Source: Macromonas nakdongensis
Lineage (GTDB): Bacteria > Pseudomonadota > Gammaproteobacteria > Burkholderiales > Burkholderiaceae_C
NCBI RefSeq assembly: GCF_002837145.1
Contig: NZ_NWMV01000019.1
Location: forward strand, 1-64,000
DNA: 64,000 nucleotides
Direction of reading: 5' to 3'
In this document: positions 1 through 64,000 of the stretch, piece by piece
Position numbering within the stretch: position 1 is the stretch's first letter
How the letters are laid out: each line of letters opens with the position of its first letter
Translations under genes and position numbers: made by a program
The notes under the pieces: generated by a model
Databases searched by the model: none
What the model saw: only the letters and a program-made list of their open reading frames with translations
Told to the model about the DNA's origin: nothing

Positions 1-321
1 ATTTGGGTGGCCATCAGGGATCTGGTGAGCGTTTCGGTGCGGAGTCCACCAGGCCCTCATCCCATGCGCCGCCCGTCCAGCGCGCGCTCGGACAACTGGG
101 TATCCACACATGAAGTGCGTGCCGCCGACGTCGCCGGGGCCAGGCCGACGTGGCCGCGCAGATGGGGGCATCGACCAACGACTTTTGACGTGCCCTTTTA
201 CCTTCTTCACAAAGCGGTACCGCGCTGAGTGCGCCGCCAGCAAGACTGTCGAAGAGGATGTTGGTTTGTAAATGTTGTTTTTGGAGCATTTGTTGTTGGT
301 ATGTGTTCCAATAACAGAATC
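1..321. other. Region without a supported gene
   Basis: No convincing coding sequence. A 73-codon open frame at 7-228 and its antisense counterpart have no recognisable family. Around 110-185 fragments in two plus-strand frames look as if they could once have been joined (alanine-rich, reading like ADVAAQMGASTND in one frame), so a decayed gene end is possible but not demonstrable. The last 70 bases become AT-rich (T-rich runs at 261-300) and probably hold the hipBA promoter. Confidence 0.5.
291..316. promoter_or_regulatory. Candidate HipB operator palindrome
   Basis: Inverted repeat with arms TGTTGTTGG (291-299) and CCAATAACA (308-316), 8 of 9 positions complementary, separated by 8 bases. 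It ends 5 bases before the chosen hipB start codon and lies in an AT-rich block. Type II antitoxins of the HipB family repress their own operon by binding such palindromes, so this is a natural operator candidate. The role is inferred from position only. Confidence 0.45.
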
Positions 322-663
322 ATGCGCACGCCTTACCCCCTTTCCGTAGAGCAAGCCATGCTCGACCTGGGTCGCCGCATCGCCATCGCTCGCAAAGCAC
401 GGGACTACACCCAGCCGGAGTTGGCTGCAGCCGCGGGCGTTGGACTCTCTACTGTGGTGGGCATCGAGGGCGGTCACCCCGGTGCGTCCATCGGAAATGT
501 CTTCCGGTTGTTGGATGTCCTGCAGTTGCTCGGCCAGGTGGATTCCCTGCTGGACCCTGCCCGCGATGAAATGGTCACAGAGGCGGGGGTCACCAAGCTC
601 ATGGGCTCCACCACCGCCTCGTCCACTGTCCGTGGGGATCTGATGCGCGGGAGTTCCCGATGA
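322..663 (+). CDS. hipB: HipB-like antitoxin, XRE-family helix-turn-helix protein
   Basis: A 113-residue protein with one XRE/Cro-type helix-turn-helix at about residues 14-70 (LGRRIAIARKARDYTQPELA, then AGVGLSTVVGIEGG). It is expected to neutralise the HipA-like kinase encoded next and to repress the shared promoter as a dimer. The frame is open back to 229 and ATG codons exist at 301 and 322. I chose 322 because homologues start just before the YPLS-type segment; none of the starts has a strong ribosome binding site. The stop overlaps the hipA start (ATGA at 660-663), the usual translational coupling of a toxin-antitoxin pair. The C-terminal 35 residues are Ser/Thr rich and may be the flexible toxin-contact tail. 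Confidence is good for the family and moderate for the exact start. Confidence 0.82.
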   Translation: MRTPYPLSVEQAMLDLGRRIAIARKARDYTQPELAAAAGVGLSTVVGIEGGHPGASIGNVFRLLDVLQLLGQVDSLLDPARDEMVTEAGVTKLMGSTTASSTVRGDLMRGSSR

Positions 664-1979
664 ATTCGGTCCCCGTCTGGGTGTGGATGCCCGAAGAGAC
701 CGAACCCATCCTGGCTGGAGAGCTGCGAATCGAAGGGCCCCATAGGGGGCGCTTCCTGTACTCCACGGACTTCAGGTTGCATCCCAAGGCCACGCCTCTG
801 GATCCGGTGTCACTGAGGATGGCGGGCGCCCATGGCGTTCCTGTGAACGCTCCAGAGGGCATTCCAGGCGTGGTCATGGACGCTTGCCCCGCCGGGTACG
901 GCGAAGACCTTTTGCAGAACCTCCATGGTCGAGACAGGACGCTGACCCGGATCGAGCTTCTGGAACTGGGCGCAGGGGACGCAGCGGGGGCTGTTGCGGC
1001 CTGCGCCGACATAGACCGAAAGCTTCGCAGTCAGGCGCACAGCCTCGACGCTCTGAAGTACCACATCGAACAACTGGAGGCTGGCCAGCCCAGAGCGAGG
1101 GCGATCAAGGACATGCTGGGCGATATGGCCACCAGCGCTGGTGGTGACAGGCCCAAGGCCACGGTTGAGTTCGATGGCCGCCTTTGGATCGCCAAGATGC
1201 AGGCCCGCAACGACATGCCGTTTTTGCCGACGAAGGAATTCGTCTGCATGACCCTGGCGGGCGAGTGCGACATCACCGTCCCGGACATTCGTCTTGAGAC
1301 CGTCGCCGATGTGGCCGTCCTCCTGGTGCAGCGCTTTGACCGACACGGCGACCCCAAGGCGCCCCGCAAGCGCCTGTATGCCTCCGCTCACACGGCGCTG
1401 CAACTGCAGCCCGGTGCTGTCGCTGGAGCCCCAGCGCGCTCGTACCTGGCACTGGCCGACAAGCTGAGGACCTGGTCGCGTCACAGCGACGATGTGCAGA
1501 ACGACATCCGAGAGCTCTGGCGCCGCATGTGCTTCAACGCTCTGGTCGGCAACGGTGACGACCACCCGCTCAACCATGCCCTCTACCGAGTCAACGAGGC
1601 TTGGCGCCTGGCCCCAGCCTTCGACATCACACCACTGGTCGGCTACCGGGGCTCCCTCAGCATGGGGGTCGAGATCCGCGGGGGCACCGCCGTGAGCGTC
1701 GAGCGACTGCTGGAGGCCTCTTTGCGCATGGGCTATGCATCTGCCACAGAGGCCGCCCAGTGGCTGATCCAGGCCGCAGGCCGGGTGGCCCAGCGCTGGG
1801 AGCGTGATCTGGCGGCTGCAGGCGTAACGCCCGAGGCGATCTCGGGGGTGCGCAGCGCCTTTGCGCTCAGCGAGCAGCTCGCAGACAGCAGCGAGTCGGT
1901 CCTGCGGGAAGCCGAGGGGATTTCCAGCCCCTCACGCAGGCGGAAGTCTGCGATAGCCCAAAGCCATCGAGCCGGATAA
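660..1979 (+). CDS. hipA: HipA-like serine/threonine kinase toxin
   Basis: A 439-residue HipA-family kinase. The N-terminal subdomain (about 1-125) is followed by a glycine-rich loop (AGGDRPKA, near residue 160), the LVQRFDR strand (near 222) and the catalytic block NGDDHPLNHAL with tandem Asp at 300-301. The Mg-binding AFDITP motif follows about 20 residues later. All key kinase positions are present, so the enzyme looks intact. HipA proteins arrest growth by phosphorylating a translation factor, classically glutamyl-tRNA synthetase; the target here cannot be read from sequence. The gene overlaps hipB by 4 bases and forms a two-gene operon with it. It lies at the edge of the accessory locus, in keeping with a mobile or island-stabilising module. 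An alternative would be a HipA relative that acts on another substrate. Confidence 0.88.
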   Translation: MNSVPVWVWMPEETEPILAGELRIEGPHRGRFLYSTDFRLHPKATPLDPVSLRMAGAHGVPVNAPEGIPGVVMDACPAGYGEDLLQNLHGRDRTLTRIELLELGAGDAAGAVAACADIDRKLRSQAHSLDALKYHIEQLEAGQPRARAIKDMLGDMATSAGGDRPKATVEFDGRLWIAKMQARNDMPFLPTKEFVCMTLAGECDITVPDIRLETVADVAVLLVQRFDRHGDPKAPRKRLYASAHTALQLQPGAVAGAPARSYLALADKLRTWSRHSDDVQNDIRELWRRMCFNALVGNGDDHPLNHALYRVNEAWRLAPAFDITPLVGYRGSLSMGVEIRGGTAVSVERLLEASLRMGYASATEAAQWLIQAAGRVAQRWERDLAAAGVTPEAISGVRSAFALSEQLADSSESVLREAEGISSPSRRRKSAIAQSHRAG

Positions 1980-2356
1980 AACACGCTGCCCGGCAACGGC
2001 TTTGCAGCAGTCGGCAATAGTGTGTTCGGCGGCAGCCACGGGCAATTCCTCAAAGTAGGGCTGAGAGCGGTTTTGCAGTGACCATTACCACCGCTAAAAA
2101 ATAACTCAAGTGATTGATTTTAATGGGATTTTTTGGCCCTGTCGCTGTGGCCAACCTGTGTCAAGCCGTCAACGACATGTGTATGGGGCATGCGACGCCT
2201 TATTTTGATAAATTTGTAACAATTCGTTGATTTGTGGTGGCCAGGTTCGAAAGGTTGCCCGCAAAATCCCGCATGGCGCCCACGCATGGCGCCGACAGAG
2301 CCATGGCTACCGTCGTGTGAGGCGTGGTCCACTGGCCTTCAATGGGCGGGAGGGGT
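1980..2356. other. Intergenic region between hipA and the SARP regulator gene
   Basis: 377 bases with no gene I can support. It includes an AT-rich block at about 2090-2235 (for example TTATTTTGATAAATTTG near 2200) in otherwise GC-rich DNA. This is the likely promoter area of the downstream regulator, but no clear -35/-10 pair can be assigned. A hairpin-like pair AGCGGT/ACCGCT near 2068-2095 is followed by A residues rather than T residues, so it is not a terminator for hipBA. Confidence 0.5.
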
Positions 2357-3397
2357 ATGTCGCGAAATCCCAGCAATGCGCAAGTTCAGATCGACGATCT
2401 GTTGGAGCGGGCGGTCGCACAGGCGGGTGTTCACGCCGAAGCGGCGCGGGGCTGTTTGCACGAGGTGTTCGCTGAGTTGGCCCGGGGTTCGGTGTGGCCG
2501 GTGCCTTCGATAGCCAAGCCGGTGCTGGCCAGGCTGTGTGCCGAGGCGCTGGATGCGGGCATCGAGCCGCCGGTGGTTCGGCGCTTCATCGCGCACTGTG
2601 AACTGGCGCCGGAGCCGGGTGCCTCGCTGAACTGGCCTTGGCCGGTGCGGGTACACACCCTGGGCCGGTTTGCGGTGTTTTGTGATGACAAGCCGCTGAC
2701 GTTCACGGGCAAGTCCCCGCGCAAGGCGCTGGAGCTGTTGCAGGCCCTGATCGCCCACGGCGGCCGCGAGGTGCGCACCACCGTGTTGATGCAAAGCCTG
2801 TGGCCCGAGGAGAGCAGCAGCAATCTGCGCAACCTGTTCGACAACACCTTGCACCGTTTGCGCAAGCTGTTGGGGCCGCAGGAGGTGCTGCACGTCCACA
2901 ACGCCAAGCTGACGCTCGACGCCAGCCGTTGTTGGGTGGATGCCTGGGCGTTCAACCGTCTGACTGCGCCGTGCGCTGCGGCACTGGTGGAGCCCGGCCA
3001 CGAGCGGGCCCCTGTGTCGGAGGCCGAGGCCCGCGCCGCCCTGCGCCTGTATTCGGGCCATTTTTTGCAGTCCGAATCGGAAGAGCCCTGGTCTTTGCCT
3101 TACCGAGACCGCTTGCGCAACCGCTTCCACCGCCTGGTCCGGGTCCTGGGTGAACACCTGGAGCAGGCCGGGGATTGGGAGGGCGCCGCCGAGATTTACG
3201 AGCGGGGATTGGAAGTCGACAATCTGGCGGAGGTGTTCTACCAGCACCTGATGGCTTGCCACCAGCGCATGGGCGAGCACGCCGAGGCCCTGCGGGTGTA
3301 CCGCCGGTGCCGGGAGTTGCTGTCCATCGTGCTGGGGGTGGCGCCTTCGCCCCGCACCGAAAGCCTGCGCCGCGTGTCCCTGTCGATGGCGCCTTGA
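2357..3397 (+). CDS. SARP/BTAD-family transcriptional regulator
   Basis: A 346-residue regulator. Residues 1-90 are an unassigned N-terminal part. Residues about 97-190 form an OmpR/PhoB-like winged helix (RVHTLGRFAVFCDD, then SPRKALELLQALI and the LWPE and LHRLRKLLG elements). Residues about 200-340 form a bacterial transcriptional activator (BTAD) domain of helical TPR-like repeats (YERGLEVDNLAEVFYQHLM). Start 2357 is chosen because a strong GGGAGGGG ribosome binding site precedes it; a GTG at 2324 and an ATG at 2342 are in frame but less well placed. SARP proteins activate promoters by binding 11-bp-spaced direct repeats just upstream of the -10 box. Two such sites lie in this locus, before the giant gene and before the sapC-like gene, making this the likely activator of both. 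No receiver or ATPase domain is attached, so the input signal is unknown. Confidence 0.85.
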   Translation: MSRNPSNAQVQIDDLLERAVAQAGVHAEAARGCLHEVFAELARGSVWPVPSIAKPVLARLCAEALDAGIEPPVVRRFIAHCELAPEPGASLNWPWPVRVHTLGRFAVFCDDKPLTFTGKSPRKALELLQALIAHGGREVRTTVLMQSLWPEESSSNLRNLFDNTLHRLRKLLGPQEVLHVHNAKLTLDASRCWVDAWAFNRLTAPCAAALVEPGHERAPVSEAEARAALRLYSGHFLQSESEEPWSLPYRDRLRNRFHRLVRVLGEHLEQAGDWEGAAEIYERGLEVDNLAEVFYQHLMACHQRMGEHAEALRVYRRCRELLSIVLGVAPSPRTESLRRVSLSMAP

Positions 3398-3445
3398 CCC
3401 CAGGGTCGCGCGGGGTGGCGGCCGGCGGGACTCCACGATCTTTCC

Positions 3446-3485
3446 CATTTCTACGTGATCGCTAGGTGGCACCTGCCTAGCATGG
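3446..3485 (+). promoter_or_regulatory. SARP-type promoter of the giant gene
   Basis: Direct repeats CTACGTG (3451-3457) and CTAGGTG (3462-3468) lie exactly 11 bp apart. Nine bases later comes a -10-like TAGCAT (3478-3483), and no recognisable -35 hexamer is present. The 40-bp block matches the block before the sapC-like gene at 30 of 40 positions. Transcription would start near 3490, giving a leader of about 70 bases before the ATG at 3560. Repeat spacing and position fit SARP activators; the adjacent regulator gene supports this. Functional assignment is inference. Confidence 0.7.
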
Positions 3486-3559
3486 CCTGAATTTCCGCGG
3501 TGTGGCGGATTCTGCCTGCTTTTCAGCGGGCGCTGGCCACGCCCGGGTTGGAGCGTCAT

Positions 3560-6500
3560 ATGGAAAATCAAGGTCCATCCCGCCGCAACGGCGGCCCGCG
3601 CACCCCATCTCTGCTGCCTTTGGGCTTTCAGCCCAGCCAGTTGTGGTCGAAGCTGCAGGACACCTACAGCCAATGGCGCGACAAGCGCGAAACGGCCGTG
3701 CATGGTGCCGATCTGACCGGTCAACCGCCCGCGCGCGTGCGGGCCCGCATGAAGGCTCGCGCCCGGCACGGCCAGGGGTTTGGCCTGGAAGCGGTGGAGC
3801 CGCGCTTGCTGTTGTCGGCGGATTTGTCGTACACGGCCGTGGCCGACAGCGATCTGACCTTGCGCTTTGACGATGGCACCGAGATGGTGCAACTGGTGGA
3901 TTCCAGCTCCTCGTTCGTATACGACGACATCGCATTGGCCAGCATCGTGGGTGACGACGGTCGGATCGATCTGACCCTGGATTCGGACGGCCACGGCGTG
4001 ACCTTGCTTCTGGACACCAGCCTGACGGACGCTGTCGGCGTGTCAGGCATCAAGATTGTGGGGGGAGCGGGGAACGACGACCTGACGGTAACCGGGGAGG
4101 GCGCGGCGGGAAAGGCGTTGACCGTTGAGGCGGAACAGATCACCGCGATGGGCTCGCTGAGTGCCGATTCGCTGACGTTCACGGCGCTGGCACAGTCCGA
4201 CGGCTCGGTGCCGCTGGCCACGGATTACCTTGGCCTGTACCTGGTGGCGGACGCGAACGCGTCGATCGACCTGAGTGGCGCCACCCTGGACATTGTCGGG
4301 GCCGTGGTGCTGACGGCGACCACGGACGTGGACGTGGTCGCCAATCCGGCCACCTTTGGCAATGGTGCTTTGGCCCTCACCGGGCTGGCCGTGCTGGGTT
4401 CGGCCGAGATCAAGATGCACAACACCACCTTGAGCGCCGCCAGCCTGGACGCCGACACGGTGATGGACGTGACCTACCAACTCGCCACCAGCGGGCAGAC
4501 GCCGACGAACGACGGCGAGGACGCGGCGGTCACCATCGTGTACCTGGAAACCGTGTCCAGCGTCGTGGTGTCGGGCAACGCCAGTTTGCAGGTGGACGGG
4601 GCCGTGGGCCTGAACGCCAGCACGCTGGCCAATGTGGCGGCCACGGCCGACGGTGGCGGTGCCGACTTCGGTGCAACCATGGCGCTGACCATCGTCAACC
4701 TCAGCACCCAGGCGGTGGTGACCGGCAGCGCCGCCATCACCGGGCGCAACAACAACGACGACCCCGACAGCGTGACGGTGGCCGCGACGCTGGGCAGCAG
4801 CATGACCAGTACCGCAACGTCCACGACCGGTGGCGCAACCGACGGCGGTGGCAGCAACCGTTCGCAGCAACGCCTGCAAGACCCCAATGGCGATGCCGAC
4901 ACCAGCGACCAGGTGTCCACTGGCGACGGCGGGCTCAACTTCGCCGGTGCGCTGGCGTTGTCGTTTTATGACAGCGACACCGAGGCCCGGGTGGACACGG
5001 GGGGCAATTTGCGTTCGGCCAACGCCCTGGCGGTGCACGCCCTGGCCACCGAGACCGTGAGCACCAGCGCCAACGGCACCAACACCGGCGACACGGCCGA
5101 TGGGGTTGGCGTGGCCGTGGCCTTTGCCAAGACCGACAGCCACACCCGCGCGGTGGTGGGTGGTTCGTCCCTGATTCATGCCGCGGGTGGCGTGGACGTG
5201 GATGCCGAACTGGCGGGGGGCGACAGCTTCACCGTCAGCGCGGTGTCGGGCGCCGGTGATGCCAGTGAGCTGGGCGTGGCGGGCGCGGTGGCCATCCATG
5301 TGCTGGACACGGCCGCCACGGCGGAGGTGACGGGCACCACTGTGCTGGATGCAGGCACCAACCTGACGGTGAGTGCCAGCAACACCACCCACGCCAGCAC
5401 CACCGCGGCGCCCCATGACACCGGCGTGGTGTCGGAAAACGGCATCGGGGCTTCGCTGGCCGTGGCGGCCATCGACAACAGCAGCACCGCGCGCCTGGCC
5501 AATGGCGCCACGCTGAGCGGCGCGGGCGATGTCACCCTGTCTGCCACCGGCCACTACACCCTCGACACCACGGCCACGGCGGGCGGTGGCGGTTCCAGCG
5601 TGGGTATTGGTGGGGCGTTTGCCATCACCGTGGCCAGCAACACCACCCAGGCCTATGTGGGCACGGGCGACCTGCTGGACATCAGCGGCTCGTTGGAGGC
5701 CCTGGTGCAGCACCACGGTGCCACCACGACCACTGCCGACGGCGATGCCTTGGGCGGTGACACGGCGGTGGGGGCGGCCATTGCGCTGAGCTTTGTGGAC
5801 GACGTGGCCGAAGCCTACCTTGCGCGCGATGTGACGGCCGGTGGCCGCGTGAACTTGCACGTGGATGCCGACGCCAGCGTCAGCACCACGGCCACCGCGT
5901 CGGCGGGTGGTGCCGATGCGGAGGAAGACTCCGACAACAACGGCGACAGCACCGACGACACGGCCGACAAGCAATTGGGCAAGCAGGTGGACTTGGCCAA
6001 CGACACGTCGGGCAAGAGCAACTCGACCGGGCAGTCCGCCAGCGACGGTGGCGGAGGCTCCGTGGGCGTGGCGGCCGCACTGGCGCTGAACGTGTCGTCG
6101 GCCAGTGCGCGGGCGCTCATCCTCGGGGGCAGCACGGTCACGGCCGGTGACGAGGTGGTGTTGAGCAGCGCGCTGGACGCCGACGCCGAGGCGGTGGCCG
6201 ACGGGGCGGCCACGACGGGCGAGGCCAGCGACACCGCGGTGGGCGTGGCCGTGGCCATCAACGTGTCCAACGTGGAGAACACCGCCTTGCTGGGGGCCGG
6301 AGCCTTCGTGGCCAGCCAGGGCTTTGGCGCCAGCGCCACCATGAAGGGGGGCGACACGGCGCGGCACAAAACCAAGGCCAAGGCGACCTCGGGTGCCAGC
6401 GCGGGCGAGACCGGTGTGGCCGGTTCCTTCGCGTTGAACGTGAGCAACCAGGGCAGCGCTTCGGGCACGCGCGCCGCGATCGACGGTTCGGTGGAAGCGG

Positions 6501-9500
6501 GCAACGGCGACGTGAGGATCGAAGCCGAGAACCTGACCGAGAACACCGTGGAAGCCACGGCAGCGGTCACTGGCGACGCGGCCACGGGCGTGGGCGTGTC
6601 CCTCGGCATCCACGTGGTGGACAACGTGACCGAGGCTCAGATCCTGGGCGCGCTCACCGGCGGTGACGACGTGACCCTGGTGGCGACGGGCGAGCACGAC
6701 ACCACCACCACCGCCTCGGGTGGTGCCAACCCGACCGCCCCAGATGCCACGGGTGTGGGTGGCTCCTTTGCCATCACCGTGGCAGACAACCGCACACTGG
6801 CCCAGTTGGACGGGGGCGATGCACTTGACGTCGGCGGCAGCCTGACGGCCTCCGCCCACCACCACGGCCACACCCTGACCCACGCCGACGGCGATGCCGC
6901 TGGCAGCACGGCGGTGGGGGCTGCGATTGCCCTGAGCTTTGTGGACGACGTGGCCGAAGCCAGCACGCTGCGCAGCATCACCGCCGATGGGGCGGTGGGC
7001 TTTGCCGCGCACGCGGACGGCAGCGCCGAGGCGCTGGCCACGGCCTCGGTGGCCGGGGCCAGCAGCGACGAAGATGAAGGCGGCGGCACCGCCAACGAAC
7101 AACTGACCAAGCAAAAGAGCACCGCCAACGACAAGGCTGGCCCTGGTGCGGCCACGACGCCCACAGAGGCCAGTGCCGACGATGGCAGTGGCGGCTCGGT
7201 CGGCGTGGCGGCGGCGTTGGCGCTCAACGTGTCCAGTGCCAGCGCCGAGGCGCTGCTCAGCGGGCCCAGCGTGGTGGTGACCGCGGACGGCGGCGCGGTG
7301 ACGTTGGCCTCGTCGAACAACATGGACGCCCTGGCCAGTGCGGACGGCTCGCCCGTGGAACTGGACCCGGGCGCCGATCCCGGCGACCCCGCCGCCACGG
7401 CGGTGGGCGCGGCGGTGGCCATCAACGTGGCCGACATGCGCAACGTGGCGTTGGTGACCAGCGGCGTCACGGTGAGCGGTGTGGGCTTCAGCGCCACGGC
7501 CACGATGAAGGACGTGGAGGGCGACGAGCTGCACCGTTTTGGCGCCATGGCCAAGTCGGGCGCCGCGGCCGGCGAGACCGGCGTGGCTGGCTCCTTCGCG
7601 CTGAACATCGTCAACCCGGCCAGCGGGTCGGTGACGGAGGCGGCGGTCAAGACAGGGGCTTCTGTCGATGCAAACTTTGGCAGCGTCACCATCACGGCTG
7701 GGAATCTCAGTGAGAGCGAGGCGTGCGCCGAGGCATCTGCCACTGCAGGCAAGACTGGCGTGGGCGCGTCCATCGCTATTCATGTGATCGACCACGTGAC
7801 CGAGGCGCAGATCGAAAGTAGCGCCACGCTCAGCGAGGGCCAGAACGTCACCCTGAGCGCCACCGGGCAGCACGACAACACCACCTACGCCCAGGGCGGT
7901 GCGGGAGGCGAAAACGCCACCACCGCGGTGGGCGGCTCGTTCGCCCTGACCATTGCCGACCAGAACACGCTGGCCAGCGTGGGCACTGGGGCGGGCCTGG
8001 ACATCACCGGCAGCTTCAGCGCCACGGCCACGCACCACGGGTTTACCGAGACCGAGGCCGAAGGCAAGGCCGAAGCGGCCGACACGGCGGTGGGCGCAGC
8101 CATTGCCTTGAGCTTCGTGGACGATTCCGCGAAGGCCACGGTGTCGCGCAGCATCACGGCCGATGGCTCGGTGGCCTTGACGGCCAGCACCGACGGCGTC
8201 ACCCTGGCCCAGGCCACTGCTTCCGCCAAGGGGGCGGACAAGGATGAGGAATCTGCCAAGGCTGGCGGCGACAGTGCCGACCAGCAGGTGGGCAAACAGA
8301 CGCAAGTGGCCAACAGCAAGAACGCCGGGGCGGACAAGTCTGCTGGGGCAAATGCGTCTGCCAACGACGGCAGCGGAGGTTCGGTCGGGGTCGGTGCGGC
8401 GGTGGCGCTCAATATTGCCAAGAGCACCGCAGAGGCCTCCATCCTTGGGGGCGGCACCCACATCGTGGCCGATGCGGATGACGATGCCACCGGTGGCGTG
8501 ACGCTGCTGTCCAGCAACAACATGGACGCCCGGGCCATCGCCGACGGCCAAGCGGTGGGGGGCACGGTCACGACGGCGGTGGGGATTGCCGTGGCCGTCA
8601 ACGTGGCGGACATGCGCAACAGTGCTGCCGTGGCCACGGGGGTCGAGGTGGATGGCCATGGATTCTCGGCACGGGCCTTGATGAAGACGGTGAACGGTGA
8701 CAGCACCCACCGTTACGAGGCCAAAGCCACCTCGGGTGCGGGGGGGGCCGACACGGAAACCGGTGTGGCAGGCTCCTTTGCACTGAACATTGTCAACCCG
8801 GCTGCGGCGTCTGTGACCGAGGCCGCCATCCGCTCGGGGGCCGATGTGGATGCCCGAGCCGGCGATGTCGTCATTCGGGCCGAGAGCACCACGGATTCCA
8901 AGGTGCGCGCCGAGGCAGCTACCACCGGGGGCAGCGATGCCACTGGGGTGGGCGCCTCGATTGCGGTGCACGTGGTTGACAACGATGTGCGAGCACGCAT
9001 TGAGAGTGGCGGTGTGCTGCGTGGCGGGGACGACCTGACCCTGTCCGCCACCGGCCACCACACCACCACCACCTATGCCGCGGGCGGCGCCAGTGGCGGG
9101 GGCACCAGCGTGGGGGGCTCGTTCGCCATCACCGTGGCCGATGGCAACCACACCGACGCCAGCGTGGGCACCTCCGGCACGGCCCTGGATATCACCGGCA
9201 ACTACAGTGCCAGCGCCACGCACACGGGCGTGACGAACACCACGGCCAAGGGCAATGCCACGGGCAACACCGCCATTGGCGCGGCAATTGCCTTGAACAT
9301 CGTGGACGACCAGGGCGCGGCCACCCTGAACCGCAACCTCACGGCCGATGGCGATGTGTTGCTGCAGGCGGTGGTGGGTGGGGCCTCCTTTGCCAAGGCC
9401 GAGTCCTCGGCCGCAGGGGCCAAGAAAGACGACGGCGGCAACAGCAAGGCCGACGGCCAGATCTCGCAACAAAAATCGCTGGCCGACCAAAAGAACGGTG

Positions 9501-12500
9501 CGGGCAGCAATGTGAACACCGGTCCCTCGGCCTCCACCAACACCAGTGGCACCGGCGGAGGTGAACAGCAAGTGAGTGTGGCGGCCTCGCTGGGCCTGAA
9601 CGTGGCCGAGGCCACCGCGCGCACGGCCGTCTTGGCCGGGCGCACCGTCATCGCTGGGGATGGTGTGGGCGCGGGAGATGTGGCCTTGCGTTCCTCGAAC
9701 CACATGGATGCCCGTGCCGACGCCGACGGCTCGGCCAAAGCCACTTCGTCCGACGGCAGCACGGCTGTGGGTGTTGCAGTGGCCATCAATGTGGCCGAGC
9801 TGGTGAATGAGGCCCTGGTGGGCAACGGTGCCACGGTGCGGGCCGATGGCCTGGCCCTGGAAGCCACCATGCGCCCCACCGGCAATGCCAGCCACGACTT
9901 TGAGGCCACCACCCAGTCGGGTTCCAGCGGCGCCGAAACCGGCGTGGCGGGCTCGGTTTCGATCAACGTGGCCATCACCTCCACCCGTGCGGTGTTCGGC
10001 GATGGCGGCACCGCCACCGCGGTGCTGGGTGGCAATGGCGACCTGAGTCTGCAGGCCATCAGCCACCACAGCGACACCGTGTTGGCCACCTCGTCCGCCA
10101 CCTCGGCCGGCAGCGACAGCTTGGGTGCAGGCGTGTCGGTGGGGGTGAATGTGGGTATCCACGACACCATCGCCGAAACCACCCACGGCAGCAGCGTGAC
10201 CACGGGCTTGGGGCAGACACTGGACGACGTGACGGTGAAGGCCGACAGCAGCAATACCGTCAAGACCGACAGCAAGGCCGGTGCGGGCGGCAGCACCGCC
10301 GTGGGCGGTGCCATTTCGGTGACCTACAGCGAAAACCTCACCCGCGCCCAGCTCGGCAGCAGCGCCGGTGTGCTGGCGGTGGATGGGGACATCGACATCC
10401 TGGCCTTTCATGTGTCCAGCCTGGCCAGCACCGCCGATGGAGAGGCTGCGGGGGGCGAAACCGGCGTGGGCGCCTCGGTGGCTGTCAACATCGGCACGCA
10501 CGACACCAGCGCCTTGCTCGCGCGCAGCATTTCGGGCACGCCCGATACCCTGGATGTGCAGACCCGCTCCTTGCTGAGTTCCACCATCGACACCACCGCC
10601 AGTGCCAAGGGCGGCTCCAGTTCGCAGGGCAAGTCGGACGAGCAGACCACCAACCAGGGCAACCTGGCGCGCTCTAAGGCCGGTGCGGCCGCCGACAAGG
10701 CGCCCACGCAAAGCGGCGAAGGCGCCATGAACAGCGCCAACACCCAGACCAGCGGCCAGGGCGGGCAGACGGTGAATTCCTCTGGCTCGGGGGGCTCCAG
10801 CGGCACCTCGGTGGCGGCCACCGTGGGCGTGAATTTCATCGGTGGTATCGCGCAGGCCCAGATCGCCGATGGCGTGAGCGTGGCCGCCAGCGGCGCGGTA
10901 CGCGTGGAAACCGAACACCGCATCACCGCGCATGTCGATTCCGACTCGACCGCCACCAACACCTCGTCGGACACCGGCGTGGCGGCGGCCGTGGCGGTGA
11001 ACGTGGTGGTGGTGGACGCGATCGCCGCCATTGGCAACAATGCCGACGTGCAGGGCAGCGGCGTGGCCGTGCGCGCCCATATGCCCGGCAGCGACCAGAA
11101 CAGCTACAGGGTGCGCGCGCTCTCGGGCGCGGTGGGCAAAGACACTGCCGTGGGGGGCTCCATCGGCGTCAACTATGTGGACACCCTGGCCCAGGCCAGC
11201 GTCGGTGACGACAGCACCGTCACCGGCACCAGCGGCGACGTGCGGGTCGAGGCCACCAACCGCAACGGCCTGCAGAACGTGACCGGCGGCGCGGCTTTCT
11301 CCACCAATGGCACCGGCGTGGGCATTGCCGTGGCGGTGAACGTGGCCAATGGCCTGGAGGCCCGGGCCACCGTGGGCGACCGCAGCACGCTGGATGCCGG
11401 TGGTGAGGTCAGCGTGAAGGCCGACCTCACCTTGCTGCCCCAGAAACTGGACGTCAGCGAACTGGGCCCGCTGAGTGGCGTGGACATTGACCTCACCTCC
11501 TTCGCGGCGGGCCTGGCGGGTTCGGGCGGAAGCAATGTGGCCGTGGGCGGTTCGGCCAGCGTGAACGTGTTTTTCATCACCACCGAAGCCCAGGTTGGCC
11601 ATGACAGCCTGCTGCGTGGCGACGCGGGGGTGACGGTGTCGGCCATGGACGAACTGCGCGTGGTGTCGGCCGCTGGCAGCATCGGCGCCTCAATGAACGG
11701 CGGCGGGGTGGGCCTGGGCTTCGACGTCGGGGTGATCACGCGCGATACCCTGGCCACTGTGGGCGCACGTTCGGACCTGGAATCCGACGATGGCGAAATC
11801 ACCGTGACTGCAGATTCGAGCGACATCGTCACCTCCATTGCCGCCACCGTGGGCCTGAGCAGTGGCAGCGCGGGCGTGGCCGGTTCGGTGGGGGTGCTGG
11901 TGCTGCTGACGCAGACCCAGGCGACCCTGGCCAGCGGCAACGCACTCGACCGCAGCCGCTTGGTGGCCGGGGGTGACGTGACGGTGAGCGCGGAGGGAAC
12001 GCTCGACGCCTTCATGCTGGCCGGCAGTGCGGCCTTCAGCGCGAGCAGTGCCGGCGTGGGCGTGGCCACCATCGTGCTGGTGCACGAGGACGACGTGGTG
12101 GCCAGCATCGGCGACTATGCGCAGGTGGACACCAACGGCGCCAATGGCCTGAGCGTGAGCGCCACCTCCAGCGAAGCGGTGGCCACCATCGCCGCCGCGG
12201 GCGCGGGCTCAGCCAGCAGCGCGGCGGTGGCCGGTTCGGTGGCGGTGACGGTGCTGACCGAAACCACCCGCGCCACCATTGGCGCCGACGGCGTGATCAC
12301 CGCCGAGGTGGACGGTGGTACCCTCAACCCCGGTTTGGACGTCTATGCCGAGTCGCACAGCGAGTTGCTGACGATTGCCGGTTCGCTGGCGGTCTCGGGC
12401 GGCAGCGCCGGCGTGGGTGCCGGCGTGAACGTGGCCACCCTCACCAAGACCACCGAGGCCCTGGTGGGCGCCGGTACCGAGGTGGACGCCGACGGCAACG

Positions 12501-15500
12501 TGGTGGTGGAGGCCGACAGCCGCGAGGACGTGGGCTCCTTCTCGGTGGCCGCAGGCGTGGGCAGCAGCGCAGGCATCACGGTCACGGCCGATGTGTTTGT
12601 GTTGACGCCCACCACCCGGGCGGCCATCGGCGCCAACGCCGACATCGACACCGATGCCAGCGTGCTGGTGCAAAGCAACGACGAAACCGAGCTGGACCTG
12701 ATCGTCGGGGGTGTGGCCATCGGCGGCAGCGCCGGGGTGGGCGTGGCCGCGGGCGTGGTGGTGGTGGACAAGACCAACGAGGCGCTCATCGGCAACAACG
12801 CCCAGGTGACAGGCCGGGGTGCCGACGTGGTGCAGGCCCGTGTGGGCTTGGCCAGCGAAAGCTATGTGGCAGATGCCCCATCGGACTATGAAACGCAGAG
12901 CGCCGCCGGCGCACGCCCGACCAAAGACCAGCTTGAAGGCGGTGCGCCCTCGGGCATGAACCAGTTCAACGACCTGGACCAGGACGGTGCCGACGACGGC
13001 GCCGACCAGAAAGACCCCGGCCTGAGCGGTCGGCGCGAGTACAACGCCACCAAGAGCGCCGTGCGCGGCGTGGCCGTTTCGGCCAACAGCGAAGGCGACA
13101 TCGCCACCGTGGCGGTGAGTGTGGGCGGTGGTGGCTCGGTGGGCGTGGCCGTAGGGGCGGCGGTGAACGTGGTGGACGTGAAGACCACCGCCGCCATCGG
13201 CAGCGATGCCCGCATCAACCAGAACGGCACCGGCGCAGCCGGCCAGTCGGTGGCGGTGCACGCGGCCAGCGATTTCAACCACGTGGGCGTGGGGGCCGGT
13301 GTGGCCATTGCCGGTTCGGGTGCGGGCGCACCGGGTGTGGACGTGTCGGTGCTGGACATCGAAACGTCCGCCAGCATCGGTGACCGGGCCCTGGTGGATG
13401 CGGCCGACGACGTGTTGGTGAGCGCGCACGCCAGCGAAAAGGTGCTGATCGTCTCGGCTGGCTTGGCTTTCAGTGGCACGGTCAGCCTGGCCGGTGGGGT
13501 GTCGGTGTTGTCGCTGGAAGACACCACCACGGCCAGCATCGGCGCCGATGCGGTGGTGGAGGCCGGCGGTGACGTGGCCGTTGTGGCCAACGACGACACG
13601 CGTCTGACGGTGATCTCCGGCGCCGTGGCTGTGGGCGTGGGTGGGGCCGGTGCGGCCGGCTCGGTGGGGGTGACCAGCCTGCTCAAGGACACCACGGCTT
13701 CCATCGGTGACCGCGCTCAGATCGATGCGCGTGGCCAGGGGGTGAGCGGCATCGACGACGTGCTCGACGGCTCAGTGGGCAGCTCGGGTCTGGGCAGTGG
13801 CGACGGCCGCCACGGTGTCGTGGTGCAGGCCACCTCCAGCGAGGCGGTGACGCACATCGCGGTGGCCGGCGGTGTGGGCCTGTACGCCGGCATCGCCGGT
13901 GGCGTGACGGTGACACTGATCGATTCCGACACCATCGCCCGCATCGGCGACAGCGCCCAGGTGAACCAGGGGTCGGCCAACTACCTCAACCCAGGCAATA
14001 CGGTCGGTACCGACCAGGGCGTGTACGTGAACGCAGGCAACCGCACCGACATCACCTCGTTTGCCGGCGCGCTGGGCGTGGGTTTTGTGGGCCTGGCCGG
14101 CGCGGTGGACTTCGGCAGCATCCAGAACGACGCAGTGGCCCAGGTGGGCAACAACGCCAAGGTCAAGGCGCGTGGCGACGTGGAGGTGCACGCCGTGGCC
14201 GACCGTTCGCTCACCGGTTACACCTTCTCGGGGGCCGGTGGCGTGGTGGGGCTTGGGGCCTCGGTTTCGGTGTGGTCGGTGGGTGAGAATTTCTCCGCGC
14301 AGTACGAAGATTCGGAGAAAGGCAGCCAGGATTCGGCCAACGCGCTGGAGGGCGAGGGTGGCTCCAGCGCGGTGAGCGATGCCGGCAGCCAGGCCGAAGG
14401 CGGTGTGAGCTCACTCACCAACGAACTGGGGGGTTTCGGCGCCGGTGCCAACGACAAGACCGCCGACTCGCGCGTGCAGGCCGGCATGCAGGGCATCAAC
14501 ACCCGCGTCACCGGTCGCCAGTTCAGCCAGTCCGACCTGACGAATGGCTTGAATGCAGCCATCTCCGACGACAGGGGTACGACCGCCAGCGTGGGTGAAG
14601 GCGCCGAGGTGCGTGCCGGCGACGACATCGCCATCACCGCCAACGAGCACATGGAGGTGGACCTGCTGCTGGGCAACCTGGGGGTGGGTCTGGTGGGCGC
14701 CGGTGCTTCGGTGGCGGTGCTCAACGTGTCGGGCCAGGTCAACGCCAAGGCCCACGGCAAACTTCGCGCCGAAGACAGCATCACGGTGGACGCCAACTTC
14801 CAGCAGGATGTGAACGTGCTGTCCGTCGCGCTGCAGGGTGGCTTCGTGGGCCTGGGGGCCTCGGTGGTGGTGGTCAACGACACCAGCGCCGTGCGCACCC
14901 TGGTGGGCGACAACGGCGCCGGCACCGCCGCCGCGCTGGACAGCGCGCAGACGGTGGTGCTGTCGGCACAGGCCGACCAGGACTTCCAGGTGTCCTCCAC
15001 CGGTGTGCAGGTGGGGGCAGTGGCCGCCGGGGCTTCGTTCACCAAGGTCACGGTGGGCGACACGAGCGACAGCACCAAGGAGGCCAAGGTCGCCATCGCC
15101 GACAACGCCCAGATCGGTCAGGTCGATGCCATCGGCAGCCTGACGCTGAGCAGCCAATCCACCGTGGATGCCAACGCCGACACCTTTGCCCTGGCCGGTG
15201 GCGCCATCGCCGCCACCATCAACTTCGCCTTCGTCGAGATCAACACCGACACCGAGGTGTCGATGGGCCACAGCGTGACGGTGGATGCCACCGGCGCGCT
15301 GTCTTTGACGAATGAAACCAGCCACCGGGGCGAAACGGACGTGTTCGCGCTCTCGGTGGGGCTGGGCGTGGTGGGCACCAGCTTTGCCGACACGCGCGTC
15401 AACTCCACACTGAACACGTCCATCGGCAATTCGCCCGACATCCAGGCCGCCAGCCTGACCATGCGCTCGCGCCACAACGTGACCGACAGCGGCCGCGGCG

Positions 15501-18500
15501 CCTATGCCACGGCCGAGGCCGCCGGTGGTGGACTGTTCAGCGGGCAGGGTGCGGTGCCGGAGGCGCGCTCCAACGCCAGCGCCACCACCCGCGTGGGTAC
15601 GGGCGGCAACATAGCCCTCAGCGGCGACCTCAGCGTCGTCGGCAACGTGGCCAATTACGCCAAGGCCGACACCGACGTGTTTTCCTTCGGCGGAGCGGCC
15701 ATCGGCGTGACCCAGACCGTGGCCCAGGCCAACGGTGGCGCCACCACCGAATTCGGTGCGAAGATCAGCGCCGCGCAGGATGTGGAGGTTCAGGCCATCG
15801 GCACTTCGGACGCCCGTGCCACCTCGGAGGCCGCGGCCGGCGGTGTGCTGGTGGGGGTGAGCATCAACGACGCCAAGGCCACCGCCAGCCCAACGGTGAG
15901 TGCCTCCATCCTGCCCAATACCTCGATCGACGGCGTGCGCCACATCACGGTGCGCGCGGTGGGCGACGGCGAAGCCGACGCCCGGGTGGAAGGGGTGGCC
16001 ATTGGCGGCTTGCTGGGGGCGGGCTCGTCCGACTCGACCGCCACCGCCAGCCCCACCGTCAACGCCCTGATCGGTGCCGGAGCACGCATCAGCGCCACCG
16101 GGCTGGTGAGCGTGGTTGCCCTGGGCGGCCCGCAAGACGGGGAGGGCTCGGGTTTCATCATCCGCTCGGCCAGTGCGGACGACGAATCGCTGCAGGTGCT
16201 GGGCCACGGCTTGAGCACCGGCCAAGTGGTCGAGTACCTGGTGAGCAACGGCACCACAGACCAGGAAATCGGTGGGCTGGACCAGTTCCTGCCCAACGCT
16301 GTGGTGATCGAAATTCCCATCGTCGGCGACGTGGTGGTCAATGTGCATCGCCAGTACGGGGTCATCAACGTGACCGACGACCAGGGCAACGTCAATGGCG
16401 ACCGCATCTACCTGGGCGCCACCTTCGACACCGCGAACGTGGACAGCGACACCGAAATCATCACCTTCGTGGCGCCACACAACTTCCTGGCCGGCGACCA
16501 AGTGCGCTACTACCCCGGCGACAACCAGGCACTGGCCAATTTTGGCCTGCAAGAGGGCAAGCTCTACTTCGTGCAGCGCATTGACGACACCCGCATCCGC
16601 CTGGTGTATGGCGATTACGCCACCCAGGTCGAGCGCGACGCGGCCCGAGCCCGTGCGCTGAACCCCGATGCCTACTACAAGGCTTTCGACGCCTTGAGCA
16701 GTGTCAACGGCGGGGCCAACACCATCGCCATCACCGGTCACGGCTTCGAGACCGGTGACCTGGTGATCTACGACGCCCCCGACCCCATCACCTTTGCCAC
16801 TGGGCAGGTGGACGCCTCGGTCACTTACGTCGACAGCCAGCTCAAGCTGGTGTTTCAGGACAACAACACCATCGTTTTCCTCGACGACGAAGGCAATCTG
16901 TACGAACACGGCTTTACCGACAACGAGCTGGTGGTGTACCGCGCGGTGGATGCCGGCGGTGATCCGGCCCAGGCCTCGGCCCTGACGGGTCTGGTCAACG
17001 GCGAGACCTACCGCGTGCGCACCTTGGGTGACTATGCGATTCAACTGGTGCGCAGCGAGCGCATCGTACTCAACGACGTGGACTTCTTCCTCGACAACGG
17101 GACACAGAAGTTCCTGCGCAACGACGGCGGCAGTTTTATCACCGACGGCTTCACCGCCACCGAGGACGTCAGCCTTTACTTCGATCCGTTGGACGCCCTC
17201 CTCGGTAAATGGGACATCACCGGTGTGAGCAGCAGTGCCTTGACGGTGGCCAGCAGCCCGAACTTCCAGGCTACGCGCATCGCCGACAACTCCTTCACCT
17301 TCACCGCCCAGAATGGCAGTGACCTGGCCACCATCGTCTGGTCCGAGGGCAACTTCGCCAACGAGGGGTTCGCAGCCCTGCAGACGATCGACGTGACACG
17401 CGGTGCCGTCACCACGCAGTACACCATTGCGGCGGTGTCGGGCAACCAGATTTCCCTGGTCGATGGTTCGGTGCTGGCCGCTGGTTCGGGTTCGGCGGTG
17501 ATCGACCGCGGCAACCTGAGCCAGATTGCCTTCGACCAGGACGCCATCGCCATTGGCCGCCCGCAGGACTCGGTGCCCGACATCGACAACCCCGGCGCTT
17601 TTGTGCTGCGCGAGTCCAACGACACGCACACCCTGATCCGTGAAAAAGACCTGCCGCTCAGCGGCCTGCAGGACCAGAACAGCTACTACGTCGAGAAAAT
17701 CAACAACGACACCATCCGCCTCTACCACGACGCGGAACGCACGCTGGTGGCGAACATCGAGCCGGTGTCCGACCCCGACGGCACCCGCACGCTCAACAGC
17801 CACCGCCTGGCCGAATTCGCGGTGGACCTCGACGCCATCGAGTACATCACCGACGGCGTGCAGATCAACGCCCTGGCCGACACCATCACCTTCCTCAACG
17901 GCGGGCACAGCTACAGCAGCGGCGACACCCTGCGCTACCGCGCGGGGGTGGGCATTGCGGCCGCCAGCGAGGGCGACGACGCCGGTACCCTGTACTACGT
18001 GCGCGTGCTCGACGCCAGCACCATCCAACTGGTAGATTCGCTGGCCAAGGCCACCAACCCCACCGCTTCGCTGGACACCTTCACCCCGGCCGACATCAAC
18101 GACACCACCAATGTCATCACCCAAGTCGGCCACGGCCTGAGCAGTGGCGACGCGGTCACCTACATCGCTCCAGCCCCGGCCACCGTCGGTATGGCGGGTG
18201 TGAGCGAGGTCAGCGACAGCATCACCTTCGCCACGGCCCATGGTTTCAGCAGCGGCGACAAGGTGCTCTACACCGTCAAGGACTTCGTCAACCCCGACCC
18301 GCGCGCCAACGACCCCGATCACCCCGACTTCACCGGTCTGTTCAACGACGGCGAACTCACCGCCATTGGCGGTCTGGTCCACAACAGCGTGTACCGGGTG
18401 AAGGTGGTCAGCCCCACCAGCATCCAGCTCAAGGTCAACGACGTCGTCACCACCGATTTCTGGTTTGTGTCCGACAACGGTGTGCAGAAACTGGTACGCA

Positions 18501-21500
18501 GCGACCAGAAAAACTGGGCCGACAACGGGTTTGCCGCCACGCAGGTGATCCAGATCACAGGTGCTCCCGGCTACAACGGCAGCTACACCATCGGCGCTGT
18601 CAGTGGCGACACGCTCACCCTCACCGGTGGGCCGGACGTGCAGAACCAGCGCATCACCGACGAGTTCCAGTACATCCGGGGTGCGAACCCCGGGGACAAG
18701 GACCAGATCGTCTGGATCGGTGGCAGCGGTTGGGCCGCCGAAGGCTTTGCGGTGGGTCAGCAGATCCACGTGGGTGCGGCCGGCTTGAACAGCACCGGCT
18801 CGGGCGAGTTCTATACCATCGACGCCATCAGCGGCAACACCCTCACGCTTACTGCCTCGCAGCGCCTGTACAGCGTGGCCTCCGACCTCTCCAGCGTCAC
18901 GCGTGGCACGGTGAACGCCACGGTAGATGTACCGGCGGTGATCCAGCTCGCGCGCCAGTATTACGACGCCCCGGCCAACACCATCCTCGACCCGGACACC
19001 CATGCCTTCGTGCGCCTGCAGGACGTGGCCATTGGCGGCCTCACCAGCAACGCCACTTACTACGTGGACGTGATCGACGCCGACCACTTCCGCCTCAAGC
19101 TCAGTCCCAGCGCGGCCGGCACGCTCAACCTGGCGCCGCGCGCCACCGACCCCAGTCTGCCTTTTGCCAACCATTTCATCGGCCAGCTGGCGGTGGACCT
19201 GGTGGCCAACCAGGCCACGGCCTCGGTGCAGCAGTTGCGCATCGACATTGCCGCCAGCTTCACCTACGTGGACGGCACCAACCCGGTGCACAGCCTGACC
19301 GGCCCAGAAGGCGTATCGCTCAGCGAACTGGTACCCAACGCCGGCGATGGCATCACCACCGCCTACGCCAAGGGCTCGGGCGGCGGTTTTGTGGGCTCCA
19401 GCGCCAACGAAGCCAAGGTCACCAGCAACCCCACCGTGAGTGCGGTGGTGGCGGCGGCACAACTCACCACCAGCGGTAGCGTGGTGGTGGGCAGCCTGGC
19501 CGAAACCCACACCACCGCCTTCGCGGTCAACGGCACCGGCGGCTTCGTGGCGGTGGGCTCGGCCAACGCCGACAGCGACCAATACCTCCAAAGCACCGCC
19601 AGCATCGCCGACAACGCTTCGGTGGTAGCGCTGGGCAACGTGACGGTGGAGGCCGATGTGGTGGCCCGCTCGGCCTCGACCTCGCGTTCCAGCGCCGGCG
19701 GCTTTGTGGGCACCGTTTACCCCAACACCGACTACGCCGAAAGCGGTGGCATCGACCAGGACACCAACGACCTGAAGTTCGCCGCCGTGGCCCGCATCGG
19801 CCAGAACGCGGTGGTGCGGGCCATCAACGGCTTGGCCCGGGTGGACGCCAACGCCTCGGTTTCCATCACTGGCAAATCCACCGGTTCGGGTATCGGCTTC
19901 GGTGGCGACGCCAGCGCCGATGTGCAGATCGACGTGGCCAGTTCGAAGAGCGAGGTGGTGATTGGGCAGAACGCCATCCTCGAAGGCAACCAGGTGCTGC
20001 TCAGCGCCACCATGGACAAGTTCTACGCCCGCGTGGAGGCCGATGGCCGTGGGGCCGGCTTCTACGGCGAGGGCACGGCCTATGCCGCGCTGTACGCCGA
20101 CATCGACCTGACCATCGACCTGAAGGCCGGCGCCCAGGTGACCGGTTGGGAGGGGGTGGACTTCATCACCCGCTTTGACAACGTCGACACCCTGACCAAG
20201 ACCTTCTCGCGCTCTACCGGGCTGTTCGGTTATGTGGACTCGACCACCCGGGCCGACATCCGTTTGGACTCGGCGGTGCTGGGCGCCGGTGGCGCGCTGG
20301 TGACCGCCGGTCCCCGCCCGCGCAGTGGCGAGGTGAGCGGCGACCCGATGGGGCATCCCACGGGCACCGGCATCCCCACCGGCAACGAGGAGCACCTGGC
20401 CTTCTATGTGTCCACCGACAACGGCAGCATCTCCAACGAGGTGCGGGCCAGCACCAGCAAGCGCTCGCTGGCCCTGGGTGGGTCGAGCAAGTCGCCCAAC
20501 CCGGACACGGTCACCGACCAGATCGACTTCGACTCCAATGTGCTCATCCTCTCGGGCCGTTCGCCGGAGCTGCTGGTCAAGGAACTGAGCATTGCCGAAG
20601 ACGGCAAGATCCTCACCGCGGTGGAGGTCACGGTCAACGACAGTGCGGGTGGCGGTGCCTCGGCGGAAGGCGAGGGCCAGAACGTCGACAGCGACACCAT
20701 CGTCGTCAACGACATCACCAACCCCGGCCCGGGCGATGTGGTGTTCGTTTCGGCCGCCATTGCTGGCGCCGGCGGCACCTGGACCTTCCGCGAGACGCTC
20801 TCGCGCGTGAAGATCACCAACCGGTCCGACAAGGACATTGTCATCAACCGCATCGACGTGACCGGCGGCGACCAGGCCCTGGTGTGGTTCGATCCGCAGG
20901 CCACGGCGGTGGGGGGCACGCCGGGAGCGATGAGCTTTAACATCGTGCAGGACGTGTCGCCCACGGTCATCGAGATCCTCAACCTGGGGCCCGACGCCGA
21001 TGGGGACGGCAGCGACGTCTACCTGAACGGCACCATCAACAACCCCATCGGCACCACGTCCATCGTCAACACCGTGGGATCGGTGTACGGCACGGGCAAC
21101 CGCGACAGCAACTCGCTGGTGCGCACCAACATCCTCAAGATCGACGCCCGCGACAATGTGGGCACCGTGACACTGGGCTCCGAAAGCATTCCCGGCTACT
21201 CGGCCGACCGCGTCAACGTGGACATCGTGGATGCGGCAGGGTTGCCACAGGGTGCGAACTTCCGCACCAACCTGGTCAACAGCACCACCCACCAGATCGT
21301 GCTGGGGCAATCCAACCCCTTTGTGACCGGTCAACTGGTGCAATACGTCAAGACCAGCGGTGCCGACATCACCGGACTGACCAGTGGTGGTTACTACTAC
21401 ACCGTGGTGTCTGACGATGGACTGAGTGTTGGCCTTGCTGAGACCCTCGGAGGGGAAGTTATCGAAATTGGCGCGGCGGGCAGCCCGACCGACACCCACA

Positions 21501-24500
21501 CTTTGACGGCCAAAGAGCAATTCACGGTGGATGCCGGTGACAACGTGGGCATGGACCTGCGCGCCCTGCAGCGCATGGATGGTGCCAATTACATCGTCGA
21601 CATCGACCGCGTGAGCGCGGGCAACGACATCGACCTGTTGCTGCAGTCCAGCCTGAACCAGACCGGGGGCGGCCTGTATGGCGGCATCCTGGTCAAGTGG
21701 GACAACGAGCCCGGCGGCGAGACGCACTACACCTTCTTCGATCAGAACGATGGTGCTCAGCAGCCCAGGGACCGCGGGGTGTATGCCAACAGCAGCAGCA
21801 ACATCGCCTCCACCTACGATTTCCGCGGTCGCAACCCGCTGAGCACCCCCGTCAAGGGCGCCTACGAGCTGGCGGGCTTGCAGGCAGGCAACAACGTCAA
21901 GGTGGTGGCGGTGGAAAACGCCAACAGCACGGCCAACCGCACGGTCAACGTGCTGGGCATTACCGAGCTTGACGTGACCGGCTCGCAGACCGGCACAGGC
22001 CACATCACCGTGCTGACCAACGGCTGGGTGGCGCTGACCGAAAAGACCGACGACCTGCGTGTGGAGAGCATCACCTCCAACTTCAGTGATGTGCTGCTGT
22101 ATTCGCCCCAGCGCATCATCGACGCCACGGGCGACAGCAACGCCACCTCCGACGTGGCGGGCCGCAACATCACGATGGTGGCGGCGTCCAGCTTCGTCAA
22201 CCCCGATGCGTCCGAGGTGCCGGGCGAGGTGCTCGATCCAACCCGTACCGTAGGCGCCGGCAACCCGCTGGGCGGCATTGGCCGTAGCGACAACTTCCTG
22301 GAAATCAACGTTGCCAAGGTGGACAACGCGACCGGCGTGCTGCGCGCCTACGACATGGCCAGCGCCGCGCAGACCCAGGGCATCTTCATCGACGAGATGA
22401 GCGGCAACCTCTACTTGCACACGGTCAAGACGTCCGATGACGTTTCGCTGCGCACCACGGGCGGCTCCATCCTCGACGCCAAGGTTCTGGACGATGTGGA
22501 CGGCGACGCCAACGTGCTGGCCCAGTCCGTGGACCTGGACGCCAACGGCGGCAGCATCGGGCAAGTGGGCAACGACGTGGAAATCGACAGCCGCCGTGCC
22601 TCTACCGATCACGGCGACCCGCTGGCCCAGCCCCCCGTCAGCGACTACCTGCCCAACCTGGACGACTGGCTGGAAAGCGACGACGACGACGTGGGCCTGG
22701 AGGCCACCGGCGGCATCTACCTGACCGAGGTGGACGACGAGCTGCGCCTGGTGCTGGCGCACAGCTACAGCGGAAACATCCGCCTGACCGTGCGCGAGGC
22801 GGATGGTGTTGAAGGCGACACCTCGGTGGACGAAAACCTCTACCTCATCGACCACGGTCAAGCCCGCTTCGCCGAGGACGACACCACCGCCAGCAACGCA
22901 GGCGGCAACCAGCCCGACGCGCAACGCAACGTGCCACACGGGCAGATCTTTGCCGAGCAGGGCAGCGTGGAACTGCGCGTGGGTGACAACGTGTTCACCG
23001 ACGAGAACGCTGAAATCCTGGCTGCCCAGGGCATCGTCATCCGTGGCGACCACATCGACAACGACGCCAACTTTGGCACCCACATGATCCTGCGCGGTCG
23101 CCTGATTGCGGGCGCGGTGGTCACCACTCTGGGCAGTGAGGGCATCGGTTCGCCCGAGGGCACCGCCACGCCCAGCTTGGCCAGCCCCTTGCACCTGACG
23201 CAGATCTTCGGCAACGCCGACGAGGACTTCTTCCAGTTCGGCGACCCCACCGGCATCGAAGGTGGCGCCAGCCAGGGCGATGCGGGCTACATCTTCATCG
23301 GCAGCAAAACCCGGGTGTACGGCTCCGCCGACGCCACGGTGGACCCGGAAGTCCGTGATGGCGACAACTTGGTGACCGATCCCGGCGACCATGGCAACGA
23401 CGGCGAAGATTCTTTTAGCGTCTTTTACCTGCAAGACGCCGCCACCCGCACCTCGCCCGAGACCGCTGGCGTGGTGGCCGAGCACACCCTCACGCTCGAC
23501 GGCCAGGCCGGCAGCGACAGCTACTTCATCCACACCACCGGTTCCAACGGCGTGGATAACCGCAACTACATCATCAACCTGCTCGACCACGGCCACGAAG
23601 ACGACGGCGTGGACGAGGCCTTCATCTACGGCTTCGACAGCGACGTCAACGGCCTGGACGGCCTGGGCAACAAGCCCGGCGACGACATCTTCCTGCTGCG
23701 CGCGGGCCAGTACATTCCCGGTGAGCCAGATGCCGACCGACCCGGCTACGTGGCCATGCTGCACGGCCAGGTGTCCACCTACGAAGACGTCATCGTTGGT
23801 AACGAAAGCTCCACCGAAGTCCAGCGCATCAACTACGACACCGGGCTCAACGGCCGGCTGGTCGTGGAAGGGCGTGGCGGCAACGACGCCTTCTACAGCG
23901 ACGACGCCACCGTCACCACCACGCTTGACGGCGGCGAAGGCTTCGACACCTTCCAGGTGGGCCAGATCTTTGGCAGCAACCGCAACGAAGCCGACGGCAA
24001 CCTGTTGCCCGAGGACGTGTTCGCCAACCTCGTGGCCACCACGCGCGGTTGGCTGTCTGCCGGTGCCACGGCGCCCATGGTGGCGCTCGGCGGCAGCGGC
24101 AACGACGAGTTCCGCGTCTACTCCAACCAGTCCGCCCTCCGGCTGGAAGGCGACGACGACAACGACCTCTTCATCGTGCGCGCCTTTGCCCTGGCCGCCA
24201 CGGTGGACTTCGACTGGAACAACGATGGCAAAATGAACCAGGCCGATCTGGACGACGGCGTGGCGGTGCTCAAGGCGTTGGACGAGATCTGGCGCGACGA
24301 CGAGACGCAGACCGTCGTCGAGGTGGTGGCCCAGTTGCCGCCTTCGCTGGTGGGGACCTTCATTCCGCTGGCCGACTACAAAACGGCATTGGCCGCCAAG
24401 CTCAACGCCTTGCCCCTGCCGGTGGGCAGTCAGAGCCCCTTCGACGTCAACCGCGACCTCACCATCAACTACGTTGACCTCAACCTCACACAGGGCAACG

Positions 24501-27500
24501 TCAGCGATGACACCATCGTGCTCGACGAGGACGGCGTGGCCACACCGCAGATCGGGCGCGGCTTCTCGGTCGCGCAGGCGCCCGACATCCGCACCGGCGG
24601 CGGCGCCGACGAGGTGCGCTACAACGTCAACGCGCCGGTCTCGGTCGATGGCGGCACGGGCTTCGACAAGCTCGTCATCCTGGGCACCGAATTCGCCGAC
24701 GACATCGTCATCACCAAGAACGGCATCTATGGCGCGGGGCTGAGCGTCAAGTACACCACCATCGAGGTGGTGGAGGTGGATGGCTTGGAAGGCGACGACG
24801 AGTTCTTCGTGCAGTCCACCGAATTCGGCGTGGCCTACCGCGTCATCGGCGGCCTGGGCTCCGACACCATCAACGTCGCGGGCGACGTGACCGAGGACAT
24901 CGTCACCCGCGAGCTGGAAGGCGCCTCGGGCACGGTGGACCACCTCGTCACTTCCGACGACTTCCTCTACAACGGCATCGTCATCGACGGCATCGACTAC
25001 AACGTGCCGGTCACGGGCGAGGGGCTGGTGGTCATCAACGAAGAAACGGGTGGCGCCACCGACGGCCGGACCGTGGTGGCCGAACGCACCGACGACCAGG
25101 CCGGCGTGTTCGACTTCTACACCGTGCGGCTGGCCGAGGCGCTCACCGGTGACCAGGTGGTCTATGTCACGGTGTCGGCGTCCCGTTCCAACCAGGAAGA
25201 GCGCGACGGCTACGACCTCAATCCCGACCCGCTGGTCGATGGCGAGGGCGACTCCATCTGGCTCGGCCAGTACGACCCCTCGGGGCTGCTGAGTGCTGAC
25301 GGTGCCGATGTGGTCCGTGGCGACTTCCAGCGCACCATCTACGTGGACGGCGTGGCCACGAAGGTCGCCAACCGTGCCATCGTGCTGCGTTTCGACGCCA
25401 GCAACTGGGACGACGAGCAATCGGTCTTCGTCTATGCGCCAGACGACCCGCGCTCCGAAGGCGATCGCGTGGTGGTCATCCAGCACTCCGTCATCTCCAA
25501 CGACGAGCGTTACGACGCCATCGACGTGCGCAACGTCGAAGCCACCGTCATCGACAACGACACACCCGGCGTGCAGATCACCGAGATCAACCCCAACAAC
25601 CCTGCCGAGGTGGACGGCCGCACGCTGGTGATCGAAGGCAACGGCACCACCGAACTGCAGGACGCCTTCCTGGTGCAGCTCAGCCGCGCCCCCGAGTTGG
25701 GCGACACCATTGTCATCCGCATCGACTTCGGCGCGGGTGATGACGCGGCCATCGCGCTCAGCGACGGCGGATCGGGCCGCTTCAACGCGTCCACCCGCAC
25801 CATCTCGTTTGACAGCACCAACTGGAACGATGCCGTGCGCGTGAACGTGCAGGCGCTGGACGACTTCGTGGCCGAAGACCCCGAAACGGCCGTGCTCAAG
25901 TTCGTTCTCGACAACGACGTCTACAACGAAGACGATGAGCTGATATACGACGGCCAAAACGATGACGCAGATGGCGACTACGTCATCCCCAACCTGCGTT
26001 CCGGCACCGGCATCCTGGACGTGGAGGTCATTGACAACGAGACCGAAGGCGCCGTGGTGCTGGAAAGCGGCGGCAGCACGCTGGTCATCAACGACGACCC
26101 CGATGAAGCTGGCGACCAAAGCCAGGACGACACCTACACCATCCGCCTGACGCGGCCCGTCGAAGACGGCAAGACCGTGGACGTGGCCATCCTCACCGAT
26201 GGCCTGGCCGACGTGGCTGACATCCTCGACGGCAACGGCGTCTCGCTCAGCCCCACGTACCAGACCATCGGTGCCATCCGCCCGAGCGAACGCTTCGCGG
26301 GCTCCATCGTGTTCGAGAACGTGGGCGGCTTCGGCACCCTCACGCGCGGCACCGGCGCCGACCTGGGCAGCTTCATTGAAGAAGGCTGGCAGGTGGGCGA
26401 CCAGATCCGCATCGGCGGCGCGGGTGTGGCCTACAACGGCGACTACGTCGTCACCGCCGTGACCGATGACAGCATTACCCTCAGTGCGGCCCTGTCCGTG
26501 GGTACGGAGACCGAGGTGCAGGACACGGTCAGCCTGTCGGTGCTGGCGCCCGAAGGGGTGTGGAAAGGGCAGGTCGAAGTCGAGGAAAATGAGTACGACG
26601 AGTTCTTGGGGGTGCAGGTGGACCGCTTGTTCCGCACATCCGCCACGGGCGACGTGCAGGGCTGGCTGGCCGAAGGCTTCCTGGAAGGCCAGCGCGTGCG
26701 GGTGTTTGAGCTGGACAACAACGGAGAGCGCACCGGCAACCACGCCGACTTCAAGATCGCCATCATTCGCGGCGACAACGACACCAAGGACGACCGCCTG
26801 CAGTTCACCCTGGAAAACGGTGGTGCCTTGCCCGGCTGGCTCACCGGCACGCTTGACGTCGAAGTCAACCGCATCGCCAAGATCATCACCTTCAACAGCA
26901 TTGAAAGTGACCCCAGCGCCTGGCATCAGCAGCACACCGTGGTGCTGGAGGCCGACCCGTACTTCGAGGTGCCCACCGTGCGCGAAGGCGTCAAGGCCTT
27001 CCCCGTGTCGGGCCACTACCTGGCCAACCTGCGCGGCCCGCTGGCCGTGGAAGGCGGGCCCACCGGGGCCGACCGCTCGCTGACCAACGGTGTCAAGCTG
27101 CCTGGCGAAGCCGACGGCTTCCTCATCGCCATCGGTACGCAGGCGCCCGAAAGCCAGCAGATCGACGTGCTCAACATCTTCAATGACACGAGCAAGGCCA
27201 ACGGCACCGGCGTGATGACCCAGACCACGCTCACCGGCTTCAACATGGCCGACGAGCTGGACTTCTCCGAACTCGTCTATGGCGTCAGCCAGGAAGACGC
27301 CGACACCTTCGGCGAAAGCCTGGTGGTGCCCGGTGGCATCAGCTTTGGCAAGGTCAACTTCGGTGCTGGCGGCTTCGACACCAACCTCCAGCAGTCCACC
27401 ATCGAGGTCGTTAACCTCATGCTGGGCGAGGGCAACGACCAGCTCACCATCAACAGCACCCTCCAGCCCGCGCCCTTCGTGCAGGCGCAGAACGTGTTCA

Positions 27501-30500
27501 CCTTCCAGGCCGCGCCTTATGTGGCCAAACCAGGCGCCCCCGAGGTGGGCGACGGCACCATCCGCCGCGACGGCTTCGACTGGAAGGCCCAGGGCTTCCT
27601 GGTCGGCCAACTCATCGAGATCGACGACCCTGCCTACGCCGGCATGCAATGGCGCGTGGTGGCCATTGAAGATGCCATCGAATATTTCGAGGCGGATGGT
27701 GTCACCCCCATCATCAACCCCGACACCGGCCTGCCTTACCGCGACCCCAACGACAACTCCATCCTGGTGGTGGAAAACGCCAACGGTGTCGATTTGCCGG
27801 CACTCACTGGCGAGCACAAGATCATCGCCATCGACCGGCTCGTCATGCTGCTGGGTGAAGAGGTTGACGTTGCTGGCAGCGCCACGGGCGGCACGCTCAC
27901 CAAGAGCGGCAGTACTTGGGAAAGCGAAGGCTTCCTGGAAGGCCACCTCGTCACCCTGCGCAGCAATGGCGGCGACCAGCAGTACCGCGTGCTGTCCTTC
28001 ACCGAAGACGGCTTGGGCATGGTGCTCGAAGGCCTGGCCATGACCAGCGGTACCGTCACCTACAACGCCATCTTTGTTCAGGGCCCGCACGGCGGCCTCA
28101 CCGTCACGCACGGCGGCGGCAACCGCTGGATCGAGACCAACGGCAGCTTCGACGTGGGCACCACCACCCAGGTCAACGGCTCGTCCACCGGTGCCGTCTC
28201 GCTCACCCGCACCGACGGCCGCAGCTTCACCGAAGACCGTTACCAGGTCGGCCAGTACCTGCAACTGGGCGATGGCCCGCACACCTACCGCATCGCCGAA
28301 ATCCGCAATGCGCAGTGGGTCGCCAACGACGGTGACCAACCCTTCGCCGCCTGGGGCACGGCTTCCATGCTGGTGCTGGTGCCGACGCAAGGCGATCCGC
28401 TGGCCACGGGTGACGACGTGGCGCTGCACATCCATGTGACCGAGGCGCTGCGCACCGAGGTCAGCGAGCAGGTCACCGTCCAGCTCACCGACTTCAACGC
28501 TGACCCGCTGATCGACGACCTGCACACCACCGTCACCCGCAGTGGCGGCACCTGGGAGGCCGAGGGCTTCTACGTTGGTCAGGTCATCTACATTGAAGGC
28601 TACGCGGGCGGCTTCACCATCACCGGCTTCCGCGACAGTGGCACCACGGCAGTGCTGGGCAACGCCGCTCTCAGTGACTGCGGCTGCCACGGTCCCACCG
28701 ATCTCACCATCTTCGGCTACGACATCACCCGCGACGGCAGCAAGCGCGTCGGCGGCGACCACTTCATCGTCAACGGTGGCGCCGGGCCCGACAGCCCGCT
28801 CGTCATCTACGGCGACACCAGCCAGGACGGCGTGTGGTACAGCGGCCGCCCGCAAGACCGGCTGGGCCTGGAGTTCGGCGAAAAACCGTTCGACCCCTTC
28901 CCGCAACTGCCCGACGAGGACAACGAGGACGACGAGTGGATCTTCCCCGTGGCCAACCCCTACAAGCTGGCGGGCCACGACGTCATCGACGCCAGCGCGC
29001 TCTTCAACAACGGCGCCACGGTCGGCATCACGGCCTACGGCGGTGCGGGCAACGACTTCATCATCGGCAGCCAGAACGGCGACCACCTGGCTGGCGGCTC
29101 GGGCGACGACACCATCCTCGGCCAGCTCGGCACCGACCACATCTATGGCGACAGCGGCGTCAACGTCAACATCCTCACGCGCGCCCTGCAGATTACCACG
29201 GTGGACAACAGCCCCGGCCCGTCCGTGGACAAGAACATTGCCAAGGCCGACAGCACCTTCAAGCCCGTGGCCTCGCCCGTGCGCGACGACCTGCAGGCCG
29301 GGCGCGACACCCTCGACGGCAACGGCAGCGGCAACGCCGACGTGCAGAACATCGTCTTCGGCGACCACGGCGAGGTGGTGCAGGCGGTGGAAGACCCCAA
29401 CCTGCCGCCCGTGCTGCTGCAAAAGATCCAGACCACCGAGCTGGCGTCCATCATTGCCATCAACTCTGTGGAGCTGCAAAACGGCGGCGACGACACCGTC
29501 TTTGGCACCGACACCGACGACATCCTCATTGGCGGTGCGGGCCACGACATGATCGACGGCCGCCAGGGCGACGACCTGATCTTTGGCGACAACGTGCGGC
29601 TCACCCGCATGGGTGGCGCCTACGACAACAGCCTGATCGACGACATTGCCAGCCTGCGCTTCCAGACGCTGTATGGCAGCCTGCTTTACAGCCGCACCGA
29701 CCGTCAGGCTGAGAGCATGGCTGGTGGCTACGTGCCGCCGGGGGGCACCGATGTCGGCATCACCCAGTACACCAGTGGCGTTCTTCTCACCGACGGCATC
29801 GCCCGTGCCTACCGCGACCCGAATGGACCGCAATGGTGGGCCGAGTACAAGATCGACTACGCCGACCTGCACACCTTCTCCATGGACCAGGGCGACACCG
29901 GGGTGGGCAGCTTCGGCAACGACTACATCGCCGGTGGCGCCGGGCACGACCAGATCTTCGGCCAGCTTGGGCATGACGTCATCCAGGGCGACGGCTCCAT
30001 CGCCAGCGCTGTGGCGGCCACGGCCCACGTGGGGGCGGCCCGGGCGGGCGGCGATGCCAATGACCCGATTGGCGCGCTCAAGGTGGTGGCCAGCTTCGAC
30101 AACCCGCAAACCAGCACCAACGGGCAGAACCACGACGGCCAAGACTACATCGAAGGCGGTGGCGGCTGCGACGTCATCTTCGGCAACCTGGGCCAGGACG
30201 ACCTGGTGGGCGGCTCCTCCAGCTTCTTCAGCCTCACCAGCGCCGACAGCCGACCCGACGACGACGACATCATCTTCGGCGGTTCGGGCACGCAGATCTC
30301 GCGCAACAACGCGAAGAACGCCGATGGGTCCTTGTCTGACACGCTGGCCGAGTCCTCGCGCCATGCCGAAGACGCCGACACCATCGTCGGCGACAACGGC
30401 AATATCGTGCGCATTGTGGGCATCAACGGGGTGGACGTGAATCCGCGCCCCGACCTCAGCCCGCTGGCCCAGAACTACGTCACCTTCAACTACGACGTCT

Positions 30501-33500
30501 ACGCGGGCCAGAAGATCGTGGTCCGCGGCGTCAGCCTGCTCGACTACACCCCGGGCGGCCCCGACTTCGTCCCGGCGGACTTCTACCTGCCCACCGGTGA
30601 GCCCGGCGAGGTGCTGCCCAACGACACCATGCGCAAGGAATTCGGCCTCTATGCCCGCCACGACATCGGCGGCCACGACGAGGTGCACGGCGAAACCGGT
30701 GACGACACCATCTATCTGGGCGGCGGGGCCGACATCGCCTTCGGCGACGCCGAGGACGACGACATCGTCGGCGGCTGGGGAGCCGACTTCATCTCCGGCG
30801 GCACTGGCGAAGACGGCGTCATCGGCGACGACGGGCGCATCTTCACCAGCCGCAACACCGCCCTTACGAACAAGGCCGAAAGCCTGTTCGGTGTGGAGGC
30901 CTTGCTTGCAAGCGACCCCGACACCCGCACCAGCCAGGGCAACGTGCTCAACGAGTTCATCTACACCCCGGGGCAGGTGCAGACCGAGACCATCAACATC
31001 GGCGGTGAACTCAAGAAGTCGGTGGACCTCACCACCTACCTGCTGGTGCCGCAAGGCGAACTGGGCACGTCCGATCCGCTCACCGTACAGCTTGACGCGC
31101 CGCTCTTCGCCGATGACATCATCTTCGGCGGCCTGGGCGACGATTTCCTGCACGGTGGGGCTGGCAACGACGCCATCAGCGGTGCCGAGGCGCTCACCGT
31201 GTCCTACACCGTGCGCTTTGGCGACGGGGTCAACACCGGCCAGCTCGAACAGCAGGCCACCCCCGTGGCGGGCCTGGTGCGCATCGACTACACCCGGCCC
31301 TGGAACCCCGGCAACATCCTCTACTTCGGCGACGACACCAACCCATGGAACTCACCCAAACCCATCGTGCCGCGTCTCGGTGAATTCTTCCTCTACGACG
31401 AATACGACCCGCGCCGCACCATCCTCTTCCACCCCGACGGCACCGTGTGGGACGAGAACAACCCGCTGCCCCAGGGTGGCCAGCTCACCGACCTGCGGCA
31501 GTACTTCCTCAACTTCGCCGAGGACGAAGGCGTCAAGATCGGTGGCTACACCCAGTTCAACCCGAACGGTACGCCGGTCACCACGTCTTGGCAGCTGCGC
31601 GAAAGCGACGGCAAAGACGCCATCTTCGGCGACCTGGGCAACGACTGGATCGTGGGCGGCACGGGCCGCGACCACCTCTACGGCGGCTGGGGCAACGACC
31701 TGCTCAACGCCGACGACGTCATGGGCGGGCGCAACGTCTTCGTCGATGCGAATGGCGTGCGCACCTACAGCAAGACCTACGACACCAGCAAGGCCCTCAA
31801 CGACGTGCCCGACAGCCACGTCGCATACGAGGACCGTGCCTTCGGCGGCGCTGGGCTGGATGTCCTCGTCGGCAACACCGGTGGCGACCGCCTCATTGAC
31901 TGGGTGGGTGAATTCAACAGCTACATCGTGCCTTTCGCGCCCTTTGGCATCGCCACGGTCAGCCGCCAGGTGCCGCCGCAGCTGTTCGACTTCCTCTACG
32001 CCCAGGCCCACAGCGACGGTGCCGACATCACCCGAACCGCCGACACCGGCGAATCCAACGGCACCGACCGCTACAGCAATGTCAATAAGCTGATGGGCGG
32101 TGTGAACAGCGAGATCGGGCTCATCACCCAGCAGGACCACGGCTACTGGCAAGACCAAACCGGCGGCCCCACCGACCCGCAGCCCGGCAACATCCCCGGC
32201 GGCCGGCGCGACGTGTTGCGCACCTCCGACTTCAACGACGGCACCACCGGCGGCTTCGCCCCCGATTCCGGTACCTTCAGCGTCAGCAGCGGCAAGCTCA
32301 AGGCGTCCGCAGCCAACGGCAGCGATCAGGCCGTGGCCGTGTACTACCTCGACAGCTACCTGCCGACGTACTACGAGATCAGCGCCGTCATCACCGCCGA
32401 CAAGCCCACCGGCACCTGGAAGGCCAATGCCTACGTCATCTTCGACTACCAGTCGCCCACCGACTTCAAGTACGCCGGCATCAACATCTCCACCAACAAG
32501 ATCGAGATGGGCTACCGCGATGCCAGCGGCTGGCACCAGGTGGTGCAGTCCAACAAGCCCGTGCAGCTCAAGCCCGGCACCAACTACCAGATGCTGGTGG
32601 CCGTCAACGGCACCAACGTGACGGTGTCGGTGGCGGGCGTCAACTGGTTCACCTACACCTTCGCGCCGCGCATCGTCGACGGCGAGGCGGTGCCGCTCAA
32701 CCAGGGCATGGTTGGCTTTGCGCTGGACGGTGCCAAGGGCACGGTGGACAACTTCACCGTGCAGGTGCTGCCGCCCGACCTGTCGCTGGACTACGTCAAC
32801 ACCTTCACCGGCAGCACGTCGCCCCAGATCTTCGAGCCGGCCACCGGCACCTGGTCGCTGGTCAGCGACCGCTACAACGGCACCGCCGCGACCGGTAGCA
32901 CCGCCCTCAGCCTGGCCGACCTGGGCCAGCCTCTGTCGGTGGACGCGTACCTGGAACTGGAGGCCAAGGTGCGCACCGGCGCCATCGGGGGCATCGCGTT
33001 CGACGTCTATGGCAACAACGACTTCAAGTTCGTCGCCCTGGACGACGCGAACGACCGCGTCATCGTTGGACATGTGTCGCCCGAAGACGGTCTGCGCATC
33101 GACAAGACCTACGCCCGCACCTTGAGCGCCGGCACCGACTACGCGCTCAAGCTCGTGTTCAACGGTGCGTCGGCCAGCATCTACGTGGGCGGTGCATTCG
33201 TCGGCACCCACAGCTTCAACTCCGCCCTGGTGGACGGGCAGTTCGGCCTCATGGTTCAGAACGGCAGTGCCTCGTTCGACGACTTCCGCGTCCGCACCAA
33301 CGACCCGGCCTTCGAAGGCTACGTGCCCGGCGCTTCGCTGGTGTCGGCACAGGGCGAGGCCGAGCATGCCAAGGGCCAGCGCGTCACCCAGGAACAGGCC
33401 GAGGCCCTGCTGCAAGAAGCGCTGCGCCGCCTCAGCCTGACCGAAGACCCGGCGCTGCTCGCGGCCTTGGCCGACGTCACCGTGCGCATCGACGACCTGG

Positions 33501-34075
33501 CCGGTGCCGAACTGGGCCGCTACGAAGACGGTGTCATCACCATCGACGTGAACGCTGCCGGCCACGGCTGGTTCGTGGACCACACCCCGGGCGACGACCG
33601 TGAGTTCGGCACCGATGGCCAGGCCACCGAAGGCGCGGCGACCACGCGCATGGACCTGCTCTCGGTGCTGGCGCACGAGTTGGGCCACGGTCTGGGGCTG
33701 GACCACGAGGACGGTGGCTGGATGGACGACACCTTGGCCACCGGCTCGCGCACCATGCTGCTGGACGACGGCGCACCGGCCCCGGCAGCGGGGCAGCCGG
33801 CCATGGCCGCGGCCGTGTCCACCTTCGGCGCCCCGGTGTTCGACATGCCCCTGCCGCCCACGCCGGCTCCGGCGGCCGAGGCGGTGGGGCTGCGCATCCT
33901 GTGGGACCAGCAAGCGCCCTCGGCGCACGTGGTGCCGCCGGCCGCCCGGGCCGCCTGGGTCAGCGACTTTGTGCAACACCTGGGGCAGAGCGAGTCTGCT
34001 CGCAACCCCAACGCCAGCTTGCGGGTGCAGTTGCCCGTGACGGTGGAGGCCGCACCGTCGGCCCGCGTGCTCTGA
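3560..34075 (+). CDS. Giant LEPR-XLL / RTX repeat surface protein with C-terminal metzincin motif
   Basis: A single 30.5-kb open frame encoding 10,171 residues, around 1 MDa. Start ATG 3560 has GGAG six bases upstream; a GTG at 3500 is in frame but lies inside the proposed leader. Domains in order: Arg-rich cytoplasmic-type N-terminus without a Sec signal; LEPR-XLL segment VEPRLLLSAD (79-88); four to five modules of about 390 residues (about 650-2380); 53-63-residue repeats (about 2730-3540) interrupted by a TSP3-like calcium segment (3137-3154); HGxxxGD and EGFxxGQ repeat families (about 4210-8370); dockerin-like EF-hand loops (about 6882 and 6961); Calx-beta-like segments (about 7157-7550); RTX GGxGxD repeats (about 8490-9440); two concanavalin-like domains (about 9555-9910); metzincin motif HELGHGLGLDH (10039-10049). 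It is Gly/Ala/Asp/Thr rich, as expected for an extracellular calcium-stabilised adhesin or surface filament. Its promoter resembles that of the secretion cluster downstream. Confidence 0.9.
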   Translation: MENQGPSRRNGGPRTPSLLPLGFQPSQLWSKLQDTYSQWRDKRETAVHGADLTGQPPARVRARMKARARHGQGFGLEAVEPRLLLSADLSYTAVADSDLTLRFDDGTEMVQLVDSSSSFVYDDIALASIVGDDGRIDLTLDSDGHGVTLLLDTSLTDAVGVSGIKIVGGAGNDDLTVTGEGAAGKALTVEAEQITAMGSLSADSLTFTALAQSDGSVPLATDYLGLYLVADANASIDLSGATLDIVGAVVLTATTDVDVVANPATFGNGALALTGLAVLGSAEIKMHNTTLSAASLDADTVMDVTYQLATSGQTPTNDGEDAAVTIVYLETVSSVVVSGNASLQVDGAVGLNASTLANVAATADGGGADFGATMALTIVNLSTQAVVTGSAAITGRNNNDDPDSVTVAATLGSSMTSTATSTTGGATDGGGSNRSQQRLQDPNGDADTSDQVSTGDGGLNFAGALALSFYDSDTEARVDTGGNLRSANALAVHALATETVSTSANGTNTGDTADGVGVAVAFAKTDSHTRAVVGGSSLIHAAGGVDVDAELAGGDSFTVSAVSGAGDASELGVAGAVAIHVLDTAATAEVTGTTVLDAGTNLTVSASNTTHASTTAAPHDTGVVSENGIGASLAVAAIDNSSTARLANGATLSGAGDVTLSATGHYTLDTTATAGGGGSSVGIGGAFAITVASNTTQAYVGTGDLLDISGSLEALVQHHGATTTTADGDALGGDTAVGAAIALSFVDDVAEAYLARDVTAGGRVNLHVDADASVSTTATASAGGADAEEDSDNNGDSTDDTADKQLGKQVDLANDTSGKSNSTGQSASDGGGGSVGVAAALALNVSSASARALILGGSTVTAGDEVVLSSALDADAEAVADGAATTGEASDTAVGVAVAINVSNVENTALLGAGAFVASQGFGASATMKGGDTARHKTKAKATSGASAGETGVAGSFALNVSNQGSASGTRAAIDGSVEAGNGDVRIEAENLTENTVEATAAVTGDAATGVGVSLGIHVVDNVTEAQILGALTGGDDVTLVATGEHDTTTTASGGANPTAPDATGVGGSFAITVADNRTLAQLDGGDALDVGGSLTASAHHHGHTLTHADGDAAGSTAVGAAIALSFVDDVAEASTLRSITADGAVGFAAHADGSAEALATASVAGASSDEDEGGGTANEQLTKQKSTANDKAGPGAATTPTEASADDGSGGSVGVAAALALNVSSASAEALLSGPSVVVTADGGAVTLASSNNMDALASADGSPVELDPGADPGDPAATAVGAAVAINVADMRNVALVTSGVTVSGVGFSATATMKDVEGDELHRFGAMAKSGAAAGETGVAGSFALNIVNPASGSVTEAAVKTGASVDANFGSVTITAGNLSESEACAEASATAGKTGVGASIAIHVIDHVTEAQIESSATLSEGQNVTLSATGQHDNTTYAQGGAGGENATTAVGGSFALTIADQNTLASVGTGAGLDITGSFSATATHHGFTETEAEGKAEAADTAVGAAIALSFVDDSAKATVSRSITADGSVALTASTDGVTLAQATASAKGADKDEESAKAGGDSADQQVGKQTQVANSKNAGADKSAGANASANDGSGGSVGVGAAVALNIAKSTAEASILGGGTHIVADADDDATGGVTLLSSNNMDARAIADGQAVGGTVTTAVGIAVAVNVADMRNSAAVATGVEVDGHGFSARALMKTVNGDSTHRYEAKATSGAGGADTETGVAGSFALNIVNPAAASVTEAAIRSGADVDARAGDVVIRAESTTDSKVRAEAATTGGSDATGVGASIAVHVVDNDVRARIESGGVLRGGDDLTLSATGHHTTTTYAAGGASGGGTSVGGSFAITVADGNHTDASVGTSGTALDITGNYSASATHTGVTNTTAKGNATGNTAIGAAIALNIVDDQGAATLNRNLTADGDVLLQAVVGGASFAKAESSAAGAKKDDGGNSKADGQISQQKSLADQKNGAGSNVNTGPSASTNTSGTGGGEQQVSVAASLGLNVAEATARTAVLAGRTVIAGDGVGAGDVALRSSNHMDARADADGSAKATSSDGSTAVGVAVAINVAELVNEALVGNGATVRADGLALEATMRPTGNASHDFEATTQSGSSGAETGVAGSVSINVAITSTRAVFGDGGTATAVLGGNGDLSLQAISHHSDTVLATSSATSAGSDSLGAGVSVGVNVGIHDTIAETTHGSSVTTGLGQTLDDVTVKADSSNTVKTDSKAGAGGSTAVGGAISVTYSENLTRAQLGSSAGVLAVDGDIDILAFHVSSLASTADGEAAGGETGVGASVAVNIGTHDTSALLARSISGTPDTLDVQTRSLLSSTIDTTASAKGGSSSQGKSDEQTTNQGNLARSKAGAAADKAPTQSGEGAMNSANTQTSGQGGQTVNSSGSGGSSGTSVAATVGVNFIGGIAQAQIADGVSVAASGAVRVETEHRITAHVDSDSTATNTSSDTGVAAAVAVNVVVVDAIAAIGNNADVQGSGVAVRAHMPGSDQNSYRVRALSGAVGKDTAVGGSIGVNYVDTLAQASVGDDSTVTGTSGDVRVEATNRNGLQNVTGGAAFSTNGTGVGIAVAVNVANGLEARATVGDRSTLDAGGEVSVKADLTLLPQKLDVSELGPLSGVDIDLTSFAAGLAGSGGSNVAVGGSASVNVFFITTEAQVGHDSLLRGDAGVTVSAMDELRVVSAAGSIGASMNGGGVGLGFDVGVITRDTLATVGARSDLESDDGEITVTADSSDIVTSIAATVGLSSGSAGVAGSVGVLVLLTQTQATLASGNALDRSRLVAGGDVTVSAEGTLDAFMLAGSAAFSASSAGVGVATIVLVHEDDVVASIGDYAQVDTNGANGLSVSATSSEAVATIAAAGAGSASSAAVAGSVAVTVLTETTRATIGADGVITAEVDGGTLNPGLDVYAESHSELLTIAGSLAVSGGSAGVGAGVNVATLTKTTEALVGAGTEVDADGNVVVEADSREDVGSFSVAAGVGSSAGITVTADVFVLTPTTRAAIGANADIDTDASVLVQSNDETELDLIVGGVAIGGSAGVGVAAGVVVVDKTNEALIGNNAQVTGRGADVVQARVGLASESYVADAPSDYETQSAAGARPTKDQLEGGAPSGMNQFNDLDQDGADDGADQKDPGLSGRREYNATKSAVRGVAVSANSEGDIATVAVSVGGGGSVGVAVGAAVNVVDVKTTAAIGSDARINQNGTGAAGQSVAVHAASDFNHVGVGAGVAIAGSGAGAPGVDVSVLDIETSASIGDRALVDAADDVLVSAHASEKVLIVSAGLAFSGTVSLAGGVSVLSLEDTTTASIGADAVVEAGGDVAVVANDDTRLTVISGAVAVGVGGAGAAGSVGVTSLLKDTTASIGDRAQIDARGQGVSGIDDVLDGSVGSSGLGSGDGRHGVVVQATSSEAVTHIAVAGGVGLYAGIAGGVTVTLIDSDTIARIGDSAQVNQGSANYLNPGNTVGTDQGVYVNAGNRTDITSFAGALGVGFVGLAGAVDFGSIQNDAVAQVGNNAKVKARGDVEVHAVADRSLTGYTFSGAGGVVGLGASVSVWSVGENFSAQYEDSEKGSQDSANALEGEGGSSAVSDAGSQAEGGVSSLTNELGGFGAGANDKTADSRVQAGMQGINTRVTGRQFSQSDLTNGLNAAISDDRGTTASVGEGAEVRAGDDIAITANEHMEVDLLLGNLGVGLVGAGASVAVLNVSGQVNAKAHGKLRAEDSITVDANFQQDVNVLSVALQGGFVGLGASVVVVNDTSAVRTLVGDNGAGTAAALDSAQTVVLSAQADQDFQVSSTGVQVGAVAAGASFTKVTVGDTSDSTKEAKVAIADNAQIGQVDAIGSLTLSSQSTVDANADTFALAGGAIAATINFAFVEINTDTEVSMGHSVTVDATGALSLTNETSHRGETDVFALSVGLGVVGTSFADTRVNSTLNTSIGNSPDIQAASLTMRSRHNVTDSGRGAYATAEAAGGGLFSGQGAVPEARSNASATTRVGTGGNIALSGDLSVVGNVANYAKADTDVFSFGGAAIGVTQTVAQANGGATTEFGAKISAAQDVEVQAIGTSDARATSEAAAGGVLVGVSINDAKATASPTVSASILPNTSIDGVRHITVRAVGDGEADARVEGVAIGGLLGAGSSDSTATASPTVNALIGAGARISATGLVSVVALGGPQDGEGSGFIIRSASADDESLQVLGHGLSTGQVVEYLVSNGTTDQEIGGLDQFLPNAVVIEIPIVGDVVVNVHRQYGVINVTDDQGNVNGDRIYLGATFDTANVDSDTEIITFVAPHNFLAGDQVRYYPGDNQALANFGLQEGKLYFVQRIDDTRIRLVYGDYATQVERDAARARALNPDAYYKAFDALSSVNGGANTIAITGHGFETGDLVIYDAPDPITFATGQVDASVTYVDSQLKLVFQDNNTIVFLDDEGNLYEHGFTDNELVVYRAVDAGGDPAQASALTGLVNGETYRVRTLGDYAIQLVRSERIVLNDVDFFLDNGTQKFLRNDGGSFITDGFTATEDVSLYFDPLDALLGKWDITGVSSSALTVASSPNFQATRIADNSFTFTAQNGSDLATIVWSEGNFANEGFAALQTIDVTRGAVTTQYTIAAVSGNQISLVDGSVLAAGSGSAVIDRGNLSQIAFDQDAIAIGRPQDSVPDIDNPGAFVLRESNDTHTLIREKDLPLSGLQDQNSYYVEKINNDTIRLYHDAERTLVANIEPVSDPDGTRTLNSHRLAEFAVDLDAIEYITDGVQINALADTITFLNGGHSYSSGDTLRYRAGVGIAAASEGDDAGTLYYVRVLDASTIQLVDSLAKATNPTASLDTFTPADINDTTNVITQVGHGLSSGDAVTYIAPAPATVGMAGVSEVSDSITFATAHGFSSGDKVLYTVKDFVNPDPRANDPDHPDFTGLFNDGELTAIGGLVHNSVYRVKVVSPTSIQLKVNDVVTTDFWFVSDNGVQKLVRSDQKNWADNGFAATQVIQITGAPGYNGSYTIGAVSGDTLTLTGGPDVQNQRITDEFQYIRGANPGDKDQIVWIGGSGWAAEGFAVGQQIHVGAAGLNSTGSGEFYTIDAISGNTLTLTASQRLYSVASDLSSVTRGTVNATVDVPAVIQLARQYYDAPANTILDPDTHAFVRLQDVAIGGLTSNATYYVDVIDADHFRLKLSPSAAGTLNLAPRATDPSLPFANHFIGQLAVDLVANQATASVQQLRIDIAASFTYVDGTNPVHSLTGPEGVSLSELVPNAGDGITTAYAKGSGGGFVGSSANEAKVTSNPTVSAVVAAAQLTTSGSVVVGSLAETHTTAFAVNGTGGFVAVGSANADSDQYLQSTASIADNASVVALGNVTVEADVVARSASTSRSSAGGFVGTVYPNTDYAESGGIDQDTNDLKFAAVARIGQNAVVRAINGLARVDANASVSITGKSTGSGIGFGGDASADVQIDVASSKSEVVIGQNAILEGNQVLLSATMDKFYARVEADGRGAGFYGEGTAYAALYADIDLTIDLKAGAQVTGWEGVDFITRFDNVDTLTKTFSRSTGLFGYVDSTTRADIRLDSAVLGAGGALVTAGPRPRSGEVSGDPMGHPTGTGIPTGNEEHLAFYVSTDNGSISNEVRASTSKRSLALGGSSKSPNPDTVTDQIDFDSNVLILSGRSPELLVKELSIAEDGKILTAVEVTVNDSAGGGASAEGEGQNVDSDTIVVNDITNPGPGDVVFVSAAIAGAGGTWTFRETLSRVKITNRSDKDIVINRIDVTGGDQALVWFDPQATAVGGTPGAMSFNIVQDVSPTVIEILNLGPDADGDGSDVYLNGTINNPIGTTSIVNTVGSVYGTGNRDSNSLVRTNILKIDARDNVGTVTLGSESIPGYSADRVNVDIVDAAGLPQGANFRTNLVNSTTHQIVLGQSNPFVTGQLVQYVKTSGADITGLTSGGYYYTVVSDDGLSVGLAETLGGEVIEIGAAGSPTDTHTLTAKEQFTVDAGDNVGMDLRALQRMDGANYIVDIDRVSAGNDIDLLLQSSLNQTGGGLYGGILVKWDNEPGGETHYTFFDQNDGAQQPRDRGVYANSSSNIASTYDFRGRNPLSTPVKGAYELAGLQAGNNVKVVAVENANSTANRTVNVLGITELDVTGSQTGTGHITVLTNGWVALTEKTDDLRVESITSNFSDVLLYSPQRIIDATGDSNATSDVAGRNITMVAASSFVNPDASEVPGEVLDPTRTVGAGNPLGGIGRSDNFLEINVAKVDNATGVLRAYDMASAAQTQGIFIDEMSGNLYLHTVKTSDDVSLRTTGGSILDAKVLDDVDGDANVLAQSVDLDANGGSIGQVGNDVEIDSRRASTDHGDPLAQPPVSDYLPNLDDWLESDDDDVGLEATGGIYLTEVDDELRLVLAHSYSGNIRLTVREADGVEGDTSVDENLYLIDHGQARFAEDDTTASNAGGNQPDAQRNVPHGQIFAEQGSVELRVGDNVFTDENAEILAAQGIVIRGDHIDNDANFGTHMILRGRLIAGAVVTTLGSEGIGSPEGTATPSLASPLHLTQIFGNADEDFFQFGDPTGIEGGASQGDAGYIFIGSKTRVYGSADATVDPEVRDGDNLVTDPGDHGNDGEDSFSVFYLQDAATRTSPETAGVVAEHTLTLDGQAGSDSYFIHTTGSNGVDNRNYIINLLDHGHEDDGVDEAFIYGFDSDVNGLDGLGNKPGDDIFLLRAGQYIPGEPDADRPGYVAMLHGQVSTYEDVIVGNESSTEVQRINYDTGLNGRLVVEGRGGNDAFYSDDATVTTTLDGGEGFDTFQVGQIFGSNRNEADGNLLPEDVFANLVATTRGWLSAGATAPMVALGGSGNDEFRVYSNQSALRLEGDDDNDLFIVRAFALAATVDFDWNNDGKMNQADLDDGVAVLKALDEIWRDDETQTVVEVVAQLPPSLVGTFIPLADYKTALAAKLNALPLPVGSQSPFDVNRDLTINYVDLNLTQGNVSDDTIVLDEDGVATPQIGRGFSVAQAPDIRTGGGADEVRYNVNAPVSVDGGTGFDKLVILGTEFADDIVITKNGIYGAGLSVKYTTIEVVEVDGLEGDDEFFVQSTEFGVAYRVIGGLGSDTINVAGDVTEDIVTRELEGASGTVDHLVTSDDFLYNGIVIDGIDYNVPVTGEGLVVINEETGGATDGRTVVAERTDDQAGVFDFYTVRLAEALTGDQVVYVTVSASRSNQEERDGYDLNPDPLVDGEGDSIWLGQYDPSGLLSADGADVVRGDFQRTIYVDGVATKVANRAIVLRFDASNWDDEQSVFVYAPDDPRSEGDRVVVIQHSVISNDERYDAIDVRNVEATVIDNDTPGVQITEINPNNPAEVDGRTLVIEGNGTTELQDAFLVQLSRAPELGDTIVIRIDFGAGDDAAIALSDGGSGRFNASTRTISFDSTNWNDAVRVNVQALDDFVAEDPETAVLKFVLDNDVYNEDDELIYDGQNDDADGDYVIPNLRSGTGILDVEVIDNETEGAVVLESGGSTLVINDDPDEAGDQSQDDTYTIRLTRPVEDGKTVDVAILTDGLADVADILDGNGVSLSPTYQTIGAIRPSERFAGSIVFENVGGFGTLTRGTGADLGSFIEEGWQVGDQIRIGGAGVAYNGDYVVTAVTDDSITLSAALSVGTETEVQDTVSLSVLAPEGVWKGQVEVEENEYDEFLGVQVDRLFRTSATGDVQGWLAEGFLEGQRVRVFELDNNGERTGNHADFKIAIIRGDNDTKDDRLQFTLENGGALPGWLTGTLDVEVNRIAKIITFNSIESDPSAWHQQHTVVLEADPYFEVPTVREGVKAFPVSGHYLANLRGPLAVEGGPTGADRSLTNGVKLPGEADGFLIAIGTQAPESQQIDVLNIFNDTSKANGTGVMTQTTLTGFNMADELDFSELVYGVSQEDADTFGESLVVPGGISFGKVNFGAGGFDTNLQQSTIEVVNLMLGEGNDQLTINSTLQPAPFVQAQNVFTFQAAPYVAKPGAPEVGDGTIRRDGFDWKAQGFLVGQLIEIDDPAYAGMQWRVVAIEDAIEYFEADGVTPIINPDTGLPYRDPNDNSILVVENANGVDLPALTGEHKIIAIDRLVMLLGEEVDVAGSATGGTLTKSGSTWESEGFLEGHLVTLRSNGGDQQYRVLSFTEDGLGMVLEGLAMTSGTVTYNAIFVQGPHGGLTVTHGGGNRWIETNGSFDVGTTTQVNGSSTGAVSLTRTDGRSFTEDRYQVGQYLQLGDGPHTYRIAEIRNAQWVANDGDQPFAAWGTASMLVLVPTQGDPLATGDDVALHIHVTEALRTEVSEQVTVQLTDFNADPLIDDLHTTVTRSGGTWEAEGFYVGQVIYIEGYAGGFTITGFRDSGTTAVLGNAALSDCGCHGPTDLTIFGYDITRDGSKRVGGDHFIVNGGAGPDSPLVIYGDTSQDGVWYSGRPQDRLGLEFGEKPFDPFPQLPDEDNEDDEWIFPVANPYKLAGHDVIDASALFNNGATVGITAYGGAGNDFIIGSQNGDHLAGGSGDDTILGQLGTDHIYGDSGVNVNILTRALQITTVDNSPGPSVDKNIAKADSTFKPVASPVRDDLQAGRDTLDGNGSGNADVQNIVFGDHGEVVQAVEDPNLPPVLLQKIQTTELASIIAINSVELQNGGDDTVFGTDTDDILIGGAGHDMIDGRQGDDLIFGDNVRLTRMGGAYDNSLIDDIASLRFQTLYGSLLYSRTDRQAESMAGGYVPPGGTDVGITQYTSGVLLTDGIARAYRDPNGPQWWAEYKIDYADLHTFSMDQGDTGVGSFGNDYIAGGAGHDQIFGQLGHDVIQGDGSIASAVAATAHVGAARAGGDANDPIGALKVVASFDNPQTSTNGQNHDGQDYIEGGGGCDVIFGNLGQDDLVGGSSSFFSLTSADSRPDDDDIIFGGSGTQISRNNAKNADGSLSDTLAESSRHAEDADTIVGDNGNIVRIVGINGVDVNPRPDLSPLAQNYVTFNYDVYAGQKIVVRGVSLLDYTPGGPDFVPADFYLPTGEPGEVLPNDTMRKEFGLYARHDIGGHDEVHGETGDDTIYLGGGADIAFGDAEDDDIVGGWGADFISGGTGEDGVIGDDGRIFTSRNTALTNKAESLFGVEALLASDPDTRTSQGNVLNEFIYTPGQVQTETINIGGELKKSVDLTTYLLVPQGELGTSDPLTVQLDAPLFADDIIFGGLGDDFLHGGAGNDAISGAEALTVSYTVRFGDGVNTGQLEQQATPVAGLVRIDYTRPWNPGNILYFGDDTNPWNSPKPIVPRLGEFFLYDEYDPRRTILFHPDGTVWDENNPLPQGGQLTDLRQYFLNFAEDEGVKIGGYTQFNPNGTPVTTSWQLRESDGKDAIFGDLGNDWIVGGTGRDHLYGGWGNDLLNADDVMGGRNVFVDANGVRTYSKTYDTSKALNDVPDSHVAYEDRAFGGAGLDVLVGNTGGDRLIDWVGEFNSYIVPFAPFGIATVSRQVPPQLFDFLYAQAHSDGADITRTADTGESNGTDRYSNVNKLMGGVNSEIGLITQQDHGYWQDQTGGPTDPQPGNIPGGRRDVLRTSDFNDGTTGGFAPDSGTFSVSSGKLKASAANGSDQAVAVYYLDSYLPTYYEISAVITADKPTGTWKANAYVIFDYQSPTDFKYAGINISTNKIEMGYRDASGWHQVVQSNKPVQLKPGTNYQMLVAVNGTNVTVSVAGVNWFTYTFAPRIVDGEAVPLNQGMVGFALDGAKGTVDNFTVQVLPPDLSLDYVNTFTGSTSPQIFEPATGTWSLVSDRYNGTAATGSTALSLADLGQPLSVDAYLELEAKVRTGAIGGIAFDVYGNNDFKFVALDDANDRVIVGHVSPEDGLRIDKTYARTLSAGTDYALKLVFNGASASIYVGGAFVGTHSFNSALVDGQFGLMVQNGSASFDDFRVRTNDPAFEGYVPGASLVSAQGEAEHAKGQRVTQEQAEALLQEALRRLSLTEDPALLAALADVTVRIDDLAGAELGRYEDGVITIDVNAAGHGWFVDHTPGDDREFGTDGQATEGAATTRMDLLSVLAHELGHGLGLDHEDGGWMDDTLATGSRTMLLDDGAPAPAAGQPAMAAAVSTFGAPVFDMPLPPTPAPAAEAVGLRILWDQQAPSAHVVPPAARAAWVSDFVQHLGQSESARNPNASLRVQLPVTVEAAPSARVL
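3797..3826 (+). other. LEPR-XLL segment coding region
   Basis: Encodes VEPRLLLSAD (residues 79-88) and flanks. LEPR-XLL is a short named signature near the N-terminus of very long repetitive bacterial proteins. Here it follows about 78 residues rich in Arg and Lys and precedes the first beta-rich repeat. It is not hydrophobic enough for a membrane helix, and its function is not established; a sorting or processing signal is plausible. Confidence 0.75.
5500..10700 (+). repeat. Tandem modules of about 1.17 kb within the giant gene
   Basis: Landmarks recur at near-constant spacing. An IALSFVDD-type segment occurs near 5787, 6931, 8103 and 9289 (IALNIVDD in the last). A GGSVGVAAALALNV-type segment occurs near 6055, 7196, 8383 and 9571. 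Between them sits a charged, Gln/Lys-containing linker (KQLGKQVDLAND, EQLTKQKSTAND, QQVGKQTQVANS, GQISQQKSLADQ, EQTTNQGNLARS) near 5969, 7098, 8281, 9455 and 10640. Spacing is about 1130-1190 bases, roughly 390 residues per module. The pattern suggests a duplicated beta-solenoid unit with a protruding hydrophilic loop. Confidence 0.8.
11740..14170 (+). repeat. Array of 53-63-residue repeats within the giant gene
   Basis: At least a dozen copies of a unit starting with a motif like A-x-[IV]-G-x-x-A-x-[VI] (ATVGARSDL, ASIGDYAQV, ATIGADGVI, AAIGANADI, ALIGNNAQV, AAIGSDARI, ASIGDRALV, ASIGADAVV, ASIGDRAQI, ARIGDSAQV, AQVGNNAKV). Most are spaced 159-189 bases apart, with two longer intervals near the end of the array. 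Each unit alternates short beta strands rich in Val/Ala/Gly. The array is interrupted near 12830-13060 by a longer acidic segment that contains a TSP3-like calcium motif. Confidence 0.75.
16180..21400 (+). repeat. HGxxxGD-type repeats within the giant gene
   Basis: Recurring motif of the form H-G/N-[LF]-x-[ST/A]-G-[DQ]-x-V-x-Y, for example HGLSTGQVVEY, HNFLAGDQVRYY, HGFETGDLVIYD, HSYSSGDTLRYR, HGLSSGDAVTYI and HGFSSGDKVLYT, with a late relative FVTGQLVQYV near 21320. Each is followed by a strand pair ending in a pattern like YYVxxIxxxxIxL. The regular strand pattern suggests small beta-barrel or Ig-like units. No enzymatic motif is visible. Confidence 0.65.
29035..31890 (+). repeat. RTX calcium-binding repeat block of the giant gene
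   Basis: Many GGxGxDxUx nonapeptides in several clusters, for example GGAGNDFII, GGSGDDTIL, GGAGHDMID, GGAGHDQIF, GGGADIAFG, GGTGEDGVI, GGLGDDFLH, GGAGNDAIS and GGWGNDLLN. They are separated by longer non-repeat inserts. RTX repeats fold into a parallel beta roll on binding calcium after export, so the C-terminal fifth of the protein should fold only outside the cell. This is the usual hallmark of non-Sec type I substrates, yet no type I ABC exporter is present in the window. Confidence 0.9.
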
Positions 34076-34092
34076 ACCGGGCGCAGGGCTTG

Positions 34093-34140
34093 CGGCCCGT
34101 GTGCTGCCCCGCAGGGGGCGGTGCACGGGCCGTTTGTTTT
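34093..34140 (+). terminator. Rho-independent terminator after the giant gene
   Basis: Stem CGGCCCGTG (34093-34101) pairs with CACGGGCCG (34124-34132), with an inner GCCCC/GGGGC stem, followed by TTTGTTTT. It lies 18 bases after the stop codon. It separates the giant transcript from the secretion cluster, which then begins from its own promoter. Confidence 0.85.
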
Positions 34141-34143
34141 GCG

Positions 34144-34183
34144 CATTTCTAGGTCATATCTACGTTGCGCCCTCTTAGCATGG
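34144..34183 (+). promoter_or_regulatory. SARP-type promoter of the secretion cluster
   Basis: Direct repeats CTAGGTC (34149-34155) and CTACGTT (34160-34166) are 11 bp apart, with a 9-base gap before TAGCAT (34176-34181). Geometry is identical to the giant-gene promoter and 30 of 40 positions match. It follows the giant-gene terminator immediately. The leader to the ATG at 34253 would be about 65 bases. Likely driven by the SARP/BTAD regulator encoded at 2357-3397 (inference). Confidence 0.7.
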
Positions 34184-34252
34184 TTCAGACGGGAGGACTC
34201 GTCAGCGAAGTCAGCCTGCCATGTGTCCGCAACAACCCAGGAAAGGTTCGTC

Positions 34253-35056
34253 ATGAGCACGCAAATGTTGATCTATGAAACCGCATTTCCCGTGTCGGCC
34301 CGTCGCCACGCCAATTGGTGTGTGGAGGCCGGGGGCGACTACGCCTTCAGTCGCAAGGTGAATTCGGTGCCCCTGATGGCGGTGGAATTCCCACCCGCGG
34401 CCAGCGAGTACGCGATTGTTTTCGCTGGCGCTGGCGAGAGCATCATGCCGGTCGTCATCCTGGGCATGCGCGGCAACGAAAATGTTTACCTCGATGCCGA
34501 GGGCGGCTGGAAGGGCAAATACATCCCCGCCTTCATCCGCCGCTACCCCTTCATTTTTTCCAGCGACAGCGACGGCAAGACCCTGACGCTGTGCATCGAT
34601 GAAGCCTTCAAAGGCTTCAATCAGGCCGGGCGGGGCGAACGCCTGTTCAACGAGGAGGGCCAGCCGACCCCCTACGTCGACAACGTCCTCAAATTCCTGC
34701 AGAACTACCAGGTGCAGTTCCAGCGCACCCAGGCCTTCTGCCGCAAGCTCAAGGAATTGGATCTGCTCGAGTCCATGCAAGCTTCTGTCACCCTGCCTGG
34801 AGGGGAGAAACTCGCCCTCACCGGGTTCATGGCCGTCGATCGCAAGCGCCTCAAGGCCTTGTCGGGCGAGGCCCTGAGCGACTTGGTGCGCACCGACGAG
34901 ATGGAGTTGATCTACCTCCACCTGGAGTCCATCCGCAACTTTTCCAGCGTGCGCGAACGGTTGGTGGTCATCCCAGGGGGCAACGCCGACACGGCGCCTG
35001 CGGCGAGTGCGGAGGTGGCCGCTGCAAAAAAGTCCGGGCAGCAGGCCGCGGCCTGA
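34253..35056 (+). CDS. SapC-family protein
   Basis: A 267-residue protein of the SapC family (named after the surface-layer export cluster of Campylobacter fetus). Typical features are the N-terminal Y-E-T-A-F-P-V segment, ANWCVEAGGDYAFSRKVNSVPL, the central GGWKGKYIPAFIRRYPFIF and the acidic LNxEGxPT-like region. The C-terminal 25 residues are Ala/Lys rich and probably disordered. No signal peptide or membrane helix is visible, so it should be cytoplasmic. Start ATG 34253 follows an AGGAAAGG ribosome binding site; the frame is open further upstream but without a better start. The biochemical role of SapC is unknown; its position as first gene of an export cluster suggests a chaperone or substrate-handling function. 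It has its own SARP-type promoter. The next gene starts 85 bases later, and a GC-rich hairpin in the gap may modulate read-through. Confidence 0.85.
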   Translation: MSTQMLIYETAFPVSARRHANWCVEAGGDYAFSRKVNSVPLMAVEFPPAASEYAIVFAGAGESIMPVVILGMRGNENVYLDAEGGWKGKYIPAFIRRYPFIFSSDSDGKTLTLCIDEAFKGFNQAGRGERLFNEEGQPTPYVDNVLKFLQNYQVQFQRTQAFCRKLKELDLLESMQASVTLPGGEKLALTGFMAVDRKRLKALSGEALSDLVRTDEMELIYLHLESIRNFSSVRERLVVIPGGNADTAPAASAEVAAAKKSGQQAAA

Positions 35057-35141
35057 ACGGCCACGCCCAACCCGTGCGCCGCGGACCCGCCTGAGGCGGC
35101 GGGCGCGACGCAGCTCCAGGCTTTTTTGCGCCTAGCTGCCG

Positions 35142-37019
35142 ATGTCAAACACCGCCTCCATCCACTCCCTGGTCCAAGAGGACCGCAGCCGGGCCGAGTC
35201 CGCGGCTTGGGCGCATTTCACCGCGCCCACCCACGCCGGGGACTTCACCAACAGCTGGCTGGGCATCCTCTGCGCGCAAATCCACCTGGCGCAAGGGGCC
35301 TTGCTCTTGTTGCGTGCCACGGATGGGGCGGACGATGGCAGCTACCTGGCCGCCGCGGTGTGGCCCGATGCGTCCAGGCCTATGCAGTACCTGGTGCCGG
35401 CCGCCACCAAAGCCCTGCGGGACCAGGCGGGCACCGTGGTGGCCCAGGACGGTGTTTCGCCGCCGAACCGGGGGCAGGCGGTGCACATCGCGTACCCGAT
35501 CGAGGTGTCGGGCGTGCTATTCGGCGCGGTGGTGGTGCACCTGTCCCCTTGTGCCGATGCCGAACTGCAGCAGGCCCTGCGCCTGGTCCACTGGGGCACC
35601 GCCTGGCTGGTGGACCACTTCCGCCAACAGCAGCAGGCCTTGCAGCAACAGCGTTTCGACCGGTTGACCCTCGTCGCCGATGCCCTGGCCACCGCCATGG
35701 AGGCACCGTTGCTGGCGCATTCGGCCACCGCCGTGGTCAACATGCTGGCCTCCCGTCTGCAGTGCGACCGGGTCAGCCTCGGGCTGGACCGGGACGGCGA
35801 GGCCGAAGTGCTCGTCATTTCCCACACCGCCACCTTCGACCGCCGCACCAACCTTGTTCGCCTGCTGGGCGATGCCATGGACGAGGTGCTGGACCTCGAC
35901 CTGACCATGGTCTACCCGCCCCCCGATGGCGACGAACTCGGCCTGCTGGCCCATGCCGCGCTGGCGCGTGAGGCGCAGGTCGCGGCCATTTGCTCCGTGC
36001 CGTTGGTGAGCGAGGGGCAAGCGCTGGGGGTTGTCACGTTCGAGCGCACCGCCGGCCCCCCCTTCGATGCCGCCGCCACCGACGTGTGCCGGGCGCTGGG
36101 GTTGGCCCTCGGGCCGGTGGTGGCGCTCAAACAGTCCAGCGAAAGAAGCGTGGTCCAACGCCTGATCGAGCGTGGGCAGGAGGCCCAGCGCGTTTTGTTT
36201 GGGCCGCGCCATCCGGGGGCCAAGCTGATCGCGCTGTCCTTGTGCCTGGTATTGCTGGTGTTCAGCGTGGTGTCGGGGGACTACCGGGTGTCCGCCCGCA
36301 CGGTGGTGGAGGGTGCGGTGCAGCGTGCCGCCGTGGCGCCTTTCAACGGCTACGTCGTGGAAAGCCTGGTCCGCGCCGGCGACACGGTCCGCCGCGGGCA
36401 GGTGCTGGCCCGGCTGGACGACAAAGACTTGCTGCTGGAGCAGACCCGCTGGTCTGCCGAGCTGCAACAACTGCAGGGCAAGCAGCGCCAGGCCATGGCG
36501 GTGCAGGACCGCGCGGCCTGGATGCAGGCCCAGGCCCAGGCCCAGCAGGCCCGGGCCCAGCTCTCCCTGGTCCAGGGACGGCTGGAGCGGGCCAGCCTGA
36601 CTGCACCGTTCGATGGCATCGTCGTCTCCGGCGATCTCAGCCAGTTGCTGGGCACCCCGGTCGAGCAGGGCAAGGTCTTGTTCGAGGTGGCGCCGCTGGA
36701 CGCCTACCGCGTCATCCTGGAGGTGGACGAGCGCGACATCGCCGACCTGAGTCCCGGGCAACGCGGCGATATGGTGCTCTCCGGTTTGCCTGGGCAGGCC
36801 CTGCCGTTCACCGTCAAGCAGATCACCCCGGTCACTTCGACACAGGACGGACGCAACCTTTTTCGGGTGGAGGCCCAGGTGGACGCCGCTTCCGACCGCT
36901 TGCGTCCCGGCATGGAGGGGGTGGGCAAGGTCGGTGTCGGCGAACGGCGCCTGATCTGGATCTGGACCCACGGCCTGATGGACTGGCTGCGCCTGGCCTT
37001 CTGGAACTGGATGCCATGA
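35142..37019 (+). CDS. GAF domain - HlyD membrane fusion protein
   Basis: A 625-residue protein. Residues about 15-170 form a first sensor-like region, and about 185-345 a clear GAF domain (from RFDRLTLVADALATAM to FDAAATDVCRALGLALGPVV). One membrane helix follows at about 360-380 (LIALSLCLVLLVFSVVSG). A HlyD-type biotinyl-lipoyl/barrel-sandwich and coiled-coil section covers about 390-520 (VAPFNGYVVESLVRAGDTVRRGQ, APFDGIVVSGDL), ending in the typical LRPGMEGVGKV and an amphipathic WIWTHGLMDWLRLAFWNW tail. Topology would place GAF in the cytoplasm and the HlyD arm in the periplasm. Membrane fusion proteins bridge inner and outer membrane export components; a GAF sensor on one is unusual and suggests ligand control of export. 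The stop overlaps the next start (ATGA, 37016-37019), so the two are coupled. Confidence 0.87.
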   Translation: MSNTASIHSLVQEDRSRAESAAWAHFTAPTHAGDFTNSWLGILCAQIHLAQGALLLLRATDGADDGSYLAAAVWPDASRPMQYLVPAATKALRDQAGTVVAQDGVSPPNRGQAVHIAYPIEVSGVLFGAVVVHLSPCADAELQQALRLVHWGTAWLVDHFRQQQQALQQQRFDRLTLVADALATAMEAPLLAHSATAVVNMLASRLQCDRVSLGLDRDGEAEVLVISHTATFDRRTNLVRLLGDAMDEVLDLDLTMVYPPPDGDELGLLAHAALAREAQVAAICSVPLVSEGQALGVVTFERTAGPPFDAAATDVCRALGLALGPVVALKQSSERSVVQRLIERGQEAQRVLFGPRHPGAKLIALSLCLVLLVFSVVSGDYRVSARTVVEGAVQRAAVAPFNGYVVESLVRAGDTVRRGQVLARLDDKDLLLEQTRWSAELQQLQGKQRQAMAVQDRAAWMQAQAQAQQARAQLSLVQGRLERASLTAPFDGIVVSGDLSQLLGTPVEQGKVLFEVAPLDAYRVILEVDERDIADLSPGQRGDMVLSGLPGQALPFTVKQITPVTSTQDGRNLFRVEAQVDAASDRLRPGMEGVGKVGVGERRLIWIWTHGLMDWLRLAFWNWMP

Positions 37020-39169
37020 GCCACCAGGCCCCGGTCACGAGCAATGCCTGGCACCGGGTGGCCGGCTTGAAGCCCCGCCTGCGTTCGCAAGCCCGTTTGT
37101 ACCGGCACCGCTACCGCGACGAGGTCTGGTACCTGCTGCAAGACCCCGCCACGGGTCGCGTCCACCGCTTCACCCCGGCGGCCCGCCTGCTGATCGCGGC
37201 CATGGACGGGCGCCGCACCGTCGACCAGTTGTGGGAGCTAGCCAACCGCCATCTGGACGATGAGGCCCCCACCCAGGACGAGGTGATTCAACTCCTGGGC
37301 CAATTGCACGCGGCCGATCTGCTGCAAAGCAACGCCACGCCCGACGCCGCCGAGTTGTTCCAGCGCGGTGAGCGCGAGAGCAAAACCCGGCGTCGCCGGT
37401 CTTGGAGCAACCCCATGGCCTTGCGCCTGCCGCTGTGGGACCCCGATGTCTTCTTGGAGCGCACCCGGGCCCTGGCCGGTCCGCTCTGGGGGCGTTGGGG
37501 GGCCCTGTTGTGGGTGGCGGTGGTGTTGCCGGCCCTGCTCCTGTTGCCGGCGCATTGGACCGCGCTCACCCACAATTTCAGCGACCGTGTGCTCGCCGTG
37601 GACAACCTCCTGCTGTTGTGGCTGGTGTTTCCCGCCCTCAAGGCCCTCCACGAACTGGGGCATGCCTACGCCACCAAGGTGGGGGGCGGCGAGGTGCACG
37701 ACATGGGGCTCATGTTCCTGGTGCTGATGCCCGTTCCCTATGTGGAAGCCTCGGCGGCCACGGTGTTCCGGTCCAAGACCCAGCGGGCCGTGGTGGGGGC
37801 CGCCGGCATGCTGGTGGAATTGTTCGTGGCCGCCCTGGCGTTTTACCTCTGGCTCCTGGTCGAACCGGGCGTGTGGCGGGCCATCCTGTTCAACGTGATG
37901 CTGGTGGCGGGCGTGTCCACCCTGGTCTTCAACGGCAATCCCTTGTTGCGCTACGACGCTTACTACATCCTGGTGGACCTGATCGAGATGCCCAACCTGG
38001 CCCAGCGTTCCCTGCGGTATTGGGCCTACGTGTTCGAGCGCCATGTGTTGCGCCTGTCCGATGTCGAACCGCCGGTGCATGCCGCTGGCGAGCGGGTTTG
38101 GCTGCTCTTTTACGGTGTGGCGTCCACGGTGTACCGGATCGTCATCACCGTCGCGATCGCGTTGTTCATCGCGGGCGAATTTTTCTTCATTGGGGTGTTG
38201 CTGGCCTTCTGGGCCGTGTTCAGCATGGCTGGGTTGCCGCTGTTCAAGGGCCTGCGCTACCTGTTCACCAGCCCCCGTCTGGGGGGACAGCGCCGGCACG
38301 GCCTGACCCTGGTGGGGGGTGTGCTGGCCACCTTTTTGCTGTTCGTGTTGCTGGTGCCCGTGCCGTTCCGCTCTCAGGCCGAAGGCGTCGTCTGGCTGCC
38401 CGACGAGGCGGTGGTCCGTGCCGGCGGCAACGGTTTCGTCGAAACCTTGCTCGCCGAGCCCGGTGCGCGCGTGTCGGCGGGCGCGCCTTTGTTGCGTTTG
38501 CATGACCCGGCGCTGGACGCCGAGGTGGCCCTGGCCGAGGCCCGTCTGGCAGAAGCCGAGGCCAATTACCACGCCCAGTTCGCGATCGACCCTGGCCAGG
38601 CGGCGGTGCTGCGCGAGCGCGTCTGGGCCGAACAGGCGGCCCTGGCCCGGGAGCGGGAGCGCGCCGCGGCCATGCTCGTGCTGTCCCGCGGGCAGGGCAC
38701 TTTTCACCTGCCGCGGGCCCAGGATGCCCCCGGGCGCTACTACCGCAAGGGCGAAATCGTGGGCTACGTGACCGACCGCCCGCCCGACGTGGCTCGGGTC
38801 GTTGTCACCCAGGCCGAGGTCGACGTGGTGCGCCAAGCCACCCGCCATGTCGAGGTGCGGCTCGCGCATGGCCTGGCCCAGGTCATCGAGGGCCGCCTGG
38901 TGCGCGAGGTGCCCGCCGGCGATCAGCGCCTGCCCAGTCCAGCCTTGTCGGTGACGGGGGGAGGGCGCATCACCGTCGACCCGAAGGACCCCCAGGGCAC
39001 CAAGACCCTGGAGCGCCTGTTCCAGTTCGACGTGCAGCTCGACCACCCGCAACGCCTTTACCTCTTTGGCCAGCGTGTGCACGTCCGTTTTGAGCACGAT
39101 TGGGAGCCGCTGGCCGTCCAGTGGTTCCGCACGGTCCGGCGGGTCTTCCTGTCGCATTTCCATGTCTAG
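37016..39169 (+). CDS. PqqD-like - M50 site-2 protease - HlyD fusion
   Basis: A 717-residue polytopic protein. Residues about 25-110 resemble the PqqD peptide-binding fold (YLLQDPATGRVHRFTPAARLL). Several membrane helices follow from about 155, with the zinc motif HELGH (212-216) in a helix and the third-ligand motif NPLLRYDAYY with Asp at 314, both characteristic of M50 site-2 proteases. After a helix near 430-452 the C-terminal part is a HlyD-like periplasmic arm (VRAGGNGFVETLLAEPGARVSAG, then a coiled coil, ending LFGQRVHVRFEHDWEPL). M50 enzymes cut substrates in or near the membrane; fused PqqD and HlyD parts suggest a peptide-recognising, export-coupled protease. I infer that it acts on the giant LEPR-XLL protein. 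The start ATG overlaps the upstream stop by 4 bases. The zinc ligands are intact. Confidence 0.88.
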   Translation: MSHQAPVTSNAWHRVAGLKPRLRSQARLYRHRYRDEVWYLLQDPATGRVHRFTPAARLLIAAMDGRRTVDQLWELANRHLDDEAPTQDEVIQLLGQLHAADLLQSNATPDAAELFQRGERESKTRRRRSWSNPMALRLPLWDPDVFLERTRALAGPLWGRWGALLWVAVVLPALLLLPAHWTALTHNFSDRVLAVDNLLLLWLVFPALKALHELGHAYATKVGGGEVHDMGLMFLVLMPVPYVEASAATVFRSKTQRAVVGAAGMLVELFVAALAFYLWLLVEPGVWRAILFNVMLVAGVSTLVFNGNPLLRYDAYYILVDLIEMPNLAQRSLRYWAYVFERHVLRLSDVEPPVHAAGERVWLLFYGVASTVYRIVITVAIALFIAGEFFFIGVLLAFWAVFSMAGLPLFKGLRYLFTSPRLGGQRRHGLTLVGGVLATFLLFVLLVPVPFRSQAEGVVWLPDEAVVRAGGNGFVETLLAEPGARVSAGAPLLRLHDPALDAEVALAEARLAEAEANYHAQFAIDPGQAAVLRERVWAEQAALARERERAAAMLVLSRGQGTFHLPRAQDAPGRYYRKGEIVGYVTDRPPDVARVVVTQAEVDVVRQATRHVEVRLAHGLAQVIEGRLVREVPAGDQRLPSPALSVTGGGRITVDPKDPQGTKTLERLFQFDVQLDHPQRLYLFGQRVHVRFEHDWEPLAVQWFRTVRRVFLSHFHV

Positions 39170-41171
39170 AGCCTTGTCCCATTCCAGCCGGGTGGATCGG
39201 GTCCTGCGCCCCTTCCCCGAACGGGCCGAGGCCGTGCCCGGCTGGCACGACCGCCTGGCCCAGTCTCTCTATGCCCACGCCGTGGCCCCGTGGCCGGCCC
39301 TGGTGCGCCAGGGCTCGGGGTGCTACCGCGACATCCTGCACACGGTGCGCGAGCACGAAGCCGGGCTGCACAGCCTCAGCGATGCCGAATTGCAGCAACG
39401 CCTGCAAGATCTGCGGCCCCAACTGCGCCGCCAGGGCCATGCGCTGCAGCCCGTGGGGGCCTGCTTCGCCGTGTTGCGGGAGGCCTCGCACCGCCTCTTG
39501 GGGCGCCGGCATTTCGACACCCAGCTGATGGGGGCCTGGGCCTTGTTGCAGGGGCGGTTGGTGGAGATGGCCACCGGCGAGGGCAAGACCCTCACCGCGG
39601 CGCTGGCGGCCTGCACCGCGGCGCTGGCCGGCCAGCCGGTGCACGTCGTCACCGTCAACGACTACCTGGCCCACCGCGATGCCGAGGAAATGGCCCCGCT
39701 CTACCGTTTCGCCGGCCTCAGCGTGGGTTGCGTGGTGCAGGGCATGTCGCCCCAGGCCCGCCGCGAAGCCTACGCCCAGCCACTGACCTACTGCACCAAC
39801 AAGGAGCTGGCCTTCGATTACCTGCGCGACCGCGTCGCCCTGGGCGATCGGGAGGGCAGCCTGCACCTGGCCCTGGAAAAGATCGGTGGCGCTGCCCAGC
39901 AGCGGTCACTGGTGCTGCGCGGTCTGCATTTCGCCATCGTGGACGAGGCCGACAGCGTGTTCATCGACGAGGCCCGCACGCCCCTGATCCTGTCGGCCAG
40001 CGGCCCGCAGGGTGAAACCGCCGACAACTGCCGACGTGCGCTCGAATTGGCCGAACTGCTGGAGCTCCACGAGGATTTCCGGCTGGATGCCCGCACCCGC
40101 CAGGTTCGGCTGTGTCCCCAGGCCATCGACAAGGTCGACGCTTTCGCCGAACCGCTGGGCGGGGTGTGGACCTCCCGGCGCGGCCGGGAGGAGCTGGTGC
40201 GCCAAGCCTTGAGTGCCCTCCACCTGTTTCACCGCGACGAGCATTACGTCGTGGCCGACGGCAAGGTGCAGATCGTGGACGAATCGACGGGGCGCATCCT
40301 GCCCGACCGGAGTTGGGAGCGTGGCCTGCACCAGATGATCGAAACCAAGGAGGGTTGCGAGCCCACCAGCGAACGCAAGACCCTGGCGCGCATCACCTAC
40401 CAGCGTCTGTTCCAGCGCTACCTGTTGCTCAGTGGCATGAGCGGAACTGCCCGGGAGGTGGCCCCCGAAATTCGGACCGTGTACGGCCTGGACGTGGCCG
40501 TCATCCCCTTGCACCGGCCTTTGGCCCGCAGGCACGAAGCCCCGCGTCTGTTTGCCACCCCGGCCGACAAGTGGCAGGCCGTGGCCGATGCGGCCGCCGG
40601 CCTGGCACAGCAACAGGGCCGGCCCGTCCTCATCGGCACGCGTTCGGTCAAGGCCTCGGAAACCATCAGCGCGGTGCTGACGGCGCGCGGTCTGCCGCAT
40701 GCCTTGCTCAACGCCAAACAAGACCAGTTCGAGGCCGCCGTGATCGCCCTGGCTGGGCAGGCCGGGCGCATCACCGTCGCCACCAACATGGCCGGCCGCG
40801 GCACCGACATCCGCCTGAGCCCCGACACCTTGTCGCCTGGCGGCCTGCACGTCATCTTGACGGAGTACCACGAATCCGCGCGCATCGACCGCCAGTTGTA
40901 TGGCCGTTGCGGCCGGCAGGGCGACCCCGGCAGTTGTTCGGTCTTCGTGTCACTGGAAGATGAAATTTTTTCCCTCCATACACCCTGGGCCCGCGCTTGG
41001 GTGGACACTTGGCTGCGGCAGGGGCGTGCCTTGCCCGCCTGGGCCATTGACGGCCTGCGACGGCTGGCGCAATGGCAGGCGGAACGCAAAAATGTCGGCA
41101 TCCGCCGCCAGAACCTGAAGGTGGATCGGCAGCTCGACCAAGTGCTTTCGTTTTCCGGGAGACAACCATGA
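39162..41171 (+). CDS. Short SecA-like preprotein translocase ATPase
   Basis: A 669-residue SecA paralogue; canonical SecA has about 840-930 residues. Walker A MATGEGKT (136-143), NDYLAHRDAE, YCTNKELAFDYLRD, DEADS (261-265) with IDEARTPLILS, VDESTGR (372-378), LSGMSGTA, ATNMAGRGTDI and motif VI GRCGRQGDPG (581-590) are all present, so the motor core should hydrolyse ATP. Only about 79 residues follow motif VI, where normal SecA has several hundred. The helical wing, most of the scaffold, the two-helix finger and the zinc tail are missing. The segment between the DEAD box and VDEsTGR is also short (about 111 residues), implying a reduced preprotein cross-linking domain. Start ATG 39162 overlaps the upstream stop by 8 bases; the frame is open back to 39066. 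Context suggests a dedicated motor for the giant protein, not the housekeeping SecA. Confidence 0.88.
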   Translation: MSRALSHSSRVDRVLRPFPERAEAVPGWHDRLAQSLYAHAVAPWPALVRQGSGCYRDILHTVREHEAGLHSLSDAELQQRLQDLRPQLRRQGHALQPVGACFAVLREASHRLLGRRHFDTQLMGAWALLQGRLVEMATGEGKTLTAALAACTAALAGQPVHVVTVNDYLAHRDAEEMAPLYRFAGLSVGCVVQGMSPQARREAYAQPLTYCTNKELAFDYLRDRVALGDREGSLHLALEKIGGAAQQRSLVLRGLHFAIVDEADSVFIDEARTPLILSASGPQGETADNCRRALELAELLELHEDFRLDARTRQVRLCPQAIDKVDAFAEPLGGVWTSRRGREELVRQALSALHLFHRDEHYVVADGKVQIVDESTGRILPDRSWERGLHQMIETKEGCEPTSERKTLARITYQRLFQRYLLLSGMSGTAREVAPEIRTVYGLDVAVIPLHRPLARRHEAPRLFATPADKWQAVADAAAGLAQQQGRPVLIGTRSVKASETISAVLTARGLPHALLNAKQDQFEAAVIALAGQAGRITVATNMAGRGTDIRLSPDTLSPGGLHVILTEYHESARIDRQLYGRCGRQGDPGSCSVFVSLEDEIFSLHTPWARAWVDTWLRQGRALPAWAIDGLRRLAQWQAERKNVGIRRQNLKVDRQLDQVLSFSGRQP

Positions 41172-42010
41172 ACGTGAACCGCTGTTTTCTCGCCGGTCTG
41201 ACCGTGCTGGCCTGGCCGGGCGGGGTGGGGGCGGCCCCTTTCGAGTGCTTGCTGGAGCCGGCGCAAACCGTCGAAATCCGCAGCGCGGTCGAGGGGCTGG
41301 TGCGCCGCATCCACGTCCAGCGTGGGGACGATGTGCGCGCCGGCCAGGTGCTCGTCGAATTGGATGCCTCGGTCGAGCGTTCGTCCGCGGCTGTCGCCCA
41401 ATACCGTGCGCAGGCCGAGGGCCGCATTGCCGCTTCCCGAAATCGCATGCAGTACGCCCAGCGCAAGACGCAGCGCTCCAACGAACTGCACCAGCAGAGT
41501 TTCATTTCTGCCCAGGCCCGGGACGAAGCCGAAACCGAGCACAACCTGGCCGAATCCGAACTGAAAGAGGCGATGGAGAACCGGGAGTTGGCCCGCTTGG
41601 AGTACCAGCGCGCCGTCGACCAGTTGAACCAGAAGACCTTGCGCAGCCCTTTCAACGGCATCGTCGTGGACCGCATGCTCAACCCGGGTGACCTGGCCGA
41701 GGCCGGCAATGGCCGCAAACCCATCCTCAAGCTGGCGCAGATCCACCCGTTGCGGGTTGAGGCCGTGTTGCCCTTGTCCACCTTTGGCAAATTGCGTCCA
41801 GGCATGGTCGGGCAGGTGACCCCGGAAGGTGGGGCGCCCCAGAAAGCCACGATCAAGGTGGTGGACCGGGTGCTCGACGCGGCCAGTGGCACCTACGGCG
41901 TGCGTCTGGAATTGCCCAATCCCCAAGGGCAGTTGCCGGGCGGCATCCGCTGCCAGGTGGAATTCTCCGAGGTGGGGGGCGGGGGTCCGGTCGCCGCGCG
42001 CGTGCGTTGA
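41168..42010 (+). CDS. Periplasmic adaptor of the HlyD / RND efflux type
   Basis: A 280-residue adaptor. It has a signal-peptide-like N-terminus (CFLAGLTVLAWPGGVGA, with likely cleavage near residue 22), a barrel-sandwich half-motif IRSAVEGLVRRIHVQRGDDVRAGQ, a coiled coil over about residues 80-165 (alternating Ala/Glu/Gln/Arg), the second half-motif LRSPFNGIVVDRML, and a beta-barrel ending near LPGGIRCQVEF. Such adaptors connect inner-membrane machines with a TolC-type outer-membrane channel. No TolC-like gene is in the window. The start overlaps the SecA-like stop by 4 bases (ATGA), making this the last gene of the coupled cluster. With it, the cluster encodes three separate HlyD-type arms, which suggests a composite periplasmic conduit. 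Confidence in the family is high; the partner channel is unknown. Confidence 0.87.
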   Translation: MNVNRCFLAGLTVLAWPGGVGAAPFECLLEPAQTVEIRSAVEGLVRRIHVQRGDDVRAGQVLVELDASVERSSAAVAQYRAQAEGRIAASRNRMQYAQRKTQRSNELHQQSFISAQARDEAETEHNLAESELKEAMENRELARLEYQRAVDQLNQKTLRSPFNGIVVDRMLNPGDLAEAGNGRKPILKLAQIHPLRVEAVLPLSTFGKLRPGMVGQVTPEGGAPQKATIKVVDRVLDAASGTYGVRLELPNPQGQLPGGIRCQVEFSEVGGGGPVAARVR

Positions 42011-42018
42011 GGGCGGGG

Positions 42019-42059
42019 TAAAATCGCAACCCTTTTGCGGGCGCTGCCACTGGCAGTGG
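42019..42059 (+). promoter_or_regulatory. Candidate dnaB promoter -10 and palindrome
   Basis: A TAAAAT box (42019-42024) in the context GGGGTAAAATCG lies 120 bases before dnaB; a convincing -35 is missing. Downstream, CCACTG-G-CAGTGG (42047-42059) is a perfect 13-bp palindrome that could bind a regulator. Both assignments are tentative. Confidence 0.3.
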
Positions 42060-42144
42060 TCGGACCTGTGCGTGCGCCGGCGCCATCACCCCGCCGGTTC
42101 TGGCCGCTGCTCAGCCTGTAAGATCGTCCGGCAAGAGGATACCC

Positions 42145-43563
42145 ATGTCAGCCATTTTCCCCCCGGATGAACTGGACGCGCACAGCGTGTCCTACAGCGA
42201 AGACCGCCAGATCGCCCAGTTGCGCGTGCCCCCGCACTCCATCGAGGCCGAATCCAGCGTGCTCGGTGGCCTGCTTCTCGACAACGCGGCCTGGGACCGC
42301 GTGGCCGACCTGGTCAAGGATTCGGACTGCTACCGCGCCGAACACCAGCTCATTTACGGCGCCATCGCCGCGCTGATCAACGCCAACAAGCCGGCCGATG
42401 TGATCACGGTGTTTGAGCACCTCAGCAGCCAGGGCAAGGCCGACGAGGTCGGTGGCTTGAGCTACCTCAACACCCTGGCGCAGTATGTGCCGAGTGCGGC
42501 CAACATCCGCCGCTACGCCGAGATCGTGCGCGAGCGCGCCATCCTGCGCAAGCTTATCACTGTGAGCGACGAAATCGCCACCAACGCCTTCAACCCCAAG
42601 GGCAAGGCGGTGGCCAACATCCTCGACGAAGCCGAGCAGAAGATCTTCAACATCGGCGAAGAGGGCAGCCGCATGAAGCAGGGCTTCCAGTCCATGGACT
42701 CCCTGGTGGTGGACCTGCTCGACCGGGTGCAGGAGATGGCCGACAACCCGAACGACATCACCGGCGTGCCCACCGGTTTCATCGACCTGGACCGCATGAC
42801 CGCCGGCTTGCAGGGCGGCGACCTGGTCGTGCTGGCCGCGCGCCCCTCCATGGGCAAGACCGCGTTCGCCATCAACATCGCCGAACACGTTGCCCTGAAC
42901 GAGGGCCTGCCGGTGGCGGTGTTCTCCATGGAAATGGGCGCCGCCCAGCTGGCGGTGCGTATCGTTGGCTCCATCGGCCGCATCAACCAGGGCCACCTGC
43001 GCACCGGCAAGCTGAGCGACGACGAATGGCCGCGCCTGACCGAAGCCATCGAACGGCTGCGCACCGTGTCGTTGCACATCGACGAAACGCCGGGCCTCAC
43101 GCCCAGTGAGCTGCGTGCCAACGCCCGCCGCCTGGCGCGCCAGTGCGGCAAGCTGGGCCTGATCGTGGTGGACTACCTGCAGCTGATGAGCGGCAGCAAC
43201 AGCGACGGCGAAAACCGCGCCACCGAACTGGGCGAAATTTCCCGGGGCCTGAAGATGCTGGCCAAGGAGCTGCAGTGCCCGGTGATCGCCTTGTCGCAGC
43301 TCAACCGTTCCGTGGAGCAGCGCACCGACAAACGCCCCATGATGTCGGACCTGCGCGAATCCGGCGCCATCGAGCAGGACGCGGACATTATCATGTTCAT
43401 CTACCGCGACGAGTACTACACCAAGGACGCCTGCAAGGAGCCCGGCGTGGCCGAGATCATCATCGGCAAGCAGCGCAACGGCCCCACGGGCACCGTCAAG
43501 CTGGCCTTCCTCAACATGCTCACGCGTTTCGAGAGCCTGGCCGGTTACTCGGACGATTTCTGA
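42145..43563 (+). CDS. dnaB: Replicative DNA helicase DnaB
   Basis: A 472-residue hexameric 5-prime to 3-prime helicase of the replication fork. The N-terminal primase-interacting domain (residues about 20-125, from PPHSIEAESSVLGGLLLD) is followed by a linker and the RecA-like motor domain. The motor domain has Walker A RPSMGKTAFA (near residue 235), Walker B LIVVDYLQLM (near 340) and the C-terminal QRNGPTGTVKLAFL arginine-finger region. Length is normal and there is no intein. Start ATG 42145 follows an AAGAGGAT ribosome binding site. In many Burkholderiales dnaB follows rplI in the rpsF-priB-rpsR-rplI cluster; here its upstream neighbour is the export locus, indicating an insertion or rearrangement. 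A strong terminator follows. Confidence 0.97.
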   Translation: MSAIFPPDELDAHSVSYSEDRQIAQLRVPPHSIEAESSVLGGLLLDNAAWDRVADLVKDSDCYRAEHQLIYGAIAALINANKPADVITVFEHLSSQGKADEVGGLSYLNTLAQYVPSAANIRRYAEIVRERAILRKLITVSDEIATNAFNPKGKAVANILDEAEQKIFNIGEEGSRMKQGFQSMDSLVVDLLDRVQEMADNPNDITGVPTGFIDLDRMTAGLQGGDLVVLAARPSMGKTAFAINIAEHVALNEGLPVAVFSMEMGAAQLAVRIVGSIGRINQGHLRTGKLSDDEWPRLTEAIERLRTVSLHIDETPGLTPSELRANARRLARQCGKLGLIVVDYLQLMSGSNSDGENRATELGEISRGLKMLAKELQCPVIALSQLNRSVEQRTDKRPMMSDLRESGAIEQDADIIMFIYRDEYYTKDACKEPGVAEIIIGKQRNGPTGTVKLAFLNMLTRFESLAGYSDDF

Positions 43564-43588
43564 TCACCAGCCCGGCCGGATGCAGAAA

Positions 43589-43619
43589 AAAAATCCCGGG
43601 CTTCGTGCCCGGGATTTTT
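43589..43619. terminator. Bidirectional terminator between dnaB and phoH
   Basis: A 13-bp perfect stem (43589-43601 with 43607-43619) around a TTCGT loop, with an A run on the left arm and a T run on the right. It serves the convergent dnaB (plus) and phoH (minus) transcripts. Confidence 0.92.
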
Positions 43620-43638
43620 GTTGTGACAACGGGCGCGC

Positions 43639-45366
43639 TCAGAGCACGTCGCTGGCAAAGTCCGCCAGGCGCGAGCGTTCGCCGCGCGCCAGGGTGATGT
43701 GCCCGCCGTGCGGCCAGCCCTTGAAGCGGTCCACCGCGTAGGTCAGGCCGCTGGAGCCTTCGGTCAGGTAGGGCGTGTCGATCTGCGCCAGGTTGCCCAT
43801 GCAAATGATCTTGGTGCCGGGGCCGGCGCGGGTGATCAGCGTCTTCATCTGCTTGGGCGTCAGGTTCTGCGCCTCGTCGATGATGACGTACTTGTTCATG
43901 AAGGTGCGCCCGCGCATGAAGTTCATGCTCTTGACCTTGATGCGGCTGCGCACCAGTTCGTTGGTGGCCGCGCGCCCCCATTCGCCGGCGTTGCCGCCGT
44001 CGCCCTTGGCCAGGAACTCCAGGTTGTCGTCGAGCGCGCCCATCCAGGGGCCCATTTTTTCTTCCTCGGTGCCGGGCAGAAAGCCGATGTCCTCGCCCAC
44101 GCTCACGGTGGCGCGGGTCATGATGATCTCGGTGTAGCGGCGCTCGTCCAGCACCTGGGTCAGACCGGCGGCCAAGGCCATCAGGGTTTTGCCGGTGCCG
44201 GCGGTGCCGGCCAGGGTGACGAAGTCGACCTCGGGGTCGAGCAGCAGGTTGAGCGCAAAGTTCTGCTCGCGGTTGCGGCTGGTCACGCCCCACACCGCGT
44301 TTTTCAGGTGGGTGTAGTCCTTCAGGGTCTTGAGCACGGCGGTCTTGCCGCGCACCTCGGTCACGCGCGCGTACAGCGGCGGCTCGCCCGGTGCCTCAAA
44401 GTAGACAAACTGGTTGATCACCATCTGCTCGGCGATCGGCCCGCCGATGCGGTAGAAGGTGTGGCCGCCCTGTTGCCAGCTTTCGATGGTCTTGCTTTGG
44501 CGCGTCCAGAAGTCGGGCGGCAGGGGCAGGGCGCCGGTGTAGAGCAGTTCGTCGTCGTCCAGCGCCTTGTCGTTCTGGTAGTCCTCGGCGGCCAGGCCCA
44601 GGGCGCGGGCCTTGATGCGCATGTTGATGTCCTTGGACACCAGCACCACCTCGCGGCCGGGGTGTTTGTCGGTCAGGGCCTGCACCACACCCAGGATTTG
44701 GTTGTCGGCCTTGCCTTGCGGCAGGCCGGTGGGCAGGGTGTTGCTCAGCGGTTCGGTCTGGAAGAAGAGCAGGCCGCTGGCGTCCTTGTTGCCCAGGGCG
44801 GCCAGGGGCAGGCCCTGGGTCATGTCGCCGCCGTTGTGCGCGGCCAGGCTGTCCAGCGAGCGGCTGGCCTGGCGCGCGTTGCGGGCCACTTCGCTCATGC
44901 CCTTCTTGTTGCTGTCCAGTTCTTCCAACACGATCATCGGCAGGTAGATGTCGTGTTCCTCGAAACGGAACAGGCTGATCGGGTCGTGCATCAGCACGTT
45001 GGTGTCGAGCACGAACAGGCGCTTGGGCCCGCTGGCGACCGGGGCCGTTTTGCGCTTGGGCTTGGCCGCGGCTTTGGGGCGGGGCGTGGGCGGTATCCGG
45101 GCAACGGCCGGTGCGGTCACCGCGGTGGGCACGGTCGGTGCTGCACTGGCCACGACCGGCATCGCCACGGTCTTGGCGCTGCCGGCGCTGGGGGCCTTGA
45201 CCGTTTTCGCCGGCCGGCGTGTGGCTGGGGGGGCGGGTGGGGCCTCGGCCACAGGGGGCGATACGGCCGCAGGTGTGCTGATGACGGCGGTCTGGGCGGC
45301 GTCGCTCAGGGCGCTGGGCTGGACGCGGGCGGCTTTGCGGTTGGGAGCGGGAGGCAGGGGGGGCAT
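43639..45366 (-). CDS. phoH: PIN-PhoH family protein (PhoH2-like RNA helicase/nuclease)
   Basis: A 575-residue protein. Residues 1-100 are an Ala/Pro/Thr-rich low-complexity leader. Residues about 105-245 form a PIN nuclease domain starting at RLFVLDTNVLMHDP, with conserved acidic residues (DTNVL, EELD, NDKALDDDEL). Residues about 330-570 form the PhoH ATPase core with Walker A GTAGTGKTLMALA and Walker B YVIIDEAQNLTPKQM. The PIN-PhoH arrangement is that of PhoH2 proteins, described as RNA helicases with ribonuclease activity. The gene is convergent with dnaB and shares its terminator; bcp lies upstream on the same strand but is separated by its own terminator. The start is the only ATG before the low-complexity leader. 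Confidence 0.92.
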   Translation of the reverse strand: MPPLPPAPNRKAARVQPSALSDAAQTAVISTPAAVSPPVAEAPPAPPATRRPAKTVKAPSAGSAKTVAMPVVASAAPTVPTAVTAPAVARIPPTPRPKAAAKPKRKTAPVASGPKRLFVLDTNVLMHDPISLFRFEEHDIYLPMIVLEELDSNKKGMSEVARNARQASRSLDSLAAHNGGDMTQGLPLAALGNKDASGLLFFQTEPLSNTLPTGLPQGKADNQILGVVQALTDKHPGREVVLVSKDINMRIKARALGLAAEDYQNDKALDDDELLYTGALPLPPDFWTRQSKTIESWQQGGHTFYRIGGPIAEQMVINQFVYFEAPGEPPLYARVTEVRGKTAVLKTLKDYTHLKNAVWGVTSRNREQNFALNLLLDPEVDFVTLAGTAGTGKTLMALAAGLTQVLDERRYTEIIMTRATVSVGEDIGFLPGTEEEKMGPWMGALDDNLEFLAKGDGGNAGEWGRAATNELVRSRIKVKSMNFMRGRTFMNKYVIIDEAQNLTPKQMKTLITRAGPGTKIICMGNLAQIDTPYLTEGSSGLTYAVDRFKGWPHGGHITLARGERSRLADFASDVL

Positions 45367-45400
45367 GTGCGTGAGCGGGTGTCGCGTGGGCAGGGACCAG

Positions 45401-45434
45401 AAAACAAAAAGCCGCCAGGGGTCACCGGGCGGCT
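45401..45434 (-). terminator. Terminator downstream of bcp
   Basis: On the minus strand an AGCCGCC/GGCGGCT hairpin (arms 45410-45416 and 45428-45434) is followed by TTTTTGTTTT. It separates bcp from phoH. Confidence 0.8.
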
Positions 45435-45522
45435 GCTTGGATTGTGCGGGGGTGTTGCGGTTGAAAACTCAAAAGCATGAGTTCATTATGCACCACCCTC
45501 CGCGGGGTTCCGGACCTGGCGG

Positions 45523-45999
45523 TCAGGCGGCTTTTTTCAGCATTTTCACGGCCTTGAGCACCTCTTCGACGTGGCCGGGCACCTTGAGTCCGCGCCATTC
45601 CTGCAACAGGATGCCGTCGGGGCCGATCAGGAAGGTGCTGCGCTCGATGCCCTTGACCTTCTTGCCGTACATGATCTTGTTCTTGACCACGCCGAACATG
45701 TGGCACATCTTTTCTTCGGTGTCGGCGATCAGCTCGAAGGGCAGTTCGAGCTTGGCCTTGAAGTCGTTGTGCGAATTCATGTTGTCGCGCGACACGCCGA
45801 ACACCTGGGCGCCGGCTTTTTCAAAGTCCTTGTACTTGTCGCGGAACTGCATGGCCTCGGTGGTGCAACCGGGCGTGTTGTCCTTGGGGTAAAAATACAG
45901 AATAACGGTTTGACCCTGGTGCGATTGGTTGGTGACCTTCACACCGCCGGTGGCGTTGGCTTCGAATTCAGGAATGGGTTTGTTGACAACAACGGCCAT
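45523..45999 (-). CDS. bcp: Thiol peroxidase, Bcp/PrxQ family peroxiredoxin
   Basis: A 158-residue peroxiredoxin reducing hydrogen peroxide and organic peroxides. Peroxidatic Cys45 lies in the typical PGCTTEA motif, followed by FRDKY and the FGVSRDN segment. E. coli Bcp has a resolving Cys five residues after the peroxidatic one; here that position is Met50, so the classical intra-helix disulfide cannot form. Another Cys is at position 99, whose role is unclear. The start at MAVVVNK (45999) is preferred over an upstream in-frame Met at 46074 because homologues begin here and the upstream residues are Arg/Pro-rich filler. It is followed by its own terminator. A TAAAAT-like box on the minus strand lies about 105 bases upstream. 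Confidence 0.92.
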   Translation of the reverse strand: MAVVVNKPIPEFEANATGGVKVTNQSHQGQTVILYFYPKDNTPGCTTEAMQFRDKYKDFEKAGAQVFGVSRDNMNSHNDFKAKLELPFELIADTEEKMCHMFGVVKNKIMYGKKVKGIERSTFLIGPDGILLQEWRGLKVPGHVEEVLKAVKMLKKAA

Positions 46000-46103
46000 G
46001 AAGCGGATCCCCTGCGTGGTTGGTGGGCAACGTGGGCGCTCGTGGGAGCGCCCGCTGGGGCGATGCTGTGTCAATCGCCCCGGGTTGCCAGGCGGAAACT
46101 GCT

Positions 46104-46109
46104 ATTTTA
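46104..46109 (-). promoter_or_regulatory. Candidate bcp -10 box
   Basis: Minus-strand TAAAAT preceded by GCGGG, matching the GGGGTAAAAT context seen before dnaB. It lies between the Mth938-like gene and bcp. No clear -35 was found, so confidence is low. Confidence 0.3.
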
Positions 46110-46129
46110 CCCGCAAGCTTGAAGCAAGG

Positions 46130-46513
46130 CTATCCAGCTGTCGCCGGCTCGACCAGAAGGGCGACCACAACGCGCCGGCCTTCGCCGGCCAGGATGTTGT
46201 AGGTGCGGGCCGCGGCCATGGTGTCCATGGTTTCCACACCGATGCCTTTTTCAATCAGGGGGCGCAGCAGGGCGGGGGCGGGAAAGCGCAGCCGGGCACC
46301 GCTGCCGTAGATGACGAGTTCGGGGCCGTCTTCGGCCAGTCGGGCGAAGTGTTCGGCGGTGAGTTCGGCGGCGCTGGCGCAGACCCAGTCGCTGAGCCGA
46401 CCCTGCGAGCTGACCACCACGCTGCGTTCGTGCCGCTGGCCGTTGACCGCCACCCAGCCGGGGCCGTGGGCGGTGATGGACAGGGTGTCCATGCGGTCGG
46501 GTTGGAGCTTCAT
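46130..46513 (-). CDS. Mth938-like domain protein (DUF498 family)
   Basis: A 127-residue protein with the Mth938-like alpha/beta fold: a beta-rich N-terminus, then RSVVVSSQGRLSDW, the conserved PELVIYGSGARLRFP strand-turn, the helix EKGIGVETMDTMAAARTYNIL and GEGRRVVVALLV. Members resemble NDUFAF3-type assembly factors; the bacterial function is not known. Start at MKLQPDRMD (46513) is preferred to an upstream in-frame Met at 46555, which would run into the alaA promoter region. The gene is divergent from alaA and lies 130 bases upstream of bcp on the same strand. Confidence 0.8.
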   Translation of the reverse strand: MKLQPDRMDTLSITAHGPGWVAVNGQRHERSVVVSSQGRLSDWVCASAAELTAEHFARLAEDGPELVIYGSGARLRFPAPALLRPLIEKGIGVETMDTMAAARTYNILAGEGRRVVVALLVEPATAG

Positions 46514-46535
46514 CGTCGGGGTCCGGGAAAAGTGT

Positions 46536-46556
46536 GGTGAAATTATAGGTTTCACC
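46536..46556. promoter_or_regulatory. Palindrome overlapping the alaA promoter region
   Basis: GGTGAAA (46536-46542) and TTTCACC (46550-46556) are perfect inverted arms around TTATAGG, which could be or overlap a -10 box. It lies 11 bases before alaA and between divergent genes. Operator function is inferred from symmetry and position only. Confidence 0.4.
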
Positions 46557-46567
46557 TCAGAGCTGCC

Positions 46568-47800
46568 ATGTTAGCCCCCTCCATTCAAAAATCCGCCAAG
46601 CTGGCCAATGTCTGTTACGACATCCGGGGGCCCGTGTTGGACAAGGCGCGAGCGATGGAGGAAGAAGGCCACAAGATCATCAAGCTCAACATCGGCAACC
46701 TGGCGGTGTTCGGGCTGGAGCCGCCGGACGAGATCTTGCAGGACATGATCCGCAACCTGCCGAACGCGGCCGGTTACACCGACAGCAAGGGCCTGTTCGC
46801 GCCGCGCAAGTCGGTGGTGCACTACACCCAGGAAAAACGCATCGCCGGCGTGACGGTGGACGACGTGTACCTCGGCAACGGCGCCAGCGAGCTGATCACC
46901 ATGAGCATGAACGCCCTGCTGAACGCGGGCGACGAAATCCTGGTGCCGGCGCCCGACTACCCGCTGTGGACGGCGTCGGTGTCGCTGTCCGGTGGCACAC
47001 CGGTGCACTACATGTGTGACGAAGGTGCCGGCTGGACGCCGGACATTGCCGACATCGAGCGCAAGATCACGTCCCACACCAAGGGCATCGTCATCATCAA
47101 CCCCAACAACCCGACCGGTGCCCTGTACCCGGACGAGGTGTTGCGCGCGATCGTGGACCTGGCACGCAAGCACGACCTGATCGTGTTCGCAGACGAAATC
47201 TACGACAAGGTGCTGTACGACGGCCACACGCACACCTCCATCGCCTCGCTGGCCGAGGACGTGCTGTTCGTCACCTTCAACGGTCTCTCCAAGAATTACC
47301 GCAGTTGCGGCTACCGCGCCGGCTGGATGATCGTGTCGGGCGACAAGCGCCGCGCCAAGGACTACATCGAGGGCCTGAACATGCTGGCTTCGATGCGCCT
47401 GTGCGCCAACACGCCGGGGCAACTGGCCATCCAGACCGCGCTGGGTGGCTACCAGAGCATCAACGACTTGGTCGCGCCCGGAGGCCGGCTGTGCCGCCAG
47501 CGCGATCTGGCGCACAAGCTGCTGACCGACATCCCGGGCGTGACCTGCGTCAAGCCCAAGGCCGCGCTCTACATGTTCCCGCGCCTTGACCCGCAGATGT
47601 ACCCCATCGCCGACGACCAGCAGTTCGCCTACGAGTTGCTGGCCGAGGAAAAGGTGTTGATCGTGCAGGGCACGGGCTTCAACTACCCGACGCCGGACCA
47701 CTTCCGCCTGGTGTTCCTGCCGCACGAGGACGACCTGGCCGATGCCGTGGGCCGCATCGCCCGCTTCCTGGGGCACTACCGCAAGCGCCACGGCACCTGA
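46568..47800 (+). CDS. alaA: Alanine transaminase AlaA-type PLP aminotransferase
   Basis: A 410-residue fold-type I aminotransferase close to E. coli AlaA, which makes alanine from pyruvate and glutamate. Diagnostic segments are KLANVCYDIRGPVLDKA, LNIGNLAVFGLEPPDEI, GYTDSKGLFAPRK, the INPNNPTGALY substrate-binding motif, FADEIYDKVLYDG and the PLP lysine in FNGLSKNYRSCGYRAGW. One difference from E. coli AlaA is Leu-Ala where LNIGNPAPFG is usual. The gene is followed 47 bases later by hom, so alaA, hom and thrC may share a transcript, giving a small amino acid biosynthesis group. Confidence 0.93.
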   Translation: MLAPSIQKSAKLANVCYDIRGPVLDKARAMEEEGHKIIKLNIGNLAVFGLEPPDEILQDMIRNLPNAAGYTDSKGLFAPRKSVVHYTQEKRIAGVTVDDVYLGNGASELITMSMNALLNAGDEILVPAPDYPLWTASVSLSGGTPVHYMCDEGAGWTPDIADIERKITSHTKGIVIINPNNPTGALYPDEVLRAIVDLARKHDLIVFADEIYDKVLYDGHTHTSIASLAEDVLFVTFNGLSKNYRSCGYRAGWMIVSGDKRRAKDYIEGLNMLASMRLCANTPGQLAIQTALGGYQSINDLVAPGGRLCRQRDLAHKLLTDIPGVTCVKPKAALYMFPRLDPQMYPIADDQQFAYELLAEEKVLIVQGTGFNYPTPDHFRLVFLPHEDDLADAVGRIARFLGHYRKRHGT

Positions 47801-47847
47801 GCCGCTGGCCCCACCGTTACCCGTTTTTTGACCGAGAACCGACCGAT

Positions 47848-49158
47848 ATGAAACCGATTCAAGTGGGCCTGCTGGGCATTGGCACCGTGGGCAGCGGCAC
47901 CTTCAACGTGCTCAAGCGCAACCAGGAAGAAATCACCCGCCGCGCCGGCCGTGGCATTGAAATCACCATGGTCGCCGACCTGGACGTGGCGCGTGCCCAA
48001 GCGGTGGTGGGCGCGGGCGTGCAGGTGGTGAACGACGCGCGTGCCGTGATCGCCAACCCCGATATCGACATCGTGATCGAGCTGATCGGTGGCTACGGCA
48101 TCGCCAAGGCGCTGGTGCTGGAGGCGATCGCCGCCGGCAAGCACGTGGTCACCGCCAACAAGGCGCTGCTGGCCGTGCACGGCACCGAAATTTTCGCCGC
48201 GGCGCAGGCCAAGGGCGTGATGGTGGCGTTCGAAGCCGCCGTGGCCGGGGGCATCCCCATCATCAAGGCGCTGCGCGAAGGCCTGACCGCCAACCAGATC
48301 CAGTGGGTGGCCGGCATCATCAATGGCACCACCAACTTCATCCTGTCCGAAATGCGCGACAAGGGCCTGGACTTTGACGTGGTGCTGAAAGAGGCTCAAC
48401 GCCTGGGCTACGCCGAAGCCGACCCGACCTTTGACATCGAAGGCGTGGACGCCGCACACAAAGCCACGCTGATGAGCGCCATCGCCTACGGCATCCCGGT
48501 GCAGTTCGACAAGGCCTATGTGGAAGGCATCACCCAGTTGGGCGCGGCCGACATCAAGTACGCCGAGCAACTGGGCTACCGCATCAAGCTGCTGGGCATT
48601 GCCAAGCGCGCCGCCAAGGGCATCGAACTGCGCGTGCACCCGACCCTGGTGCCGGCCAAGCGCCTGATCGCCAACGTCGAAGGCGCCATGAACGCCGTGA
48701 TGGTGCAGGGCGACGCCGTGGGCACCACGCTGTACTACGGCAAGGGCGCTGGCAGCGAGCCCACCGCCAGCGCGGTGATCGCCGACCTGGTGGACATCAC
48801 CCGCCTGCACACCGCCGACCCGCAGAACCGTGTGCCGCACCTGGCCTTCCAGCCGGGCGCCCTGAGCGACCTGCCGGTGCTGCCGATGAGCGAGGTGGTG
48901 ACGAGCTACTACCTGCGCCTGCGCGTGGCCGATCAGGCTGGCGTGCTGGCCACGGTGACTGGCATCCTGGGCCAGGCCGGCATCAGCATCGACGCGGTGC
49001 TGCAGCGCGAAGCCGCCGAGGGCGAGAACCAGACCGACGTGATCATCCTGACCCACGGCACCCGCGAAGGCAGCATGGACGCCGCCATCGCCCAGATGCA
49101 GGCGCTGCCCACCGTGCTGGCGCCCATCACCCGCATCCGCAAGGAGGAACTGGCGTAA
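47848..49158 (+). CDS. hom: Homoserine dehydrogenase
   Basis: A 436-residue NAD(P)-dependent homoserine dehydrogenase, converting aspartate semialdehyde to homoserine. The N-terminal Rossmann motif is GLLGIGTVGSGTF, the catalytic domain contains VAGIINGTTNFILSEM and the conserved EADPTFDIEGVDAAHK, and a C-terminal ACT domain (about residues 350-430, from YYLRLRVADQAGVLATVTGIL) gives feedback control by threonine. It is the monofunctional form without an aspartokinase domain. The stop overlaps the thrC start by one base (TAATG), so the two steps toward threonine are translated together. Confidence 0.96.
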   Translation: MKPIQVGLLGIGTVGSGTFNVLKRNQEEITRRAGRGIEITMVADLDVARAQAVVGAGVQVVNDARAVIANPDIDIVIELIGGYGIAKALVLEAIAAGKHVVTANKALLAVHGTEIFAAAQAKGVMVAFEAAVAGGIPIIKALREGLTANQIQWVAGIINGTTNFILSEMRDKGLDFDVVLKEAQRLGYAEADPTFDIEGVDAAHKATLMSAIAYGIPVQFDKAYVEGITQLGAADIKYAEQLGYRIKLLGIAKRAAKGIELRVHPTLVPAKRLIANVEGAMNAVMVQGDAVGTTLYYGKGAGSEPTASAVIADLVDITRLHTADPQNRVPHLAFQPGALSDLPVLPMSEVVTSYYLRLRVADQAGVLATVTGILGQAGISIDAVLQREAAEGENQTDVIILTHGTREGSMDAAIAQMQALPTVLAPITRIRKEELA

Positions 49159-50588
49159 TGCTGTACCTGTCCACCCGCGGGCACCCGGACCGCAAGCGTT
49201 TCTGTGAAATCCTGCTGGAGGGCCTGGCGCCCGACGGCGGCCTGTACCTGCCCGAGCGTTATCCGCAGGTGGACGACGCCACCCTGAGCCGTTGGCGCAA
49301 GGTGTACCACCAGCAAGGTTACGCCGAGCTGGCGTTCGAGATTTTGTCGCTCTACATCGACGACATCCCGGCCGCCGACCTGCGCGCCTTGTGCGCCAAG
49401 ACCTACACCGCCGAGGTCTACGGCACCGGCGAAATCGTGCCGCTGCGCCACCTGGAAAACGCCATCTGGATCGAGGCCCTGTCCAACGGCCCCACGCTGG
49501 CCTTCAAGGACATGGCCATGCAGTTGCTGGGCCACCTGTTTGAGTACGAACTGGGTCGCCGTGGCGAAGAACTCAACATCCTGGGCGCCACCAGTGGCGA
49601 CACCGGCAGCGCGGCCGAGTACGCCATGCGCGGCAAGCAGGGTGTGCGGGTGTTCATGACCAGCCCGCACGGTCGCATGAGCCCCTTCCAGCAGGCGCAG
49701 ATGTTCAGCCTGCTGGACGACAACATCCACAACATCGCCATCGAAGGCGTGTTCGACGACTGCCAGGACATCGTCAAGGCGGTGTCCAACGACCTGGAAT
49801 TCAAGCGCAAGTACAAGATCGGCACCGTCAACTCCATCAACTGGGCGCGCTTGCTGGCCCAGGTGGTGTACTACTTTGCCGGCTACATCCAGGCCACGCA
49901 GTCGAACAGCCAGAGGGTCAGCTTCACGGTGCCGTCGGGCAACTTCGGCAATGTGTGCGCCGGCCACGTGGCGCGCATGATGGGGCTGCCCATCCACCAG
50001 CTGGTGGTGGCCACCAACGAGAACGACGTGCTCGACGAGTTCTTCCGCACCGGCGTGTACCGTGTGCGCGGCAGCGCCGACACCTTCGAGACCTCCAGCC
50101 CGTCGATGGACATCTCCAAGGCCAGCAACTTCGAGCGCTTCGTGTTCGACCTGCTGGGCCGCGACGCCGCCCAGACCCAGGCGCTGTTCGGTGAGGCTTT
50201 GAACCGCGAGGGCCGCTTCGACCTGAGCGCCAACCCGCACTTCGCCCAGGCCGCCAGCCGCTACGGCTTCGTCAGCGGCAAGAGCACCCACACCGACCGC
50301 CTCGCCACCATCCAGGACACCTGGCAACGCTTCGGCCAGATGATCGACACCCACACCGCCGACGGCGTGAAGGTGGCGCGCGAACACCTGACCCCGAACG
50401 TGCCCATGGTGGTGCTGGAAACCGCGCTGCCGATCAAGTTCGCTGCCACCATCGTGGAAGCCCTGGGGCGCGAGCCCGAGCGGCCGGCCAAGTTCGAAGG
50501 CATCGAAGCCCTGCCCAAGCGCGTGCAGGTGATGCCGGCCGACGCCGCGGTGGTGAAGGCCTACATCGCCCAGCACTGCCCAGCCTGA
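49158..50588 (+). CDS. thrC: Threonine synthase
   Basis: A 476-residue PLP enzyme converting O-phosphohomoserine to threonine. It has the N-terminal LYLSTRG start, the PLP-lysine motif PTLAFKDMAMQLL, the phosphate-binding ATSGDTGSAAEYA loop, and VPSGNFGNVCAGHVARMMGLP. The length fits the longer (class II, fungal/proteobacterial) ThrC group. It overlaps hom by one base, and moeA starts 18 bases after its stop. Hom and ThrC together supply threonine from aspartate semialdehyde; homoserine kinase is not in the window. Confidence 0.96.
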   Translation: MLYLSTRGHPDRKRFCEILLEGLAPDGGLYLPERYPQVDDATLSRWRKVYHQQGYAELAFEILSLYIDDIPAADLRALCAKTYTAEVYGTGEIVPLRHLENAIWIEALSNGPTLAFKDMAMQLLGHLFEYELGRRGEELNILGATSGDTGSAAEYAMRGKQGVRVFMTSPHGRMSPFQQAQMFSLLDDNIHNIAIEGVFDDCQDIVKAVSNDLEFKRKYKIGTVNSINWARLLAQVVYYFAGYIQATQSNSQRVSFTVPSGNFGNVCAGHVARMMGLPIHQLVVATNENDVLDEFFRTGVYRVRGSADTFETSSPSMDISKASNFERFVFDLLGRDAAQTQALFGEALNREGRFDLSANPHFAQAASRYGFVSGKSTHTDRLATIQDTWQRFGQMIDTHTADGVKVAREHLTPNVPMVVLETALPIKFAATIVEALGREPERPAKFEGIEALPKRVQVMPADAAVVKAYIAQHCPA

Positions 50589-50605
50589 GCCCGGGACGCC
50601 GCCGC

Positions 50606-51901
50606 ATGAGCACGCCATCCCCGATGCAGCCGCCCCAACGCCCCGGCCTGATGGTGCTGGAAGACGCCATGGCCGCCTTGCTGGCCGCGGCGGGTCCGGT
50701 CGCAGGTGTCGAGTCGGTGCCCACCTTCGACGCCGATGGCCGTGTGCTGGCCGAGGACCTGGTGTCCGCGTTGGACGTGCCGGGGCACGACAACTCCTCC
50801 ATGGACGGCTACGCCGTGCGCGTGGCCGACTTGCAGGCCGCTGCCGGCGGGGCCTTGCCCGTGTCGCAGCGCATTCCCGCCGGCCATTTCGGTGCGGCTT
50901 TGCAAGCGGGGACGGTGGCCCGCATCTTCACCGGCGCACCGCTGCCGGCCGGTGCCGACGCCGTGGTCATGCAGGAAGAGGCCGAACCCGCGGGCGAGGC
51001 CGGTGGCCTGCCGCTGGTGCGTTTCCAGGTGCGGCCCGAGCCGGGCCAGTGGATACGCCGCCAGGGCGAAGACGTGCGCCGCGGCGCGGTGGTGCTGGCC
51101 CGTGGCACCCGCCTGGGCCCGGCCGAACTGGGGCTGGCCGCCAGCATGGGCTTTGCCCAGCTGCCGGTGGCGCCCCGTGTGCGCGTGGCGTTGTTGTCCA
51201 CCGGCGACGAGCTGGTCATGCCCGGCGACGTGCCGCCGGCGCAAATGAAGCCCAGCGCCATTTACAACTCCAACCGCTTTTTCCTGCGCGCCCTGCTGCA
51301 GCGGCTGGGCTGCGAGGTGAGCGACCTGGGCATCGTGCCCGACCAGCGCGACGCCACCCTGGCCGCGCTGCGCTCGGCGGCTGAGGCGCACGACCTGATC
51401 CTGAGCAGCGGCGGTGTCTCGGTGGGCGAGGAAGACCACATCAAACCCGCCGTGCAGCAACTGGGCGGGCTGGACCTGTGGCAGATCGGCATGAAGCCGG
51501 GCAAGCCCTTTGCCCACGGCTGGGTGGGTCGCGCAGCCGCCGATGGCCGCTGCCATTTCATCGGCCTGCCGGGCAACCCGGTGTCCAGCTTTGTCACCTT
51601 TTTGCTGCTGGTGCGGCCCTTTTTGCTGCGCCTGCAGGGCGTGGTCGGTGCGGCGGCCCAGGGTTTGCCGCCTGCGCAGGCCCTGGTGGCGCATTTCGAC
51701 CTGCCCAAAGGCGACAAGCGCCGAGAATTCTTGCGCGTGCGCCGCAACGCCGCCGGCGGGCTGGACCTGTTCCCGAACCAGAGCTCCGGGGTATTGACCT
51801 CGGTGGCGTGGGGGGATGGGCTGGTGGACAACCCGCCGGGCCGCGCCATCGCGCATGGTGACGTGGTCCAGTTCCTGCCTTTCGATGCGCTGCTGTCTTG
51901 A
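50606..51901 (+). CDS. moeA: Molybdopterin molybdotransferase MoeA
   Basis: A 431-residue enzyme inserting molybdate into adenylated molybdopterin. Typical motifs are the N-terminal HDNSSMDGYAVRV, FTGAPLPAGADAVVMQEE, RRQGEDVRRG, the MogA-like domain with LLSTGDELV, AIYNSNRFFL and SSGGVSVGEEDHIK, and the GLPGNPVSSFVTFLL segment, followed by the C-terminal barrel. Length is normal. It starts 18 bases after thrC, and moaD and moaE follow closely, so three molybdenum cofactor genes form a group at the end of the threonine operon. Confidence 0.96.
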   Translation: MSTPSPMQPPQRPGLMVLEDAMAALLAAAGPVAGVESVPTFDADGRVLAEDLVSALDVPGHDNSSMDGYAVRVADLQAAAGGALPVSQRIPAGHFGAALQAGTVARIFTGAPLPAGADAVVMQEEAEPAGEAGGLPLVRFQVRPEPGQWIRRQGEDVRRGAVVLARGTRLGPAELGLAASMGFAQLPVAPRVRVALLSTGDELVMPGDVPPAQMKPSAIYNSNRFFLRALLQRLGCEVSDLGIVPDQRDATLAALRSAAEAHDLILSSGGVSVGEEDHIKPAVQQLGGLDLWQIGMKPGKPFAHGWVGRAAADGRCHFIGLPGNPVSSFVTFLLLVRPFLLRLQGVVGAAAQGLPPAQALVAHFDLPKGDKRREFLRVRRNAAGGLDLFPNQSSGVLTSVAWGDGLVDNPPGRAIAHGDVVQFLPFDALLS

Positions 51902-51908
51902 GCCGACC

Positions 51909-52160
51909 ATGACCATCCACGTCCGATTTTTCGCCGCCATCCGCGAAGCGGTGGGCACCCCGTCCCTGGCGCTGGACACCTCGGCCACGACCGTGGCCGC
52001 CTTGCGTGACGAGCTGATCGCCCGCGGCGGCCCCTGGGCCGACGCCCTGGCCCGGGGCAAGGCGGTGCGCGCCTCGGTGAACCAGGCCATGGTGGACGAA
52101 ACGGCGCCGCTGCCGGCCGGCGCCGAAGTGGCGTTTTTTCCGCCCGTGACCGGTGGTTGA
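51909..52160 (+). CDS. moaD: Molybdopterin synthase sulfur carrier subunit MoaD
   Basis: An 83-residue ubiquitin-fold protein starting MTIHVRFFAAIREAVG and ending in the obligatory Gly-Gly that is thiocarboxylated. It delivers sulfur to precursor Z in complex with MoaE. Start 51909 is chosen because upstream codons are just moeA read in another frame; only 7 bases separate it from the moeA stop. A classical MoaD size and C-terminus make this secure. Confidence 0.95.
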   Translation: MTIHVRFFAAIREAVGTPSLALDTSATTVAALRDELIARGGPWADALARGKAVRASVNQAMVDETAPLPAGAEVAFFPPVTGG

Positions 52161-52173
52161 GCCGGAGCGCCCC

Positions 52174-52650
52174 ATGAACACCCCCCGCGTCAGCATCCAG
52201 ACCGGCGATTTCGACCTCGGTGCTGAGGTCGCCGCCCTGCGCCGCCAGGACGCGCGCGTGGGCGCCGTCTGCACTTTCGTCGGCACCGTGCGCGACAGGA
52301 ACGACGGCCAAAGCGTCTCCACCATGGAACTGGAGCACTACCCGGGCATGACCGAAAAGGCCATCGAGGCCATGATCGACGAGGCGCAGCGCCGCTTCGA
52401 CATCTTCGGCGCCCGCGTCGTCCACCGCGTCGGCCTGCTGCAACCGCTGGACCAGATCGTGCTGGTGGCCGTCACCTCGGCCCACCGCGGCGACAGCTTC
52501 CAGGCCTGCGAATTCCTGATGGACTACCTGAAAACCCAGGCCCCGTTCTGGAAGAAGGAGCAGACGCCCGAGGGCGCCCGCTGGGTGGACGCCCGCGTGA
52601 GCGACGACGCGGCGCTGGCCAAGTGGGGCATACAGGCCAGCAACGCCTGA
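52174..52650 (+). CDS. moaE: Molybdopterin synthase catalytic subunit MoaE
   Basis: A 158-residue catalytic subunit. Conserved motifs are GAVCTFVGTVRD, MELEHYPGMTEKAIE, the HRVGLLQPLDQIVLVAVTSAHRGDSFQACEFLMDYLK-type block (named in part), and the lysine-rich active segment KTQAPFWKKEQ. ATG 52174 has GGAG upstream; a GTG at 52153 overlapping moaD is possible but less likely. It works with MoaD to convert precursor Z to molybdopterin. It ends the gene group; clpB follows after a gap containing a heat-shock-type promoter. Confidence 0.95.
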   Translation: MNTPRVSIQTGDFDLGAEVAALRRQDARVGAVCTFVGTVRDRNDGQSVSTMELEHYPGMTEKAIEAMIDEAQRRFDIFGARVVHRVGLLQPLDQIVLVAVTSAHRGDSFQACEFLMDYLKTQAPFWKKEQTPEGARWVDARVSDDAALAKWGIQASNA

Positions 52651-52776
52651 TCGCGGTGGAACGGTGCGCCGCTGAGCCCGCCCGTCCCTGTGCCCGCGGT
52701 GCCTGACCGCCGGTGCCGATTCTTTGCGCCAGATCAAAGCCAAAGGTCCCGGTCTGGGCCGACGATGCGTGGGGCC

Positions 52777-52804
52777 CTTGAAATGGCCAGGCGGGCCTTC
52801 ATGT
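52777..52804 (+). promoter_or_regulatory. Sigma-32-type heat-shock promoter of clpB
   Basis: A perfect -35 CTTGAAA (52777-52783), a 12-base spacer, then a partial -10 CCTTCATGT (52796-52804) compared with CCCCATNT. It lies about 35 bases before the clpB start and fits the usual heat-shock control of ClpB. The -10 match is weak, so confidence is moderate. Confidence 0.55.
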
Positions 52805-52838
52805 GTGCCCCAGTTGGAAAACACATTGGAGTGTCTGC

Positions 52839-55436
<2,598 letters not shown>

Positions 55437-55443
55437 GTGGGGC

Positions 55444-56217
55444 TTATTGCACCTTGGCCTTGGTGCGCAGGCCTTCCTGGAATTCCACCAGTTTTTGCTG
55501 CTGCAGCTGCTGCACGATCTGGGGCTTGAGTTCCTCCAGCGGGGGCAGGGCGGCCTGGCGCACGTCGTCCACGCGGATGATGTGCCAGCCGAACTGGCTC
55601 TTGACCGGGGCTTCGGTCATCTGGCCTTTGCCCAGCTTGACCATGGCGCCCGAGAACTCGGGCACGAAGGTGCTGGCGGTGGCCCAGTCCAGGTCGCCGC
55701 CGTTGGCGCCGGATCCCGGGTCTTTGGACAGCTTCTTGGCCAGATCTTCGAACTTGCCGCCCTTCTTGATGTTGGCGATGATGTCCTTGGCCTCGGCTTC
55801 GGTTTCCACCAGGATGTGGCGGGTGCGGAATTCCTGGCCGCCATTGGCCGCGGTGAACTTGTCGTATTCGGCCTTGATGTCGGCGTCGGACACCACGTTC
55901 TTGCGCTGGAAGTCGGCGAACAGTTCGCGGATCAGGATGGTCTGGGCGGCCAGCTCCAGCTGGGTGCGGTAGTCGGCCGAGGCCTTGAGGCCGCGGCGTT
56001 CGGCTTCCTGCACGAAGACTTCGCGGGCGATCACTTCTTCCTTCAACTGGGCCTTGACTTCGGCGTTGACTGGGCGGCCGGCGCGTTCCAGTTGCTGGGC
56101 CAGTGCCTCGACCCGCGCCGACGGCACGGGCTTGCCGTTGACGATGGCCAGGTTCTGTGCCGACACGGGCAGGGCGAAGGTGGCGGCCAGGGCGACCGCG
56201 GTCAGGGCGTGTTTCAT
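55444..56217 (-). CDS. Periplasmic parvulin-type peptidyl-prolyl isomerase
   Basis: A 257-residue PpiC/SurA-like isomerase. Signal peptide MKHALTAVALAATFALPVSAQ is followed by an N-terminal helical SurA-like part (residues 25-125) and one parvulin domain (about 130-225: FRTRHILVETEAEAKDII, FEDLAKKLSKDPGSGANGGDL, VPEFSGAMVKLGKGQ, GWHIIRVDD). It likely helps fold periplasmic or outer-membrane proteins. Start 56217 is set by the signal peptide; upstream in-frame residues are not conserved-looking. It is last in the minus-strand group msrB-yciB-bolA-parvulin. Confidence 0.93.
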   Translation of the reverse strand: MKHALTAVALAATFALPVSAQNLAIVNGKPVPSARVEALAQQLERAGRPVNAEVKAQLKEEVIAREVFVQEAERRGLKASADYRTQLELAAQTILIRELFADFQRKNVVSDADIKAEYDKFTAANGGQEFRTRHILVETEAEAKDIIANIKKGGKFEDLAKKLSKDPGSGANGGDLDWATASTFVPEFSGAMVKLGKGQMTEAPVKSQFGWHIIRVDDVRQAALPPLEELKPQIVQQLQQQKLVEFQEGLRTKAKVQ

Positions 56218-56242
56218 GGGGAAGGCAGGGGGTGGGGAGAAG

Positions 56243-56521
56243 TCAGCGTTGGAGGTCGATGGCCAGGGCGTGTAGCCCGGCCTCGAAATAGGGTTGCAGC
56301 GCATCATACACAAGGCGGTGGGCGGCCACCCGGCTCAGGCCCTGCAGCCGCGGCCCGCCGATGCGTACGCGAAAGTGGGTGCCCCGGCCCAGGCCGTTGG
56401 CCCCGGCGTGGCCGGCGTGGGCGGCGCTTTCGTCCAGCACTTCCAGGGTGGTGGGGGCCAGGGTCGCACGCAGGGTGTCGGCCAGGGCTTGGGCGGTGGG
56501 CAGGGCGGCGGCGGGGTTCAT
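56243..56521 (-). CDS. BolA family protein
   Basis: A 92-residue BolA-fold protein: [56 protein letters not shown] and HALAIDLQ. BolA/IbaG proteins pair with monothiol glutaredoxins in iron-sulfur handling and influence cell shape. The His in SAAHAGH and the later SRVAAHR motif are conserved ligand positions. The start codon overlaps the yciB stop (ATGA on the minus strand), implying translational coupling. Confidence 0.93.
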
Positions 56522-57063
56522 GGTTGCTGGTGCGGGGCGTCGTCTTTCAGGTGGCGGGCCACGTACAGGCCCTGCCCGACGATGAACACCACCGGGAACA
56601 CGTAACCCCAGAGCTTGAAGTTGACCCAGTCCTCGGTGGAGTAGAGGGCCGCCACATAGGCGTTGAGCCCGGCCATGAACAGGAAATAGGCCACCCAGAC
56701 CACCGTGAGCCGGGCCCAGACGCCGTCGGGCAGTTTGAGCTGGCTGCCCAGCAGCATTTGCAGGAAGTTCTTTTTCCAGATCCAGAGGGCAGCAGCCAGC
56801 ACCACGGCCATGCTGGCGTAGAGCACGGTGGGCTTCCATTTGATGAAGCGGTCGTCCTGCAGCACCAGGGTCAGGGCGCCGAACACCAGCACCAGCGCGA
56901 GGGTGACTTTCTGCAGGGTCTGCAGGCGGCGGTCGATGCCGTAGATCAGGGCGGTCTGGAGCACGGTGGCGGCCATCAGCACGCCGGTGGCGGTGTAAAT
57001 GCCTTGCAGCTTGTAGGCCACCACGAACAGCGCGATGGGGAAAAAGTCGATCAGGAAGCGCAT
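56518..57063 (-). CDS. yciB: Inner-membrane septation protein A (YciB)
   Basis: A 181-residue protein with about five membrane helices and the family start [26 protein letters not shown]. Other diagnostics are [27 protein letters not shown], and [20 protein letters not shown]. YciB/IspZ acts in cell envelope synthesis and septation. It sits 8 bases after msrB and overlaps bolA by 4 bases, the standard arrangement in this order. Confidence 0.95.
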
Positions 57064-57070
57064 GCCCGGA

Positions 57071-57478
57071 TTATCGCTTTTGCAGCTCCAGCGCCGCCGA
57101 GTTCATGCAGTAACGCAGGCCGGTGGGGGCAGGGCCGTCTTCGAACACGTGGCCCAGGTGGGCGCCACACTGGCTGCACACGGTTTCCACCCGCACCATG
57201 CCGTGGGAGCGGTCCACGTGTTCGGTGATGGCGCCGGGCAGCGCTTGCGCAAAGCTGGGCCAGCCGCAGCCGGCATCGAATTTGGTGTGGCTGTCGAACA
57301 GGGTGTTGCCGCAGCAGATGCAGTGGTAGGTGCCGTCGGCCCAGACCTGTTCGTACTTGCCGGTGTAAGGCCGTTCGGTGTGGGCGCGGCGGGTGACGTG
57401 GAAGGCCAGGGGCTCGGCGCCTTTGGCGGCCAGTTCCGCTTGCCACTCGGCGTCGGTTTTTTGCAGGGGAAAGCTCAT
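57071..57478 (-). CDS. msrB: Peptide-methionine (R)-S-oxide reductase MsrB
   Basis: A 135-residue repair enzyme for methionine-R-sulfoxide. Two zinc CxxC pairs are visible (CICCGNTLF and [12 protein letters not shown]), plus the GCGWPSF motif and the catalytic Cys in RYCMNSAAL. Length is normal for a stand-alone cytoplasmic MsrB. It is the first gene of the minus-strand group with yciB, bolA and parvulin. The Crp/Fnr gene lies 90 bases upstream on the same strand. Confidence 0.96.
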
Positions 57479-57568
57479 GGGCGGACTCCAGGGGGTGCGG
57501 CGCTGCCGACATTGTGGCCGCTTCGGATGACCAGGGTGGCACCAGGGTGTTGTGCCTGTGCCCGGCCT

Positions 57569-58276
57569 TCAGTTCGGTTCGGCGCTCGCTTCGGTGGGGA
57601 TGGCCCGCAACAGGCCTTCCAGCGCGTCCTGGTCGAGGATGTCAACCCGGCCAAACTCCAGCGATACCCAGCCCTGTGCCTCGAACTGCTTGAGCACCCG
57701 GTTGATGGTCTGGCGCGACAGGCCGGCGAGGTGGCCCAGGTCTTCCTGTGACAGGTTGATCTTGCGCATGCCCTGCCAGAACAAGTGGCTCAGGTACTGG
57801 GCTACGCGTTCTTCGGGCGAGCGCAGCCGCCCCGATTCGATGATGGCCATGGCCTGGCCCAGGCGCAGGTTGAGGCGTTCGATCAGGTAGTGGTTGAACG
57901 ACAGGTCTTGGCGGTACAGGGCCTGGAACTGGGCCAGGGGCATGCCGATGAGCGTGGTGTCGCGCATCGCCACCACATCGTATTGCCAGGCACCGCCCCG
58001 CAGCACCGAGCCTTCGCCGAACCATTCGCCGGCGGGCACTCCCAAGAAGGCCGAGACCTTGCCGTCGGGGCCGCTGGTTTGCAGCTTGGCCATGCCCGAG
58101 AGGACGCCGTACCAGCCATCGATGGCCTGGCCTTTGTGCAGCAGGACCTCGCCCTTGGCGGCTTTGCGCAGCACCAACAGATCCAGCAGGGCGCAGCGCT
58201 CGGGTGTGGCCAGACGGTCGAACCAGGGCTGGCCGTACAGGAAGATGCTTGCGGGGGAACGCTTGTCCAGCAGCAT
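57569..58276 (-). CDS. Crp/Fnr-family transcriptional regulator
   Basis: A 235-residue regulator. It has an N-terminal cyclic-nucleotide-binding-like beta roll (residues about 15-125: KGEVLLHKGQAIDGWYGVLSGMAKL, PAGEWFGEGSVL), a dimer helix, and a C-terminal Crp helix-turn-helix (about 165-225: INLSQEDLGHLAGLSRQTINRVLKQFEAQGWV). There are no N-terminal Cys ligands for an Fnr iron-sulfur cluster, and the cAMP-pocket RAA-type motif is not obvious, so the effector is unknown. Start at MLLDKRSPAS (58276) is preferred for its upstream GGAG; an in-frame Met at 58354 is possible. It is divergent from the acyl-CoA ligase gene. Confidence 0.87.
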   Translation of the reverse strand: MLLDKRSPASIFLYGQPWFDRLATPERCALLDLLVLRKAAKGEVLLHKGQAIDGWYGVLSGMAKLQTSGPDGKVSAFLGVPAGEWFGEGSVLRGGAWQYDVVAMRDTTLIGMPLAQFQALYRQDLSFNHYLIERLNLRLGQAMAIIESGRLRSPEERVAQYLSHLFWQGMRKINLSQEDLGHLAGLSRQTINRVLKQFEAQGWVSLEFGRVDILDQDALEGLLRAIPTEASAEPN

Positions 58277-58460
58277 GGATGGGGAGTCTCCGGTGAGCCG
58301 AACGAAAGATGTCGGCTTCGCGACAATTATCGCTGCCCTCTCGGGGTTTGCCACGATGACGGGCGCACCCCCCGGCTAGGATAGTTGCGGACTGACCGGC
58401 CCCCCTCTTTGCGTGGGGGCCGCAGCGACACCGATTCCCATACGCATTGCAGGAGATCCC

Positions 58461-60098
58461 ATGCTTGGTTTGATGCAAGACCGCCCGTTGCTCATTTCCG
58501 ACCTCATCGAACACGCCCAGCGCCACCACGGCGACGTGGAGATCGTGTCGCGCCGGGTCGAGGGCGACATCCACCGCACCACCTACCGCGAAGCCGCCGG
58601 CCGCGCCCGCCAGTTGGCCAATGCCCTGGACGCGCTCGGCGTCGGGCAGGGCGAACGCGTGGCCTCGTTGGCCTGGAACGGCTACCGCCATTTCGAGATG
58701 TACTTCGGCGTCAGCGGCTCCGGCCGCGTGCTGCACACCGTGAACCCGCGCCTGATCCCGGAGCAGGTGGTCTGGATCGTCAACCACGCCGAAGACCGGG
58801 TGCTGTGCTTCGACATGACCTTCTGGCCCATCGTCAAGGCCATCCACGACAAGTGCCCCACGGTCCAGCGCTGGGTCGCCCTGTGCGACGACGCCCACCT
58901 GGCCAAGCTGACCGAGGGTGGTGGCATTCCCAACCTGGTGAGTTACGAAACCCTGATCGGCGACCAGCCCAGCACCTACGCCTGGCCCGCGCTGGACGAC
59001 GGCACCGCCTCCAGCATGTGCTACACCAGCGGCACCACCGGCCACCCCAAGGCGGCGCTGTACAGCCACAAGTCCACCATCCTGCACGCCTACGCCGCCG
59101 CCCTGCCCGACGTGATGTGCCTGAGCGCCCGCGACAGCGTGCTGCCGGTGGTGCCGATGTTCCACGTCAACGCCTGGGGCATCCCGTATTCGGCCTGCGC
59201 GGTGGGTTGCAAGCTGGTGTTCCCCGGCGCGGCGCTGGACGGCAAGTCGGTGTACGAGCTGATGGACGGCGAAGGCGTGACCTTTGCCGCTGGCGTGCCC
59301 ACCGTGTGGCAGATGCTGCTGACCCACATGGGCCAGAACGGCCTGAAGCTGCCCAAGCTGGGCCGCACCGTGATCGGCGGCTCGGCCTGCCCGCCGGCCA
59401 TGATCGACGCCTTCCGCCAGCAGTACGGCGTGGAGGTGCTGCACGCCTGGGGCATGACCGAGATGAGCCCGCTGGGCACCCTGTGCACCTTGAAGAACAA
59501 GCACCTGAGCCTGCCCGAAGCCGAACAGATGAAGATCCGCCTGAAGCAGGGCCGCGCGATTTTCGGGGTGGACATGAAGGTGGTCGACGCCGAAGGCGCC
59601 GAGCTGCCCTGGGACGGCAAGAGCGCCGGCGACCTGCTGGTGCGCGGTCCCTGGATCCTGCGCGAGTACTACCGGGGCGAAGGCCGTTCGCCGCTGGTTG
59701 ACGGCTGGTTCCCCACCGGCGACGTGGCCACCATCGACGCCGACGGCTTCATGCAGATCACCGACCGCAGCAAGGACGTGATCAAGTCCGGTGGCGAGTG
59801 GATCAGCTCCATCGACGTGGAAAACATCGCCATGGCGCACCCGGCGGTGCTGATGGCCGCGTGCATCGGCATGCGCCATCCCAAGTGGGACGAGCGCCCC
59901 ATCGTGGTGGTGGTCAAGAAGCCCGGGGCCGAGGTGACGCGCGAGGCGCTGCTGGCCTTCTACGAGGGCAAGATCGCCAAGTGGCAGGTGCCTGACGACG
60001 TGGTGTTTGTGGACGCGATCCCCCTGGGTGCCACCGGCAAGATGCAAAAAGTGAAGCTGCGCGAACAGCTGGCCGACTACCGCCTGCCCGGCCTGTGA
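58461..60098 (+). CDS. AMP-dependent acyl-CoA ligase (medium/long-chain or methylthiopropionate type)
   Basis: A 545-residue ANL-superfamily ligase that activates a carboxylic acid to its CoA thioester. The P-loop-like [18 protein letters not shown] (near 188-205), the [12 protein letters not shown] core (near 333) and the [12 protein letters not shown] and [10 protein letters not shown] hinge motifs are intact, with the C-terminal catalytic lysine in GKMQKVKLR. The subgroup resembles enzymes annotated as 3-methylthiopropionyl-CoA or medium-chain fatty acid ligases; substrate cannot be fixed from sequence. ATG 58461 follows AGGAGAT. It lies upstream of a branched-chain amino acid type ABC transporter, suggesting joint catabolism of an acid or amino acid. 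Confidence 0.9.
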
Positions 60099-60217
60099 TT
60101 TTCCCGACGCACGGGTCAGTCGCGCAGGCGATAGGGGCTAGGGGCAATCCCTGAGAGCCGGCCCGTGCATGCCTTGTAAGCTTGATGTCATTCAACCACC
60201 CATAAGGAGACAAAACC

Positions 60218-61450
60218 ATGAAGTTCGTGTTGAAGACCCTCACCGCCACCGCCCTGCTGGCTTGCGCCCTCTCGGCGCAGGCGCAAAAGGGCGAGACGGT
60301 GAAGATCGCCCTGATCGACCCGCAGACCGGCCTGATGGGCCCGCTGGGCAACAACCAGATGCGCAGCTGGCAGTTCTTCGCCGAGAAGTTCAGCCAAAGC
60401 AACCCGGCCGGCGTCAAGTTCGAGTTGGTGGCGTTTGACAACAAGCTGAGCCCGGCCGAAAGCCTGACCGCGCTGCAGGCCGCCATCGACCAGGGCATCC
60501 GCTACGTCGCCCAGGGCAACGGCTCGTCGGTGGCCGGTGCGCTGATCGACGCCATCAACCGCCACAACAGCCGCAACCCGGGCAAAGAGGTGGTGTTCCT
60601 GAACTACGCCGCGGTGGACCCCGACTTCACCAACAGCAAGTGCAACTACTGGCACTTCCGCTTCGACGCCGACACCTCCATGAAGATGGAGGCGCTGACC
60701 ACCTTCATGAAGGACCAGAAAGACGTTCAGAAGGTCTATCTGCTGAACCAGAACTACTCGCACGGCCACCAGGTGACCAAGTTCGCCAAGGAAAACCTCA
60801 AGCGCAAGCGCCCGGACGTGCAGATCGTCGGCGAGGACCTGCACCCGCTGGCCCAAGTGCGCGACTTTGCCCCGTACATCGCCAAGATCAAGGCCTCTGG
60901 CGCCGACACCGTGATCACCGGCAACTGGGGTTCCGACCTGGCGCTGCTGGTGAAGGCGGCCAACGAAGGTGGCTACACCGGCAAGTTCTACACCTACTAC
61001 ACCGGCGTGACGGGCACCCCCACCGCGCTGGGCCAGGGCGGTGCCGGCCGGGTGTTCCAGATCGCCTACCAGCACTACAACCTGGACGGTCCGATGAAGA
61101 CCTGGAACACCGAGTTCAAGAAGCGCTTCAACGACGACATGTTCACCGGCTCCATCCCCAACGCCTACACGGCGCTGGGTGAGGCCATGGCCAAGGCCAA
61201 GTCCACCGACCCGGTGAAGGTGGCCGCGGCGATGGAGGGGCTCAAGTACAAGGGCTTCAACGGTGAGGTCGAAATGCGCAAGACCGACCACCAACTGCAG
61301 CAGGCCCTGTTCCTGACCGTCTGGCAGAAGGCCGATGCGAAGTACCCGGTCAGCCCGGAGAACACCGGCATGACCCTGGCCCCGGTGAAGGAATTCCCGG
61401 CCTACGTGGCCAGCACCCCGACCAGCTGCGACATGAAGCGTCCGCGCTGA
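60218..61450 (+). CDS. ABC transporter substrate-binding protein, branched-chain amino acid type
   Basis: A 410-residue periplasmic binding protein. The signal peptide is MKFVLKTLTATALLACALSAQA, followed by the mature start QKGETVKIALIDPQTG. The two-lobed LivJ/LivK-like fold shows GPLGNNQMRSWQFFAEKF, the RYVAQGNGSSVAGALIDAI loop, FLNYAAVDPDFTNSKCNYWHFRFD and TVITGNWGSDLALLVKAA. A strong AAGGAGA ribosome binding site precedes ATG 60218. The ligand may be an amino acid, amide or aromatic acid, since this family is broad. A hairpin follows before the permease genes, which usually keeps binding-protein levels above those of the permeases. Confidence 0.93.
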   Translation: MKFVLKTLTATALLACALSAQAQKGETVKIALIDPQTGLMGPLGNNQMRSWQFFAEKFSQSNPAGVKFELVAFDNKLSPAESLTALQAAIDQGIRYVAQGNGSSVAGALIDAINRHNSRNPGKEVVFLNYAAVDPDFTNSKCNYWHFRFDADTSMKMEALTTFMKDQKDVQKVYLLNQNYSHGHQVTKFAKENLKRKRPDVQIVGEDLHPLAQVRDFAPYIAKIKASGADTVITGNWGSDLALLVKAANEGGYTGKFYTYYTGVTGTPTALGQGGAGRVFQIAYQHYNLDGPMKTWNTEFKKRFNDDMFTGSIPNAYTALGEAMAKAKSTDPVKVAAAMEGLKYKGFNGEVEMRKTDHQLQQALFLTVWQKADAKYPVSPENTGMTLAPVKEFPAYVASTPTSCDMKRPR

Positions 61451-61457
61451 CGCGCCC

Positions 61458-61503
61458 AGGGGCCGGCCCGGTGACAGCCGCCTGTCGGCCACCGGCCCCT
61501 TTT
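61458..61503 (+). terminator. Hairpin between binding protein and permease genes
   Basis: Stem AGGGGCCGG (61458-61466) pairs with CCGGCCCCT (61492-61500), with an inner GACAG/CTGTC pair, followed by TTT. It probably acts as a partial terminator and a 3-prime stabiliser of the upstream mRNA. Confidence 0.7.
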
Positions 61504-61608
61504 CCATCCCCCAGTTTCGTTTGATTCGAGCGGTGCTTGTGCCTCGGTGCACAGGGCCAGGGGCCTGCTCGTCCTGAAGTTGGCCATTTGGCCGCGAAAG
61601 AAGGAACC

Positions 61609-62631
61609 ATGGAGTTCTTCATCATTTCCATGCTCAACGGTCTGAGTTACGGGCTGTTGCTGTTCATGCTGAGTTCGGGGCTCACGCTCATCTTCAGCAT
61701 GATGGGTGTGCTCAATTTCGCGCACGCCAGTTTCTACATGGTCGGGGCCTACGTGGGCTACTCCATCGCCGAGGTGGTGGGCTTCTGGCCGGGCCTGGTC
61801 TTGGCGCCGCTGGTGGTCGGCGTGCTCGGGGCCCTGTTTGAAAAGCTGAGCCTGCGCAAGGTCCACAAATACGGCCACGTGCCCGAGTTGCTGATCACTT
61901 TCGGTCTGTCTTACGTGATCCTGGAACTGGTGCAACTGGTGTGGGGCCGCACGGCGGTGGAGTTCCGTCCGCCCGAGGTTTTGCAAGGCCCGGCCTTCAC
62001 GCTGCTGAAAGACGCCGCGGGAGGCTTGGACCTGATCTGGGGGGTGGCCGCCCCCGAGCTGTGTGCCGCCGCTGGTGCGGTGTGCACGCCGTTCCCCGCC
62101 ACCCGTGCCTTCATGATGCTGGTGGCCGTGGTGATGCTGGTCAGCCTGTGGTTGCTGATCACCCGCACCCGGGTGGGCCTGGTCATCCAGGCCGCGCTGA
62201 CCCACCCCGAGATGGTGGAAAGCCTGGGCCACAACGTGCCGCGGGTGTTCATGATGGTGTTCGGCGCCGGCACCGGGCTGGCGGGCCTGGCCGGGGTGAT
62301 CGGGGGCAGCACCTTCGTCACCGAACCGGCGATGGCGGCCACCCTGGGCTCGGTGATTTTTGTGGTGGTGGTGGTCGGCGGGATGGGATCGCTGTCGGGT
62401 GCCTTCCTGGCGTCGGTGCTGATCGGTGTGATCCAGACCTTCGCCGTGGCGCTGGACCACTCCTTCGTCACCCTGGCACAGAACCTGGGGCTGACCCTGT
62501 CGGACGCGATGCGGGAGAACTCGGTGCTGCGGCTCACGCTGTCGCAGATCGCTCCGATCCTGCCCTACCTGTTCCTGGTGTTGATCCTGATTTTCCGGCC
62601 CAAGGGCCTGCTGGGCACCCGCGAATCCTGA
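61609..62631 (+). CDS. livH: Branched-chain amino acid ABC permease LivH
   Basis: A 340-residue inner-membrane permease with about eight helices. The family start MEFFIISMLNGLSYGLLLFMLSSGLTL-type region (first part cited), GVLNFAHASFYMVGAYVGY and the EAA-like loop with GMGSLSGAFLASVLIGV are present. ATG 61609 follows AAGGAACC; upstream in-frame codons lie in the leader. It pairs with LivM to form the channel. It is longer than E. coli LivH because of an insert near residues 120-175. Confidence 0.94.
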   Translation: MEFFIISMLNGLSYGLLLFMLSSGLTLIFSMMGVLNFAHASFYMVGAYVGYSIAEVVGFWPGLVLAPLVVGVLGALFEKLSLRKVHKYGHVPELLITFGLSYVILELVQLVWGRTAVEFRPPEVLQGPAFTLLKDAAGGLDLIWGVAAPELCAAAGAVCTPFPATRAFMMLVAVVMLVSLWLLITRTRVGLVIQAALTHPEMVESLGHNVPRVFMMVFGAGTGLAGLAGVIGGSTFVTEPAMAATLGSVIFVVVVVGGMGSLSGAFLASVLIGVIQTFAVALDHSFVTLAQNLGLTLSDAMRENSVLRLTLSQIAPILPYLFLVLILIFRPKGLLGTRES

Positions 62632-62643
62632 GGCCGCACAACC

Positions 62644-63936
62644 ATGACAAGCACTTACTACCGTTTCAAACCCTACAACGTGGGGCGCTGGGTGATCTGG
62701 ACCCTGTTTGCCCTGGTGCTGCTGTGCGCGCCCCAGGTGTTCACCAGCAACCTGTCGGTCAGCATGCTGGCGCAGATGGGCATCGCCATCATCGCCTGCC
62801 TGTCGTACAACATCCTGCTGGGGCAGGGCGGCATGCTGAGCTTTGGCCACGCCGTCTACACCGGCCTGGGCTCCTACGTGGCCATTCACACCCTGCTGAA
62901 GGTGGCCGACGGCGTCTGGGGCGTGCCGGTCAGCCTGGTTCCGGTGATCGGGGGCCTGGCGGGCATGGCGTTTGCCGTGCTGTTCGGCTACGTGACGACC
63001 AAGAAATCGGGCACGCCGTTCGCCATGATCACCCTGGGCATGGCCGAACTGGTGTTTGCCATGTCGCTGATGTTCTCGGAATTCTTCGGCGGCGAGGCCG
63101 GCATCACCGCCGACCGCATGGCGGGCGAGCCCTTCATGGGCCTGACTTTCGGGCCCAGCATCCAGGTGTATTACCTGATCGCGGTCTACACCTTCGTGTG
63201 TGTGGCGCTGATGTTCGCCTTCACCCGCACGCCACTGGGGCGCATCCTCAACGCGGTGCGCGACAACCCGGAGCGGGTCGAGTTCATCGGCTACAACACC
63301 CAGAAGGTGCGATACCTGGCCTTCATCATCGCGGGCTTCTTCGCCGGCATTGCCGGCGGGCTGGGCGCGATCCAGTTCGAGATCGTCACCGCCGAGGTGG
63401 TGGGGCCTGCGCGTTCCGGCGGCTACCTGCTGTTCACCTTCCTGGGCGGCGCCACCTTCTTCTTCGGTCCCATCATCGGCGGCGTGCTGATGGTGCTGGC
63501 CTTCGTGCTGCTGTCCGAGCTGACCAAGGCCTGGCTGCTGTACCTGGGGCTGGTGTTCCTGTTCATGGTGATGTACGCGCCCGGCGGCATCGCCAGCCTG
63601 ATCATGATGAACCTGCGCGTGGCTTCCTTCGGCCGCCTGCGCGAGCTGTGGGTGAGCTACCTGGCCCTGGCCGTGACCGGGCTGGTGGTGCTGCTGGGGG
63701 CCGGCGCCATGATCGAGATGGTTTACCACCTGCAGCTCAACAGCGCCATGGGCGACACCGTGCGCTTCCTGGGCATGGAGCTGCACGCGCAGCAGGGAAC
63801 CAGCTGGTTTGGCGCGGCCTTCGTGGCCCTGACCGGCCTGGGCCTGTTCGAACTGACGCGCCAGCACTTCCTGCGGCACTGGGCCGAGATCCAGACCTAC
63901 ATTGAAAAAGAAATCAAACGCCGGGAGACGCACTGA
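62644..63936 (+). CDS. livM: Branched-chain amino acid ABC permease LivM
   Basis: A 430-residue inner-membrane permease, the partner of LivH. It shows QMGIAIIACLSYNILLGQGGMLSFGHAVY-type family core (part cited), KKSGTPFAMITLGMAELVFAM, RTPLGRILNAVRDNPERVEFIGYN (part cited) and FLGGATFFFGPIIGGVLM. A C-terminal extension of about 90 residues carries an additional membrane helix and a charged EKEIKRRE tail. It starts 13 bases after livH, and its stop shares one base with the start of the next ATPase gene. Confidence 0.94.
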   Translation: MTSTYYRFKPYNVGRWVIWTLFALVLLCAPQVFTSNLSVSMLAQMGIAIIACLSYNILLGQGGMLSFGHAVYTGLGSYVAIHTLLKVADGVWGVPVSLVPVIGGLAGMAFAVLFGYVTTKKSGTPFAMITLGMAELVFAMSLMFSEFFGGEAGITADRMAGEPFMGLTFGPSIQVYYLIAVYTFVCVALMFAFTRTPLGRILNAVRDNPERVEFIGYNTQKVRYLAFIIAGFFAGIAGGLGAIQFEIVTAEVVGPARSGGYLLFTFLGGATFFFGPIIGGVLMVLAFVLLSELTKAWLLYLGLVFLFMVMYAPGGIASLIMMNLRVASFGRLRELWVSYLALAVTGLVVLLGAGAMIEMVYHLQLNSAMGDTVRFLGMELHAQQGTSWFGAAFVALTGLGLFELTRQHFLRHWAEIQTYIEKEIKRRETH

Positions 63937-64000
63937 TGAGCACCCCTTACGCCCTCGAATTGAAAGACCTGCGCAAGCGTTTCGGCAAGACCGAGATCAT
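63936..64000 (+). CDS. livG: ABC transporter ATP-binding protein LivG, partial at window end
   Basis: Only the first 21 codons are in the window (MSTPYALELKDLRKRFGKTEI). The ELKDLRKRFGKTE start is typical of Liv-type ATP-binding subunits, whose Walker A motif would follow within 20 residues. ATG shares its first base with the livM stop (TGATG), so translation is coupled. The gene runs out of the window. Confidence 0.85.
   Translation, partial: MSTPYALELKDLRKRFGKTEI

Follow-up and report, generated by a model that had tools for sequence, protein, structure and literature searches.

Does the similarity of two non-coding blocks, one in front of a giant gene and the other in front of an export-like gene cluster, reflect one regulator shared by cargo and exporter, as the original prediction held? 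The question concerns a 64,000-nucleotide stretch of DNA from Macromonas nakdongensis (here called the window). Comparison with related genomes supported the claim and brought out a candidate, a SARP-type gene at 2324-3397 that was absent from that prediction. The promoter elements in the window are the following.

3447 to 3468, plus strand: predicted activator box 1, tandem 11-mers ATTTCTACGTG / ATCGCTAGGTG
3478 to 3483, plus strand: -10-like TAGCAT of the giant-gene promoter
34145 to 34166, plus strand: predicted activator box 2, tandem 11-mers ATTTCTAGGTC / ATATCTACGTT
34176 to 34181, plus strand: -10-like TAGCAT of the SapC-cluster promoter, from the site alignment

A recount of positions 3446-3485 against 34144-34183 gave 30 identical bases out of 40 in an ungapped comparison, exactly as predicted. 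Both blocks lie wholly inside intergenic DNA (162 and 177 bp), and the predicted distances, counted from the end of TAGCAT to the A of the start codon, 77 bases at the giant gene and 72 at sapC, were reproduced. The blocks had been called nearly identical, which overstates an identity of 75%. Their likeness itself was confirmed as real and far beyond chance: in 1000 dinucleotide shuffles of the two intergenic regions the best 40-bp match had a mean of 21.7 (sd 1.15) and a maximum of 27, and beyond both blocks the identity of the flanks falls to background. The pattern CTASGT-N5-CTASGT-N10-TAGCAT, with up to three mismatches, matched twice in the window versus 0.01 matches expected. Its core, CTASGT-N5-CTASGT, occurred in the 3.06-Mb genome at these two places only, and not at many unrelated genes. 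A relaxed whole-genome search gave one additional match with two mismatches on another contig, which was at control level and was rejected as a third site. No leader RNA turned up when the window was scanned with Rfam.

The twofold CTA(C/G)GT described earlier was retained and refined into a tandem unit. Read from the DNA itself, each block has the 11-mer ATNNCTANGTN twice in tandem (22 bp), then about 10 nt and then TAGCAT, and the 11-bp unit places the CTASGT repeats in helical phase. The 11-bp tandem repeats were present at all 13 sites found in this and other genomes. Both AT pairs, both CTA triplets and both G's are invariant in 12 aligned sites, as are positions 1, 2 and 6 of the -10-like element, which reads TANNNT in 12/12 and takes the form TAGCAT in 8/12. 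The distance from the 3' repeat to this element is 9-10 nt in the 12 sites; the site in genome G083 (L040, 3332-3380) deviates by 11 bp, its -10-like TAGAAT lying one helical turn farther from the repeats, and it looks as if a third, degenerate repeat had been inserted there. If TAGCAT is the -10 element (-12 to -7), the repeats extend from about -43 to -22 and the -35 position is occupied by GTNAT, a poor match to TTGACA. Two subtypes of the box were distinguished, with giant genes mostly preceded by CTANGTNATCGCTAGGT and SapC genes mostly by CTAGGTCATTTCTACGT. Further matches to CTANGNNATNNCTANG in four relatives (L153, L157, L159 and L168) lacked both the upstream AT and the TAnnnT, and were set aside as background.

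The genes behind the two promoters were assigned as follows.

3560 to 34075, plus strand: giant LEPR-XLL protein gene, 10,171 aa (NF012209), with RTX-like repeats and a matrixin-like HELGHGLGLDH near the C-terminus
34253 to 35056, plus strand: SapC-family protein, 267 aa (PF07277, 1.5e-72)
35142 to 37019, plus strand: GAF and HlyD-type membrane-fusion protein, 625 aa (domain searches)
37019 to 39169, plus strand: fusion of PqqD-like, M50-like intramembrane metalloprotease (daptide HExxH-type) and HlyD parts, about 715 aa
39169 to 41171, plus strand: SecA-like ATPase with DEAD, preprotein-binding and P-loop domains, about 667 aa, start codon tentative
41168 to 42010, plus strand: HlyD-type membrane-fusion protein, last gene of the conserved cluster (domain searches)

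The giant protein scored 29.5 bits against the LEPR-XLL model NF012209 (motif near the N-terminus), for which the curated cut-off is 17. The HELGHGLGLDH motif (window 33550-33730; Pfam matrixin, 1.2e-5) follows the RTX-like repeats and belongs to a protease-like domain that ends the 10,171-aa protein. In four other genomes a relative of the SapC-family protein (61-79% identity) is encoded downstream of the same box. The cluster at 34253-42010, with its HlyD-type adaptors, SecA-like ATPase and PqqD/M50 fusion, is export-like and could not be matched to any named type. The HlyD-type adaptors and RTX-like cargo brought type I secretion into consideration, and it was rejected because it takes an ABC transporter together with an HlyD adaptor and TolC; neither an ABC transporter nor TolC was found within the conserved five-gene cluster, where the ATPase is SecA-like. 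A literature search for SapC, SecA, HlyD and a giant protein together found nothing. From the domains and the gene linkage we infer that the cluster exports the giant protein.

Directly upstream of block 1 lies the candidate regulator.

2324 to 3397, plus strand: SARP-type transcriptional activator (Pfam, NCBIfam, AlphaFold2), 357 aa, predicted to bind the boxes

SARP-type regulators run antibiotic genes in Streptomyces. The 2324-3397 protein has an N-terminal helical extension, an OmpR-like winged helix at about 108-205 and a BTAD/TPR region at about 206-355, which is the winged helix followed by BTAD of the family. Pfam detected BTAD (1.9e-21) and Trans_reg_C (2e-5; 25 bits, just under the cut-off of 26.2), and the NCBIfam AfsR model matched partially. 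The AlphaFold2 model (pLDDT 87) had chains of EmbR and AfsR as its six best PDB matches, with E about 1e-9. According to a cryo-EM study (PMC10936776), the direct repeats of SARP target promoters are spaced by 11 or 22 bp and the 3' repeat is separated from the -10 by 8 bp; the afs box extends over part of the -35. The repeats in the window have the 11-bp spacing, and their distance from the -10-like element and their position over the -35 correspond approximately. R92 of AfsR, which contacts T-27, corresponds to R178 of the 2324-3397 protein in a phmmer alignment read by hand; R178 is invariant in 27 regulator relatives, and T at -27 in 12 sites.

The system resembles the actinobacterial SARP family (AfsR/afsS, ActII-ORF4, EmbR) in its winged-helix and BTAD architecture and fold, in two direct repeats one helical turn apart over the -35 and shortly before the -10, and in a regulator gene that adjoins its targets. 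It differs in that the regulator is proteobacterial and has an N-terminal helical extension of about 100 aa and no NOD or FHA domain, the repeat ATNNCTANGTN is different and its distance to the -10 is 1-2 bp longer, and, where the actinobacterial SARPs control antibiotic or cell-wall genes, the predicted targets here are a giant protein and an export-like cluster. The proposed SARP-type control is of a known kind, and the repeat and the kind of target are new. Another point of comparison is HilA of Salmonella, which binds paired direct repeats near -35. HilA is an OmpR/ToxR-like DNA-binding regulator that activates the SPI-1 secretion-apparatus genes (PMC5122947); it is likewise proteobacterial, with an OmpR-like DNA-binding domain and secretion-apparatus genes as targets, but it serves a different secretion system and acts inside a multi-regulator cascade. 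For the regulator gene 2324-3397 itself no preceding box was found, which leaves no evidence of autoregulation. A HipB/HipA-like toxin-antitoxin pair is located at 229-1979, just upstream of the regulator.

A search of 151 family genomes for the regulator turned up one close relative each in G045 and G083 and two in G115, and every one of them adjoins a LEPR-XLL giant gene with the box in between. A scan of GTDB species genomes yielded 74 regulator relatives, 5 with at least 50% identity (a Nevskia MAG, two Comamonadaceae, a Rhodocyclaceae MAG and Cognatazoarcus halotolerans) and 69 with at most 47%. The box was located 57-105 bp downstream of the matched region in all five of the former and near none of the 69 latter. 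Leaving out G045 and G083, which had already been seen, the comparison was 3/3 versus 0/69 (p = 1.7e-5). Boxes were present at both promoters in five genomes, namely the window genome, G045, G115, Nevskia and the Rhodocyclaceae MAG. Genome-wide searches located the partner box in front of sapC for G045, G115 and Nevskia; in the Rhodocyclaceae MAG the regulator precedes sapC, and the LEPR-XLL gene on another contig is still boxed. With at most one mismatch, the pattern CTANGNNATNNCTASGN11TAGNATG gave 7 matches in 3 of 401 family genomes and none in the controls, and all seven precede LEPR-XLL or SapC genes; a pattern search of 399 genomes of the order gave 5 matches, all at loci already known. 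Judged by these genome comparisons, the box follows the regulator and not the giant gene as such. Genome G115 has two loci (L038 and L039) with the regulator and a LEPR-XLL gene, with open frames of 10,327 and 12,249 aa; both are boxed, and there is one close exporter.

Taken together, it is very probable that the adjacent, dedicated SARP-type protein 2324-3397 activates both the LEPR-XLL giant gene and the SapC/HlyD/SecA-like cluster via the two boxes. A pair of its molecules, side by side, would bind the two tandem 11-bp repeats and cover the poor -35, and the bound SARP would recruit RNA polymerase to the TAGCAT -10 at both promoters. The 30.5-kb giant gene and the SapC/HlyD/PqqD-M50/SecA-like/HlyD cluster behind it would then be switched on simultaneously. 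In our interpretation of its purpose, the second promoter would free exporter synthesis from RNA polymerase having to cross the 30-kb cargo gene. We also lean, with less assurance, towards a broader reading in which a proteobacterial SARP subfamily with a new repeat is the dedicated one-regulon switch of SecA-like/HlyD/PqqD-protease export of LEPR-XLL proteins of >8,000 residues, and in which the second, matched promoter was gained to spare the exporter the 30-kb read-through. The SARP mode of action would thereby be extended to secretion-type gene clusters in Proteobacteria.

It is unlikely that the two promoters form one regulon under an unlinked regulator or an alternative sigma factor while the adjacent SARP controls something else. 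The conserved TAnnnT -10-like element and GTNAT at -35 would fit such a binder, as in sigma-factor promoters, but the box occurs only where a SARP relative of at least 50% identity is encoded, including the Rhodocyclaceae MAG with its SARP before sapC. The 11-bp head-to-tail repeat is also more in keeping with a pair of SARP molecules than with a sigma factor, and the AT/CTA/G conservation recurs in both 11-mers. More improbable still is that the SARP-like protein binds the boxes and represses, or acts differently at the two promoters. Neither sequence nor conservation separates activation from repression, and the boxes overlap the -35, where repressors also bind; against this, AfsR, the structurally characterised relative, is an activator (PMC10936776), and the poor -35 is as in activator-dependent promoters. 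We infer that the 2324-3397 protein is the box binder, and an activator rather than a repressor.

A remnant of a recent duplication of promoter DNA without shared regulation is hardly credible. There are two copies in one locus within 31 kb, and the second promoter may indeed have been copied from the first, but the kept block is surrounded by unrelated flanks and cross-genus conservation largely refutes this explanation. The paired boxes occur as two subtypes in Comamonadaceae, Rhodocyclaceae and Nevskia, which indicates an old pair that has been maintained.

LEPR-XLL giant proteins are frequent in the family, where they were found in 55/401 genomes, and are almost unstudied: of 5.39 million open papers two mention them, once each. 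Through the shared, lineage-conserved box the giant gene and the SapC/SecA-like cluster are joined as one functional unit, an independent indication that the cluster works for the giant protein. With the regulator named and an exact candidate binding site at hand, there is also a way to switch the system on in a laboratory strain. In the same 401 genomes the PqqD/M50 gene had a match in 55/55 genomes with LEPR-XLL proteins versus 35/346 others, and at E <= 1e-80 in 48/55 versus 13/346 (p about 3e-42). Cargo and exporter were paired on one contig in 44 cases, 2-67 kb apart. G115, Cognatazoarcus and Nevskia all have the genes in the order sapC, GAF/HlyD, PqqD/M50/HlyD, SecA-like, HlyD, and for G045 and the Rhodocyclaceae MAG the retrieved DNA shows this order up to where it ends. 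The co-occurrence and the linked pairs indicate that the partnership is general, while the SARP and the box belong to one branch: modules elsewhere have the same cargo and the same five-gene order, but most differ from the window in being without this regulator and box.

At six related cargo/exporter loci without the SARP the two upstream regions share 22-26 of 40 bases, which is chance level, and no shared block was found. At several of these SARP-less loci sapC starts a few tens of bases past the preceding stop codon, in an operon-like manner and with no separate promoter block. Cognatazoarcus has a sapC without a box, about 66 bp after the giant gene. In G083, where the regulator is about 51% identical, the search of the genome yielded a single box and that of the contig no close exporter, so the coupling is not universal. 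Other regulators are encoded upstream at the LEPR-XLL loci L066 and L078, a LuxR-type regulator in G201 and a receiver-domain protein in G104, which suggests that lineage-specific regulators serve the same LEPR-XLL module.

Follow-up and report, generated by a model that had tools for sequence, protein, structure and literature searches.

A proteobacterial SARP-type regulator with a conserved 11-bp repeat operator and its proposed control of a giant LEPR-XLL protein and a sapC operon

The closest described systems to the locus considered here are the SARP activators AfsR, ActII-ORF4 and DnrI, in which an OmpR-type winged helix is joined to a BTAD domain and 11-bp direct repeats overlap the -35 region at a fixed distance from a poor -10 element. 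Two other activators offer partial parallels: the PHO box of PhoB stands in place of the -35 element, and HilA of Salmonella SPI-1 has a TPR-like C-terminal part and a paired-hexamer box. SARP sites have been described as direct repeats spaced 11 or 22 bp apart, the 3' copy lying 8 bp from the -10 element (PMC10936776), and elsewhere as 7-mers with spacers of 4-15 nt that overlap the -35 and are present in three copies in some cases (PMC10972967). PHO boxes are described as two 11-nt direct repeats, each of 7 conserved nucleotides plus 4 (PMC4415409). EmbR of Mycobacterium tuberculosis, which has the same two-domain fold as the protein studied here, carries an added FHA domain (PMC10936776), while HilA is presented as a proteobacterial OmpR/ToxR-family activator beside the secretion genes that it controls (PMC7232297). 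According to a 2020 survey, proteobacterial hits to the SARP profile are mostly devoid of HTH or BTAD domains and may not be typical SARPs (PMC7040171).

In the window, by which we mean the whole 64,000-nucleotide stretch of Macromonas nakdongensis DNA that was analysed, a SARP-type gene at 2357-3397 lies beside a giant LEPR-XLL gene and a sapC operon. From the sequence, this dedicated SARP very probably binds the repeats of two promoters, P1 and P2, and activates the giant-protein and sapC-operon transcripts together. What is proposed amounts to SARP activation in a proteobacterial variant. The usual context of SARPs, which is not a defining one, is actinobacterial and within a biosynthetic gene cluster, whereas the neighbours here are the LEPR-XLL gene and the sapC operon. 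Unlike the Streptomyces SARPs, the protein is proteobacterial, has variable extra N-terminal helices and would control a giant surface protein and an export operon instead of antibiotic genes; its repeat is CTAnGT, whereas that given for AfsR is CGTT(T/C)ATCG (PMC10972967). The targets also differ from those of EmbR and from the type III system controlled by HilA, the likeness to HilA being one of description. We found no published report of such a circuit (LEPR-XLL regulation, BTAD proteins with adhesins, or proteobacterial SARPs with operators) in the open-licence literature, and to our knowledge this SARP is the first candidate regulator of LEPR-XLL giant proteins.

The regulator and its clade

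The protein encoded at 2357-3397 had been read from the sequence as a winged helix plus BTAD, and profile searches bear this out: BTAD (PF03704) was matched at 77.5 bits (cut-off 22.1, E 1.8e-21) and Trans_reg_C at 25.1 bits (E 1.9e-5; slightly below its 26.2 cut-off), the OmpR-type winged helix lying directly N-terminal to BTAD. Pfam gave no match to the Response_reg receiver domain of OmpR-family response regulators in this protein.

2357-3397, + strand: SARP-type activator gene, 346 aa; BTAD, AfsR/EmbR fold, no other BTAD protein in the genome
residues ~1-95: N-terminal helices, variable
residues ~96-190: OmpR-type winged helix
residues ~160-169: recognition helix LFDNTLHRLR
residues 194-339: BTAD domain

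An AlphaFold2 model (pLDDT 83.3, pTM 0.75) has its best structural matches in AfsR and EmbR, other neighbours being mostly TPR repeats. AfsR in its transcription complex was matched with a Foldseek E of 4.9e-10 and a VIA Z of 18.1 (rmsd 4.6 over 241 residues; model residues 95-346), and EmbR with a Z of 17.1 (rmsd 4.5 over 241 residues). The modelled fold is that of a SARP, because the matches to AfsR and EmbR run across both domains. The ~95-residue N-terminal part varies among relatives and is nearly missing in some of them. HipB-like and HipA-like genes (toxin-antitoxin type) are located upstream of the SARP gene, at 229-1979.

A protein scan with one genome per species (84,980 species) yielded 67 loci, and further relatives came from a family pattern search, with matches in 2 other genomes of 399, and from its follow-up. 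Nine SARPs adjoin LEPR-XLL or sapC genes, in 8 genomes:

Macromonas nakdongensis, the window genome (G000)
Comamonadaceae strain 2FH (G068/L050)
G138, two copies
Nevskia (G423/L035)
Comamonadaceae G21597-S1 (G424/L036)
Rhodocyclaceae MAG-173 (G425/L037)
Cognatazoarcus (G426/L043)
Rubrivivax Ww161 (G790/L078)

These nine form a single clade in a tree of 102 rows (support 100/99, with the bootstrap not fully settled), which needs one label change; none of 500 shuffles was as low. By the tree labels the clade spans Comamonadaceae, Rhodocyclaceae, Zoogloeaceae, Sphaerotilaceae and Nevskiaceae. The gene directly after the SARP is the LEPR-XLL giant-protein gene in eight cases and sapC in the ninth. 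Moreover, the recognition helix reads LFDNTL(H/Y)RLR in eight of the nine clade members and LLDNTLHRLR in the remaining one, and varies in other SARP relatives. The clade consists of proteobacterial proteins that possess both SARP domains together with a matching conserved operator, as against the doubt raised in the 2020 survey (PMC7040171). The Rubrivivax SARP has a shortened BTAD end. Two SARP-LEPR-XLL loci are present in G138 (G138:C1 1893984 and 2506785), each with its own P1 box, and the box search detected just one sapC-type site in this genome.

Promoters P1 and P2 and the conserved operator

The two window promoters share the layout CTASGT-N5-CTASGT, exactly 10 nt, TAGCAT, and the operators below are defined by sequence and by conservation in orthologous loci.

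3440-3472, + strand: P1 operator, a weak repeat (3440-3450) and two repeats
3451-3461: P1 first repeat, CTACGTGATCG, with hexamer CTACGT at 3451-3456
3462-3472: P1 second repeat, CTAGGTGGCAC, with hexamer CTAGGT at 3462-3467
3478-3483, + strand: P1 -10-like hexamer TAGCAT, 10 nt past CTAGGT
34138-34170, + strand: P2 operator, a weak repeat (34138-34148) and two repeats
34149-34159: P2 first repeat, CTAGGTCATAT, with hexamer CTAGGT at 34149-34154
34160-34170: P2 second repeat, CTACGTTGCGC, with hexamer CTACGT at 34160-34165
34176-34181, + strand: P2 -10-like hexamer TAGCAT, 10 nt past CTACGT

Several claims of the sequence-only reading hold for both promoters. The repeat pitch is exactly 11 bp (starts at 3451 and 3462 for P1, 34149 and 34160 for P2), and the claimed 9 bp before the -10 box applies to the heptamer CTASGTn and becomes 10 nt when counted from the hexamer, depending on the repeat boundary chosen. 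The claimed lack of a -35 likewise stands, with no sigma-70 -35/-10 pair on the + strand near P1 or P2. The layout resembles that of SARP operators, with 11-bp direct repeats over a missing or poor -35 (the absence of a -35 being checked at the two window promoters) and a 3' repeat that lies 9 or 10 nt from the -10 where ~8 bp is usual. We detected no tandem repeats at the locus.

A search of the whole genome (3,064,983 bases, 182 contigs) for CTASGTN5CTASGTN10TANNNT gave two matches, at P1 and P2, and none for the reversed control. When up to two mismatches are allowed, the 17-mer CTASGTN5CTASGT shows no excess in the window (4 matches versus 3.95 expected); the evidence lies in the exact matches and in conservation. 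A loose window scan for a 16-mer with an extra AT gave 7 matches against 1.7 expected, of which just 2 were exact. Autoregulation of the SARP gene through a box was considered and rejected, as neither the whole-genome pattern search nor the R1 model search found a site upstream of that gene.

Comparison of orthologous loci, which the sequence-only reading had expected to show kept repeats and drifting flanks, gave this result in 14 sites from 8 genomes, each of which has a SARP of the one clade. Seven sites were found by motif (including both window sites), and five by position in the DNA read downstream of the SARP stop codon. The remaining two were picked up blind by R1, a sequence-only model that had eleven sites as its training set and was applied to seven whole genomes. 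The core letters of the seven sites that came from the motif are partly selected. Both repeats start with CTAnG in all 14 sites, and the 11-bp pitch and the 10 nt from the second hexamer to the -10-like hexamer are also identical throughout. The latter reads TAGCAT in nine of the 14 and GTGCAT in L036. A weaker third repeat, 11 bp upstream, keeps its T in every site and AT in 13. The conserved core is thus CTAnG(T), in place of the previously read CTA(C/G)GT, and the repeat pair is joined by a weak third repeat upstream. Flanking columns of the alignment are low in information, while repeat and -10 columns are fixed. The Rubrivivax operator (L078) has three complete repeats (CTAAGC, CTAAGT and CTACGC) at the same spacing; it was recognised by eye and missed by R1, whose locus scan covered 65 of the 67 loci (L062 and L064 left out). 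In Nevskia (L035 6779-6795) and Rubrivivax (L078 8063-8090), the operator and the end of the SARP gene overlap, because the stop codon TAA falls within the repeat CTAAGC. A run like GAATTTCTGCCG recurs just past the P1 -10 in G000 (window 3484-3520), G068 (L050) and G138a (L103), and may represent either an early leader element or plain homology.

In leave-one-genome-out tests real sites scored 17.8-51.2 bits, and no other position exceeded 7.3 bits, against a background of 21,244-193,078 positions per genome. Over the seven whole genomes R1 returned 13 sites at E <=3.9e-5, namely the 11 used for training and two new ones, and nothing further below E 1e-4. In Nevskia, one of the new sites precedes the start of sapC by ~86 nt and comes directly after the end of a giant-protein gene. 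The other is upstream of a LEPR-XLL ORF in the Rhodocyclaceae genome (G425), on a contig other than that of the SARP, which in this genome adjoins sapC.

The box co-occurs with this SARP clade. Among 18 control genomes without it, of which nine carry a sapC at 58-65% identity and several encode other SARP-like proteins, R1 gave no match at E <=0.01, the nearest two reaching 0.48 and 0.68, and no box was found at the SapC operons that have no SARP (L130-L138). When 399 genomes of the order were scanned under stricter filters, strong matches were returned in G000 and G138 only; four others, of 18.0-21.9 bits, fell in three genomes, two of them being near-identical orthologous stretches. No BTAD protein is encoded in any of these three genomes (G509, G642 and G622), which indicates that weak matches do arise by chance; their matches, located within or bordering unrelated genes, were rejected as sites. 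Overall, weak R1 matches elsewhere (G423:C115, G509, G642, G622, G040 and G638) reach 12-22 bits. In Cognatazoarcus, sapC lies within ~70 nt of the giant gene end and has no box of its own, as expected if both genes form one transcript. Rubrivivax (G790) has two sapC genes (54% identical) with no box within 1.5 kb, and these are left unexplained by the proposed circuit.

Proposed mechanism and rival explanations

We infer binding, activation and the role of the export operon as follows. Two SARP protomers would sit head-to-tail on the two 11-bp CTAnGT repeats (3451-3472 at P1, 34149-34170 at P2), possibly with a third on the weaker upstream repeat. Placed where the -35 is missing, the SARP would hold sigma region 4 of RNA polymerase in the manner of AfsR (sigma adaptation), and would so turn on two transcripts jointly, one for the giant LEPR-XLL protein and one for the sapC-adaptor-protease-SecA-like-adaptor operon.

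Residue comparison with AfsR is consistent with this reading. In AfsR, Arg92 is described as reading T-38, and substitution of this base or of its counterpart T-27 abolishes binding; the scaffold description in the same source implies that the -10 element is numbered -12 to -7 (PMC10936776). If TAGCAT is placed at -12 to -7, the two CTA trinucleotides have their invariant T at -38 and -27, and the residue aligned with Arg92 (Arg167) is invariant in the clade. Given this alignment and numbering convention, the repeat T would be in register with the T read by AfsR. Arg94, Lys95 and Trp74 of AfsR are conserved as Arg169, Lys170 and Trp149, whereas Arg87 (a backbone contact) is replaced by Asp162 and the beta-subunit-contacting Thr63 and Asp71 by Glu138 and Gln146. 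Three of the four sigma-R4 residues of AfsR match (Leu243, Leu247 and Val249, but not Glu246). Because the beta-contact and backbone residues are unconserved and the sigma-R4 match is partial, polymerase contacts may differ from those of AfsR; from this pattern we prefer a mechanism in which the SARP activates via sigma region 4, as AfsR does, but contacts the beta subunit differently. It becomes possible to test SARP activation with a Gram-negative polymerase. We also lean, on balance, towards the broader view that this is a proteobacterial SARP lineage which uses sigma adaptation outside Actinobacteria, with its own code of two or three CTAnGT at 11 bp, as a local switch for LEPR-XLL and SapC/SecA-like export at those promoters only.

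The 11-bp geometry had been put forward as a mark of SARPs. It matches SARP sites but is not specific to them, PhoB-type regulators having the same pitch (PMC4415409), and geometry alone was rejected as proof; the case for a SARP is hence carried by co-occurrence and clade evidence. The repeats might on that ground be bound by a PhoB/OmpR-type response regulator, the SARP gene being adjacent for other reasons. The PHO box geometry fits, CTAGGTCAT resembles CTGTCAT of E. coli PHO boxes, and strain 2FH has a sensor kinase gene upstream of its SARP. However, a PhoB-type global regulator would be expected to have further genomic sites, while the box is confined to SARP-linked loci or partner promoters in the seven whole genomes, is absent from all 18 genomes lacking this SARP, and has no other site in the window genome. 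PhoB also has a receiver domain, for which the SARP gave no match, and none of nine neighbouring proteins drawn from seven loci (a subset of the neighbours) is a response regulator. We consider this explanation unlikely.

The SARP could also bind the boxes and yet repress or only modulate both promoters, or require a co-activator; a site over the -35 would suit a repressor too, as stated for SARP sites (PMC7040171). P1 and P2 nevertheless have no -35 usable by polymerase alone, and both the BTAD domain and the AfsR-like phasing of box and -10 speak for activation, making this very improbable. Hardly credible at all is the idea that a shared promoter was copied from P1 to P2 and left the repeats as remnants, conserved by descent with no regulator: the two promoters are indeed alike within one genome and the loci orthologous, but repeat and -10 columns stay fixed across five families next to low-information flanks, and Rubrivivax keeps three full repeats at the same spacing. 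Sequence evidence thus supports the reading of the locus as a SARP circuit.

Target genes and the predicted export operon

The predicted targets of P1 and P2 are arranged as follows.

3560-34075, + strand: giant LEPR-XLL protein, ~10,171 aa, predicted target 1 (NCBIfam NF012209, 30.0 bits, cut-off 17)
34092-34133, + strand: terminator-like hairpin after the giant gene, a 19-pair stem followed by TTGTTTTG
34253-35056, + strand: sapC, predicted target 2, which opens the predicted export operon (Pfam SapC, 1.5e-72)
35142-37019, + strand: GAF and HlyD-type adaptor (domain matches; order kept in relatives)
37016-39169, + strand: PqqD-like part, intramembrane metalloprotease (HExxH) and HlyD segment (domain matches; relatives)
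39066-41171, + strand: SecA-like translocase ATPase, start codon uncertain (Pfam SecA_DEAD, 3e-100; relatives)
41072-42010, + strand: HlyD/RND-type periplasmic adaptor, last conserved operon gene, start uncertain (domain matches; relatives)

The last 1000 aa of the giant protein contain RTX repeats and a matrixin-like domain (Pfam RTX and Peptidase_M10), and the T-run of the hairpin that follows its gene abuts the P2 operator. The gene order 34253-42010 is kept in G138 and G068, and in G425 as far as the contig reaches. The P2 operon may well export the giant protein. The proposed circuit would tie the sapC/SecA-like operon and the giant protein together as one regulon, which offers a clue to the export of such proteins. 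That HlyD-type adaptors accompany a SecA paralogue here (34253-42010), beside a giant RTX protein, suggests an export route that we do not recognise. On the minus strand, the giant gene is mirrored by very long antisense ORFs of 2519 and 5580 aa (4043-34126), presumably because of codon usage and high G+C.
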